Origin: Spinacia oleracea | Lineage: Eukaryota > Streptophyta > Magnoliopsida > Caryophyllales > Amaranthaceae | Assembly (NCBI RefSeq): GCF_020520425.1 | Contig: NC_079487.1 | Span: 109,092,141-109,156,140 of the forward strand | Direction: 5' to 3' | Length of the DNA: 64,000 bases | Part shown: one piece after another, positions 1 to 64,000 of the stretch | How positions within the stretch are numbered: the first letter of the stretch is position 1 | How the letters are laid out: each line of letters opens with the position of its first letter | Made by a program: the position numbers and the translations under genes | The notes under the pieces: model-generated | Told to the model about the DNA's origin: nothing | What the model saw: the letters and a program-made list of their open reading frames with translations, nothing else | Database searches by the model: none

Positions 1-45
1 TATAAGTTCAGTCAAAATAAGCCTAATAGAACGGAGCCTAAATTA
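1..45. repeat. Right part of a short TIR repeat, cut by the window edge
   Basis: The first ~45 bases carry the words AAGTTCAGTCAAAATAAG and AATAGAACGGAG. Both recur in the small inverted-repeat element at 26312-26485, and a looser version lies near 19080-19130. This is probably the right end of a MITE whose left end lies outside the window. It has no coding content. Confidence 0.4.
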
Positions 46-249
46 TCACATATGTTAAAAATCAATACTCCATACTTTTTTCAGTTTACAATCTTGAAAG
101 AAATTTACAGAGTAATCTTTTTATTTACCGTTTGCCTTAATTATTTTTTAGTACTCCCTCCGTCTCTTTTTGTTCTTTACGTTTTCCTTTTTGGTATTTC
201 AAAATGTTTTTTACATTTCCTTTTATATTATCACATAAATGACTTAATA

Positions 250-677
250 TCTATTATTATATACTAAAAGAGACACCAGGAATGACACATGTCAATTGCT
301 GGTGCGATATTTTCGCGCCAAAAATCAATTTCCCAAAAAAAGTGTATCTGTTTTATTTTATTGTATTCTCTACCTTTTTTTTATAAACTATTTATGTATG
401 GAAACAAAATTTAGTTTATAAATTATGGCAATAATAGATACGACGTAATAATAATTATTCTAAATTGGTAATATTTTAGTCAAATCGCTATTATTAATAA
501 TGAAAAATATATCACTCAATATTTTACCATATTAGCATTTTAAGTATTCACATTAGATGAATAAATTTAAACGAGTATGTTAAAAATGTTATAACCATGC
601 AGTAGTTTGGGAGATAATCAGTTCAATATTTTGTGAAAAAATTAACAAAATCCGTGCGTGCACGGGATCTAATCTAG
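250..677 (+). mobile_element. Non-autonomous Helitron A
   Basis: It starts with TC (TCTATTATTATATACTAAAAG, the A+T-rich 5' end typical of plant Helitrons). It ends with CTAG at 674-677, about 10 bases after a GC hairpin (CCGTGC/GCACGG). The insertion site is between A and T, as is normal for the family. At 428 bp it has no Rep/helicase reading frame, so it is a non-autonomous copy. Confidence 0.75.
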
Positions 678-876
678 TTCTATCAAAATTTGTGTCCAAT
701 TATTATTTTAACCAATTAAATTCATTGAGTCATTTAATCTTTCGCACTTTTTCATTGAGACATTAAATTTTTTTCATTTCCCAATATCAGAATTTTGATA
801 AAAGTGAAAACATTATAAATAAACGTAATTTATCTTGTTTAAATAAAAAAAATTGAGGAATCTCGATCCAAATTAA

Positions 877-1482
877 TCTATATAATATATTAAAAGGCGT
901 TGTGAAAAATGTATATGTGGCACGTAGTACTCTCCCATTTACGCCACATCATCCACTCACCGAGTGTTACGCCATGTCATAGACAACCAAAACTAATGCA
1001 ATGAGATTCGAACACAAGACCTCATGTGTAGATAATAAGTTTCATTACCATCTTAACCAGCCACTAATTGTTGTTTGTTTATTCACATTAATTTATAAAT
1101 AAATGTTAACATAAGTCTAAACACAACTAATTTTTACATGACATTTTATTTTCTTTGGACTATTTTGAAAAATGTAATAATAATTATAGCATTAAAACAA
1201 GAAAAACATGTTGACGTAAATTTTATATATATATAATTTGGTGTTTAATAATTTGAAGAACTTAGTTCCACTAGAAAACAAATTATACAAATGGTAAAAT
1301 GATCTAATTGAAAAATTATTTAGCATGATAAATGACGTAGTGTGTCTTTATAATTGACGAACATCATGGATGTTTTCAATTTATGAAATACATGTATTTT
1401 GGTCAAATATTGAGCTCAAGAAAAATCTAAAATTTTAAATATTGAATGTAGCAACCGGGGCATCGCCCGTGCTACACACTAG
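877..1482 (+). mobile_element. Non-autonomous Helitron B with tRNA-like segment
   Basis: The 5' end is TCTATATAATATATTAAAAG. The 3' end has a GC hairpin (GGGGCATCGCCC region) followed by CTAG at 1479-1482, inserted between A and T. The body is clearly the same family as the outer Helitron at 43346-44540; they share the GCGTTGTGAA start and the CCACATCATCCAC segment. On the minus strand about 1000-1070 resembles a tRNA-derived sequence, with GTGGCTGGTTAAGATGG like an A box and GTGTTCGAATC like a B box. Confidence 0.75.
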
Positions 1483-1799
1483 TTTATCGTTAAAACGTGT
1501 GCAAAATAACAAAAGTAAAAAACAAAAAGAGACGGAGGGAGTAGATCCGTAGATGTTATGATTTTCATGAATGATCTAGATTTCCATTTCCACCACATAC
1601 AAAGAAAATATACAATTTTTTTAAAAAAGAAAATCAAGACACACAAAAATGGTAAAAGTAAACTCCTTAATTGTAACAAAAATCAAGGATACCCTATGCT
1701 CCGTATGACCAAACACCCAAATGGCAAAATCCAACACAAGCTAGACGACAAAAAATAGGGGTAGTACTGTAAACACGCAACATTTGGTGTCAGTTCTCC

Positions 1800-2058
1800 C
1801 TGTACTTGATTTCCCCATACAGAGACTACTATTTGCCTTTCGCGCTTCATAAACCCATTTCTGCACTCTGTTACACCTCCACCTTTTCCACTACCTCCAA
1901 CGGAAAAACTTCCACCATTTTCTCTCTCCTCTACTCTACACTCACTTTCTCTCTCCTCAACTCCGCCCTTACTTCCACCTTTCCACGCCCGAGAATTTCG
2001 CCTCTCTCTTTTCAAGTGTTGCCGGGGACGCCGGGAATTGCTTTTGATCGTCTATAAG
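1800..2058 (+). promoter_or_regulatory. Probable 5' leader exon of the DCD-Kelch gene
   Basis: This is a pyrimidine-rich stretch (many CTCTC and TTTCTC runs) with higher GC than its surroundings. It ends in a good donor (AAG|GTTTAC, GT at 2059). It does not join in frame to the coding exon, whose acceptor TAG at 3698-3700 lies directly before GATGG. I read it as a non-coding first exon followed by a 1.6-kb leader intron, a common plant arrangement. The transcription start is not visible; 1544-1799 is the presumed promoter. Confidence 0.5.
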
Positions 2059-2629
2059 GTTTACTTTCTTTCCTTATTTGGAAATTATTGATATTATTTT
2101 AAGGTTTATTTTTGGTAACTTTTTTTCTCTTGCTAATCTGATGAAATTGTTTCTGTAATGCTGTTTTGTGATGAGTTTTTTCGTTGTTTGTTTGCTGAAT
2201 TGTAGAATTATCATGTTTTAGTTTGTTTTCTTACGGAGTTCTTTGTAGCGTTTGGAATTTTGGTATTTTGTTGAAAATCCTGAAATGGTTGGATTTCTTT
2301 TTTTGCTGTCTGGTCATTTCGACGCCGAAATCATAGATTGTAATGCGAAACTATACTTCACATTAGTGAATAGGGATGTAGCATTTTAAGTTAAAGGTAT
2401 TGGGAAGTTATGCTCGTGTTGTTGGCGAAGTTTTGTTAATTTTATTTATTTGATAGATGGTTTAAGTGCCCTCGTCGCCTTCAACGTGTTAAATCGATGA
2501 TGCCACTGCACAACCACAATTGCTATAAATTTGAGCTTGTGAGGTTGTATGAACTGTGATTTATTTGAATTAGACAATTGCTATTTCGAACCTAAAAGAT
2601 AGGAGTAGTCCTACCCATTCTAGATACTA

Positions 2630-2874
2630 CTCCGCCCGTTTGGAAATAATAGTTACATACTCGTATGCTACTTACGGATGCTAGAAATATTTGCATGTCT
2701 TTCATAAAACTGTAACGGTTTATGATCGGACTTTCCTCCCCACCTAAATTGTGTGAGGTAGAGAGTGTAAGAGTGGCTCAACTTTTTATTATCTAGGGTC
2801 TATTAGTAGAAATGTACTTCGTATTATGTTAAGAGTGGTTGGATAATATGAGTACTATGTATGGACGGAGGGAG
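2630..2874. mobile_element. Stowaway MITE in the leader intron
   Basis: The terminal inverted repeats are CTCCGCCCGTTTGG at the left and the complement of CTCCCTCCGTCCATAC at the right, flanked by TA at 2628-2629 and 2875-2876. At 245 bp it is non-coding. It lies in the long first intron of the DCD-Kelch gene, a usual place for such elements. Confidence 0.75.
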
Positions 2875-3701
2875 TAATATGTTGTATGTAATGATTCGCT
2901 TTGGTTTATAATTTTCGTGGAGTAATTTCTGCTATTGGGTTGAGAGTCTTGAGACTACTTAAGAGAATGAGAAACATGGTGTCACGTCGTTGATTAACAA
3001 CTGACCCCTTGTTTAGAAAACTACACATGTAACACTATATGCTAGTTATTAGTGCAAATCTTATTATTATTCTTAGGGTAATTATTAGTGCAAATCTTCA
3101 CTCAAAATTTGAAATCAGTTACAGAAAGGTTTATTGACCTTGTTCAAACCTATAAATAAGCTCAAGTGTCATCATGTAAACTGACCAGTAAGTTTTGTCC
3201 AGCGGCGTGTGCAAACAACAATGAACTTTAGAGATGTGTTCAGGCTTCTAGAAACTAAAGTCTAAAGGGTATAATGCAGATTTTCAGGTCCAGACATATG
3301 AAACCTCTGAGTGTCAATTAAAAGTTGGCAACGACGGTACTGCACATTGATGTTCTTGTCGATTTCTTTTACATCCAGCACTTAGTTACCACTTATGGTG
3401 CTTATGATCTGAATGGTGAACGGCGAAATAATTGATTATACTTATTAAAACATAATATTGTTTTCAGATAATTTTCTAAGCAGAATAGAATTATCATGTT
3501 ACTGGATGCCCAGAAAAGGATGTGTATTCAGTTATGATTTGTTCTCGGGAATTTATGACTTGGGATTTTGCGAAACATATACTGCTTCCTTTTATTTCCA
3601 TTCTCGATTTTTTTTTTGTTTCGTGTGTTTTAACCATGTTAATATGTTTTGAAGTAGGCTATAACTTCTTGACCAAGTATGCATTTACATTATTTGGTAG
3701 G

Positions 3702-6700
3702 ATGGGTGCTGGTAGAAAGACAGAATCTGTCGTGTTGCAGAATAAGCCACCTCCGCAGCAGACAATTAATCATCATCCCTGGTCGGCTCGTGGTTTACTG
3801 AAGAAGGACCTGGCTGCTGTAATATTTGGATGCAAGTATTCCACTATGAATGAATGCCATTTAAAACTGTTATTTGGTTAGTTAGCCACCTATTGCAGTA
3901 TTGCTCATAATTGAAATTTCTTTTCATAGTTTTGATTTTTGAATTTGCTCTATTATGCATAATATGGCGCCTGATCAAGCAATTTGCTGCATTCTTGAAC
4001 AGGCTTACCCGAAGCACATTTTAAGTATGTGCACCATGTTACTCCAGGCATGCCTCTTTTCCTATTCAACTACAGTGATAGGAAACTTCATGGGATATAT
4101 GAGGCAATATCTCCTGGACAACTGAATATTAATCAATATGCCTGGACCTTAGATGGCGAAAAACATACCCCTTTCCCCGCACAGGTACTGTTATCATGGT
4201 AAATTGGATGCTATACTGTAGGTCAAGTCATCTCGGCAATGTAGGTGCTTAAATGTTAACATAAATCGCTTTGTGCCTGCTAATAGGTTCGTGTGAAGGT
4301 TCGTACGCAGTGCCGCCCTCTAAGTGAAGAGCAGTACAAGCCTATTCTTGTTAATAATTACAGCAGCCATGAGCCGAACCATTTTTGGTTTGAGTTGGAC
4401 AAAATTCAAACCAATAAGTTAATCTCTTTGTTCTTAGCTTCTCCAATTAGCCAAAGTGTTGCTGTCCCTCGCATTACAGCTAAGTCGGGTACTCTGTTTA
4501 AACAACCTGTTGCTCCAATTGTTCACCAAGAAGTTTGCAACTTGGGAAATGGTAAAGGTAAACAAAGAGTGGCAGCTGCAGCGGATCAAGATGTAGTGGA
4601 GAAGCAGCGAAATGTTGCTACTTTCCATGAAGGGAAATCGTGGAGCTCTTTGTTTAAACACCTGTCCGATTCTACTTCGAAAAAGAAAGATGAAGATTCC
4701 AATAGTGAGGGTTTTTCCAACATGTCAGAAGATGAAGCTTCTCCCGCTATGTCTGAAGATGTTAGCGTGGATGAAACTCCTCCTGTTATGTCCGAAGCCA
4801 TTTATGTGGATGAAGCTCCTTCTCTTATGTTCGAAGCCATTTGTGCTGGTGAAGCTCTTGACGTGTCAGAAAAAAGTCATATGACCTGTGTTGATGAAGC
4901 ACATTTTCCATCAGAAGTGAGTTGTTTTATTCCGTCAGAAGTTGATTATTTTGTTGAGGAAATCAGTTCACACTTGCAGTCAAGTGATCATATTGGTGTA
5001 ATTAAGGTATCTTACTTGTCACTTTATGCCTTTTTTTTTGTAATTATTTTATTATTTCAGTTTCCTGTCATTTATGTCCATAGTGTTGCTAATCCTTATA
5101 GCATCTATTTTGTGTAGTTGATCCAGGCAATCGGGGAGATGAAAGCATTACAGTTGGATCAAACACGGAAAATCCAGAGCTTGGAGCAGGATTTGGTAGG
5201 GATTTTCCAATATACTTGTGTTGCCTTTTTTTTCCACTTCATCATTGCTATATTTGGCTATGTGAATAATTTTTATAAGCCATGTGGTTTATGCCTTAAT
5301 CAAAACCGCAAAAGTGGTCCACAATATAATCCCCAATCCCTCCTCTGAGATCTCAAAACAGGAATCAATAATACAAATACAAGGTGAACTGCTTTTGTAT
5401 AAAATCAAGCTCTGTCAAATTTTTTTTTGAAGGTATCAAGTTCTATCAATTTGCAGAATTTATAATTATTTTGCAGGATGTTGATTTTAAAAGTTATCCT
5501 CCAGATTGTTTGGCTTTTATTTTTTAAAAGCCTTTCCCCCCTTTCAAACTGTGGTTTTATGATAATAACTTGATAACTGTATCCTCTGCTGAGGTGCATG
5601 AACTAATGCTTTTGTTTATTGAATGTGACTAAATTGACAATACAGGTAGAAACCAAAAAAAGAGTTCATGAGTTGGAAAACTTTCATCGGGAATCGGGGA
5701 AGTACATACCCTCTCATTCAACTGTAGAAACCAAAAAAAGAATTCATGAGTTGGAAAACTTTCATCAGGAATCGGGGAAGTTCATACCCTCTCATTCAAC
5801 TGTGCATGTTGAGGACTCGCAGTTCCAGAGTATTTCTCAAGATTCCTGTCACTCCATGCTTTTAGTGGGCGGATTTAGTGGCTCCTCCTGGCTACAGAAC
5901 TTGGATTTGTACGTGCCTTCCAAGGATGTGATAACATCTCTTGAACCAATGAGTTCTATCCGGCCATATGCTTCGGTGGTGAAACTTAAGGATGCATTAT
6001 ATGTTTTAGGAGGAGGATATGGTACATCCTGGTATGACACAGGTACTAGTCTTTTGAATTTGACTTATCCATCTCTTCCTCTATCCTTTGATGCTAATTA
6101 TTATCAATAATTAATTTTGAATCTTGTTTCCCTGGTTGGCTAAAGTTGATTCCTACAACTTGGAATACAATAAATGGATGAGTTGCCCTTTGTTGACTAA
6201 GAAGAAAGGCAGTATGGCAGGGGTCTCTCTCGATGACAAAATCTATGCTATAGGCGGTGGAAATGCGAATGACTGTTTCTCAGAAGTAGAAATACTTGAT
6301 CTGAATATTGGAAGATGGGTCCGCACCAGATCAATGGTGCAAGAGGTAATGTACATAAATCATCTTGTTGCTGTAAAGTTCGTGCTCTACCTCTGATGAT
6401 ATGCTCTCATATAAGAAATCCTTTCTTGTTCAATTATATGCACAAGTGGAAATTACACGTAAAAATTCATCTTGCATTTTTATCAGCTAGCTGAACATCT
6501 TGTTTGTAAAATGATTAATCAGCATCAGTAATAATTTGTTGTTGTCTCTTCCTCCTGTATAATGTGGCCTGGAAGCACAAGAGAGATTTCCCCCTCCTTT
6601 TTGTTTTGTATTACGCACATCACACTATCCATGTTTCTTCAATCCTCTTCACCATTTGGTAAGTTGCCCCCACAGTATTTCGGTGTTTTTACAAACAGGA

Positions 6701-8045
6701 GAAAAAGATAAAGTGTTATTTTTACAAATAGGAGTTCTATATCCCTGTAAACATTTCATCTTGCAAAATTCTTGTCAAAGCCCAATATAGTGAGTCTCCT
6801 CTTGTGTATTTCAGAGGTTTGGCCCAGCTGCAGCACGATTGAATGGGGCACTCTATGTTACTGGGGGATATGACGGTCATGAATACCTAGGGTATGTTAC
6901 ACTGTCACAGTGCCTTTACATTCTTTGTTTTCTTCTCTTTTGTTACTTTTTCTGTGATGCGTAATGTCTTATCTCTTTACAGTGACTTCTTTTTTTGTCG
7001 AATTCTGCTGTGTCCGGGTAGCATGTTATTCTGGATCAAAAGTTTGCGAGTTGTGTGTCTCCCTATTACATAAATCTAATTTCAAAGCCATTTACCAATG
7101 AATGTGGGGTGTCTAGTTTTCTTGCAGATTCTCACATATTTCCTCCAAATAATGTGGAATAGTATTTGAGAATTATTTTTTCTCTTTTTATAGATCTTTA
7201 AGAATTTTCTATACCAATTTATTTTTTTGTCTCCTTATCACTGGTTTCTTTATGATCCCATTGTAATTCTTTGTCAGATGTGGTTTGAGTCATATACTTC
7301 CACTTCTACTTCTTTAAAAAAAAAACCAGTTCTAACTTTTGGTCATGGTGGAAAATTCATTTACCACTCGTCTTGCAGGTGCATGGAAAGATTTGACCCT
7401 CGTGCATATTCATGGACTAAATTGAGGAGTATGAACACAAGAAGAGGATGCCACTCTGTGATTGTTATGAATGAAAAGTTGTAAGTGCTCTTTTACCATA
7501 ATTGTGATAGTTGATCGGGCACTATTTGTTTCTATCTTGATGTACTGGATAATCTAGACTAGTTGAAGTTCACAATTGGTGTTCTTACATCAATATTTCT
7601 GTGTTATAATCAAACGCGTGTCACGATGGTGGTTATGATGGTTATGATGGAGCTCAAATTGTAGGTATGCCATTGGTGGTTATGATGGAGCTCAAATGGT
7701 GCCGACTGTTGAAGTTTACGAGCCTCGTGTTGATTCATGGACAATGGTTGAGTCGATGAACTATGCCAGAGGATATATGGGTAGTGTGGCTCTCGGAAAC
7801 ACTATCTATGCGATATGTGGGATGCATGATAGCGAAGAGATCTTGGATACGGTAAGCAATTAAGTGTTCTTTTCTTGTCAGTAACCTTTGCTGATTACCT
7901 AGATTTATAACATTGATAACAATTTCCTCTCTTGCCTTATGGTTTATGGTGGTAGGTGGAGTGTTATTCAGAAGGTAAAGGATGGCAACTAGCCAACCTG
8001 AATTCCATTGGGCAAAGATGTTTTCTCTCAGCTGTTGCGTTGTGA
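3702..8045 (+). CDS. DCD-domain and Kelch-repeat protein
   Basis: Coding exons read from splice sites and frame: 3702-3876, 4003-4184, 4287-5006, 5118-5195, 5646-6042, 6146-6345, 6815-6891, 7379-7480, 7665-7851 and 7956-8045. All phases agree and give 735 aa ending in TGA. Residues ~26-155 form a DCD (development and cell death) domain with the FGCKYST, LPEAHFKYV and AQVRVKV signatures. Residues ~200-355 are acidic and low in complexity, with imperfect repeats around MSE..VDEAP. Residues ~360-437 look coiled-coil. From ~450 to the end there are about six Kelch blades (GG doublets followed by Y and W). The architecture matches plant DCD-Kelch proteins of the Arabidopsis At5g01660 type, a stress/cell-death associated group whose biochemistry is poorly known. 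The start follows the acceptor by one base. Oddities are an in-frame 26-residue duplication (386-437) and a copied exon piece in the intron before 7665. Confidence 0.9.
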
Positions 8046-8648
8046 TATGACTATTGACTATTGAGAACCTTTGTGAACAAAAAGGTTGTATATTACATGA
8101 TTAACGTGTTAATAGTTAACCGATTACTTAAACCTGTATTACGAGGACACAGAAGTTGTAGTTAATAGTACTTGTAACTGTGTTTATTGCGGGTTGGCTA
8201 TTGTTCAAGCCAATATTAGCGTTCTACCCCCCTACATGGCTACATGATAATACAACTGTGTTAAGTACTAGTGAAACACATGATAGGACAAAATTATTGT
8301 TTAGTCCATAATTATTGGAGTATTCTGTGTTCTTTCCTTGGAACTGGTAACCTAGCTCATGAGTAGACAGTTTCTTTACTCATACGATTATGAATCGTTT
8401 ATGTCCAGTATAACTTAGCATTTATGTTCAGTGTTTAGTTAGTATTCATAACTTAGTATGTAGACAGTAAGATAATACGGTTAACAATTTGATTTGGTTG
8501 CTTCCTGTAACCTGTTATTCATTTAAAAGAGAATGTCACAATTGATAACTTAGTATGTCACAATTGATTTTCTATGCGTAAAATATGTGACCTCTTCACA
8601 CCCCCAACTTCTCACTGGTTGAGTTAAGTGGGTATTCATTATTCTTCA
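8046..8648 (+). other. 3' flank of the DCD-Kelch gene
   Basis: This is A+T-rich sequence without a reading frame of note. The first few hundred bases are presumably the 3' untranslated region. There is no single clear poly(A) signal that I would commit to. I see nothing else here. Confidence 0.4.
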
Positions 8649-9020
8649 GGGCATGCTTGGATTGAGGGTAATGTATTAAAGGGTAATAAAAGTCAAATTA
8701 AGGTAATTGAAGGTGATGATGAGGGGATGAAGTGGTGGCAAAGGGAACACGGTAGTGTTGGCAAGAAGAAAATAAAGGGAAGGGGGAATCAAATACCCTC
8801 ATCATGGGGGAAATAGTTACCCACCATCCCACTAGGGTGATTATTACCCTCATTTGGAGGGTAATTACTTCCCCCCTTCCTCCCTTCTCCTCACAACACC
8901 ACCACAACCACAACTTCTCATCACAATACCACCACACCACCCTCCTTGCAACCACCTCAATTCACCTTCATTGTCCTTTTATTACCCCCATAACCCATTA
9001 CACCCAATCCAAGCGTGCCC
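8649..9020. mobile_element. MITE with GGGCATGCTTGG termini
   Basis: The left end GGGCATGCTTGGATTG is mirrored at the right end (CAATCCAAGCGTGCCC). The trinucleotide TCA flanks both sides (8646-8648 and 9021-9023). At 372 bp it is rich in GGTAAT/ATTACC repeats and non-coding. A 3-bp duplication and a G-rich terminus suit PIF/Harbinger (Tourist-like) MITEs, though TCA is not the classic TWA. It separates the convergent ends of the DCD-Kelch and BADC genes. Confidence 0.65.
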
Positions 9021-9424
9021 TCATAGGCCACATTTTATTTAGTTAGGGCTTACCAACATTTAAACCTAGTAAAACTAAGAAATGTTCATGCTGAATCGAT
9101 GTATCATGAATTCAAGAGAGATCATACAACACTCAAATACAAATTCATATAAACTTGCGCTGATTTTTTCTTGTCTAACTTCAAAAATAGGGGGTGGGGG
9201 AATGAAAGAAAAATACCGTTCAATAATTGAACTGATTCTTCATATCTTTTCCTTCAAATTGCTGCTAAATGGCAACAAATATCTACATCTACGTTCTCTT
9301 TTAAATGAACAAGAAGCAACCAAATCCCAGTAAATGGAGAAACAAGACTTTCACTAACTGAAACACGAGGTTGGCTGATACAAGAAGAAATGACTGCAGA
9401 ACCGACGGATCAAAGAGACAGCAT

Positions 9425-12400
9425 TCATCTGAGGCCGTGAAATGACGGCAAAACAGCAATTAAGGGGTCACCATAGCCCACAGCTTCTGCAAGCACAATT
9501 GCAGAGTAACAATTAGAAAATTGAAATTAAAGAAAGCTGAGTTTTGCTAGGGGTCCATCATATGATTATTGTGGTTTATTCACCTATTTTGAAAATATTT
9601 AGATATGAAAAAATTAATCACTTGTTGACATACCTCCTTCTTCAAAAAGCAGCTTCAGAACTTCACCGGCTACATCCGACTGGTCATTCAATAATTAAAG
9701 ATGTTACCGAGAAAATATTTGCATCATCAATGAGAACGTAAAGGAAGAAGAGCAAGTTTAAAAAAGTTCCCCTTTAGTTATTTATAAGACCGTTTAATAC
9801 AAGCTTAAAAATCATGGGAGAAGCTCACCTTGACAGGAAGCTCGGTTCCAAATTGATCAATATAGCCAATCACTTGACCCTCTTTGATAACATCACCCTG
9901 CATTTTGTTATGAGGAAATGTCTGATTAATAAATATTTAGCCACATTTATCACCCAGATGAAAACACAGCTCAAGAATGTAAACTCGACATAATACTGCA
10001 TCAACTATAAAGCATTATTCCAGTGGGTTCAATAGACATTTCTCCTATCTAAGAATTTGAGAAAGCCATTTAATGGATGTCAACAACAGCATTAAGTTCA
10101 GGAATAGATAATCTAACTAGCCAGTTTCAGCAAAGATGTTCTCAAAAGATCAGCTGGGTGATCGAATAATAATACATGTAGCCTTCTACAGATTCCACTG
10201 TTACCTGCTTACAGTTAGGAGGTTGCTTTTTCCCCTTTACAGTTCTTCCTCTTCGGAACGAGCCGACCTGAACAAAAGGTCAAAGATTTAATGACACCAG
10301 TCTCTTAGTTGTTATATACAGACAATGATTTGAATACATACTGTTGGTGATGTTACTAATTCGAATCCATCGGCTCCAGAGGCTTCTAAAGAAGCCAATT
10401 TTGAAGATGCTGCTGAGGAGGCACTTGCAAAGAGACTGCTTTTTTCAAGAGAGGGTTTTGGAGCTGATGTCGAAAGCGCAGCAGGAGCTGATTGAACCAT
10501 GGGTTCACTTGGAATAGGTGGTGCAACTGGAACCGGAGTATTCACGGCACCAACATTTCTCTTAAGATGCATCTCAAAATCTCCAACCTACAACAAATTA
10601 TAAGTTACATACACAATCTCTGCCACCGCCAACCTTTAAGAAAAAGAAGTGAAAAACAGAGCCCATGTATAAAAAAGAACATGTTCTCGTGAAGATCACA
10701 ATCTCACATCTAATGGCAGTTCTCAACAGTTCAAAAATAACCATTGTATTGTGGGAAGTTTAAAGCGTAAAAGTTTCTATGACAGCATAATTAAGAAAAA
10801 CTTTGGGAATTAGAAATTCCAAAATGTATGATGAAACAATTATGGCGTTGAATGAAATACTGTATATTAGAATAGGTAAACCTTCTTATATGCAGAACAA
10901 TAACCACCAGTATGAACCACGTAAACAGACTCAGATCAATCACATCGAATTCTATAGAAGTTTACTAAGACAAAAGTGTTAAAAACCCAAGCATTCAAGG
11001 CCATTTCACATAAAACGACTCTGGGAGTCTGGGGAGTTTCATATTAGTCTTCAACTCTTCATATCCAGAAATATTCTTGTTCTCCTATGACATGGCTGTG
11101 CTAGAATAATCACAACCTATAAGTATAATAAATCTACAGGGCAGTCATATCAGAAATAAGACGTCTCAAAGTCCCAACTACCAAGCAAAATAAATCTCAC
11201 AACCACCACAAACAGTTGTTTATGAACAGAACAGATGTCTTTTAAGGTCAGGTGTGGATGCAGAAGTATAGAGCCCCCTAGATTTACCAACTTCAGTTCC
11301 GGAGACCTTAGCAGTTAGCATGAAATATCTACTTGAGATGTGCTCTTTCAGCTTCCATTAATATCACTTAAATTGAACTATTAAAGTATTAGTAATGAGA
11401 CGGAGATTTGAGACGGAGATTTCAAACCTTAATCTTTAAACTTCAAGAATGTACTACCAGAATCAGTTTGACATGTATATACAAGTCAATTTGGACAAGA
11501 AAACTTTACCTTTAGTTGTACTTCAGCAACACTTGTTTCATCACAAACCTCCAAGAGCAATGCCTGAAGAAGTTTTAACAATTATATTAGTTTGTAATCA
11601 AGCGGATGAAACATGTGGAAAATAAGCTTTCGCGATTATTTGTTTGTTCCCTAGACACAGCCGCTTCCCATAAAGCATTTATTTACAAAGAAAATGAAGA
11701 ACATGAATGGTACATAACACCACCAGGTCCACCACTATCTTTTAAGGCTGTAGAAGATGAATGGTGTCAATTAAAATATTAATTCAAACATGATGAATAT
11801 TGAATACACTACTATTATGTGGTTATGTCGATTAACCTTAGCAGTTATATTCAATAAGCTAGCAAGTCATGATGGGTGGCATATTAAAACTTTTAGCAAC
11901 TTTTGTTCTTAGAAAAATGATAAAAAAAATGCGCAAGCCAAACCATCTTTTCCAACTTCAATGGATTGGAATCAAATGCACCAGCAACGGTTTTCCTTTC
12001 TTCACCTTCTCCACTTACATCAGTACTATTCAAAGGTGTTAAGATGTTGTTGTAAGATATCTCAAATGAAAGATGCGCACAATTGCATGGAAACGATGAG
12101 TGTCATACATCTAACCCATCCTTTTCACCCTGTAAGCGTTTATTACATGAAAGACATGGATTTAACTAAAGAGCGCTGCCAACAAATTTAACTTTTTATT
12201 AAAACTTCCTCTGCATACTATTATTCATTTATTCATAATACACAAATTTCGGTAACAAATTCTATGCTAACATGCATCATGGGAAAGTACACTTGAAAAA
12301 GTCCAGTATACCTCAAATGCGTGTGGGAAAGTGGCGCGCAGAGCATGTTTCTCTATTGAGCCTTTTGATCTGTTGTTTACTGGAACTGTCCCAAGAAGGT

Positions 12401-14407
12401 CAGTAAATTATAGTCAGTGCTATAAAAAAGAGAACAGAAATTCAAGAATAATATCAGACAGCCACAACAGAACAAACGGAGAGCAGCGAACCTAACCTTA
12501 TGCTTCCCTCTATTCGATCAGAATATCCACCTTAAAATTTGCGACCCACAAGTTTCCATGTGGATATTTAAATTGGACTTTAGGGATATAAAGTTGTTTC
12601 AAATACGACATGTTCATTAAAATTGTTTGAAAAGATATCCCATGGCTATTATCAAAATCAAGAAGGGCATACTCGAGGGAGAAACAGGAATGGAAATTGG
12701 AAGATAACATAAGCTAACAGTAAAACGCACCATCGGAGTTGGATGACACAGTCGTTTCAGGTGTCTTTGCACATGACACTACAATTCTTGCCTGCCTTGA
12801 GGAAGACGCGAGCTTTCCAACGGTGAGGGCTTGGCAGTGGGATCGAATGACAGTGGGCCAGGAAGCCAGACTAGGCTTCTCAAGTGAAGAACATGCATGT
12901 GAAATGCTGCCAGCAGAAACTAGAATGCAGAAGTTCCAAGTTCAAGACAGAAAGGCAGTATTGTCTCAGTGTCATACCAATATACCATAGTCATGCTATT
13001 ATGGGAAAATTATAGACAAAATAATACATCACAGGGTACAAATACACAATCACATCACATGTTCATTGCTCCTATATACAGAAAGTAAATTAACAAAACA
13101 GAGAACTGTAGATTATAAATATGAGAAATCAGTTTAAGTATGCAATGAAGGACAAATACTCGTAAGTTGAAGTTCAGAACAAAGCAAATATTTTTATGTG
13201 GTTTAGCTGAATAAGACCTACATCCACAAGGTAGTGAAGACAGTCCATTCTCACTGGTTTATTAAAGACAAATACAATGAATAATTTAATATGAGAGCCT
13301 CAGTAACCAAAGCTACACGTGTTTGTTGAGCAAGTAGTAGTAGTAATGGACGTTGTAACATTATCACCAATACCCAAGGGCCAAAAGAGTGTCCAGAACT
13401 TCCCCGAATCCTTCCTTAAAAAGGTCACATCAGAATTCCTCCAAAATTAATGGGTGCAATCCATGTCCACCATGAGCATATGACATGTATCATATGATCA
13501 TATCATGTCCTCTTCCATTTAAATCTCAACTCAATTGCTCATCACAAAATAACGTATGTGTACACGGAAACTTGGGAGAGTAAGTAATATGAAGCCACAA
13601 ATCCTTTCCTTACCATGAAACTCCATGCGAAAAAAACTACTAATTCAAAACTCCACAACTCTCTACTCTCATATAATTGTTTCTGTAGGATCATATTGCA
13701 TAGGGTTTAGAGCCTTAGAGAGTTAGAGGTGAACCACTGAACCTCATATGTGTTTGACTGTTCGTGTAACCGTCCTAATCCTTTTCGTAGTAAGGTTTAT
13801 ATTTGTTGTTATAGTAATCATCAATGCCCTCAACTGCAGGGTAAATGTTCATAGAGGTACGGCTACAACCCAATAAAGTGCCTTCGGAATATTTACCCAT
13901 GACCACAGATGAAACAAGCATGAAATCACATTTCGCAAAATTCAATCTACTTGACTGCTTAATGCAACATTACTTAGCTACATAATCAATAAATCCATCA
14001 GTCTATTAGTACAATCACCGATTTGATTCAATCATCTCAACATCCACTTATAAATTAAAAATTGAGTCATTCCAACTTCCCCAGAATGTATCAATCAGAG
14101 CATGACTAACCTATTAAAAAAAAAGCTACAAATTCAACATTTATCGAAATGCAACTAGCTGCCACGAAAACACTAAAAACCCCACTAACGAAATTCGCAA
14201 TGTAATATTAAAAAAGGGTGGGAAAAGGGGGGTTATATTGATCAAAGATTTATATCTGAATTGATAAATAATCTAACACAAACACACAACAAAAGCACAA
14301 ATCATTCAATCTATTGGAAGAATCATCACCAAAAATATAATCATTTAAAAACGAAAGAGAGATAGATGAGATGGGAAACACTTACGACGGAAGGCGGCAG
14401 TCTCCAT
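9425..14407 (-). CDS. BADC: Plastid biotin/lipoyl attachment domain-containing protein (BADC-type)
   Basis: Minus-strand exons: 14407-14386, 12919-12731, 12385-12312, 11563-11510, 10587-10342, 10267-10205, 9897-9829, 9679-9634 and 9486-9425. They join in phase to 274 aa. The Ser/Arg-rich first ~60 residues look like a chloroplast transit peptide. Residues ~85-125 are the BCCP-like N-terminal region (LLLEVCDETSVAE..LKVGDFEMHLKRN), followed by a Pro/Ala/Ser linker. Residues ~196-274 form a biotinyl-like domain (VGSFRRGRTVKGKK, then GDVIKEGQVIGYIDQFG, ending in PLIAVLPSFHGLR). Where BCCP has the EAMKLM biotin site this protein has DQFGTE, so there is no acceptor lysine. That is the hallmark of BADC proteins. 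BADCs are known to occupy BCCP positions in heteromeric acetyl-CoA carboxylase and lower fatty-acid synthesis. The leader upstream (minus strand, 14408-14580) is CT-rich. Confidence 0.92.
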
Positions 14408-14763
14408 GGAAATGAATGAAAGAATCAAACAAGAAAATGCAGGAAAAAGAGATCTAATGGAAAATGAATGAGGAGAGAGAAAGAGAAAGAAAGTGGGTGT
14501 ACTGGCCTACTGTGTAGTCTAAGAAGTTAGAGGAGAAGGTGAGGTTGTATGCTTCGAAATGTCCGCCCTTTCTCTCTCAGGTTCCCATTTTAGAATTCGA
14601 ACTTGGTGTTTTTTTATTTTTTTGGTTTTCTTTTTCTTGTGCGTAAAAAGTTAAAATCTCCGGCGAGTAAAAAGTTAACGACCCAGACGGACTTTGATTA
14701 AAAAATTTAAATCGGTTTTTCTTGAAATAACCATGAGTTTTTTAAGAAAATGGAGAAGACTAT

Positions 14764-15483
14764 GGCCCTGTTTGGTTAGGAGCTGTTAGTTGTTAGCTGA
14801 TAGCTGATTTGACTAGCTGTTAGCGGTTAGTTGTTTGCATTAGTTGTTTGTGTAAAAGTGTTTGGTAAATTAGCTGTTAGCTGTTTAATATGTAAAATGA
14901 CCATTAAGGACATTGACATACTTTGTTTCTTATTAATATTAGACAAATAGTTTATTGTGTTAATTTTTTTTCTCTTTATATTTTTCTAATAAACATTGAC
15001 TAAAGAAAATAAATTTATTTTAAAAAAAAAATTATTCTTAATTTAATTTTTTTAATAATATATATTTTTCAATTAGAGAGATATTACTAGTGATATTTTA
15101 AGCATGATTGCAATATACTTCAATTGCTTCAAAGTACTAATATATAATTTATTACAACAAAAAACGAATCTAGTAAATAAGGTGAAATGAAAAAGAAAGT
15201 GTGAGTTGTTTTTAGGAGAAAAATATGTAGGGTACCAAGGTTGATAGTGGTTGTAATTATAGGCAATAATAGGACAAAATAGTCATTTTCATCCTCTTTC
15301 TCAAACCTCTAATTGCAAAAAGCTCCTATATTGAGCTTTTTCAAAATTAGCTTTTTCACCCCAAAACTCTCTTCCAATCCTCTCCTAACCAAACACTCTC
15401 AATTAGCTTTTTCTAAAGGTCAAACCTCTAATTCACCCCAAAAAGCTCCTTTTTCCTCAAACCTCTCCTAACCAAACACCCCC
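14764..15483. mobile_element. Tourist-like MITE, GGCCCTGTTTGG termini
   Basis: The left terminus GGCCCTGTTTGGTTAGGAG is mirrored at the right (CTCTCCTAACCAAACACCCC). Both sides are flanked by TAT (14761-14763 and 15484-15486). At 720 bp it is A+T-rich inside, with short internal repeats of the TIR (CTCCTAACCAAACA occurs twice near the right end) and no coding frame. The termini resemble PIF/Harbinger MITEs. It lies ~350 bp upstream of the BADC start codon. Confidence 0.65.
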
Positions 15484-16388
15484 TATATATACTCATTGGA
15501 TCGCGACATCGCGATCGCCAATCCAGCTGAGGTGGATGTAGGGAAATTGCTTGGTCATCAATACAAAATGAACATTATCTTACATGTATATAACAACAAG
15601 TAATTTGACCCGTATGATGCACGAGAGCATTTTGTAAGTGTTAGAAGTACTTATGTTGCTCGACATATAACAACTTTAAGGTATTATGAAAGTTTAAATT
15701 ATTTAAAATAATCAGAATAAACATTGACGAAAATTAAGACTTGGCCATAGAAATAGAGGATAGACGCAACACATAAAATAAAACAGTTACACATTACCTC
15801 GGGAAAATGTAAAATGATCTAAAGTTTATTTGCATTTAAAAAAAATATATAGTTTTTTTTGGTGCAAATGATGATGATATAGAGTTGATTGTACGTGTAA
15901 GTGATATAACGAAATGTTTGATAGTTATATTTATTTATAAGGTGTGTAAGGAAGATGAGAGGTTAATGACTTATTTTGATGAGATGTTTGTTATTCTCAT
16001 ACTTTTGTGTAGTTAAAAAACTAAAAAGATAGTTAACTTATACGATTTAAGTATTAATGTTTATTTTACTATTATTGTTATGGAATATTAGTTGATTAAT
16101 ACAATTTAAGTTAGCTCATTAAGTTATGATGATTTATTTGTATGTTTTTGTTATGTGTGTCTTTTGAGTTGTTTATTACTTTATTTTATTTATATGTTGA
16201 TAATGATGATGATGATGCCTTTTGAATTTTCTCTATTTTAATTATAAAAGTTAGAAAGAGGTAGTTTGATGAGATAATGACACAAGTCATACTGTCATAT
16301 ATGGTTACAATTTTTAAATATTATGTATACATATTCACGACAACTTTTGTTTAAAACCGGCTTATTAGAAAAAAAAAACACTATTTTG
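15484..16388. other. Intergenic, A+T-rich
   Basis: I see no gene, RNA or clear repeat boundary here. There is a short GAT microsatellite near 16203-16216. A brief GC-richer patch with CGCGA words lies near 15500-15520. Confidence 0.4.
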
Positions 16389-16846
16389 GGCTCGTTCGGT
16401 ATCGTTTTTTGTTTTCAGTTTTCTGTTTTTTACAAAACTAAAAACCAAAATATGAAAACCGCAAAATGTAGTTTTCAGTTTTTTGTTGTCAGTTTTCAAA
16501 ATTAACATGATTACAATAGATATGACTATTTTTTAGTTCATAATTCAATTTAAAGCATATGACTTATAGAACCAAAAAACCAAAAACTGAAAACTGGCAG
16601 TGATACCAAACGGACCATTGCTTAATGACTCGTTCGGTATCACTGTGAGTTTTTAGTTTTTTTTTGTTTTAAAAGTCATGTGATTTAGATTGAATCATGA
16701 ATTAAAAAATAGTCATAATTATAGTAATCATATTGATTTTGAAAACCGACAACAAAAAATTGGAAACTACTTTTTATGGTTTTCATATTTTTGTTTTTAG
16801 TTTTGTGAAAAATAGAAAACTGAAAACAAAAAATGATACCGATATT
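16389..16846. repeat. Two inverted copies of one MITE forming a large palindrome
   Basis: Copy 1 (16389-16616) runs from GGCTCGTTCGGTATCG to its mirrored end near CGGACC. Copy 2 (about 16627-16846) starts with ACTCGTTCGGTATCAC and contains the same internal landmarks in reverse order (AACATGATTACAATAGA against TATAGTAATCATATTG, and ACCAAAATATGAAAACC against GGTTTTCATATTTTTG). The copies face each other with only ~10 bp between them, giving arms of roughly 220 bp. They are non-coding. The class (hAT or Harbinger) is not certain from the ends. Confidence 0.65.
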
Positions 16847-16913
16847 AATAAGCGTCAGTGCTTAACTAATTACTTTCAGTGTTTAACAAATTCGTTTCAG
16901 TGCTTAACTTATA

Positions 16914-17172
16914 TTTCCTCCGATTTTTAATACTTGCAACGTTGTTAACTTTCACGCATGCCTATGCAAAACTTTGATCATTAATATCTTTAATTCTCTT
17001 TAAGCAAAAATTATAAAAAGTTAATATTTTGAAAAAACAAATTGAGACGAATATAACAAGATCCTACATGATTATGTTTTATCTTATGTATAAATCACCA
17101 ACAATAGTCAAAATAAAATATGTGAATAGTGTAAAATACACAAACGTTGCGAGTATTAAAAATCAGAGGAAG
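16914..17172. mobile_element. MITE flanked by TA, first of three family copies
   Basis: The terminal repeats (CCTCCGATTTTTAATACTTG and the complement of CCTCTGATTTTTAATACTCG) are long and good. TA flanks at 16912-16913 and 17173-17174. The internal segment (TTATGTATAAATCAC, AATAGTG) recurs in inverted orientation in the MITE at 60061-60317 and more loosely at 62328-62578. It is non-coding, 259 bp and Stowaway-like. Confidence 0.7.
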
Positions 17173-17174
17173 TA

Positions 17175-17966
17175 TGACACTAAGGTGGGCTTTCGTGTAA
17201 AACCGTTTTATATAAAAATTTGTACAACACTTATTACATAGAGTAGCTTGTGTGTCAGACCGCCTGACAGACGCGTCACCATCAGACCGGCAATGAAAAC
17301 CACACGCATGTGTACTCAGCGCCATATAAATATGTTTTTTTCTCTCTCCTTAATTTTTCATTTGCGTCTCTCCTTCCTTCCCTGAAACCCAACTTCTCTT
17401 TCATTCTAGAAACCCTAAGTCTCTCGCGATTCTCTCTCCTCTCATTCTTCTCCTCTCCTCCAAAACTCGGCCATTGTAGACTTGTCACCGTCACCTCCTT
17501 GCCGCCATCTCCGTCGCCATCATCTCCTCACTGCCGTTGCAAGATGCTGAATCAATGAAAGAAGGAGACAAGCCGGCGGCGAAATAGAGGAAGAAGTCGT
17601 CGTCGTCGTCGACTCACCTTCTCGGCTTCTCGTCGCCGTCTCCTTCACCTTCTCGCCGCCGTTGCAATATGTGAGACTCTCCGGTAGATCGAATTGGGAT
17701 CACTTCGCCCCTCAATCGCCGGCCCGAATTTCTGTTGTGGTTGTTGTTACGGCCACTACTGCTGAAAACTTCAAACGTTGTTGATTAATGTGGTTGTTGT
17801 GTAGATAGATAGATTTCTATTTTATGGTCCCACACTTACTCACATAATCTTTTTACTAAATTCATTCATCCACTATATCACTTTCATCTTATTTTAATAA
17901 ATTTAACTCATTCTCCTAAAACTATAAGCTGGTCAGAGTGTATCCTTTAATAAGATACGGAGGGAG
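17175..17966 (+). other. Pyrimidine-rich leader-like stretch and a Stowaway end
   Basis: Positions ~17310-17760 are unusually GC- and pyrimidine-rich, with TCTCTC runs, CCGTCGCC words and GTCGTC triplets. This looks like a plant 5' leader plus a first exon, but no frame stays open with a recognisable product and no following exon is evident. From ~17815 it becomes A+T-rich and ends in a Stowaway-type terminus (ACGGAGGGAGTA at 17958-17969) whose partner end I cannot find. It may be a captured gene fragment. Confidence 0.35.
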
Positions 17967-18462
17967 TATATTAACAACTGAAAATTGAGTAAAAATTAAA
18001 AAAAAAAAAAGGTAAAAAAAGAGTTGTCCACTAATCAAGAATCCAAATTACCACCATTGGTAGTAGCAATCAAGGTTATCAAAATCGCGATTCTACTTTA
18101 AATCAGAATGGACACTTAGATTCGAATTGTAAAATGGAATCGTAGAATTGTAAGATTAAATTCTGAAAATTCATTTAAAATGCTTATATTATAGGTAAAA
18201 AACTTAATAATTTAAATATATAGTTGTTTAATATCTAAATAAGCAATAATTAACAATATTTATCTATTAATAATTTTCTCAATTTGATTTATTTTTATGA
18301 GGTTTTCGCTAGTAAAGAAAAAATGTAGAATTGTAAATCGAATTATTGACAATATTTTACGATTTGAATCGCGATTTTAATGGAAGAAAACGAACCACCT
18401 AACCGTCTGACAAGCCATGTTTGGTTTGTAGGTATTGTTAATTACAGGAAAGAAACTAAGCG
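17967..18462. repeat. Degenerate copy of the flank at 19165-19345
   Basis: The blocks 17967-18070 and 18379-18462 match 19165-19345 in order. Shared words are TATTAACAACTGAAAATTGA, AATCCAAATTACCACCATT, CTAACCGTCTGACAAGC and AAGAAACTAA. The match breaks only at the MITE 18071-18378. The copy at 19165 runs into the 3' end of the gene at 19343. Beyond 18462 the older copy enters unrelated sequence (ATGGCGACGGCAACCTG near 18508). This is a tandem duplication of a gene's downstream flank. Confidence 0.65.
18071..18378. mobile_element. MITE inside the duplicated flank
   Basis: The termini contain ATCAAAATCGCGATTC and its mirrored partner GAATCGCGATTTT. Comparison with the empty site in the second copy (near 19264-19272) shows the insertion precisely and implies a 3-bp duplication (AAT). 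It is about 308 bp, A+T-rich and non-coding. The filled/empty pair makes the boundaries more secure than termini alone would. Confidence 0.65.
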
Positions 18463-19342
18463 AAAATTCCCGAGTGCCCAATCGCTTCTGCAAAACTGCA
18501 ACCGGCGATGGCGACGGCAACCTGGTATTTTCGAATTGCTCTAGCTTATTCGTTTTCTGCGTATGATTATGTGTTCCAATAGTTGCATGATTTTTTTTGG
18601 TTATTTTAAAACGTAGTGGAATTTCTAGGGTTCAGATTATCGAAGTTCTCAGTTCTTTTGTTTGATCATTACAATTATTGAATGTCACCTGGGAATTTGG
18701 TAAAATTTTTGTATTTTTTTTTTGTATTTTTTTTTTAGTTTATCAGTACTTTCACGCTTTATTTTCATGGCTAATTTCAGTTTTTGCTCCTTTTGTAGAC
18801 TAATTGTGCTATTTTAAAACTTTAAACTTGCATTATGTCATTGTTTTGCATGTTAATTGCAATTGCTAAGTCTGGTTTTGTAATTCATGTTGACTTGTTA
18901 TCACTAAAAAGTTGTAGCCAAAAATCGAATGCGAAGATAGTTTGAATTCTCAAAATGAATATGGCTGTAAGAGTGTAAAATGTGCTATCATGTTTGTTTC
19001 ATTAGTGGTTATATACTTATATCTTAATTGTATACTTGTATTATCGACTCGTGTTTATCTCTGTTGCATTATCTGAACTTATTTGTACTTATTTTGTCTG
19101 AAATAAGTGAAAATAAGTCAAACAGAACAAAGCCTTAGGTTGATAAGAAAAACATTCATAGTAGTATATTAACAACTGAAAATTGAGTACAGAAAAAAAA
19201 AATAAAAAAATACAGGACTAGTTGTCCTCTAATCAGGAATCCAAATTACCACCATTAGTAATAGCAATGGAAGAAAACAAACAATCTAACCGTCTGACAA
19301 GCAATGTTGGTTTACAGGGGAAGAAACTAAACGAGAAACATT
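18463..19342. other. Intergenic, A+T-rich
   Basis: This lies between the two copies of the duplicated flank, downstream of the gene at 19343. A possible orphan first exon begins at 18508 (ATGGCGACGGCAACCTG followed by GTATTT), but I cannot follow it. A looser copy of the AATAAG(T) repeat lies near 19080-19130. Confidence 0.35.
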
Positions 19343-20938
19343 CTACACTAGAGTAAGCTGCAGAGTTTCTTTGAACTCAGCTCTCCTTGTTTCATTGTAC
19401 AATGTCCTGTACCTATTTGGCCAGTATGTTAATCCAATACAACCAGAAAGTTCCCACTCCATTGATCTCTTCCCAATAGCTGATTTGTCCACTTTCCAAC
19501 ATACCGTTTCCCCATACTGATCTCCTGCAAATATAACCCCTCCCTGTCTAGTAAAAGGCCTGTATGCATTAGAATACCGGTGCTTAAACCACGCCTTAGG
19601 CTGAAACATTTTCATAGGGGAAGGTTTAGATGAAAAGACCTCTCTTCCGTCATTACTGTCATGCAGAAACCAGTTCAAACCCCCGCTGTCACCCTTTGCA
19701 GTCTCCTCAAATTTCCATGGTTTGAAGACTCTTGTTGTGGTCTCTCCTGCTGATACCTGGACTCCCACTTTGTTAAGAGGCTCGAATGATCCTTCTATTG
19801 TCTTCTCTATTTCTATTTCCTTCTTTGGATTCTCTGAAGATTTGCTTACTGACACGCTTAAAATGTCTGTCTGAGGTCCTGGTGTGAGTTGCAGTGACAT
19901 TCTTGAAGGGAAGTGCTTTTCTGCTGCCCCTGCTCCTCGATCTTTTAGAAGCTTCTCACTTACTAGTCGAACCACATCTAGCCTGTCAGATAAGATTTTA
20001 AATATAACGTTAATTTTTTCAATAAGAACTGACTATTGTATGAATGCCTTAGCAAAATATATGGATTTTTACGTGTATAAATACCTTATATTGTCGATGT
20101 TTACCATTACTTCAATCCATTTCTCCTTGACTATGGCTTTATAATTGAGCTGTATGACACCCTCAAGATGGTGGTAGTTTAGAGAAAAGGCTAAACGCTC
20201 ATCAGCTGAACCACTTGTGTTCTCGATTTCCATAGTTATTATAGGACAATATAGCTGAACTTTCCACAGCCCGGTAGTTGAAAAACCATGGGAAAACAGA
20301 GGAGACGGACCTTTGAGGATTTGGTTGGCTGCTTTTAGCTCCATTTTCCAGTTTGTGATAGCTAGATTCAAGCATCTCATCCATTGTTGTTCAATGTTAG
20401 ACCCTAAGATCCTCATCAGTAGCTTTGAGGCTTCACGAGATTCCATAGTTGAAAGCTGATCTTTTAGAGCTTTAAGACAATTGAAGCGAAGATCAGTTGG
20501 AGCTTCATATATACAAACTAAGAAAACTAAGGTAAGAATGGAAACATTGAAGATGTGTTTCAAGTTATATGTAGGATCAATCTTGGGGATTTTTATAGGG
20601 TTAATGTTTTTTGTAGGTCCGTACTTGAATACATCTTGAATGAAAATCGAAATGAGATAATATATCGTGTTTTCGTCACCCAGGAGGTTTGTGGAAGGGC
20701 TTAAGACATAAATTGGTTTTGAGGTCCAAAGGGATACAGGAAGGCTAAAGTTTGCAAAGATGGAAAAGGAGATTGATTTGGTTGAAATGTTTTTGGTTAT
20801 GTTGAGACTGAGGGTTGCTAACGATGAGTTTGATGAGCATATGCATATCGACATGGAATCCTTCTTCCATTGAGTTAGCGGTGGAAGGTTTTGGATCCAT
20901 GCCCATATATCAGTGTTTCTACAAGTAGCAGCAGCCAT
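19343..20938 (-). CDS. Plant protein of unknown function, two exons
   Basis: Exon 1 is 20938-20085 and exon 2 is 19982-19343. The GT-AG intron is 102 bp, phase is kept, and the product is 497 aa. The N-terminus (MAAATCRNTDIWAWIQNLPP) and the C-terminal Trp/Tyr-rich block (VIFAGDQYGETVCWKVDK, then ELSGCIGLTYWPNRYRT) look strongly constrained. I have the impression of a plant-wide single-copy-type family of unknown function, which a search should confirm. A hydrophobic segment at ~133-145 (VSILTLVFLVCIYEA) is a possible single membrane segment. There are no catalytic motifs that I can name. It has a canonical TATA box 50 bp upstream. A duplicated piece of its 3' flank lies ~900 bp further downstream. 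Confidence 0.85.
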
Positions 20939-20987
20939 GTTTACTCTCTTAAAATCTTAATTCAATTCAAGGATGAGCTTTGAATCT

Positions 20988-20995
20988 ATTTATAG
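20988..20995 (-). promoter_or_regulatory. TATA box for the unknown gene
   Basis: On the minus strand this reads TATAAATA, about 50 bp before the ATG at 20938. It predicts a transcription start near 20960 and a very short leader. Confidence 0.6.
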
Positions 20996-23532
20996 ACTCG
21001 GAGATGATTACGAGGAAGAAACTTTTTGTAGCTAAGATTCCAACAAGGTGCAAAAGTCAAAAGAAAGCAATACTAATGCTAGAAAGTTGATAGCACATAA
21101 AACCTTCAGAAGGTGATTTATTATATATGAGGCTTTTTGATTGGCGAATTGTGCAAGAAATTGATTCTTCGGGGATGGCTTGTACAAGAATAAGATGCCT
21201 TCTAACATTTTTGGATATGAACATGCTTTATTTGGTAAAACTCTGTTAGTTTAAGTTACTGATAGCTGAAGCAATATGCCTAAGTAAACACCTTCTCTGA
21301 GTTCCTTATGAGATTAAACTGCTGACATCTTGTAATCTGATGAGTCAGATATTAAACGATATATGATTAATCGCTTCAAAATCGTGGATATTATCAAGGG
21401 AATTAGATGATAACGATAATAATCCTAGTTGGACTTAACCAAATGTTAACTTACATTTACAGCTTACTATTATTGGAAATGCAGAATACGAGTGAAGTTC
21501 ACATTGCATATGCATTACTAAACTCAGTAATGTATGATATCACTATATCAGCTGCAGTGTTATATGCTCATGTCATGCCATCTTTGATATTTTTGCTTAC
21601 TAAGCCTTTACAGAAAATAACTTCATTTTTAGGTAACAGTTTCATTCTAACTTTGTTTTTCCCTCAAACACCTTTTTATTTTATTTTTGAGTTTCTTTTT
21701 TCCTTTGTGGCAGATAACCAATTGCTTGTTTTTTGCAGGTACTGCACAAGTTTAGCTTGTTTTTTTAGAGTTTCTTTTTTCCCCTATGCTGCTGAAGATT
21801 GAACACAAAAACATTTACACGTGATGTAGTATTCGTAAAAGTTGTTTGAGGCGTATTTGGGTGTCCGAGAGAAGGCATCCCCATCCCGAAAGCAAGGGTT
21901 GGCTCACTTGGTACGAATCTTAACCAAGTGAGGTTGTCCGTAGATCATAACAACTTATTGGAGATCAGAGTGAATTGTTGCGTTTTTTGGAGCAAGTTTT
22001 CCATTTTTTCAACTAATTATTGTGAAACGGTGTCATCTAAGACAGCCTCAAACAAATTGGGTGGTTCAAGATGCTATGATCGAAACTAGAGGCTGACATA
22101 TTTTTCATCTTCTTCACGCAAAAGAGTGTTTGTTACTGGTGTTGGTAGAATGGTAGCCAAAGTGTATGAAACAAGTTCAAATGCGAGTCAAAGTTGGATG
22201 TACGCTAAATGCAGTATGAGATATGGTTAGGCATAAATTCTAGTATATCCTCAATGAGCAATCCTTTCATTAATATGCTTTTACTTTTTATTTAATTATT
22301 TATTAAGGCCTAATCATGTGCTAAGAGACAAGATTATAATTACATCAACATGCCATTTAATAGGCATTTGTGTGTAATATTACAAAATGGTAATGAAATA
22401 TCAAATATGATGAAAACACGTCATGGATGTGGAATTGTGGAGTTAGATCATCATTAACTTTCCTTGCAAATTTACGTAATCTGCGTAGTCGATTATCATT
22501 GCTGTCATTTATTACCATCTACCAAACAGAGAAGGAGCAAAATTAAAATACTCCTAAAATGTCTTTTCAAGGACAATTATACTATAGAGGGGAACATCTA
22601 TTGTACACCTTTCACTTATTTCCGTTAGCAGACATGTCAAAAATAGCCTCGGACGTACCATATACAATTACTAGGATTCACCGGGTGTACAATGAAAATT
22701 ATAAAACTTTCATAATTTAAGCCATATCAATCTATGCAAGTAATGAATGAAGTAGAAACTGTACCAAATCTATGAATTAAGTTGTTTATAGGATAAGACA
22801 GAATATTTCCTTTTAGTTTTCATAGATTTGTTATTTGTAAGTACCGCATAAGTTTCCTCTGAGAATCAAAGTGGTATAATCTTTCTCATCTATTCATGAC
22901 TTTTTTGGTCACGAGATTCCGCAAAAAGTACTAAGGTATTGACTTACAATTACAACTAATCAATCAAATGCCAGCCTAACACAAGCAATGTTTCTACTTT
23001 CTAGCAAGCCATTTTCTTTTGGTGGAAAATTACAACCTGTTATCAATTGTACCCAAACCCCATTTATCTTTACCATTACGCCACTTTAACAACCCTTAAT
23101 TAACATCTAATTGAGTAATTGTATACATAAATACAAATAGTTTACTCTGATAATAGAAAGACGCACACTACGAGAAATGCAAAGAGGCGAAGCAAAAAGA
23201 ATAGCAAATAATTTCTATTCAAAATGGTAAGTATGTAACTACATTGAAGTAACAAAGCATTGACATAAAATATCTCAATTGACAAGCTGCCTCAATTCCT
23301 TCATGGTTTAGTGAAACCACTTCTCTTTGCAAAAATTTACCAGATCTGATGAATGTATTTACAATCCTTCTATTCACACATCAGGAAAAACAAGCGTAAA
23401 CGTTTCAATAAATCTCATTGTTGTTTACTGGTATAGAACCTTGAAAAACACTACAACAAACAGCACAACACTTCTAAGAAAATAAAAAAAACTATCTTCT
23501 GTAGTAGTTCTGGCCGAGGAGGAGTTGTTGTG
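20996..23532. other. Intergenic, A+T-rich
   Basis: I find no convincing gene. A perfect 10-bp stem (CTCACTTGGT / ACCAAGTGAG, 21903-21932, 10-nt loop) stands out. Words ATTGTACACC and GGTGTACAAT near 22600-22692 face each other and may bound a tiny MITE. Positions ~23200-23532 are likely the 3' untranslated region of the presenilin gene. Confidence 0.4.
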
Positions 23533-24786
23533 TCAGAACATCATCAAATTAGTTGATGTCTGAACAACAAAAGGTTCCATTAACAATCGAGTCAAGAAGT
23601 AAAAAATGACCCCTAAAGCAATGGAAATAGGCAAGGCCGGTAGTGCTCGACGACACACGGACAACAAAATGAGAGTACAAGCAAGCCCTGATATAATAGC
23701 AAGGTAACAAGCATATACTGTCATTAGATCATACATTGCAGCTCTACCCACCAGAACACTGTAAAACACAAAATCCCCCAACCCTAGTTTGATACCTGCA
23801 CTTGTGCCTTCCTCATTACCATCACCACCATCTCTCGTTACCATCTCCATAAGGGATGACCTCTCTTCATCTATCACGCCAATCTCACTCGAATTTTCTG
23901 CCACCAACGGTATTGTTTCCCCTTCATTCCTCATTCTCTCTCTTACATCCTCGACTGTACTTTCCTCCTCGTTTGAACGGTTTCCAACGTTTCTTGATAA
24001 ATTCTGGAGCTCCACCGATGAATTATCTGAAACCCCACCAACCAAAAGCCCTAAATCCCCATGTCTTCTTCCTCCGCCGTTAGAAGCAGAAACAGTAGGC
24101 CTTGCCTCGTAAACTAAAGCTGGAAGATCATCATCCCTTGATTGAGACAACTCCACTAGAATCTTCAATGGACCACCAGGAGCTAAAACTGCCACCAAAT
24201 CATAAACTGCCAAAGCAACCAGCAAAACCCAGGTAGTCCATTCAGGCAATTGGGTGAACCAAGCAGCAGTTATGATCCCCAAAATTACAGTATAAGTTTG
24301 GGTAATGATAATTGGAACTCCTCTTCCGAATACAGAGACAACCCCAAGTGCGGAGAAATTAAAAAGAGAGAGAAAACAAGTGAGGGCATCGAAGGGGAGA
24401 GAAAAATGGCTGATGAGAGAGAGAAAAATGGCACCCCCCATCGTTGTGAGGATGAGGAAAGCTGATAGGCGCATATAGTGTTTGAGAAAGTTGGTGAAGT
24501 TGTAGTAGTAAAGGAGGACAAGGACAAAGGTGACTACTGAAATGAGGACAATAAAAACAGCAGCGTTTAGAAGAGCGCCTTCAAGTTTTTGGGTTGTGGA
24601 ATCAGATGGATTTTCTGAGTAGACGAGATTGGCTGCAGTGATGATAGGGGTAGAAGGGGAAGATGGGAAAGAAGAGGAAGGAGAGAGAATGGAGACTAAT
24701 AGGACAACTAAGAGCATACAAATTGAAACTGGTGACATTACCCCGATTAGTTCTGTGCCAAGGGAATCAAGTATACTGCCCTCCAT
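23533..24786 (-). CDS. PS: Presenilin (intramembrane aspartyl protease)
   Basis: This is a single uninterrupted exon of 417 aa if the start is MEGSILDSLGTEL at 24786. An in-frame ATG 18 codons upstream (24840) exists, but its peptide does not look like family sequence. Presenilin is the catalytic subunit of gamma-secretase, a multi-pass endomembrane protease. Visible signatures are the first catalytic Asp in AVYDLVAV (D196), the second in LGLGDFVFYS (D338) and the PALP motif (383-386). About nine hydrophobic segments are present. A long acidic, Ser/Arg-rich hydrophilic loop (~215-325) lies between the two catalytic aspartates, as in plant presenilins. Intronless coding sequence is also usual for plant presenilins. 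Nothing essential looks missing. In plants the gamma-secretase substrates are largely unknown. Confidence 0.95.
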   Translation of the reverse strand: MEGSILDSLGTELIGVMSPVSICMLLVVLLVSILSPSSSFPSSPSTPIITAANLVYSENPSDSTTQKLEGALLNAAVFIVLISVVTFVLVLLYYYNFTNFLKHYMRLSAFLILTTMGGAIFLSLISHFSLPFDALTCFLSLFNFSALGVVSVFGRGVPIIITQTYTVILGIITAAWFTQLPEWTTWVLLVALAVYDLVAVLAPGGPLKILVELSQSRDDDLPALVYEARPTVSASNGGGRRHGDLGLLVGGVSDNSSVELQNLSRNVGNRSNEEESTVEDVRERMRNEGETIPLVAENSSEIGVIDEERSSLMEMVTRDGGDGNEEGTSAGIKLGLGDFVFYSVLVGRAAMYDLMTVYACYLAIISGLACTLILLSVCRRALPALPISIALGVIFYFLTRLLMEPFVVQTSTNLMMF

Positions 24787-27490
24787 TGCTGCTGGTTTTG
24801 GGTTGAGGAGAAAAGAAGGGTATTGGAAGGTCACAGACACGCTATTGGAGGGGCTTGTTGGGGGAAGAAATGGTGAATGAAGTTAATCAGAATGATGCAC
24901 ACTCACAGATGTATGAGCCACATTCACTGAGGTGTTCCGTGAACTTCAGTTTGTCCCTTCAGCACAGTTGTTCCAACATAGACAAACAACAGCCTTGATA
25001 AATGTCCAAATGGAGTCATACTCAGATCTGCGCAGCACGGCAACCCAAAAATTAGTACAAGAGACCATTAGCAGCCAACATTTCGAATGAATGATATTTC
25101 TTTCTGTCATAAAAGTCTACAAAATGCTTCTTCGAAACTCACCATTCCGTTGCAGAAAACTAAATCAATCATAAAATTAAATTAAACATACAAGTAGGTT
25201 CCTCAAGAAATCATCACCAAGAATAAGAATATATTGCTAAGTTCAAAAATGAAACCTAAGAACCCTTGATAAGTAGCACAGACAATGAAGCTAAAATAAA
25301 AATCTGACATCTTTGTCAAATAACTAGCAACTTCATTAAGTAAAGGCAATATAATTAGCTTAAAGTCACAAACAGATAGCAGAACCCGATGATCCCGAAA
25401 ATGAATGAAGCTAAACCAAGCAAATGAACGAAAACAAATTCACAAGATGCATCTTCAGACAGCAGATTAATAAAACCACAACATTGAGACGGAAATTTCT
25501 CTCAGGTGGCCTTTCTTTGTCTCATCCAAGATTTAAACTTCAAAGTTAACAAATACAAAAATCCCCGCTATCTTGTAATGATCGAACTAGAGTGAAGCTT
25601 GCTTCTATAAATGCTGAACTAAAGATAGTACAATATGCCTCTTGTGATTTGTACAAAGAGATGTAAATCCTCATATCGACCTAATTCACTACCCAGTGGC
25701 CAAAGCCAAAATTCCCATGTGCTGCAGTTCTACACAGACGCAAATTAGAACTTCAGAATGCAAGAGAAAGATCGAAAGACGATGAATCATTATTTACCAA
25801 TCATCAGAGTCATACCCGCAACGAAGGTAACCAAAATATTCTTAATTATCTTTCTTTAAAATAAATATTTTGATTGTAGACAGCCTTCTTACGGAAAGTA
25901 TGCAGACAAGGTTCCTAGTGCAATCCTTACACTGAACTACCTATACATCGCAAGATGCCATTGAAAGTTGCATCCATGAGTTATGTGCATGTTGCAAAGC
26001 TTAGAAAACCCAATAAGCTCTATAAACACAATCAAGGAAGATCAATATGATTCACTCCTTTTTTCCCGAATAACCCTCAAAAACCTCTAATTATCAGTCA
26101 CTACTTTGGCTTACTGTAATCTCTTAACTAATATCCAAACAAAATACCTAACTCTACCAAAATGGTAGACAGAGAAACACCTAAGTGCCTATTTACTGAA
26201 CTGGCAGCTGTAGAAACTAGAAAGTCTCGCTCCTGTGAGTCACGTGCCATCGCCGGCTCGCCGTGATGCCACCAAAAATTAAGCAACTTCTAACACTACA
26301 ACAAAACTCGTGCTCTGTTCTGTTCGACTTATTTTGACTGATTTCTGACAAAATAAGTTCAGTTAAGTTCAAATTAGTTCAGTTAGCTTCAGATAAAATA
26401 AGTTTAGATAAGTTAAGATAAGTTCAGTTAAGTTCAGATAAGTTTAGTTAGGTTCAGATAAAAAATAAGTCGAATAGAACGGAGTGTCATACAAAAACTC
26501 GAGGTTTCTTCTATGTACAACCCCACAATTGAAACTTTCCCTCTTTCCACAAAGCTTGAAGATGTTGAAACCACTTACCCCAAACTAAACAGTGGGGGAT
26601 CTTTTAACACCCTAAACTTACAATTTTTACTCTTACACACATTTGCCATCTCTTACTATGTTTTCCTACAGATTTTTACTCTTGCAATTTTTACAACTTA
26701 AAACTTCCGTACTTTGAAACCAGAAACTTCAACCAACAGAAAAATCACAAAAGAAGAACAACTCAAGCACCAAAAACCTAATGGGAAAATTTCACCCATT
26801 CAACCTAGCTAATTGGATAAAACCTTTAATTTACCAAAATGGCGAAACCCTTTTTCTTCCTAATTCAGTTAACCTAATCTGTAAACCAACCTAGAAAAGG
26901 GCCATACATTTTCCAAGTGCATATACTAATGAAAATAAAGTTCATCAGAAAATATCATGAAGTACCCCAAAGTCCAAAATTCCCATCAAACTCTCAATCA
27001 ATTCATAACCACGACAAAAAAAAATTAACAATTTCAATAAGAATAATTACCCTAGTTTATAACTTGGGATTAAGAATCTCACCTGAAATGATTATCGTGG
27101 CAAAAAACCCACATCAACAGAGGTAAATTAAGAGGAATTCTTCACCATTTTGATGCTAATTCTGCAATATAAGCAACATTTTAACAAATTGGATCAAATT
27201 CGCAAAGATGATGAGAAAATTACAAAGATATGTTATGATCTAAAGTAAGATTAAGTCAGTCTTGCCACATGAGGCATCAGAAGTCGACTTTTGCGAGAAT
27301 TTTCAGAGGGAATGAAATAAAGATGGTGAACCTATAGAATGGAAGTCCTTGCGGTAAACGACGGCGTCTTGCTTGTACAACAACTCGAGCATTAAATGGC
27401 TAGGGTAATGTATAATTTTATGCTCGATTTCCTAAATGGTTATACTTTTGTCCGTTCCAATATTATTAAAATCATTTACCTCAAATTTTC
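24787..27490 (-). other. Upstream region of presenilin
   Basis: I see no coding sequence. The start-proximal ~150 bp is plausibly the 5' leader, which might be spliced. Much of the rest is A+T-rich, with candidate intron-like pyrimidine tracts but no exon I can defend. It holds one MITE (26312-26485). Confidence 0.35.
26312..26485. mobile_element. Small TIR element with AAGTTCAG tandem repeats
   Basis: The left end CTGTTCTGTTCGACTTATTT and right end AATAAGTCGAATAGAACGGAG are inverted copies of each other. Between them the word AAGTTCAGTTA/AAGTTCAGATA is repeated about six times. It is 174 bp and non-coding. The same family is cut by the window start (1-45). Confidence 0.55.
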
Positions 27491-27529
27491 ACAAATATTG
27501 CACCAGTTTAATTTTTATTTATTAATAGT

Positions 27530-28060
27530 AAAAATTATTCATTAATAAAAATTCATACAACATAATTCGTATACAACAGAAATCGTAACCATATAACAAA
27601 CTGAATCAAAAAGAGGTATTCTTCCATTAAAACTACGATCGTTGAGAAGGTCACATGCACTGTGAAATATTTCTTACACATATCGTTGGAATATACAACC
27701 TTTTTGGAGAGACGACCTAACGATTTGTTGTATCCACGAGTACGACTTCCATCTGACTCATCTAAGTCAATTTGAAAAATTGATAACTGCTGCAATCTCG
27801 CATAGTTCTTTACCAACGAACCAAATTTACCCCACCACTGGGAACTTACTACACTCAATAATGTAGTTTTATTGAATTTAACGACAAAACATGTAATTTT
27901 TAAAACAAAAGGGTCGGGAATAGCCAAATTTTTGAATTTTTTTGACTATTTTTGACCTAGAAAACCTTAAGATTTGTAAACTTAAGGGAGAGAAAAGAGG
28001 GAGGAAATTGGTTAGGGTATTTTTTGTAGGACGCATAAAATATTGCACCATTTTCATTAC
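27530..28060. repeat. Dispersed repeat shared with 46064-46620
   Basis: This region matches 46064-46620 in order and orientation. Shared words are ATTAATAAA, AAAACTACGGTCGTTGA (ACTACGATCGTTGAG here), CAACCTTTTT, CTAACGATTTGTTGTA and a G+A-rich tail. On the minus strand both copies keep a similar peptide-like stretch around GYNKSL and LSKK / LSEK, suggesting a decayed coding region of a transposon or a captured gene. I cannot name the parent. Confidence 0.5.
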
Positions 28061-29814
28061 GAAAAATAAAAAATTTGCTTTCACACTATAAATAACCTAT
28101 ATACTCTTACATGTTAACTCTGGAACATTTTAATCACATGACAAGTTGTATTTTTTTCTTTGTCTTTCTTACTTTTTCCGACTTAAAAAAATCTTGTGTC
28201 AAACCCAATGAAGCAATAAATATGGAGCGGAGGAAGTACTTACTTTTTTTCCCGATATTTAATCTACATATTTAAATACTCACACCATCCCATAATGTTT
28301 TTCCTATTTTCTTTTATAGCGACTCAAAATGATCTTTCCCTTTCAATTCTTCCTTTTTAAATTCATATTCTAGAAAGTACGATGAAGGGTCCTACTAAAT
28401 AAATACCTCGCACAAATATTTCCAGTTATATTTACAGGTCAGACTCATTGAAAGTGAGGGGGATTATAAGGGAAATCCTCACTTTCTAAAAAGCCCATCG
28501 TGAGGGGTTTTGATACCCAACGACTTTTATTGGGCTTAACATGTCATAAACTTGTTGTAGGCGTAACATGTTCCTATGTGGCAGTACTCTCTCGATATAT
28601 TCAATCATCATCGTCAATTCTTCACCATCTTGTTAACTTTTTCACCGGTTATCAGTCACTTAAGCCCAATCAAAGTCATTGGTAGTAAAAATGGGATTAT
28701 TAAAAAAATATGTCATATGTGGAATTAATAAAAGAAAATCGGTCAAATATTGGATTAATATTACCAAATTTCAAAAAAAAAAAAAAAAAAAAAATGTATG
28801 TTAAAAATGAAAAGGAAAAACAAGGTGTGTGATGCACATTCTTTTTTGGGGGGATTAATTGTATCCCAGTGGCCAGTGGGGACTCCACTTGCTAAACGTA
28901 CTTCACTACTTTGTGATTCGTGAAAGACTTGCAAAATTTGCATGAAAATGTTGTAATGCACTTTAGTGTCTTTTTTTGTTCACTTCAATTCTAATTTAGT
29001 TTGTATTCACATGGATGTACAAAGGTAACAACCAAAAAATAAAATAAATGTATACTTGAATAAGTTTTGTACGGAGTAATTAATTGGTGATAGTCCGACT
29101 TGAACCCAATTAAAGTTATTATAGTTGAGTAATCTATCTATATTTAGTCTATAAAAAGCGAAATTATTGATAATTTCCAAAGACTTGTATGTGGCAAGTC
29201 ACACTCATCAATTGGTGGTGTGACGTGTTCCTATTTGCGACAAATATACCATGCAAGGTGAATATGAAAAGGAATGACTTAAAATATGTCGGCATCTTCA
29301 CCCATGTTGGGCGGATTTTCCTTCTCACCGGCAACGTAATGAAGATCGGGTGTTTATATAATCTGGTTGTTTGATGGGAAGCCATTTAGGGATCTCGGTT
29401 CTTGTCTTTCTTTGTTTTTTCTATGTCTAAATTGAATAACAAATCTAGAACTAATTAATCATTAGAAACAAAATTTAGGAGAATGATCGGGGGAAAAAAA
29501 AACCCAAAGTTATAGCAATTTTGATGTCGTTTGTAGTTGTTGTTGTGGCTAAGATTGTCTATCTTCACTGTCAGTGGTGATTATACTTCAGGTATATATG
29601 TTTGCACAATTGCACGACCATAGATATATGAGTAGAGATGTTGGTGGTTGGAGGAGAGAGATTGTGTACGTGCATGTGTAGATGGAAGAAATGCAGAGCT
29701 AGCTAATGTTGTCAACTCACCATTGTTTGTGTAATGTTGTTACTTGTAGGAGCTACGAGAGAGAAGGAGTGTCAACTGCAAAAGTACCAGATTTTGGTAA
29801 CACTAACTGAACTA
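28061..29814. other. Intergenic, A+T-rich
   Basis: No gene is supported. A 22-nt A run at 28773-28796 has no LINE/SINE body attached that I can see. The sequence immediately left of 29815 is the insertion site of the mariner element. Confidence 0.4.
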
Positions 29815-30246
29815 CTCCCTCCATTTCTAAATGTTGTATCCATTTGGAATCTTGGGGGGTTTTTAAGAAAAATAGAATCTTGGTTTGTATGGGTATAAGT
29901 GTAATGATTGGGTGTAAGAGAAATGATTGTGTGTAAGAATGTGTAAGAGATTCTTTTTTAAAGATTAAAGTAAGGAGAGAGAAAATATTAAAGAATTATG
30001 GGAAAGGGGATATTTTCATTTAATTAATCAAAAATCAGAAAAAATCTGATTGAAGTGGGGACCAAAGTACATGAGGTGGATTTATTTCATCCAATGAGAT
30101 TACAGCAACAGAAAAAAACGGAGGGAAAACTTCCCAAATTGGGAAAGTCCACTTCCCTTTTTACACTTCCCTCCAAAAACAGAAATTTACCAAAAAGTTT
30201 TCCCTCCAAACTTTTTCCCTCCAAACTTTATACATTTACCACCCTT

Positions 30247-30254
30247 TATAAATA
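30247..30254 (+). promoter_or_regulatory. TATA box of the transposase gene
   Basis: TATAAATA lies 115-122 bp before the ATG at 30369, downstream of repeated TTCCCTCCAAA words (30166-30226). It predicts a start near 30280 and a leader of ~90 nt. Confidence 0.5.
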
Positions 30255-30368
30255 GGGGACAATTTCTACCCAAAAACCCTCATAAATTCCAACTGTTTTA
30301 ATATCAGTTACAACAACAAAAAACCAAAGGCAATAAATGCACTACAATTAATCAGCAAGGGGACATTA

Positions 30369-32015
30369 ATGGCTTCAGATCAAGAGGAGGACGAGTTCCT
30401 CGGTTTTTCCGATGATGAAGGAGACGGGACGAACTCTGATTCAGATTATGATGATGATGAAGCAACCCAAAATGCTGTAAGTGAAGTAAATGCTCATCAA
30501 ATAGGGGACTTTGAGCAAAATCAACAATTGCCAGATCTGAATGAAGTGGGACAAGAATATGCACAAGAATGTGAAGTGGGACCACAGCATACATCAGGTA
30601 TATCAGATAACCACTCAGTTCCATTTTTGTTTGATTTGAACATGCCAACACAACAAGAGTTCCCACCATCTCCAATTCATCAAACAGAAACAGAGCAAAA
30701 TCATCATAAGCCTAGAACCCCAAGGATTAACAACGAATTAAGGTTGGAAATCTTGTTGTTCCTTCTCTTAAGAAAAGAAAAGCATTCAGATGAACTCATT
30801 CATGGGACAAATAGGCAGGCTGTTATAAAGTTTGGTTACACAAGGAAGACAATTAGACTAATATGGCAGAGAGCATTGGCACATAAGGCAGCCATGGATT
30901 CGTATTTCTATGATAGCAAATATCACAACTGTGGGAGAAAGAGAATTCAAGTAACATATGAGTCTATAGCCTCCATAGCCATGGGGGATAGAACAACCAT
31001 TATTGATCTAGCAAGGATGCTCAATTTGAGTCCCACAACAGTTTGGAGAATGGTGAAAAGAAAACAGATAAAACCACATTCAAGTCCATTGAATCCAGGC
31101 ATTTCAGAAGAATGCAAGATGGCAAGGATGAAGTGGGTACTTGGTCTCTTAATGGACTACTCAATACCAAATGATCCCACATATTACAGCATGTATGATT
31201 TCATTCACATCGATGAGAAATGGTTCTATCTTACACAAAAAAGTCAAAGAGTTTATTTAGCAAACAATGAACCATTTCCACACAGGAAGGGAAAATCAAG
31301 AACTAAGATTCCAAAGTTCATGTTTATGGCAGCAGTAGCAAGGCCAAGGTGGGGACAAGATGGGCAGTGTGAGTGGGATGGGAAACTTGGTATATTTCCA
31401 TTCACAGATGCAGTGGCAGCAAAGAGAACATCCAAAAATAGAGTCAAGGGGACAATTGAGACTAAACCAATCAAGTCAGTTAATCAGATTGCAACTAGGG
31501 CCATGCTAATCAACTACCTAATCCCAGCAATTAAAGAGAAATGGCCACCACATGAGGGGGAAAGGGTGATATACATCATTCAAGACAATGCAAAGGCACA
31601 CATTTTGCAAAATGATCAAGAATGGCAGCAACATTACAAGCAAGATGGCTTCACATTGATATTGACTCAGCAGCCAGCAAACAGTCCAGATTGTAACATA
31701 TTAGACTTGGGGTTCTTTAGGTCAATTCAATCACTAATGCACAAAAAGATGCCTAAAACAGTTGAAGATTTAAGTGGTGCTGTGACTGAGGCATATAATG
31801 AACTGCATGCAAAGACTCTATCTAATGTGTGGATGTCACTTCAATATGTTGGAAATGAAATTTTGAAACACAAGGGGGACAATGACTACCAACTCCCACA
31901 CAACAAGAAAAAGATTTTAGAAGATGAGGGGAATCTGCCAGAACAAGTTAAGGCCCCAAGGTGGGCTGTGAATGAATGCAAACAACTTGTTGATGAATGG
32001 AGAGCAAATCAGTGA
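30369..32015 (+). CDS. Mariner-like (DD39D) transposase
   Basis: This is one open frame of 548 aa. The N-terminal ~115 residues are acidic and Asp/Glu-rich, with two DLN words (LPDLNEV at 54-60, LFDLNMP at 87-93). Residues ~118-235 hold the paired helix-turn-helix DNA-binding region (HGTNRQAVIKFGYTRKT, then TIIDLARMLNLSPTTVWRMV). The catalytic triad is D282 (HIDEKWFYLT), D406 (IIQDNAKAH) and D446 (CNILDLGFF). There are 39 residues between the last two, the DD39D spacing of plant mariner-like elements, and PANSPDCNILDLGFF is the family's signature. Length and all three acidic residues are intact. It would cut and paste the surrounding element, and possibly Stowaway MITEs with similar ends. The start is the first ATG after the TATA box and precedes the acidic region naturally. 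Confidence 0.93.
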   Translation: MASDQEEDEFLGFSDDEGDGTNSDSDYDDDEATQNAVSEVNAHQIGDFEQNQQLPDLNEVGQEYAQECEVGPQHTSGISDNHSVPFLFDLNMPTQQEFPPSPIHQTETEQNHHKPRTPRINNELRLEILLFLLLRKEKHSDELIHGTNRQAVIKFGYTRKTIRLIWQRALAHKAAMDSYFYDSKYHNCGRKRIQVTYESIASIAMGDRTTIIDLARMLNLSPTTVWRMVKRKQIKPHSSPLNPGISEECKMARMKWVLGLLMDYSIPNDPTYYSMYDFIHIDEKWFYLTQKSQRVYLANNEPFPHRKGKSRTKIPKFMFMAAVARPRWGQDGQCEWDGKLGIFPFTDAVAAKRTSKNRVKGTIETKPIKSVNQIATRAMLINYLIPAIKEKWPPHEGERVIYIIQDNAKAHILQNDQEWQQHYKQDGFTLILTQQPANSPDCNILDLGFFRSIQSLMHKKMPKTVEDLSGAVTEAYNELHAKTLSNVWMSLQYVGNEILKHKGDNDYQLPHNKKKILEDEGNLPEQVKAPRWAVNECKQLVDEWRANQ

Positions 32016-32233
32016 AGTATAGAGCAAGAACGAGAGATTACTTTTTGTGTTTTGGGAACATGTTTTAAAAATTACAAGAGCAAACAAAATGTCACTTTTG
32101 TAAGCTTGAATGAAAGCATCACATGTATTTAAAACATTTTGGAAGCAACATATCAACTGGAAGAATGAATGAATCAATTTGTTGTTGTTAATCTTTAGTT
32201 TTTGTTCATCATACTCACATATTTGTAGTTATT

Positions 32234-32343
32234 CATGTACATTGCATATTAACATATGATTTCAGGATTATTCAAAATCATAAGGGAACATGTACATTGC
32301 ATATTAACATATGATTTCAGGATAAGTCAAAATCATAAGGCAA
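32234..32343 (+). repeat. Two direct copies of a 55-bp unit
   Basis: CATGTACATTGCATATTAAC begins at 32234 and again at 32289, and both units end in AATCATAAGG. They are nearly identical. They lie between the transposase stop codon and the foldback array, where the transposase transcript probably ends. Confidence 0.75.
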
Positions 32344-32492
32344 CAATGCACCAATTTAATGAGTCAGCCATTCCTTAAACCATTAAGGGGACAACTTTAT
32401 GTTTTCAAGGCAACACATGAATTCATTTTCAAGGCAAGGCAAAGCATGGGGACATGTTGTTCTCAGTTTGTATGTGTTCATCATCATTGAAT

Positions 32493-32595
32493 CCTAAACT
32501 TTAATATCCTCCTCCCAAATGGAGTGAATGACTAACACAAACAGAAATGGGATAGAAAAGTCACTCCATTTGACAGAGGATACTAAAAGTGTAGG
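32493..32595 (+). ncRNA. Foldback 1 of 9 (family I)
   Basis: The left arm contains ACTTTAATATCCTCC and AAATGGAGTGA. The right arm contains TCACTCCATTT and GAGGATACTAAAAGT. They pair over about 37 positions with few mismatches around a ~30-nt loop. Shape and size resemble a plant microRNA precursor. Whether it is transcribed is unknown. Confidence 0.5.
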
Positions 32596-32626
32596 AAACT
32601 CAGGACATGCAAAATCACAACTCTAA

Positions 32627-32707
32627 ACACATCAGCTTCAAAATGGAAAGAATGAATATCACATCATTTTCAGATGGAATTTATTCCCATTTTGAAACCG
32701 ATGCGTC
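32627..32707 (+). ncRNA. Foldback 2 of 9 (family II)
   Basis: This is an 81-nt unit. CTTCAAAATGG on the left pairs with CCATTTTGAAA on the right, with outer pairing of CATC to GATG. The loop TATCACATCATTTTCAGATG is identical to that of foldback 3. Confidence 0.5.
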
Positions 32708-32844
32708 AAAAGATGTAATATTCGAGTTACTAAATCATTTCATCATTGAACAACTCAAAAAAACAAGGCCATGAGCAAGGCAGCAAAGGCAAGGTATTTA
32801 CTTACAACATACTTAGAAAGTCATATGCAAAATCACTTCTCTAA

Positions 32845-32925
32845 ACACATCGGCATCTAAGTGGAAAGAATGCATATCACATCATTTTCAGATGGAAAAT
32901 CTTACCACCTAGATACCGATGCGTC
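32845..32925 (+). ncRNA. Foldback 3 of 9 (family II)
   Basis: This is also exactly 81 nt. CATCTAAGTGG pairs with CCACCTAGATA. Compared with foldback 2 the loop and base are unchanged, while three arm positions differ on both sides so as to keep pairing (T-A to A-T, A-T to T-A, A-T to G-C). Confidence 0.55.
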
Positions 32926-33042
32926 AACAAAAGTAAAATTCGATATGCTTAAACCAATTCATCATTGAACAAAGCATGAAGAAGAGGGCATCAAGTACAT
33001 AGAAGCAAGTACACACAACCATCTCAGAATGTCCCCAAGCAT

Positions 33043-33140
33043 CCCTCACACAAACCCCATCCACCAACACTTAGCTCCCGAGAAGCATTATTCATGCTAA
33101 TGGCGCATGAGTGTTAATGGAATATAGGGTTTGAGTGTCA
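33043..33140 (+). ncRNA. Foldback 4 of 9 (family III)
   Basis: The left arm CTCACACAAACCCC...CCAACACTTAGC pairs with the right arm GTGTTAATGG...AGGGTTTGAGTG. The apical part contains GAGAAGCAT and CTAATGGCGCA, and the left flank contains ATGTCCCCAAGCAT. Both are shared with foldbacks 8 and 9 although the arms differ. Confidence 0.5.
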
Positions 33141-33244
33141 GCAAATGAAAACTCATCATAGATGACTCAAAACAAATAACAAGGCAGCAATGGACAAGGC
33201 ACAACAATCTCAGTTAGGTTGATTTACAGCATATATGTAGTATG

Positions 33245-33362
33245 TTTCTAAATTTTAACAACCTCATCACCCTTTCACAAAAGGGATTACATGATCACTT
33301 GTTTGTTTTTGAAATGAAATTTATCCCCTTTTGTAAAAGGGGACGAGGGAATATGTTAGAAA
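33245..33362 (+). ncRNA. Foldback 5 of 9 (family I-like)
   Basis: The left arm has CCCTTTCACAAAAGGGAT and the right arm has ATCCCCTTTTGTAAAAGGGG. The outer TTTCTAA pairs with TTAGAAA. The arms themselves contain nested complementarity (CCCTTT/AAAGGG), so alternative folds exist. Confidence 0.45.
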
Positions 33363-33486
33363 CCAAAATCTAAGATAATCAACAATTACATCACAGATCA
33401 CAATGATCAAACTCACACATGGGACATTAGCAAACATTAGGGTTCCAATCTCAGAGTTGTTGAATAGCATCATTGATCTATTGTAT

Positions 33487-33601
33487 CAATATTTTCTCAA
33501 CTTTAACATCCTTTTGCCGAATGGAATGATTGATATTCACTACTGATCATGTGAAATGACAATCACTCCATTAGACAAAAGGAGTTAAAGGACAAGTATT
33601 G
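33487..33601 (+). ncRNA. Foldback 6 of 9 (family I)
   Basis: The left arm ACTTTAACATCCTTTTG...AATGGAATGATTG pairs with CAATCACTCCATT...CAAAAGGAGTTAAAG. The outer CAATA/TATTG closes the stem. Arms exceed 45 nt with few mismatches. The word order parallels foldback 1. Confidence 0.5.
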
Positions 33602-33682
33602 AAACATAAATCTCAGGATATCAACCTTTAACATCATTGATTATCATTAACACCACAATCAAACATGTTGTTTAAGTGTCAT

Positions 33683-33767
33683 GGTGGTCCTTCCAAAGGG
33701 AATTGACAAATTGTGAACTATCGCATTGGATATTTAAAAATAAGTCAATCCCCTTTGAAGGACCACC
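33683..33767 (+). ncRNA. Foldback 7 of 9
   Basis: The left arm GGTGGTCCTTCCAAAGGG, continued by AATTGAC, pairs almost perfectly with GTCAATCCCCTTTGAAGG, continued by ACCACC. The loop is ~32 nt. This is the cleanest stem in the array. Confidence 0.55.
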
Positions 33768-33822
33768 TAACTAACAAAAGTAAAACATGCATGACATCAA
33801 AATTCATCTCAGATGTCCCCAA

Positions 33823-33932
33823 GCATCATTGAAACAAATTCAACCTACACACACTTAGCGCCTGAGAAGCATCATCACTGATACTAATGGCAGCACGAGT
33901 GAGTGTAGGTAACTTGAATTGTTTCTCAGCAT
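33823..33932 (+). ncRNA. Foldback 8 of 9 (family III)
   Basis: The left arm AAACAAATTCAACCTACAC pairs with GTGTAGGTAACTTGAATTG, followed by TTTCTCAGC. The flank (ATGTCCCCAAGCATCATTGA) and apical words (GAGAAGCATC, CTAATGGC) match foldbacks 4 and 9, but the paired arm sequence is different. Confidence 0.5.
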
Positions 33933-34039
33933 ATGAAAGACTCATCATCGATGTAACTTGAAAAAACACATCAGCATATGAAAGACTCTGCATATGAAAG
34001 ACTCATCATCATGTTAAATTTGGTCTCAGATGTCCCCAA

Positions 34040-34153
34040 GCTTCATTGAACCACACCATGTTCACAAACCATTAGCACACAAAAGCCTCATACAGCCTAC
34101 GGCTGGATGCTAATGGCGCACTGTGGTTTATGAAACATGGATAGTTTCTCAGC
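34040..34153 (+). ncRNA. Foldback 9 of 9 (family III)
   Basis: The left arm CCATGTTCACAAACCATTAG pairs with GTGGTTTATGAAACATGG. The basal CTTCATTGAA faces TAGTTTCTCAGC. It shares the ATGTCCCCAAG flank and the TGCTAATGGCGCA apical word with foldback 4, with other arms. Confidence 0.5.
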
Positions 34154-34381
34154 ACTGAAAGACTCATCATAGACCTCATTCAAACCCTAACATCACAGAC
34201 CAAGCATTCAGGAAAGACAAACAATAAGAGGGGACTTTAATGAAACTGTTTTTTTCCAATCACATGTTAAAATTTTATTCATAAACCCATCCCATATGCT
34301 TTCACCCCTCTCAAGGCAACACTAATCAACCAGCAAACATATGACAGTTTCAACAGGCAACATTATTAAATCAGCAAGCAC

Positions 34382-34456
34382 ACAAGGCAACATTCATCAA
34401 TCAACAAGGCAACATTCATCAATCAACAAGGCAACATTCATCAATCAACAAGGCAA
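34382..34456 (+). repeat. 22-bp tandem repeat, about 3.5 copies
   Basis: The unit CAAGGCAACATTCATCAATC repeats with a 22-bp period. CAAGGCAACA words are also sprinkled nearby (32400-32450, 34460-34480), so the unit grew from a locally common word. Confidence 0.8.
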
Positions 34457-34645
34457 CATGTTTCAAGCAACAAGGCAATAATAGAGGACATGAATACACT
34501 CCAAACCCTATCACATCATCAACAAAACAACAACACCCCTTGCCAACAACAGATCACAGTTGTTGGCTACTCCACCTTATGTCTCCACAGCTAACCAGCA
34601 ATCCAAATATAATTAAAAGAGGGTTTATAGAAGACACACTTATCT

Positions 34646-35772
34646 CTAAGCATCATCAACACCCTTAGGTGGCTTTTTTTTTATTTCATCTTCCTTCACG
34701 TTTGGGGACGAAACCGAACATTGCCCATCAGAAACCTCTGGACCAGCAGTTGTGTTCTCACACTCACCCACATAGTATAGGTCGAATGAATCAGAGTGAT
34801 TGGGTTCCTTGCAATAAAGAGGGGACATAAAATATGTTTAATATATTTCACATCAACTTAACAAGATCAAAGAACAACATCATCAAAGTAATCATGGAAT
34901 TGAACATCCAAATCAACCAAAACAGACCAACATTCATGGTATTCAACATGCAATTTAAATAAACTCATAAAAATCGAGAAAAATCAAGGGATCTCTAACA
35001 TGCAATTCATGAACTTCATCATTTAACCAAAAAAATCAAGGGATCTCTGACATGCAATTCGAAAATTTATCATTTAACAAAATAAATCAAGGGATCTCTT
35101 ACATGCAATTAGAAAACTTCATCATTTAACAAAAATTATCAACGAATCTCTGACATGCAATTCGAAAACTTCATCATTTAACACAAAAATCAAACATTTA
35201 TGGGACATGCATGATCACAAAAAATGAACCAATGTTAAATCTAAAACAATTCACAAAAATCATCAACAAATGAAAAAAATTCATTAAAATTCACAAAAAA
35301 TCTCAAAAAATCAGAACATGCAGAGTAACCCTAATTTTATTAGAAAACCTACGTTTCAACCAAAAATCACAGATTTTCTCCAAGAAACACAAAAAATCCC
35401 AAAAACAGAGTAAACCCTAATTAACTCGAAAAATCAGGAAAAAAACCCAAAAATAAGGAAATATACCTCATCAGATTCGTCTCCTCCAAAGAATCTCAGA
35501 TCTGCTGGTGTGGGGACTCGATCGTCGTATTTGGACTCCACCTCTTCACCAGGCTCCACTTCCATTTTCTCAAACCAAGCTTTGAGATAATTTCGGGTAC
35601 TCGTGTTCTCCTTCTGGGCCAACCTCAAATTATTCAGATACTCGCCAGAATACGAGTGCTCGTTGTTGGGACAAATGCATTTCGAGCCCCAATCACAGTT
35701 TGAGTCAGGAATTCGTTGCCCAGAAGTACCAACCGAATAAGTCGGAAGATATTTGGAGGAAGAGGATCCCAT
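34646..35772 (-). CDS. Second gene of the mariner element, unknown function
   Basis: Exon 1 is 35772-35467 (102 codons) and exon 2 is 34807-34646 (53 codons plus stop), in phase, total 155 aa. The donor GAG|GTATAT is good. The acceptor TTGCAAG is acceptable but not ideal. The protein starts MGSSSSKYLPTYS and has a small Cys cluster (C26, C32, C34, with H39 nearby) that could bind metal. A helical segment follows (YLNNLRLAQKENTSTRNYL), and the rest is acidic, with a Lys-rich end (EIKKKPPKG). I do not recognise the family. It runs opposite to the transposase and reads toward the foldback array. Plant mariner elements are normally described with transposase only. It may be a captured host gene or an accessory protein. 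The two-exon model is my inference. Confidence 0.5.
34982..35190. repeat. 52-bp tandem repeat, four copies
   Basis: The units carry AATCAAGGGATCTCT, ACATGCAATT and TTCATCATTTAAC at a 52-bp spacing. The array lies wholly in the intron of the element's second gene. Confidence 0.8.
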
Positions 35773-37024
35773 TAAGAAATTAATAAAACCCTAATAAAAC
35801 TCCGATTTTATCCCCAAAAAAATTTCACCAGAGAATCGATTACCAACCGGGATTTGGGACGACAAAGGGGACAAAACTAGAGGGGATCTCACCGAAATGT
35901 CGTTCCGGTTAAAGTTTGAGAACAATTTTGAGCGAAAACCCCAAAGATCTGAGAGATCTCACCAAAAAAAACGAAGAACAGGGGCGGAGAAGGTTAGGGT
36001 TTTTAGAGAAACAGAGAGATTTCTTGAGGAGAGAGAGGGAGACAGGAGGAGAGAGGGATCCGAAGAGAATGAGGAGAGAGAGGGTGAGAGGGACGGGTTA
36101 TAAGGAGAGAGAGGTGAGAGTGACGTTAGGGTTTTATTAATTTAATAAGGGAGGTGGGTGGGTTAAATGAATAAAATATTATGGGTGGGGAAAATTAGGT
36201 GGGAATATGGGTAGATTCTTTAGGTTTTTTGGTTATTAGATTGAAATATAAGGGTATTTTAGGAAAAAAAGTATGTCCAAAAATGGAAAGATTCTAAGTG
36301 GATACAACATTATGAAACGACTAAAAAGGAAACGGATACAACAAAAAGAAACGGAGGGAGTACAAGGTAACACCATTAACCTACAAATAAAACCCTTCGT
36401 AATATTAGTAGTAATTTGTCTAATATTTAAAAGTAACACCATTGACATACAAAAGTAACCCTAGTAAAATATTAAAGTGAATAACCAGCTTAATTTAAAG
36501 CCACTCTTCTAGAATTATGAAAGTAATTGAAATTACAAATAGAAGTAACCAATCACAAATAAAAATAAACGTCAGTAACTTTATTATTAATTGTGCTTAT
36601 TGTTTAAAAGTAACATTATTAACATACAAAAGTAACCCCTAGTAAGCTACTAAAGCAACATACTAATATTTTAAGTGAATAAGTAACTTGATTAGAAGTA
36701 ACTCTTCATAAACTATAAAAGTAATATTGAAATTCCAAATAGAAATAACTCGATCTTACTTATATTAGTAGTAATTGTGCCTATTATTTTAAGTAAATAA
36801 GTAGCTTGATTAAAATTAACTCTTCTAAAACTATTAAAGTAATTGAAATTACAAATAGAAGTAACCAATCACAAATAAAAATAACATTAGTAGTAATTGT
36901 GCCTATTGTTTAAAAGTAACATTGTTAACATACAAAAATCAACCCTAGTAAGCTATTAAAGTAACATTCTAATGTTTTAAGTGAATAAGTAACTTTATTA
37001 GAAGCAACTCTTCATAAACTATAA

Positions 37025-39492
37025 GGTAGTGTTTGGAAACTTGAGTTTCATTTCAATTCCTTCATTTCAAATGTGGGAATTGAAATGTTGAAATTCAATT
37101 CCAAATTCATTGTTTGGCAAATACTAGCATTTCAAATCCAATATTTCAATTCCACTTTTATATTTGGGAAAAAAGGAACTTGAACCTCTATAATTTAAAT
37201 GGATACAAATTCTTGGCATGTAAACTAATATTTCAGTAATACAGTCATGAATGTGTAATTCAACAACAATTAAATATTTTATTTGATTGAATTATTTGAT
37301 TAATCAATAAAGAACAGAAAATCAAAATTAAATTATTAATTAACAACATTAGAATTTGGGGAAACACTAAACCCTAACTTTTGGAAACTTATTGCGCGCC
37401 TTCAATCTCGTCATGGTGTCGATAAACGGCAGCGGCAAGCAGGCTGCGAACCGGCGACAAAAAACAAGATCCGAGTCGGCGGTACATAAACCGACGAAAT
37501 CCTCGAGGCCGATGACATCATCATGATCGGAATACATCTCTTTCATCATGAACGGACATGTTTTCGCACACATCAAACCCTAAAATCTCAAATTTTGGGG
37601 AAAATTCGGAATTTTTAAGCGCGAGGTATACAATCAAATCTTCTAAAACCTTATCTTAGTACCAGAAGATTCAGATTTTGGGGAAAAAATCAAAATTTAA
37701 AAAATTAATTTTGGGAAAAACCAAATCCTAAAAAAATCCATTCAAGGAAGAAAAGGGTGAGAGAAGTAAAACTCGGTTTGATTCGTGGAAGAGAGAGTGA
37801 GAGAAGAAGTTGAAACGCTTTTAGTGGCGATCTAGGAGAAGTTGGAGCGTGAGAAAGGAGAAGAGTGGCTGGGAGGAGCGTGAGAGAGGAGAAGAGTGTG
37901 AGAGAGTAATGTGGGATTTGAAATGACTTCATTTGAGAAAGGATTAGAAATTCCATGGGTTGGGTATACGGAGTATTTTCTAAGAGGCTTGGATTTGTTA
38001 GGTTATGATTCATATGACAAAACATAAATCATGCGGAAAAACCATAAAGCCAGGAAAGCATATTATTTACACATAATCATTTAGCATAGTTTAGATGCAT
38101 ACACTTTGTTGCGTGCCCTCCCTAGCTGCGCCCGAACCGAACAAGAACAAGTCTTTAGGACTCCAAGTGTCGTCCCTCCGTACATAGTCCACAACACGTC
38201 CGGATCCGCCTTAATCTTGACCAACTAGAATCGCCCTTAAGGTAGCTTAGGAATTTCGGCTAATATGGTGCAAGTGTATGGCTGATTTTTCTTCAAAATC
38301 TTACCTTTAGAATACTTCAATTGTTTCTATAAATTATGACCCTAGGCACCTATTTATAGAGGTATGGAAAAGGAACTGGAATCCTATTAGGATACGAATT
38401 AATTAAACTAGAATCCTAATAGAACTCTTATTTAATTAATTTATCCTTTTAGGATTAGGAATTTAATCATATATCGTAACCTGATAGCTTTAGGATTCGT
38501 ATAGCACACAAACACACACACGCACGCACAGCAGCCCACGAGGGGCGCCATGCGCGCGCACAGCCCGCGAGCTCGCAGCCCATTGCCACGAGGCCCACAC
38601 GCTGGCGCAGCCTTGGCGCGCGCTGGGCCTGCCTTGCGGTGGGCCTGGCGCAGCCTTGGCTGGTGCGTTGTGGCGCGCTGGCTTGCTGGGCGATGGCCCG
38701 GCTTCGTGCTGGGCCTTCGTCTGGCAGACCTCGTCCGATGCTAATTCATACGATACGCTTCCGATTAATTTCCCGATTCCGGAATTCATTTCCGATACGA
38801 ACAATATTTAATATTTCCGATTCCGGAATTAATTTCCGTTTCGAACAAATATTTAATATTTCCGTTTCCGGAATTATTTTCCGATTCCGATAATATTTCC
38901 GATTCAGACAATATTTCCGTTTCCGGCAATATTTCCGATTCCGGCAATATTTCCATTTCCATCAATATTTTCCGATACGTACCATGTTTCCGTTTCCGGC
39001 AACATCTACGACTTGGATAATATTTATATTTCCGATTCGATCCATATTTCCGTTTCCGGCAATATCATCGTTTCCGGAGTATTCATTTCTTGCTTGTGAC
39101 GATCTCAGCTCCCACTGAAACCAAGATCCGTCGATTCCGAATATCCATAGATGGAGTATTTAATGCCATTAAATACTTGATCCGTTTACGTACTATTTGT
39201 GTGACCCTACGGGTTCAGTCAAGAGTAAGATGTGGATTAATATCATTAATTCCACTTGAACTGAAGCGGCCTCTAGCTAGGCATTCAACTCACTTGATCT
39301 CACTGAATTATTAACTTGTTAATTAATACTGAACCGCATTTATTAGACTTAATATTATATGCATACTTGGACCAAGGGCATTATTTCCTTCAGGATTTGG
39401 GCCAAATTCAATTCCAAATACTTTACATTCCCAAACAGCTAATTTGACCCAATTCCATCATTTGAAATGAAATCCCTCTATCCAAACAGGCC
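37025..39492. mobile_element. Tourist-like TIR element carrying a solo LTR
   Basis: The left end GGTAGTGTTTGGAAAC faces the right end ATCCAAACAGGCC. ATAA flanks both sides (37021-37024 and 39493-39496), and neighbouring satellite units show the empty site. The subterminal words TTTCATTTCAATTCC and GGAATTGAA are mirrored for over 100 bp. Without the solo LTR the element is ~1.07 kb. It has no recognisable protein. A GC-richer segment at ~37380-37600 looks like a gene fragment in antisense. Confidence 0.6.
37996..39392 (-). mobile_element. Solo LTR of an LTR retrotransposon
   Basis: It begins TG and ends CA and is flanked by the 5-bp duplication GGATT (37991-37995 and 39393-39397). It is 1,397 bp with no internal coding region, so it is a solo LTR left by recombination. 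On the minus strand it begins TGAAGGAAATAATGCCC. It includes a GC-rich patch (38510-38740) and a run of TTCCGATTCCGG-type short repeats (38760-39080). The superfamily cannot be fixed without internal sequence; copia-like is my guess. It is younger than the Tourist-like element it entered. Confidence 0.75.
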
Positions 39493-39929
39493 ATAAAAGT
39501 AATTGAAATTACAAATAGAAGTAACTCTTACTAATATTAGTAGAGTAGTAGTAATTGTGCCTATTGTTTAAAAGTAACATCATTAACGTGAAAAAAATAA
39601 CTCGGCCTAGTATAACACTAAAATAACTTCTTAACGTTTTAAGTGTCTAATTAATTGGATTAAAAGTAACTACGTTAAAGCTACAAAAGTAACTGAAATT
39701 ACAAATAGAAGTAACCAATTGCAATTAGAAATAACCCTTTTTTATTTTTTTAAAACTAAGTATGGAGGTAACCCTTCATAATAGGATTAATACGTAATTC
39801 TAGTTGATATGTTAAGTAACTCTCTAATAACCAGACATAACTTAGTAAAACACTAAAGTAACTTCCTAACGTTTTAAGTGTATAAGTAACTATGTCAGAG
39901 CTATAAAAGCAACTGGAATTACAAATCAC

Positions 39930-42571
39930 GGTTGCTATATGCAACCTTCACTTACTATAATGCACCCCTGTAAAAAACCACAAATACCCTTTAGTGTTTT
40001 TTTTCTCTCTCCCGCAACCTGAATCTCTTTGGAAAACTGAAAAACTCTCAAACTTCTCAAACTTTTTCCTCTGTTTGTGGATGAAAGCACAAGAAAATTG
40101 AAGTTCGAGAAAGAGTCGTCTCCAACACCAATCGAGAATCAATCTCATCAAGATTGCAATCACAAAATTAATCTCATCAGCAAGGTGCGCCTTCAAACAC
40201 AAAACAATTTCGTAAAACTGTGCGTGTTGTTGTTTTGCATTTTCATGCTCAAAAATTGGAATTAGATTTTCATATTCATTAATTAACATAATATATTTCA
40301 GAATTTCAATTAGCAATTTCAAATTGGGAATTAGGTTTCAAAGCATTGGTTGAATTAGGAATTAGATTTCAAAGCATTGGTTGAATTAGGAATTCGAATT
40401 GGAAATTAGGTTTCATGTTGTTCACGAATTATATACATATGGTGTATTGTTCTATAAATCTTTGTGAATTCCTAAAGAAAAAAGTTGAATTTAATGGTTA
40501 TTGATGGATTACAAATTTATTTCATTATATCGGGTATTTTCTTGATAGTATGGTTTTTTTTCTTTGTTGTTGCTGGCATTATATTGTTTCACACATTCCG
40601 GTAAAAAAAAAAAGTAGAAGTTGTTTCTTGTTGTTGAGATGGAATAAATCACAAATTTTGTATGGTTGGGTTGTAATAGAGTAGTATGTTTTGTGTAGTT
40701 GGGACAAAATAACACAATCTATTTCATGTGTTTGATAGAAATTTGAGAACGTACGCGGAAGTTTTGATGGACCTCAATTATATAACAAAATTGCATTGTT
40801 ATCATTCAGAATTGTACAATGATATTTGCTTTGGTAGAACACTTGTTTCCACCACTCATATTTTGTGGAGCTCTCTTGATTTGCTCACCCCTAAACTTAT
40901 GCAAATACAACCTATTTATAGTTGTTGTATTATGGTTTCTAGATTCTTCTACTCCCCTCATCATCTAGATTTTTTTTAGGAATAGGTATTTCCTAAGATT
41001 ATAATTTACAATCATATTTCTTGATTTTTCTACACAATACATTTCACTACTAGATTTTTACAAGTATATTATCTAGATTTTTCTAGATTAATACTTTAAC
41101 AGTGTTATGTCTAAAGTATACAATACTATTTCATATGATGTACCCGAAATAGGTTAGGTAACTTCATATGCTTCATCTGAATTAGACAAAAAACCATCCG
41201 GATCATCTATATGATATTTGATTGTTTGGCAGTTCTTGTTTGTTTGTATTTGTAATGATCAGTGTGTGCGAATCTCTGAAAAAAGAATTCTCCTGATGCA
41301 AAAGGGCAGGTGATACTTGCAGGTCTTAGTTACATGGAGTAGAATAGTAGATATTCGCTCTGTTCTATACAGAACATATATTATTAGTCTCTGCTATTGA
41401 AAAGCTTCTTTTGTTTTAACAGTTCGAGTGGTATACTATGTATATACCTCATATTCAATAATTATAACCAATTATTTGGTTGGGGACTTAGCTGTCTAAA
41501 GGGTAAATAGGCATTTGACTGGAGCAAGAATTCGAAAGATGACGTGTTAGTAGTTTTAAAGGGAGTTCATCATTCAGGAAATGGAAAGAGCTTGGAGTTG
41601 GTAGAAGAACACACTAGCTGACTTAGAGAATTGAAAAAATATTGTGTTTCAGAGAAAAAATATTGTATTTCAGCGGGTTTCGCTGAACCAAACTGGATTT
41701 CATTTGTCACCGGCCATTGGTTCATATATGTGTTTGTGCAGCTACTTACACTTACCATGGAAGATGAAGTACAATTATACAAATATGACTAAATAGTGAC
41801 GTACTGTCTATTATTGGTGTGGAATAATCATAAAGCACATGTTATTGAAATTTGATGTGACTGGCTAACTGTGAATCTCTATATCTTTGAACTAATTACT
41901 TTTTAAATGCATGGTGAAATTCTTTTTGGTTTCGAGCAATGATACGAGATGAGTTGGAAATTTTGATTGCTTCTTGTAGTCTTGTGTGGTATTCAGATTA
42001 TTGTCCATAGCATAATCATGTTTATTTTCACTAACCTAATCATGAAAACCATAATGCAGATGACAAACAAAAGTAAAAGTCGATTGTATAATAGGGCTAT
42101 TACTATCTCCGCTAGGGAAAAACGCGTTGCTAGGAGGTCATCTCAAGGTCGGGAAACTCAGAACAACAATATTTAGTTAATTATCTGTACATAATAGTTA
42201 GTTCTGTTATATCCACTCTGTATGAAATAGTTAATATATTTGGTTTAATCTGTACAAAATAGTTAGTTCCGTTATGTTCAATATGTATGAAATAGTAAGT
42301 TTCGTTATGTTCAATCTGTATGAAATAGTTAGTTCAGCTATGTTAAATTTGTATGAAATAGTTAATTATATTTTGTTCAATCTGTACAAAATAGAAGTAT
42401 TTTTTTCATACAAATTGTATGAAAAGGCTCGAAAAAACAAGAAAAAAAAATTCAAAATTACCTCAGTTCCAAGGTCTTCCAAGTCAAAAATAATAAAAGT
42501 GAGGGTTAGGGGGTTTTTTTAGGATGAAAAAAATGAAAGTAAAAAGGGTTGCGTCAAGTAAAATAAGGTTG
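39930..42571. mobile_element. TIR element of uncertain class inside the satellite array
   Basis: The left end ATATGCAACCTTCACTTAC and the right end mirror each other (GGTTGCGTCAAG, AAGGTTGCAT). The sequence on both sides continues the satellite unit (GGTAACTCTTCATAATAGG at right). The exact edges and target duplication are not clear. Near 42060-42174 a spliced-exon-like piece ends in a basic peptide (EKRVARRSSQGRE). Before the right end there is a 7-copy tandem repeat of ~33 bp (42184-42412; TCTGTATGAAATAGTTAGTT). Confidence 0.45.
42184..42412 (+). repeat. ~33-bp tandem repeat, about seven copies
   Basis: The units begin TCTGTACAAAATAGTTAGTT or TCTGTATGAAATAG and end in TATGTTCAA, at a 32-33-bp spacing with moderate divergence. 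This is internal to the TIR element at 39930-42571. Confidence 0.8.
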
Positions 42572-42640
42572 CATTTAGGTAACTCTTCATAATAGGATTA
42601 GTAAATCTAGCTATATGTTAAGTAACTCTCTAATTTTACG

Positions 42641-42694
42641 AAATATGACAAATTACCCATAATATATATATATTATGGGTAATTTGTCATATTT
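42641..42694. repeat. Perfect 54-bp palindrome
   Basis: The left arm AAATATGACAAATTACCCAT, then AATATAT, is matched exactly by the right arm, giving two 27-base arms with no spacer. It could extrude as a cruciform or be a very small foldback element. It directly follows the last satellite piece. Confidence 0.85.
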
Positions 42695-43345
42695 ATATGT
42701 ATATATATATTAACCAATCTCTTAATAATATGATACACCTCAACAGGAAGATATTTAATTTTTTATTTTTTTTTACTTAAGTAAGTAAGAAAGGAAACAA
42801 AAAAGGAACTGGTAAAAGAAAAGAAAAGAGTTGGGGAAAAAGGGAAAAACAAAAAGGCGGTATTGTGTTGCTTCAAAACGGTAACTAACCATATCCACCA
42901 AACTTTTATGCATGCTTGATAACTACTTAAACAATCTTTCTTCATTCAACTTGGCGTGATTTCTATATTTCCATATTTCCAGTTCTGTTGGGCCACTCAA
43001 ATTATAACTTTGTGTGAACGAGTTACACCATCAATTGATGGCATGGCGAGCCACTCAGAAGACTTGCTGAATTAGATGACACACGTCATCCTTTTATTTC
43101 ATCCATTAATTTATTTTTTTTATTTTTTTTGCTGTATTTTATTGCTCTAATGTCTCTTCCATTCCATCTTCCCCATTCAACACCAATTCACCATTTAGTT
43201 CATATATTCATTCAACATCTTCCACTCCATCTTCCTCTTTACACTAATAAATTAATTCACCATTTAATTATATATTTTTCATCCTTCAAATTTCACCTTT
43301 ATTTAAATCATATAATCACAAAAAATCACAAACTCTCAATAAAAA
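42695..43345. other. Intergenic with Helitron-body fragment
   Basis: Positions ~43100-43265 share words (CACCAATTCACCATTTA, CATCTTCCACTC) with the minus-strand Helitron-like pieces at 61955-62212 and 62581-62815. The remainder is A+T-rich with no gene. Confidence 0.4.
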
Positions 43346-44540
43346 TCTATACTAATATATTAAAAAGCGTTGTGAAGAATGTCTATCTGCCACGTAGTAC
43401 TTTTCCCTTTATGCCACATCATCCACGCACCAAGTGTTATATCATGTCACGGACAACCAAAAATCAATACAATGAGATTTGAAAACGAGACCTCAAGTAT
43501 AGATGATAACTCTCATTACTATCTTAACCAACCACAAAATGTATTTTATCTTTTCACATTAATTTATAAATAAACTAGTATGCCCCGGGCGCGGGTTATA
43601 ATGTTTATAGTGTACGAATTTTTTTTTTTACGCACTGTTTACAAATGTTGCGTATGCGAGTTTGACCATTTTTAAAAATAATTATTCGGAGATCGTTTGT
43701 TTTATTTGGATGTGATTATTGTATGTAGTACGTATCATTTTCAGTAATAATGTTCTTCCCTTTTTGGGTTGTTCGTATTTGTAAATCATTGTCTGATATA
43801 TCTAATAACTGTTTTGTATATATATGTTATGATCCATACATGCTAACACAATTGTTGACTCATTAATGAAAAAACATGTTCTGTAATATGTGGTAAATGG
43901 ACAAATAAAAAATATATGCAGTAAATATTCAAAATCATTTTCAATAATGTTAACAAAATTAAATTTTCTTGCAATCACTGGATGGTTAAAATTAGCAAAT
44001 TAATTTATAACGTAAAACATGTGAAAGATAGTATAAATACACATTAATCTCATCCAACTTAAATATATTTAAATAGAGTTAAATACATAAATAATAGTAT
44101 AACGAAGATGGTAAACTTTCTACTATATTTTCTTGTTGGTTTCATGTTCGAACCCCAACAAAATCATTTTGTTTATCAATATTAAAAGCTAATGCACATC
44201 CTCCATGTCCTGCGCCTTGTCATGTTTAGAAGAGGTAACACGTGGCGGTGTGAAATGATTTTCCTTGGAGATTTAATAATAGAATAGATAGATGTTAACG
44301 TGAAATTTTAAAAAATAAATTTTTATGTGACATTTTATTTTCTAGAACTATTTTGGTAATAAAAATAATAATAATAAAAGCATTAGGACAACCATGAATA
44401 AGCATGATGTCGTAAGTCTCATAAGCATCAACTATAGAAACACCCTGGATAGCTGCACATACACATGTAATTTGGTGTTTATTAATTTGAAGCAATTAGT
44501 TCCACTAGAAAAATAATTATACAAATTGTAAGATGATCTA
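43346..44540 (+). mobile_element. Outer Helitron, interrupted and without a clear 3' end
   Basis: It begins TCTATACTAATATATTAAAA and follows Helitron B (877-1482) along its length: GCGTTGTGAA, the CCACATCATCCACGCACC segment, TTAATTTATAAATAAA, then after the inner insertion ATGTTAACGTGAA and TTAGTTCCACTAGAAAA. The similarity fades near 44540, before any GC hairpin/CTAG end, so the 3' part is lost or diverged. Confidence 0.65.
43575..44292 (-). mobile_element. Inner Helitron on the minus strand
   Basis: Read on the minus strand it starts TCTATCTATTCTATTATTAA at 44292 and ends with CCCGCGCCCGGGGCATACTAG at 43575. It sits between A and T of the outer Helitron; comparison with Helitron B (AAATAAATGTTAAC) gives the empty site. 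At 718 bp it is non-autonomous. On the plus strand, 44100-44160 shows AAGATGGTAAACTTTCTAC and CATGTTCGAACCCC, like tRNA A and B boxes. Confidence 0.75.
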
Positions 44541-45002
44541 ACAATAGCTATGGAACTGTCCATTCAAGAGCTAGTTTTATTAAACTGGACAATCTATACC
44601 AACCCCTCAAAATACATATTGTATTCCGTTTTTTTTTGGTCGAATATTCAGTTTTTTTTAAAAAAATTTGAATCTCACAAAATAACATTTTCTTCTTCAA
44701 CTTATTTCGATTCCCCTCGAGTCCCCCCCCCCAACCAAATGCAAAATGAAAGATTCGACAAAGGTAAGAAAGGTTGGTTTGAGAAACCTTTTTCTTAACC
44801 TTAAGTATAGATAATAAATGAATTCATACCGTGTCTAGAACTCTAGGTGTATGTTGATCATGTTATTAAGTTTTCTCTATGTGTAGTGCGGTTAACGTTC
44901 TTCCAAACAATACAAAGTCAATCTTGACACTCGTGAAATTCAGGACTTGTATCCAATCAATTGAATATAACTTGCTAGTAAATCCACACATTATTTACGG
45001 AT
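44541..45002. other. Intergenic
   Basis: A+T-rich DNA with a C run near 44726-44733. I see no gene or repeat boundary. Confidence 0.35.
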
Positions 45003-47213
45003 ATACTCCCTCTGTTCCTTAAAATTTTCCCATTTTTCGAATTGGGGTTCCTTTTTGTTAATCTCATTGTTTAAGCTTTGGGAAATTCTCTGTGGTAACA
45101 ATATACTTTTGCAAATTCTCATTGGTAACAAAATTTCTATCACTTTCTTTTGAAAATAGCAATTGGAATCTTATTTCACTAATTTTGACCTAATTAACCA
45201 ATCTACTACTGGACTATGGTTAAGTATCAATAAAATTTACTAAATGAACCTATGTTTACTATAGTCTATTCTCCCAACCAACTTCACTAATAACTCATTA
45301 GCGTCATTTTCCTTCTAGCCTCCCAAGTCCTACGTCCCAAAGAGAAGTTCTTTTATTGTCTTCTGCAACACCGTGTCGTCGACTTCTTCGCCTTTTCTTA
45401 CATCACCTCCTCGGTTTCATGTACTTCGAGTTTTGTATCCAAATCAATTAAATATAGGTGCTAGTAAATCCACACATTTTCACGGATATACATTATACTC
45501 CCTCTGTTTCTTAAAGTTTTTCCCATTTTTCGAATTGGGGTTCTTTTTTGTTATTCTCATTGTTTAATCTTTGGAAAATTCTCTGTGGTAGCAATATACT
45601 TTTGCAAATTCTCATTGGTAACAAAATTTCTGTCACTTTCTCTAAAATAGCAATAGGAATCTTATTTCTCTCTAATATAGCATTATTTCACTAATTTTGA
45701 CCTAATTAACCAATCTACTACTGACTATGGTTAAGTATCAGTAAAATTTACTAAATGAACCTATGTTTACTATAGTAAATTCTCCCAACCAACTTCACTA
45801 ATAATTCATTAGCGTCGTTTTCCTTCTCCTCCCAAGTCCTACGTCCCAAAGAGAAGTTCTTTCCTTGCCTTCTACAACACACCGCGCCATCGACTTCTTC
45901 GCTTTTTCTTACATCACCTCCTCGGTTTCATGTACTTCGGGTTTTGAAAGTTTAATTGTGTTAAATTGGGTTATATGCGATTATTTAAGAGGGGTGGGAT
46001 TAGTTTGATTGAATTATGATATGTATTGTTATGGACCTATGTTATTACTTGTATTTTATTTTTTTAAAAGAAAAATTAATTCATTAATAAAGAGTCATAC
46101 GACATCTATAAGAGAAATATGAATCTAACAAATACATGACAAATTGAATCAAATAAAGGTTTCTTTCATCAAAACTACGGTCGTTGAATAGATCTTGCAA
46201 TGTAGAACGTCTTCCGTTTATAACGCTGGAACATGCAACCTTTTTCAGAGAGAGGGTCTAACGATTTGTTGTAGCCGTGAGGATAATTTCTTGATTCATC
46301 TGGATGTACTCGAAAAATTGATATTTGTTGCGATTTCGAATAAAACTTTACCAACGAACTAATTTTACATAAATTCAGTGAACGACAAACCAAACATACT
46401 AAAACTAATTCCACCATAGGGAGACTAACGCACAAGGACGAACTCCGCCCATATGGTGAAAATTTATTGAATTTTAGAGACAATAATTGAATTAAATGAA
46501 GAGATCATGGTCGAAAGTATTCTGATTTCCGAAGAAATTACATTATTTTTGGCCTATAATGACCAAGAAAGTAAACCCTAGAAAGGAGAGAGGGAGAGAG
46601 GAGGAGAGAGGAGGAGAGAGCGACAAGAGATTCTTTTGTTAAAATTTTATGTTATTATTAAACTTGGTTGAATTATGTGTTGTCATGAATTATTAGAGGG
46701 TGAGAATCATGAATCATAAATTATTAAAGCCATCAGATATACTCTAAAGAGGTAAAAACTAGTAAAATAGAAAAATCAATACAGAAAATTGATCTTCAGA
46801 TTACGATCTTCCTGCTTTCTCAATTACGAGCTTTATATTTTGACCAAAAACTTGCTCCGAAAATAGAAATCAAAACAAAAATTGAAGTTGAAAAGAAATG
46901 ATGAAGGGGGGTTAGAATGAACGAACTTGAATATAAAAAGAATTAAGAAAACTCAGGAAAAAAATTCGAGGAAAGAGATGGAAGAGGATGACAGGAAAAA
47001 CAAGAACATAAAGGCCGAAATGAGGGTTTGTTGGTTTTATAACCTAGAATTTTTTGAGGGAATGAGTTAACCATGATTAACCATAATTAGGTTAACTAGG
47101 TTGAAATTAGTGAAAAATGTTATATTAGAGAGAATTTAGATTTCAGTTGCTATTTTAGAGAAAGTGGTAGATAGTTTGTTATCAGTGAGAATTTGCAAAA
47201 GTATAATGCTACT
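45003..47213. repeat. Direct and inverted ~450-bp repeats around a shared core
   Basis: Copy 1 starts at 45003 and copy 2 at ~45498 (both CTCCCTCTGTT.CTTAAA, then CCCATTTTTCGAATTGGGGT), about 495 bp apart. A third partial copy is inverted and ends near 47213 (GAGAATTTGCAAAAGTATA). Copies 2 and 3 therefore act as long inverted ends around 46064-46620, the core shared with 27530-28060. This is a layout seen in MULE-type transposons. A decayed reading frame lies in the core (minus strand). I cannot confirm a transposase or the target duplication. Confidence 0.5.
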
Positions 47214-47888
47214 TTATTTATGTATTCGTTTATCTCTCTTTCCATTAGTCATAGAGTAGCTATAATGTATCTTATTTATTTAATAATTTCTCTTACACCC
47301 AACCGTTACAAGATTTCAACTTTCTTAATTCTCACCCCGATTACAAATGGGATCCGAAGAACACAAGGGATCGAAGAAAGTAGTTGTTTAAACTAATTTA
47401 TACTTTATTACATAAAGAAATAACTCAAATAAGACAAAAAGTCTATGTATACATAATACCGACTTGATTAGTAACGAGACTTTATAACAAAAAGTCCATG
47501 CACCATTTCTACAACAATCAATTAAAAAAAGAAGTAATGAATTGATCTTTAATTCTTGATCATATTGTATTTGAAAATTAGTTTGAATGCATATTCAACC
47601 CTGCTTGTGTGAGGATTCATTTCTAATTTTACCAATTAAAATCAAAACTATTAATCATATCTAGAGTTGTTAAAACTGACTCAACTCAACCAATATCCGA
47701 CAAAAGTTGAAGTGAATCGAAAAAACTTTACACTTCAATCCGCATGAGTACAATACTTCTTTGTAAAATATATCCGAAATTGTCCAAACCGATTATTCTC
47801 AACCCATAATCGTCTGATAAACCGATTTGACGAGCGGACTATGTGTACTCACGGCGAATCACCGAATCATAACATGCATGTTGGATGT
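47214..47888. other. Intergenic, promoter side of the PRA1 gene
   Basis: A+T-rich, no gene. Its right part is the presumed upstream control region of the PRA1 gene. Confidence 0.4.
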
Positions 47889-47895
47889 TATAAAT
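47889..47895 (+). promoter_or_regulatory. TATA box of the PRA1 gene
   Basis: TATAAAT lies about 150 bp before the ATG at 48043, followed by a C/A-rich leader. It predicts a start near 47920. Confidence 0.5.
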
Positions 47896-48042
47896 GGGAC
47901 CCTCACCGACAACCGTGTAAACACAATCACCCAATTGGCCAATATCACCCAACCATCTGATTAACCAACTTCACCCCCTCATTTCCCCAAATCCTCCTAT
48001 TTCCAAAACCCAACCAAATCTAACGCTTCCCAACCGCCGGCA

Positions 48043-48690
48043 ATGTCGTCGTCGGCGACACTTCCGATGACCACCCAACAAACCACCACCAATGACAACA
48101 CCACAATCACAACTCCAGCTTTCCGCAGCTTCATCTCCCGGCTAACCACCTCCCTCCGCCAAACCTTTGCCCAACGCCGCCCTTGGTACGAACTACTCGA
48201 TCGCTCCGCCTTCACCCGCCCTGAAAATCTCTCCGATGCCTTCTCACGCATCCGTAAAAATGCCGCTTACTTCCGCGTTAACTACCTCTCACTCCTCGCT
48301 GCAGTCCTCGCTTTCTCACTCATCTCCCACCCTTTCTCTCTCATAGTCCTCCTCTCTCTCCTCGCTGCCTGGTGCTTCCTCTATCTCTTCCGCCCTTCCG
48401 ATCAGCCTGCCATCCTCTTTGGTCGCACCTTCTCCGATCGTGAGATGCTTGGAATCCTCGTCATTTGCACCGTCGTTGTAATCTTCTTGACGAGTGTCGG
48501 GTCGTTGTTGATTTCCGCTGCTTTGATTGGGGTTGGGATTGTCTCTGTTCATGGAGCTTTTAGGGTTCCTGAAGATCTGTTCTTAGATGATCAGGAAGGT
48601 CCCAATTCTGGGTTATTGTCGTTCCTCGGTGGTACTGCTTCCTCTGCCGCCGTCGCCGCTGCGGGATCCGCTGTTGCTGGAAGAGTCTGA
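48043..48690 (+). CDS. PRA1: PRA1-family protein (prenylated Rab acceptor, B-type)
   Basis: This is a single exon of 215 aa. The N-terminal ~75 residues are cytosolic: a Thr-rich head, then TFAQRRPWYELLDRSAF and the NAAYFRVNYL block typical of PRA1. Two hydrophobic hairpins follow (~83-115 and ~133-168) with LFRPSDQPAILFGR between them. A Gly/Ala-rich tail with acidic DDQEGPNS comes next. PRA1 proteins bind prenylated Rab GTPases and work in endoplasmic reticulum/Golgi trafficking. The length and the lack of introns are normal for plant PRA1.B genes. The start is the first ATG of the transcript and the family's usual N-terminus. The coding region is distinctly GC-richer than its flanks. Confidence 0.95.
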   Translation: MSSSATLPMTTQQTTTNDNTTITTPAFRSFISRLTTSLRQTFAQRRPWYELLDRSAFTRPENLSDAFSRIRKNAAYFRVNYLSLLAAVLAFSLISHPFSLIVLLSLLAAWCFLYLFRPSDQPAILFGRTFSDREMLGILVICTVVVIFLTSVGSLLISAALIGVGIVSVHGAFRVPEDLFLDDQEGPNSGLLSFLGGTASSAAVAAAGSAVAGRV

Positions 48691-51600
48691 TTTGATTTTT
48701 GAGGTATTGGCTTGATTTGATTTGATCTGATATTTAAGGGGGGAATTGGGGGATTCTTTGGTTAGGGTTTTGTTCTTGTTGGGTAGCTAGCTACTTTTGA
48801 TGGATGATGATCTGAATTTAATGCAAGAAAAATGTAGATCTTTATATTTTGCAATTGATTTTCTTTTGATCCCTTGGCTAGCAATCAAATGTAATTTCTT
48901 TTACTGAAAGTAGTTATGATATGATGAATTCAATATTATCACTTTTGAGAAGATTAGTGTCAAAAGTTTGTTCACAAATTTTATTAACTGATGATTATGA
49001 TGTCCTTGTTCTGTGTTGAAGTGAAGTTTCTTTTAGTTTGATGAACTCAATCCTTGGTCTGTCGGTGAGACAATGTTTATGCTTGGATGGAATTCTTTGT
49101 TACTTTACACTCAATCTTATATAGTTACTGCTGTACTTACTAGTTACATAATTGAAGGATGAATTTAAGAGAAAGTGTTTGTTGGGAGATTGTGTTGTAC
49201 CAAAAAATGACATTGTATTTCACTGTAGTTACCGAAAACTTTTAGTTCCATGGGGAGGTTTTTTATGTGAAATTCACTTAGAGTGGTTGAACTAGGTCTT
49301 GATTTTTGTTTCTTTTCCTTGAATTGGATGTATATAGCGAATTGGTTGGTTAGGAAATGTGATTTTATGCTTGAGCTAGTAATTAAACGTAATGGATTTA
49401 CTTCTGGTCGTTGTCGACCATGTTATGCACCTCAATACCTCATAGATGGCATGATGTGCTCCTCAATACCTCATAGATGGCATGAACTTAGTAGTTGACA
49501 TGATATGCCCTGTCTTCATATTTGCTTAAAACCAACTCAAGGAGGACACTTTCTTGGTTAACCCTGTCGTTGAGAGTGCATCTAATGAACTGAGTAGATA
49601 GACGATGAAACAATTGTGCATGGTATTCTTTATCGGGTCGCAAGAAGACAAGTTTAGTCTCCTTCACAGAAAATGCCATTTGATGAAAAAACTCAGAATC
49701 CCTTTTATGGTTAGATATTGCCATATCCATGAGGGGTTTAATTTTTGAAGAGTTTCCCTTAAATTTTGGTTCTTGGGATTAAGTTATACAGCGTTCAACC
49801 ATGCACCATCTGACATGGACCCTTTTTGGGAGAGGGGGTGGGGTGGGGTGGGTGGGGAGTGAAGGGTTGTAGCTGGCGGGGTTCAGTCTCCAACTCTCCA
49901 TTAGTATTGCAATTGGACTTAAATAGTTAAATGTGATCATGAAGTGTATGCATGCGGTGTTATTTATTGTGAGCTGGAGCCTTGAACCCATAATATTGGA
50001 AATTAAGCATGCTTAAATCTGTGCAAGATTTTGGAATATGTTTGAAATATCATTTAATGAATGCAGTCCTTTCATGGCCACATTTGCCATTTTCTTGAGG
50101 TCTTTTGTTAGACTTTCTTTCTTCAATTTGTCTATTACGTTGATTAGCTTATGCAGAATCCTACCTTGCATTATCTGAGATGTAAAATTTTGGGTTTGGA
50201 GGGGGAGGGGTAGCATAAGGAAGGAATTTATGTACCTTTATTTGGCAGATTTTGTTTTAGAGGTCGCAAAAGTGGAGGTGCTTTCCCTTGTGAGAATAGG
50301 AGCCTTAGAATCGGAAGTAAACCATGAATAAAGTGATGAGGGAAGACGTTACATGATTTTTGAGTTGGGGCAATTTACAAGGGACTGGCTTTCTCTTTCT
50401 TATGATGTATGGTATGGTGGATTATTCTTGCAGGTTGCCTTTTACTGCATCCTATCTCGTTTTTGTTAACAAATTGGCTAGTGACTCTGTAGTGTTCCAT
50501 TAAGTTGGTTGGAGGGAAGTTTATCGCAGTTTGGTATTTTGAATTGGGAAACTGTCTCATGTTGAAAATTGCAAGAAATTACCAAGTGGGGCTACCAAAG
50601 TGTTGCAGGATCTTTGGCATATATCATCATCTTGGCAGCAACACAGCTGAGTTATCCTAACTAGTCATGAATGGACTAATTGTCTAGGAGATAGCATAAC
50701 TGCTGTGCTATGCAGGTGCGTAATTTTATTTTTTTTGAAATTGTGGGCATAGGGGTTGAAAACATAGAACAGAGTTAATGGCAAGTTATATGAAATTGTG
50801 GGCATAGCCGCATAGGGGTTCGAAACATCGAACATATTTTTCACTATGCTAATGCAGTCCGTTGAATTATCTTATATTCATGTAGTTTGAGTTCAGTACT
50901 TGATGCTTTTTAGTTTAGGATGCCTTGTGCTAAAAGAACGATTAATCAAGGAATAATGATAGCAGGGCTGATAACATTGATTGCTTCCTCTGAGTTATAT
51001 GGATCTATAGTTGGTGAAGCGGTTGAAATTCCACTTGTGCTTTTTCCTGTAATGAGCGCATCCATGTTCTTGTTTGGATAGATCAAAATTCACGAGGCCA
51101 AACAATATGTGTATTTCTTGATAACTGCAGTTGTTAAACTTGCAAAACATGTCTGTATTCCGTAGATCTGCTTAGTCCCTCTACTCCCTACCAGTTGATT
51201 CTGGTTTTGTGATGTGAGGAGCAGAAATTATGAGGAACCTTTGAGCTACCAAATACATTTTTTGAATACTGCTTGTATATTTCATGGCAGAATAATGATT
51301 TAGCTGATATGCAAAGGCCTGCATTATGTCAGGGTACTACGCCCTACTTTTTATCGGTGATCTCCTGCATGAACTTTAAACTCTAGCTTCTGAAAATACA
51401 TACCAACTTGTGGGAAAACAATACCGTGAACATTCTTAGTTGCTTCTTTAGATAGATGATGTTGTCAGCAGCAGCAGCAGGCAGGTAACCATTTATCCCA
51501 GCTGCAGAGAGACTGGAGCAGGAGTTGGATCACCACTATTTGAGTTTGTTTTCTTAGACCGGAAAGGCAAACTCCTGCACTCTGAATCCACAAAACGACT

Positions 51601-51842
51601 TTTGCCATCGAATGAACTAACCACGAATGTAGAATCAGCTAAATTCCTGGGTCTATTGTCGAAATCAGTTGGTCATGAAAGTTGTAATATTGGTCGATAC
51701 TATCTGTAAATGAGCAAACTGGAATCAGGTTCTGGTTCTGTCGTTTTACTCTCAGTGAGTTTTGATTGTTAGCAGAGTGTGCTGTGACTTGGTACCTCCC
51801 AGAAAAGTTGCCAAATAAGCAGGTTAGTGAGTCAGTAACAGC
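48691..51842. other. 3' flank of PRA1 and intergenic DNA
   Basis: There is no supported gene. The first ~200 bp is probably the 3' untranslated region. A 31-bp unit (CCTCAATACCTCATAGATGG) is tandemly duplicated at ~49430-49485. A (CAG)n run lies at ~51467-51483. The sequence is less A+T-rich and less repetitive than elsewhere, and looks like decayed genic DNA, but I recognise nothing. Confidence 0.4.
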
Positions 51843-52504
51843 TAGGGTTGTGCAAAACAACCGAGAAACCAAAACCATACGTAAAAACTGAAAACCTGAA
51901 CCAAAATTTTAGGAATTTAGGTTTAGGATCAGCTTTTTTGGAACATTAGAAAACCTGAACGGAAACGGATAATCTATCTGAACTGAAGTCACTTCTATAT
52001 GGTTGATACTTGATAGGTACAAAACTCAACACAAATAACGTTATTACTAAATATTGATGTAACGTTTAGTTTGGAATTTCATCCCCACTATCAATACAAA
52101 AATTGAAAAATAAATTAAAATAACATTACAGGTTTACTTTGGTGCAAGACAACACAGTAAACAAAACTAGAACTAATGGTATTCCGTATAAACTGTGTAA
52201 GATTTGTTGGACATTATCGATGAGTCCCCCCGGTAAAGATACCAAGTGAGTCTCACTAAACGTAAATTTTGGCCTACTCTCTTGCATGCATGCATATATT
52301 CTTTTGCAAAAAAGTTTATTTACTCTTCAATATCCATTACCCAGACCAATCTGAACCGAAATTTCCAGGTAACCGATTTGCCAGTTAATGTATTTATCGG
52401 TTAACCGACTCTATGGTTACGGTTTAGGGTCAAGAACATGACGACCTAAAACTAACGGTTAACCAAATAAATCATGGTCGGTTAACCAAACCTGGTTTGC
52501 ACAC

Positions 52505-52898
52505 TGTTGGAGATAATGAGTCAGCGAGTTCAAAGGATCCAAGCACGCAACCACAATATTGCAAAGATGGACTTGCTCACACATGATTACTCCTCATGTA
52601 ACTGAATTCAGTTACAAGTATGCCACGCTGGCATTCCTACATCATGCTTGCTCTTGCATTCCTTTGGTTGATAGTTTAGGGCAGCCTTCTTATTGGCTAT
52701 GCCGACATTACATTGTTCTAGTATATATGGGATTGTTCTCCTTCTTCCTAATTAACTTACTACAGATTATGAAGTTGTGTTGTAAGAATACTCTCTCTAT
52801 ATACACTTCTCTTTCTGCAATTCAGTTTATACTGCATAGTTGCTAAACTGTTGTTCCCAATTTCGTTCAACACTTGATCCAATTTCAAGCTTTCAACG
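52505..52898 (+). repeat. 5' LTR of the copia element
   Basis: It begins TGTTGGAGATAATGAG and ends CTTTCAACG just before the primer site. It contains a TATATATGG word near 52721 as a promoter candidate. Confidence 0.85.
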
Positions 52899-55800
52899 TG
52901 GTATCAGAGTAGTAAATTTCAGATCTGGGTGCAATTTCTTCAACTAATTTCAACAATGTAATATGAGTAAAGTCCTGTTTTCATCCTTTCAGGTTTGTTC
53001 ATCCTCAAATTCTTCTTTTACTGAAAATAGTTATGCTATGGTTTGATATGTTCTTTACTGAATTCGATTGAGTTTGTGATAAGAATCAGTTTCTACAGTA
53101 GATAGAATATTTGAAGTTGTGAAGTTGTTGATAACCTGAGCACAAATTTCCTTTCCTATATTCATTTCTGAGTTTGAATATATTTTTCTTCATTGAAATC
53201 TGCACAGAATGGAGCAACCAACACCACCAACCTTACCACCTAATCAAAATCTTGCATCACCTTTTTACCTACATCCTACTGATAATACATGCAACTAGTC
53301 AATTAGTTCCTATAAAATTCAAAGGAGAAGGATATGGAGATTGGAGAAGGAGTATGATGATTTCTATGTCATCTAAGAACAAGTTGGGGTTTGTTAATGG
53401 TGTCATAACCAAACCAAATGCTACAGATAATACTTATGAGGCATGAATGAGATACAATGATATGATGATATCATGCCTGTTGTTCAATTTGGACACAACT
53501 ATAGCCAAAAGTGTGTTGTATTTCAATACAACAAGGGAAATATGGGTGGATCTAGAGGAAAGATAAGGATTCGTTTCTAGACCACAATTTTACTCTTTAG
53601 AGCAACAAGCTGCTGACATTACACAGGGAGGACACACAAAATATTGCAAAGTTTTTCACATAAATCAAGTCTATATGGGACAAGATGAGTGCAAAATATC
53701 CTTTACCATCTTGTACTTGCAATTTGTGTACATGTAATCTGACACAGAATATTTTCAAGATGCAACAAGATCAGAGACTGATGCAGTTCTTGATGAAGTT
53801 AGGGGAGCATTTGGCCACAACTAGAGGTAATCTGTTAATGATGCAACCTCTTCCAACATTCTCTCATGCTTACAGAATGTTGGCACAAGAAGAAAGGCAA
53901 GGAGAAATTGCTACACCAGCACATCAGTCAGAGAGTCATGCTTTTGGTGATGATAGGAGAAGGTATAATGATTACCATAACAGAAACAACAACTACACTC
54001 CTTACAGAGCTTAGAAGTCACAACCATATGGGAGAAATACTTATCAGTATAGTAATCATTCTGGAGGTAACAAATCAACTGGATACAAGAAGCCTTTCAT
54101 TTACTTTTGTGATCACTGCAAGGTGAATGGGCATAACACTGAGAGATGCTTCAAGTTACATGGATTTCCACCAGGTTTCACAGGTTTTAAGAATGATATA
54201 AAAAACTGCAGCAGTTGCTTATTCAGATGAGGCTTATTATGATGATATGGCAGATTATCAACAAGTAGAAAATCCTAGCAACACAGATATTCCAGCAGAG
54301 GAAGGAGAAATTTCAGGTCATGCTTTCATGGTATAGGTAATACATATTGCTTTCTTACATGCTCACACTCTAGTTGGTTGCTAGATATTAATTGGTGCAT
54401 CAGATCATATGTGTGCTAGCCTTAGCATGTTTGACAATTATGAGCTTGTTAATGATACTAATGAGTATATCACAATCCCTGATGGAAGAAAGGTAGAAAT
54501 ACATCACAAGGGAACAATCACTATAAATGAGAGTATACAATTGAAGGGTGTGTTACATGTGCCTGAATTTCAGCTTATTATCTGTGAATAAGTTGTGTCA
54601 AGCCAGGCAGTGTACTATCTCATTTATAGCTGATAAGTGATACGTAGGGCCATTTAATGAGAAGGCCACAGGTTCTTGGTAATGTGAGATCAGGGTTATA
54701 CGGTGTGGAGTCAAGTCAATCACAACTCAATAAGGAAGCATCAACTACCTATTTCGTAGCCTCCACTTCAAAGAACAAAGATGCAGAGGTTTGGCACTTA
54801 AGACTTGGTCACATGCCTTTCAATAAGATGAAGATTATCATTAGTAGTTTGTCAGAGTCCAAAAATAATGATTATATTTGTCAAATATGTCCTGCTGCAA
54901 AACAACCTAGAAGTTCTTTTCCTATGAGTAGCATTAAGACCAATAAGATGTTTAAAATGATACATCTGGACACTTGGGGTCCTTATAAAAATAAGACTTA
55001 CAATGGTTGTACTTTGTTTGTTACAATAGTTGATGATTTTACAAGAACTACATGGACTCATTTACTGAAATCCAAGAATGATGCAGTGCCTGTGATTACA
55101 TCTTTTCTGATATGGTGGAAACACAATTCAATACTAAAGTTTTGTGTGTAAGATCACAATTCCCTAGAACTATGTGAGGGAGATATGAAAAGAATTTTGC
55201 TGGACAGAGGTATACTTCACCAGACTAGTTGTAGTGGAACACCACAACATAATGGGGTAGTTGAAAGAAAACATAGGAACTTGTTGGAAACTACTAGACT
55301 ACATTTCCAATCCAAACTCCCTATAATATTATGGGGAGAGTGTATTTTGGGTGTTACATATATGATAAACAAGATGCCTTTGAAAATCATTGGAGGCATC
55401 ACACCATATGAGAAGCTACATGGAGATAAACCTCTTTATGAACATTTAAGAGCTTTTGATTGCTTATGATATGTTTCTACCTATAAAGTCAACATAGCTA
55501 AATTTCATCCTAGAGCCAAACTTTGTGTTGGAGAACACTGCTACATGAAATGTGACATCTCTTTAGGATGAAATTTACCTACAGTTGATCATACAATTGT
55601 GGCTGAGTTTCCTCCATATAGTTTCCTTCCTAAACACACTCTTGTCATTCATGATCCAAACACCCCTTTCATTTTTCATATTCAAACCAATCCTGATCAT
55701 TCTATGAGTTCAGACTCCAACCAGGCTTCTTCACTCTCTTCTCCACCTCTCTCTACTCCTCATTCTTCACCTGAATCTTCTTCAATTTCTACTCCATATC

Positions 55801-56897
55801 CCACATAATATCACTCTTGATCTCTCAGATAATACACACACAACTCCCACTCTCAGAAAGTGTACAAGAACACACAATCCTCCTTCTTACCATAATGATT
55901 ACCACTGTCACTCTGCTGCACATTGGTGTAACTTGATGTCCTATAACAGTTTATCTAGGAGTCATCATGCAATGGTGGCTAGTATTGACATTTTCACATA
56001 ACTTAGAAACTATAAAGAAGCTATTTTGAAACCAGAATGGGTCAAGGCTATGGAGAATGAGATTGAAGCATTGCTTGAAAATCATACTTGGGGTGTTGTT
56101 ACTCTACCCAATCAGAAGAAGGTTATAGGTTGCAAATGGGTGTTCAAGGTCAAACTTAGGGCAGATAGCTCTTTATAAAGATGCAAAGCAAGACTAGTAG
56201 CTCAAGGTCACACACAACAGTATGGAATAGACTTTGAAGAAACTTTCTCACCTGCGGAAAAGATGGCCACAATGAGGTGCATAATTGCTCTAGAAGCCAG
56301 TATGAAGTGGCTTGTCTTTCAACTGGATGTTAACAATGCCTTCCTTCATGGTGATCTCCATGAGGAAATTTATATGAAAATGCCAGAAGCAATCTCAAAT
56401 CTAGAGAACAAAGTTTATAAACTTACCAAATCACTGTATGGTTTGAAGCAGGCCCTCTAGACAATGGTTTTCTAAATTACATGTAGAATTGAAGACTCGG
56501 GGTTTTGTTCAATCGAAGAATGACTATTCCTTATTCATCAAGAGGGATGCAGAACATATTACTCCAACAGCTGTGTATGTGGATGGCATTTTACTTACTG
56601 GAAATCATCTCCCTACTATTACAGCCTTGAAGAAACACCTAGATGAGGTTTTCAGTATCAAAGATCTAGGTATAATGAGTTATTTCCTAGGTATTGAGGT
56701 TGGTTATGCGTCAGATGGAGTTGCTCTTACACAAAAAAGTTCACTAAGTCACTTTTGTCAGACTCTGGTTTTGATGTACACAAAGCAACAACTACACCTC
56801 TACCTATCAACACTAAACTCTATGTAGATGAGGGTTGGTTTATGATACACCAGAGGTTTACAGAACATTGGTTGGCAAGTTGAATTTCTTGACTAAC

Positions 56898-58207
56898 TGT
56901 TGACCCTAAAGTTTTGATGATGACAAAGCAAACTCCTGACAATTGGTTAAGTTATGTTGCATAATAGGTTCCGAGATCCTTGAAGGGATAATGCTAAGTT
57001 AAGGAGATCCTGAGTTGGATAAACTAAGCAAACGTGGAATATAAGCAAGTAATTGATCCATGTCAGACACTACATTGAAGAAATAATCATTAAGCAAGGC
57101 GAGATCCTTAGGCGAGTTCCTAAGGCGAGATCCTCATATATTATGTGGATCCTCGATGTTCCAGAGAAGGAACAAATTGGGAAGACTTCGAGTGAAGCTT
57201 CTAAAGGTGCAACATGAAGACTACAACATATGAGTTTATGTTTAGGATTTATGTAAGTATTTAATATTGTTTATACGTAATTTGGAACGAAAGGAACCTA
57301 AGTATTTTGGTACGTTTTAAATTGAAATATATTAACTGTAATTATAAAAGAGTTTTAAGTTGGAAAATCTTTGTTAATAAATAAAATGAATTTAATTAAT
57401 AAATGTAAACATAGGATTCTGTTTTCATTCTCCTTGTTTCTCAAGCAAAAGATTTTCCATGATCCTTAAAACTCTCCCACGTATTTCTGTTTAAACGTGC
57501 ATTTAGTGTTTTGATTTGGTCTCCCTGTTTCTCTCCAACTATGCCCATGTTACTGAGCAGTAACTGTTAGTGGGTAGTTGAGGAGAACATGGGTACCCAA
57601 CCTTAGGTAAAACTCTCCTATAAAAGGAGAAGAGTTTTGGCTTTTCAAAACACAACTGATTTCTACAAAATCTATCTTAAAGAGCTTAAACGTTTTAAAA
57701 GAGTCAGTTGGCAAAATAGAGTGTTCCTTGAGTTCCTTATTATTATAAGCTTTATTACGTACTAGAGTTTTATATCAAATTGTATTTTGGGTTTAAGGAT
57801 TGAGTGATCCTTGAGTGACTTAGAGTTAAGTCAAAGAGAGAAAGAGCGACTAAGAGTTTAGTCAAAGAGAGAAACAGTGACTTAGAGTTAAGTCAAAGAG
57901 AAAAGGAGCGACTTAGAGTTAAGTCAGAGAGAGAAAGAGTAGCACAGTAATCGAAGGGGATTGCTGTGGGGAACTCGTGTTCGAGAGGAACTCGAGTTAA
58001 AGAGTGTATTTGTAATAGAGTTATTGCATTAATACAAAAGAGTAGTGAGGTTCTTCTTGATTAGGGTCAAGAAGGTTCCTCCGTTTTATATCTTTCTTCG
58101 CTCATTGTTCTCAGTCTCTTTATTGTTTAAATTCCGCAAGAAACTTACTCAAGTTCCCAAGAAACAATTCACCCCCCCTCTTGTCAAGTGTTCCTACTGA
58201 ACTATCA
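56898..58207 (+). mobile_element. Solo LTR nested in the copia element
   Basis: It begins TGTTGACCC and ends in CA, flanked by CTAAC (56893-56897 and 58208-58212). It is 1,310 bp, with an internal ~30-bp tandem repeat (GACTTAGAGTTAAGTCAAAG) about four times at 57815-57935. It has no coding region. It belongs to a different LTR family from its host and is younger. Confidence 0.8.
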
Positions 58208-58859
58208 CTAACACTAGGCCTGACTTGTGTTTTTCTGTTCAGTTACTGAGTCAGTTTATGCATATGCCTAGAATGCCACATGTCTTAGCCTTGCAACATG
58301 TCCTTAGATATGTGGCAAGCACTGCAGGCCAAGCTATACTTCTCAAGGCTTCAGATTCTCCGACTCTTCAAGCTTTTTCAGACAGTGATTGGGCAGCATG
58401 CCCCAACACAAGAAAATCTATCACTGGCTATATAATACTCTTTGGAAATTCAACCGTCTCATGGAAGTCCAAGAAACAAGGGATTGTCTCTAGAAGTTCC
58501 TCTGAAACTGAATACAGGGCCATGGAAGCAGTTGCATCAGAGGTCACCTAGCTTGTCAGACTTCTTGAAGAAATTGGTGTAACTAACTTAAAACCAGTGA
58601 CTCTTCACTGTGACAAACAATCAACTATTTATCTTGCAAAAAACCATGTGTTTCATGAACGCACAAACTACATAGAAATTGATTGCCACTTCACTGGAGA
58701 TAAGGTCATTGAAGACTTACTGCAGCTCACCTACCTCCCTACTCATTCTCAGTTGGAAGATGTGTTCACTAAGGCTCTCCCATCTCCTCATTTTAAAGAG
58801 CTTATGTCCAAGCTAGGAGTTTTTTCTGCAACCCCTAGCTTGAGGGGGGGGGGGTGGTG

Positions 58860-59259
58860 TGTTGGAGATAACGAGTCAGCGAGCTATAGTTCAGAGGATC
58901 CAAGCACGTAGCCACATCATTGCAAAGATGGACTTGCTCACACATGATTACTCCTCATGTAACTGAATTCAGTTACAAGTATGCCACACTGGCATTCCTA
59001 CAACATGCTTGCTCTTGCATTCTTATTGGTTGATAGTTTATGGCAGCCTTCTTATTGGCTATGCCATCACTACATTGTTCTAGTATATATAGGATTGCTC
59101 TCCTTTTCCTAATTAGCTTACTACGGATTATTAAGTTGTGTTGTAAGAATACTCTCTCTCTATATACTTCTCTCTCTGAAGTTCAGTTTATACTGCAGAG
59201 TTGCTAAACTGTTGTTCCCAATTTCGTTCAATACTTGATCCAATTTCAAGCTTTCAACA
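58860..59259 (+). repeat. 3' LTR of the copia element
   Basis: It begins TGTTGGAGATAACGAG after the G-rich tract and ends CTTTCAACA. It is close to the 5' LTR, with a short extra segment (CTATAG) near its start. Confidence 0.85.
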
Positions 59260-59276
59260 CACACCCTAGTGACAGC

Positions 59277-60060
59277 CTTATCATACAATTGCGCACCAAT
59301 TTGGAAAATGTAGTTGGTACCTTATGGGTTCAACGGAAGTGATTTCGGTACACAAAATATTGATTTTGGAATGTAGAGGTGTGCCAAAATCAATAATCGA
59401 TCATCTCCTACTAATTAACAGTGGCGAACGAGAAGCCCCTGATCAATAAAGTCGTTCTTCTTAGCAAAAGAAAAAGCCTTGCTATACAATGTGGGTCAAT
59501 AAGTAAGTCTAAAAGATTGGAATTTGGACTTGCCCTATGCATATCATATATTCAGGTGTTTCATTTAGATTATTTTGTTGTCATAACTTTGTAAGAGCTT
59601 ATCAGCTTAAAAGGGGATGGGGATTAGACCTGGTTATTGAGCAGGTTACATAAAAATTGGTACGAAGTAAAAGCGGGGAATGGGGATAGTCATTAAAGGG
59701 TCACTTTTAAGGAGTGGTTACTGAATGGGTCAAAACGAGTCGCATGTTAAAGCAAGGTGGGTGGGGAATGGGGATGGCTCTGGTGGCCTCGTAGTCTCAT
59801 GTATTTTGCGGGCACGGCGAATAAATGGACTTAATTGAGAGACCAACCTTTGTACGGGCATATAAATTATGAATGGACTATACAACCATACAAGATCACC
59901 ATCTAGCCTAATATAAAAGCTGCCCCGTTTTCATAAATGATTTATCATCTTGATGTTTGTGTATTTGATCGAATAAACAATATTCCATTTATCGTGAAAT
60001 AGTAGTTGCAAATAAAAGGTCCGAATAAAGTTGTGACCTTTCTAAAAATAGTTCGTAATA
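59277..60060. other. Intergenic
   Basis: A+T-rich with a GGGGATGG-type low-complexity stretch at ~59610-59780. I see no gene. Confidence 0.4.
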
Positions 60061-60317
60061 CTTTATCCATTCTTGTTTACATGACATAATTAGGTTTTTG
60101 ACACTATTTACACAAGTTCCTTTGACTTCATTTTGTGATTTATACATAAGAAAAAACATAGGCGTGTGGAGTCTAGTTAGATTCATCTCAATGAATAGTT
60201 TTTAAATATCAACTTTTATAATTTTTTCTTATCCATAATTGAAAATATTAATGTTTGAAATCGTACATTGGCAAATATGCCTAAATAATTGTGTCATTTA
60301 AAAAAGAACAGAGGAAG
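60061..60317. mobile_element. MITE flanked by TA, second family copy
   Basis: The ends CTTTATCCATTCTTG and the complement of CTTCCTCTGTTCTTT are flanked by TA (60059-60060 and 60318-60319). The inside is an inverted match to 16914-17172 (for example GTGATTTATACATAAGA). It is 257 bp and non-coding. Confidence 0.65.
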
Positions 60318-61667
60318 TAGTTAACCGTACTTCGTATTTTTCATTTATGGATATCAAATGACATGGAACACAAATTATGCATTGGGCCATTGGGGGTTTG
60401 AGCTTACAACATATTTTTTTATACATAGTATCAATCTTAATTAGTAGGTCAAGACATCATTAATATTATCGTTTTAGATGTAAAACAGAATTAAACATTT
60501 TTTTATTGTATCGTCAACTTTAAAAAAAAGCTTCTTTCGTCTAAGGTTTTTCATGTTTCCATTTGGCATATTAGTTTCTCATAAACTAGCTAAGCTAAGT
60601 CTTGTAAGTACCTAAATCAATCTTGAGGTTTTAATCAAACATTCATATAACGGTAAGTGGGTAACCTAACCTAACACGTACGAGCTAGTTTACTTTTGGC
60701 CCATGGCCATCACTACACAACTACTCCACCTAACCTAACAAAATTTAATAGAATTTTACTCATATAATATAGATAGACACGTACTGCTCAAACTTATTTA
60801 ACTTACAGTGTGTTTGGGAACTATAGTTTAATGAAAAAAGTGGATAAAGTTATAGAAATAGGAGAATTCCTTAATTTTAGCTTGTATGGTAATTTAAATG
60901 GAAAATTGACGAAAATGAAATGTGTGAATATCAACTAGTTATATTTTACTTGTTTTATTTTCCACACTTTCCCCTCAAAAGTGATGAAAAAACTGTGAAA
61001 AATAAATTAAAGAAGTGAAAATTATGTGATATTCCAATTTCCTCAATTTTCATTAATAATTAGCCAAACAAAATAAAATTTAGAGACTTCTACTTATTTC
61101 TTCAGATTTTTTTTTTCTACATATTTTCATAATTTTACGTTTTCTCACATTTCCAAGTTAACTTAGTATCCAAACACAATGTTAGTGCCAACAAATTTTG
61201 ATAAAATTTAAATCACAAAGTGGAATTGACATTAAAAAGTAACGGTTTAACGTAGGTGTTCGACTCAAACTATTGAACCAAAAGGACTAAAGGAGTACTT
61301 TGAAGCGTTAATTTGGTACCTTTGTCAAAAACTACACCACAATTAGCTTTAATGAAAAGCCATAATTAGCTTTAATGAAATATGGAGTACCATAAAATCT
61401 AACGCTACGATCCCGTTGAGTATAATCCTCGTTTATATCTTTATTAGTAAAATAACTAGCTTTTGAGCCCGTTTAAAGAGCGGATATTGGTTGTTCAACT
61501 TTCTTTTGAAGCTTAACTAGCTTTTGAGCACGTTCAATGAACGGGACAATTATATAATACATGATTCTTAAGCCGTATTTTAAATTGTTAATTTTATCGA
61601 GGGCTTGTGATTGTCGTGGAAATATATGATTCATATAAAGGTGAAAGTTGAAAGTTGAAAAAAATTA
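60318..61667. other. Intergenic, A+T-rich
   Basis: I see no gene. Short direct repeats such as CATAATTAGCTTTAATGAAA (61344-61380) and CTAGCTTTTGAGC (61458, 61509) occur. Confidence 0.4.
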
Positions 61668-61951
61668 ATCCTTCTGTCCCGAACTAGGTGTTACACTTTC
61701 TTTTTTTGTCCGTTCCAAATTAGTTGTTACACTTCTAAATTAGGAATGACCCCACAATTATTATATTGTCTTTCTCTTCCCAATAATTTTTTTTTGTCCC
61801 TACAACCTCTCTCATTCAATTAAAAAAAATATCCACTAACTCCTACCACATCTACTTTTTCAATAAAATAACAATTGATAACCAAACAACCACTTATTAC
61901 CTAAATCTTTGTGCAAAGGTAAGTGTAACAACTAATTTGAGACGGAGGGAG
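61668..61951. mobile_element. Stowaway MITE
   Basis: The left end CCTTCTGTCCCGAACTAGG, followed by TGTTACAC, mirrors the right end (GTGTAACAACTAATTTGAG, ACGGAGGGAG). TA flanks at 61666-61667 and 61952-61953. It is 284 bp and non-coding. Confidence 0.7.
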
Positions 61952-61954
61952 TAT

Positions 61955-62212
61955 AAAATTAGATGGTGAATTAATATTTAGTGTTAAAGAGTGAAATAGA
62001 GTGGAAGATGTTGAATGAATATATGAAGTAAATGGTGAATTGATGTTGAATGAGTAAGATAAAATAGAAGAGGTGTTGAAGTTTTAAATAAATTTGCATA
62101 ACAAAAAGATAAATTGAAATAAATAAATAAATTTATGGATGAAAGATGAGGTATGACATGTGTCATCTAATCATGTATGATTTTCCTTTTTAAATAGTAG
62201 GTATAAATAGAT
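61955..62212 (-). mobile_element. Helitron-like fragment
   Basis: On the minus strand near 62212 it starts TCTATTTATACCTACTATTT, a Helitron-type 5' end. It then carries ATGACACATGTCATAC and a body (TTCACCATTTAC, ATTCAACATCTTCC) shared with 62581-62815 and 43100-43265. No GC hairpin/CTAG end is clear at the left, so it is probably truncated. Confidence 0.45.
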
Positions 62213-62327
62213 TAGGTATAGATTAGGTATAGATTAGTAGGGACTTGTGATTTTTGGTAACATGTGAATTAAATAAAGACGTAATTTGAATGTTGAAAAA
62301 ATATTTTAAAAAATTATGTTGATTTAA

Positions 62328-62578
62328 TATATTTAATACTTGACCTGTTTTGACTTTTTGCACTATTTACATAATTCACTTTGACCCTATTTTATTTCTA
62401 GTATATGAAAATAATGTTAGTATATAATATATTGTTGGCTTCATCTTAATATAAATTTTCAAAATATTAATATTTTTATAAATTTTTATAATATGTAGTT
62501 AAAGAAATTGGTTGTTAAAGTTGTGCATTGGCAAACGTACCCGGTCAAAACAGGTCGAGTACTAAGGGACAGAGGGAG
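62328..62578. mobile_element. MITE, third family copy
   Basis: TACTTGACCTGTTTTGAC at the left mirrors GTCAAAACAGGTCGAGTA at the right, which continues to AGGGACAGAGGGAG and TA (62579-62580). The left terminus seems shortened. Internally it resembles 60061-60317. Confidence 0.5.
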
Positions 62579-62580
62579 TA

Positions 62581-62815
62581 TATTTTTTTGACAGGATGTT
62601 GAATTAATATTGAATGTTTAGGGTGGAGTGGAAGAGCCTAATGTGTATATTAGGCTATTGGTAACTTGCTGTTGAATAAGGAAGATAAAGGGGATAATGC
62701 GTTGAAGTTGTAAAACAAATAAACAATAAAAGAAGTTGATGGATGAAATGAGAGATGACACATGACTTCTAATAATTTATGGTTTTCTTTTTTATAGACT
62801 AGGTTTAGATACTTC
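62581..62815 (-). mobile_element. Helitron-like fragment
   Basis: On the minus strand it starts TCTAAACCTAGTCTATAAAA near 62815, then GTCATGTGTCATCTCTC, and shares its body with 61955-62212. The 3' end is not identified. Confidence 0.4.
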
Positions 62816-63533
62816 GTATTTGCTATTGTTTTCAAATAGATGTCAAAAGAACCGCCGGTGTCAACGCATAATGTCATCGATATTTTGTTTGTGCTATAGT
62901 AGAAACACACCCTTGCAATTTACACTAAACACTAATTCGGATTCAGTAATGTTTTGACTAAGTTACTCCAACAATAGGTGATGAAAACACCAGATAAAAA
63001 TAATGGAATAAATGATATTTCGTGATCATAAGCTTTTATAAATACTAGGTTAAGATCGGGAGAAATAAAGTACAAACGATAGAACAACAAAAGGTGTAAC
63101 ACCCATCTATCTTTAAACCTGAATATTATATTCCATCAATTTTACTCTTTCATACAAATAGAACTAAAAAATATTGGACCACTATTCCTACAATATACAA
63201 ACAAGATAACGACCATCCAATCTCAAGTTTCTAGATCATTTGTCCATAAGCCTAGCTAAGAATCTAAAATCATACTTATATATTTTGTCACCTGAAATTT
63301 AAGCTTAATGTCATTATCCCAAACCTTAACATCTAGGACTTTGAAACTCAGTATTTTAGAATATTATATAATAAAGTAGTTTGTTACAAGTTTAAAAAGT
63401 AGTTAAAAAGAACAGCAAAATGACACAAAAAAAACTGTTGAGATTCAACCTCGTATAATCCCCCCAAAAGTTCCCTTTTTAAGCTCTTAAATGAAGCCAT
63501 GCAAAAACCAGAAAAAGTAGCCGTTAGGGTTCA
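62816..63533. other. Intergenic, upstream of the last gene
   Basis: A+T-rich and without a coding region. The right end is the promoter side of the gene starting at 63900. Confidence 0.35.
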
Positions 63534-63540
63534 TATAAAG
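63534..63540 (+). promoter_or_regulatory. TATA box candidate for the gene at 63900
   Basis: TATAAAG is followed by a leader rich in GAGAGAAA and TCTCTC runs. A CACGTG (G-box) word lies at 63730-63735, inside the presumed leader. It predicts a start near 63565 and a leader of ~330 nt, possibly with an intron. Confidence 0.4.
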
Positions 63541-63899
63541 ATTAAAAGAAGTGGAGCTCATTTCTCAACATTTTTGTAGTAAATTTAAGAGAGAGAAACT
63601 TGTTAATTTTTGTTTTAGAGAGAGAAAGAGATGAAAAAAACTAGCCGTTGAGAGGCGCCTCTGAACCATTAACAAACCTGACAGATTGTCCCGGGGTTTT
63701 TTAACTTTTCACGAGATTTTCTCTCTCCTCACGTGCTGCTATGACACTCAAAAAAAAACTACAAAGCCCTCTCTTTTCTGTTTCATCCCCTGTTTCATCA
63801 AGTCATTTTCAGCTCCTCACCAAAATAAAAACCCCAAAAATAAAATAAAACAAAAACCCATCAACATTTTCAAATTTTAAGAAATACCCATTTACTCAA

Positions 63900-64000
63900 A
63901 TGTTGAATACAACTCAGAAAAAGAAGGGAAAATGGAAGAAACAATCCCAAGTTTCCGGTATCGGCTTCGGGTTGGATTACAAGAAGTTGGTGTTTTTGGG
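63900..64000 (+). CDS. Start of an unidentified gene, cut by the window end
   Basis: From the ATG at 63900 the frame reads MLNTTQKKKGKWKKQSQ and stays open to the window end (33 codons); it is very Lys-rich. A second ATG at 63932 in another frame has better context (AAAATGG) and also stays open (MEETIPSFRYRLRVGLQEVG). I cannot decide which is used, and neither is recognisable. The long GA/CT-rich leader with a TATA box upstream is what makes a gene start likely. Confidence 0.4.
   Translation, partial: MLNTTQKKKGKWKKQSQVSGIGFGLDYKKLVFL

What the first reader, a model, noticed from the sequence alone, without database searches (positions are those of the whole stretch)
32493..34153. Array of nine foldbacks with variable self-complementary arms inside a mariner element
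Nine consecutive imperfect inverted repeats (81-120 nt each, arms ~25-45 nt) lie between the transposase and the second gene. They fall into families: 1/5/6, 2/3, 4/8/9, and 7 alone. In family III the flank (ATGTCCCCAAGCATC) and apical words (CTAATGGCGCA) are conserved while the paired arms are different sequences that still pair. This is the pattern of microRNA-precursor clusters, with constant processing features and a changing duplex. A transposon with its own cassette of hairpins could use them to silence host or rival transcripts, or could be generating 21-24-nt RNAs against itself. Arm matching could also be kept by gene conversion, which would need no RNA function.
Basis: partly seen in the sequence, partly recalled or inferred. 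Interest (0 to 1): 0.88.

Follow-up and report, generated by a model that had tools for sequence, protein, structure and literature searches.

The report
Transposon carrying box C/D-like hairpin RNAs
A plant jumping gene carries nine tandem RNA hairpins, most of them framed by the sequence marks of box C/D small nucleolar RNAs, so it may make its own cluster of stable nuclear RNAs rather than plain microRNAs.

Summary
The nine foldbacks are real. All nine have lower folding energy on the minus strand, and where stems are imperfect G·U outnumbers A·C 41:7 there (P=0.001 after composition). So selection probably acted on a minus-strand RNA, the strand of the element's second gene.

The constant flanks are box C (RUGAUGA) and box D (CUGA) in kink-turn geometry, with terminal stems that differ between units but still pair. 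Nine of 35 C/D pairs have such a stem with a 3-nt bulge; bulges of 1, 2, 4 or 5 nt give none. The module C–N8-16–D occurs at seven D boxes in 1.86 kb, against two in 115 kb outside the element. Units 4, 6, 8 and 9 read C–guide–D'–long hairpin–C'–guide–D. In units 4/8/9 guides and C, D', D boxes are conserved while hairpin arms differ with paired changes.

Best reading: a tandem cluster of box C/D-type RNAs encoded by a mariner element behind gene B. Unit 7 lacks the boxes, unit 3 lacks box D. Targets, expression and other copies could not be settled; dicing into small RNAs is not excluded.

The parts
29813..36362 (.). Mariner-like DNA transposon, TA at both ends, similar terminal sequences TACTCCCTCC(A/G)TTTC...
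   Evidence: terminal comparison
30369..32015 (+). Transposase ORF, 548 aa, uninterrupted; HIDEKWF / IIQDNAKAH / NILDLGFF with 39 residues between the last two D (counted by eye; signature recalled)
   Evidence: HTH matches only; HTH_24 above its cut-off, a Tc3-type HTH below; no PDB match
35467..35772 (-). Gene B exon 1 (102 aa, inferred; GT donor follows)
   Evidence: open frame; sequence
34646..34807 (-). Gene B exon 2 with stop (inferred; AG acceptor precedes)
   Evidence: open frame; sequence
34022..34175 (-). Unit 9: stem GGUC/GACC, C 34170, D' 34152, degenerate C' 34047-34041, D 34029, long hairpin between D' and C'; a second C candidate at 34196 also pairs with this D
33805..33953 (-). 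Unit 8: stem CAUC/GAUG, C 33948, D' 33929, C' 33829, D 33812; inner stem GAAACAA/UUGUUUC
33683..33767 (-). Hairpin 7: near-perfect hairpin without recognisable C/D boxes
33446..33643 (-). Unit 6: stem UAAUC/GAUUG, C 33637, D' 33616, C' 33473, D 33454; inner stem GAUUUAU/AUAGAUC
33204..33401 (-). Unit 5: stem GUGAUC/GAUUGU (3 of 6 pairs are G-U), C 33394, D 33213; D' degenerate (CUUA, 33374)
33017..33167 (-). Unit 4: stem AGUCAUC/GAUGGUU, C 33159, D' 33141, degenerate C' 33045-33039, D 33027
32825..32968 (-). Unit 3: C 32965, CUGA 32891 and AUGAUG 32885 at the apex, no final D box
32456..32754 (-). Units 2 and 1 inside one C/D frame: stem GUUGUUC/GAACAAC (7 bp), C 32746, D 32466
35786..36134 (.). 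Three AAACCCTA Telo-boxes (either orientation) in the leader and upstream region of gene B (35786, 35995, 36127), a promoter word of plant snoRNA clusters
   Evidence: motif meaning from PMC4660826 passages

Best explanation
The array is a tandem cluster of box C/D-type RNAs carried by the mariner element and read from its minus strand, probably in the transcript that starts at gene B. Shown by sequence: minus-strand hairpins, C and D boxes in kink-turn geometry with pairing terminal stems, 10-15 nt guide-like stretches next to D and D', and in units 4, 6, 8 and 9 a long hairpin between D' and C'. Inferred: the host 15.5K/Snu13, NOP56/58 and fibrillarin bind the kink-turns, the long transcript is trimmed to the terminal stems, and stable nuclear RNAs result. 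The hairpin arms then need only pair, which is why they change in pairs while guides and boxes stay. What the guides point at is unknown; the conserved second guide CUUGGGGACAU reaches only 9 contiguous pairs in the recalled rRNAs. The hairpins may also be diced as a side effect or second function.
For: Minus strand: lower energy in nine of nine hairpins; G-U 41 against A-C 7, G-U leading in nine of nine (P=0.001 after composition), against 343:298 in control inverted repeats elsewhere in the window. Boxes: RTGATG 19 in the array minus strand, shuffles mean 4.4 and maximum 13; kink-turn stems in 9 of 35 C-D pairs, shuffles mean 0.1 and maximum 2 in 1000; flank permutation P=0.0003. For RTGATG only the 3-nt bulge gives stems. 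Outside the element 2 of 90 pairs (Fisher P=0.00016); rest of the element 1 of 18. D-C inner stems 4 of 37, two of 7 bp lying in units 8 and 6. C-N8-16-D modules at 7 D boxes in the array, 0 on its plus strand, 0 in the rest of the element, 2 in 114,900 nt outside; shuffles mean 0.29, maximum 4 in 2000; TGATG/CTGA is tied first in 726 word pairs compared. In family 4/8/9 C, D', D 100% and guides 75-100% identical, arms 43-64%. Telo-boxes AAACCCTA: 7 in the element, all at 33125-36134, 6 in 57 kb outside.
Against: Units 3 and 7 do not fit, unit 1 lacks a good C box and unit 5 a good D' (by eye). Of the nine kink-turn pairs six are unit frames and three are alternative or cross-unit pairings; of the four D-C pairs two are cross-unit. 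C' is only 57-86% conserved. No Rfam snoRNA reaches its gathering score (best snoR31, 31.3 bits against 45). rRNA complementarity is inconclusive: 2 of 16 CUGA sites have runs of 12 or more nt, against recalled rRNA. The idea was formed on units 4, 8 and 9 before testing, and in an open search over all 4-mer word pairs and bulges the kink-turn pattern ranks 23rd by score of raw hits, and 17th by independent stems or 96th of 2892 by binomial score. With the looser word TGATG, a few stems appear at other bulges (2 and 1 of 40 C-D pairs against 9). Against shuffles, plus beats minus for hairpin 8 and one window of hairpin 7 (z -6.2 against -3.7, -6.6 against -5.4). No Site II box upstream of gene B. 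Guide strands of one unit can partly pair with each other. No expression data and no second copy.
Confidence: 0.66

Rival explanations
1. A cluster of microRNA or siRNA precursors: the transcript folds into hairpins that Dicer-like enzymes cut into 21-24 nt RNAs, as rice miR820 inside CACTA transposons acts against OsDRM2. The C/D-like flanks would be accidental or only shape the lower stem.
For: All nine minus-strand hairpins hold a 21-nt stretch with at most 4 unpaired positions and an asymmetry of at most 3; strand-specific G-U excess; transposon-borne miR820 is a precedent (PMC3459959 abstract).
Against: In family 4/8/9 the arms are among the least conserved parts (43-64%; only the terminal stem region, 40-50%, is lower); box C/D statistics would be coincidence; no named target, no small-RNA data.
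Confidence: 0.17
2. Both at once: C/D ribonucleoproteins shelter the hairpins, and some are diced into small RNAs, as reported for snoRNA-derived microRNAs and dicistronic sno-miRNA genes.
For: Both sets of features in the same units; plant sno-miRNA genes and a Giardia C/D-derived microRNA are known (PMC4660826 and PMC3476530 passages).
Against: No small-RNA data; in the passages seen, the plant cases are separate snoRNA and microRNA units of one precursor, not a hairpin inside a C/D frame.
Confidence: 0.1
3. DNA-level repeats without RNA function: tandem duplications and gene conversion between arms keep palindromes that may serve replication or transposase binding.
For: The element is full of short direct repeats and enriched words; families clearly arose by duplication. 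Plus-strand folds are also beyond shuffles.
Against: G-U over A-C bias, lower energy on one strand in nine of nine, and boxes on one strand only.
Confidence: 0.05
4. Host snoRNA cluster captured by the transposon.
For: Plant snoRNAs are clustered and Telo-box driven; Telo-boxes near gene B.
Against: No described snoRNA family reaches its threshold; the long hairpins are unusual (recalled); the conserved guide lacks a long match in the recalled rRNA.
Confidence: 0.02

Closest known systems
Plant polycistronic box C/D snoRNA clusters (PMC5122169 and PMC4660826, passages seen)
   Same: Tandem units on one strand, C RUGAUGA, D CUGA, terminal stem with kink-turn, guides next to D/D', Telo-boxes near the start
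   Different: Inside a DNA transposon; long hairpin between D' and C'; no recognised family or established rRNA target; no Site II upstream
Rice miR820 in CACTA transposons (PMC3459959, abstract seen)
   Same: Hairpin RNA of microRNA type inside a DNA transposon
   Different: miR820 is one microRNA family with a named host target, OsDRM2; here nine hairpins with changing arms and mostly C/D boxes, no target known
Arabidopsis dicistronic snoRNA-miRNA genes (PMC4660826, passages seen)
   Same: snoRNA and microRNA-like features in one transcript
   Different: There separate units of one precursor; here the hairpin sits inside the C/D frame. Their screen set aside 132 loci with transposon signatures
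TIGR stem-loop arrays and IS110 bridge RNAs (PMC12045711, passages seen)
   Same: Arrays or RNAs of phages, bacteria and transposons with C/D-flanked dual-guide units; tandem stem-loop units in some TIGR systems
   Different: Prokaryotic and with their own Nop-domain protein; none is recognised here (gene B exon 1: no Pfam match; transposase: HTH matches only; exon 2 not searched)

Membership tests
Box C/D snoRNA | Box C RUGAUGA near 5' end and box D CUGA near 3' end | tested here: met
   Units 4, 5, 6, 8, 9 and the 2+1 frame (last C base varies in units 5 and 6); not met in hairpin 7, D missing in unit 3
Box C/D snoRNA | Terminal stem closing a kink-turn with 3-nt bulge | tested here: met
   9 of 35 pairs, six of them unit frames; 0 of 35 with bulges of 1, 2, 4 or 5 nt
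Box C/D snoRNA | Internal D'/C' boxes and guides of about 10-20 nt | tested here: met
   Strict in units 6 and 8, degenerate C' in 4 and 9; not found in unit 5
Box C/D snoRNA | Guide complementary to rRNA or snRNA | tested here: inconclusive
   2 of 16 CUGA sites with 12 or more nt, rRNA recalled from memory; snRNA not tested
Box C/D snoRNA | Match to a described snoRNA family | tested here: not met
   No gathering-level Rfam match in 29500-36700; not a requirement for every C/D RNA
Box C/D snoRNA | Binding of 15.5K, NOP56/58 and fibrillarin; stable RNA | not testable with these tools
   needs RNA and RIP data
Plant microRNA precursor | Hairpin with a 21-22 nt duplex of at most 5 mismatches (rule recalled) | tested here: met
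   nine of nine on the minus strand, 0-4 unpaired; nine of nine also on plus, 1-5 unpaired
Plant microRNA precursor | Precise small RNAs from both arms | not testable with these tools
   no small-RNA reads
Plant microRNA precursor | Mature arm more conserved than flanks among relatives | tested here: not met
   family 4/8/9: arms 43-64%, guides 75-100%, C, D', D 100%, C' 57-86%; in family 2/3 arms and tip are both similar; 1/5/6 not tested by segment
Mariner-like element | TA target site, inverted termini, DD39D transposase | tested here: met
   termini; ORF; D spacing counted by eye, signature recalled; Pfam gave HTH families only, a Tc3-type HTH below its cut-off

The most novel reading that the evidence does not exclude
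The mariner element encodes its own tandem dual-guide C/D ribonucleoprotein array, in architecture like prokaryotic TIGR stem-loop arrays but using host NOP proteins, and the paired guides direct the complexes to host or element RNA or DNA to favour the transposon, with the hairpin as a scaffold or small-RNA reservoir.
Probability: 0.12. Interest if true: 0.95.

Novelty: new variant of a known kind. Interest (0 to 1): 0.77.

Why it matters
No paper listed in my searches of the open-paper library (titles and starts of abstracts, lists capped at 8-20 rows) describes a DNA transposon that carries a cluster of box C/D-type RNAs. If real, it would give a selfish element access to the nucleolar or Cajal-body machinery, a new way to shelter or deploy RNA, and a natural case where microRNA-like hairpins sit inside C/D frames. 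It also suggests that snoRNA screens which drop transposon loci could miss such genes.

Tried and rejected
Own-genome search: no genome is held, so other copies, host genes and targets could not be tested. Viral contigs: an 18-nt conserved word gave one hit, which I judge to be chance from a rough recalled size of the collection; it was not used. An 18S probe to fetch a real eukaryotic rRNA gave none. Rfam matches, including two C/D snoRNAs and several MIR families, are all below gathering score and treated as chance. Array against the window: the array's own copies plus 14-19 nt matches at E 0.09-0.35. Guides against the element (13 of the 16 CUGA sites): outside themselves and their paralogues the longest run is 10 nt. 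rRNA guides: inconclusive. PMC10886601 (passages) deals with tRNA- and 5S-derived retrotransposons; the word snoRNA does not occur in it.

Results against my reading: an open search of word pairs and bulges does not put the kink-turn first. The C-guide-D module test does put TGATG/CTGA in a tie for first. The nine kink-turn hits are not independent: six are unit frames, and 34196 (second C for unit 9), 33878 (tip of unit 8) and 33473 (C' of unit 6 with D of unit 5) are extra; one search counts five independent different stems. With the looser word TGATG stems also appear at other bulges, 2 and 1 of 40.

The 50:50 binomial P for G-U against A-C (6e-7) is too strong because single control inverted repeats scatter widely, for example 16:2 and 0:7; the composition-adjusted value is 0.001 and may still be optimistic for the same reason.

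Full report
What was checked. The window is plant genomic DNA (my reading of its content, for example presenilin and PRA1 genes). The species was not identified and no plant collection is available, so everything rests on this one copy. The element runs from about 29813 to 36362 with TA at both ends and similar termini. It carries an intact 548-aa transposase on plus and a small gene, here gene B, on minus (open frames; two exons and splice sites read by eye). The nine foldbacks lie between the two genes, downstream of gene B on gene B's strand.

The hairpins. In sliding folds every hairpin stands out on the minus strand, z between -3.7 and -7.4, while 1.7% of minus-strand windows in the rest of the element fall below -3. 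The plus strand is also beyond shuffles, and for hairpin 8 and one window of hairpin 7 its z-score is the lower one. The minus strand gives lower energy in nine of nine. With a scoring that treats the two mismatch kinds alike, mismatches are G·U 41 times and A·C 7 times on the minus strand, G·U leading in nine of nine. Base composition would give 64% G·U; the excess over that has P=0.001. Control inverted repeats elsewhere in the window gave 343:298 on plus, with wide scatter between repeats. Two families show paired changes: 15 of 50 pairs in 4/8/9, 4 of 42 in 2/3. So a minus-strand RNA fold has probably been selected.

The boxes. RTGATGA occurs 11 times on the array minus strand and never on plus. 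The words sit at the hairpin borders. A box C/D kink-turn has a canonical stem, a 3-nt bulge NRU, GAUG facing CUGA, and the stem's other strand (recalled). Asking for at least 4 pairs with at least 3 Watson-Crick, 9 of 35 C-D pairs in the array qualify. Outside the element 1 of 33 on plus and 1 of 57 on minus do; random positions give 1.8%; the rest of the element gives 1 of 18. Bulges of 1, 2, 4 or 5 nt give 0 of 35 each; with the looser word TGATG the 3-nt bulge gives 9 of 40 and other bulges 2 and 1 of 40. In 1000 shuffles the mean is 0.1 and the maximum 2; permuting the flanks among boxes gives P=0.0003. Six of the nine are unit frames, and their stems differ: GGUC/GACC (unit 9), CAUC/GAUG (8 and 4), AAUC/GAUU (6), GAUC/GAUU (5), GUUGUUC/GAACAAC (2 and 1 together); three are alternative or cross-unit pairs. 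Inner D'-C' stems of 7 bp are found in units 8 and 6, two of the four D-C hits among 37 pairs. The module C-N8-16-D occurs at 7 D boxes in the array, 0 on its plus strand, 0 in the rest of the element and 2 in 114,900 nt outside; shuffles mean 0.29, maximum 4.

Limits of this test. I saw the pattern first in units 4, 8 and 9. In an open search over all 4-mer pairs and bulges of 0-4 nt, the kink-turn combination is 23rd by binomial score of raw hits, and 17th by number of independent stems or 96th of 2892 by binomial score of these. For the spacing module, TGATG/CTGA ties for first of 726 word pairs. I take the box C/D reading as likely, not proven.

How it probably works. Units 4, 6, 8 and 9 read C, guide, D', long hairpin, C' (degenerate in 4 and 9), guide, D. 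In family 4/8/9 the C, D' and D boxes are identical, guide 1 is 75-83%, guide 2 92-100% and C' 57-86% identical, while the arms are 43-64%, the tip 55-76% and the terminal stem region 40-50%. That is what one expects if boxes and guides work and stems only have to pair. Units 2 and 3 are built differently: CUGA and AUGAUG lie together at the hairpin tip, like the short C'/D' loop of archaeal RNAs (recalled). Telo-boxes AAACCCTA number 7 in the element, all at 33125-36134, against 6 in the 57 kb outside. Such boxes with Site II mark plant snoRNA cluster promoters (PMC4660826 passages); of the two Site II words in the element, one is in exon 1 of gene B and one in the transposase, none upstream of gene B. 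Inferred steps: one minus-strand transcript from gene B, binding of host C/D proteins, trimming to the terminal stems.

Targets. Against 18S and 25S rRNA recalled from memory, 2 of 16 CUGA sites have a run of 12 or 13 pairs including the fifth position. One is D' of unit 4; the other (34211) has no kink-turn partner. The conserved guide CUUGGGGACAU reaches only 9. I call this inconclusive. Within the element, outside the guides and their paralogues, the longest match is 10 nt for 13 guides tried.

MicroRNA reading. All nine minus-strand hairpins have a 21-nt stretch with 0-4 unpaired positions, so dicing is possible, and miR820 shows that a transposon can use a microRNA against its host (PMC3459959 abstract). 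But in family 4/8/9 the arms are a changing part. Both could hold, as snoRNA-derived microRNAs exist (PMC3476530 passages).

Known or new. Clusters of plant C/D snoRNAs are well known (PMC5122169 passages), and phage or transposon RNAs with C/D-type guides are known in prokaryotes (TIGR, IS110; PMC12045711 passages). I saw no report of a plant DNA transposon with a C/D RNA cluster in the listings (titles and starts of abstracts, capped lists). The Arabidopsis promoter screen set aside 132 loci with transposon signatures (PMC4660826 passages), so such genes may have been missed.

Noticed in passing
29813-36362: Short words are strongly enriched in the element: GGGGAC 15 on plus and 3 on minus against 5 in the 57 kb outside, both strands; CAAGGCA 12 on plus against 0 on plus outside. 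This resembles the target motifs of VANC anti-silencing proteins of VANDAL elements (PMC5735166, abstract seen); gene B could be such a factor, untested.
   Followed up: partly
33807-34042: The conserved guide CUUGGGGACAU contains the element's most enriched 6-mer GGGGAC, so its complement GUCCCC recurs along minus-strand sequence of the element, for example about a dozen nt before the inferred 3' splice site of gene B (34821). Could be coincidence.
   Followed up: partly
34979-35193: A 52-bp tandem repeat of about four copies in the inferred intron of gene B; also a 22-bp repeat (34382-34478) and a 55-bp repeat (32234-32345).
   Followed up: no
33970-34012: Partial extra copy of the C-guide-D' block (TGATGATGAGTCTTTCATATG...) between units 8 and 9, perhaps a trace of recent unit turnover.
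   Followed up: no
16521: Strong inverted repeat (self-complementarity score 127), perhaps a MITE.
   Followed up: no
54657-55151: ORF that looks like a Copia integrase fragment (recognised by eye, not searched).
   Followed up: no
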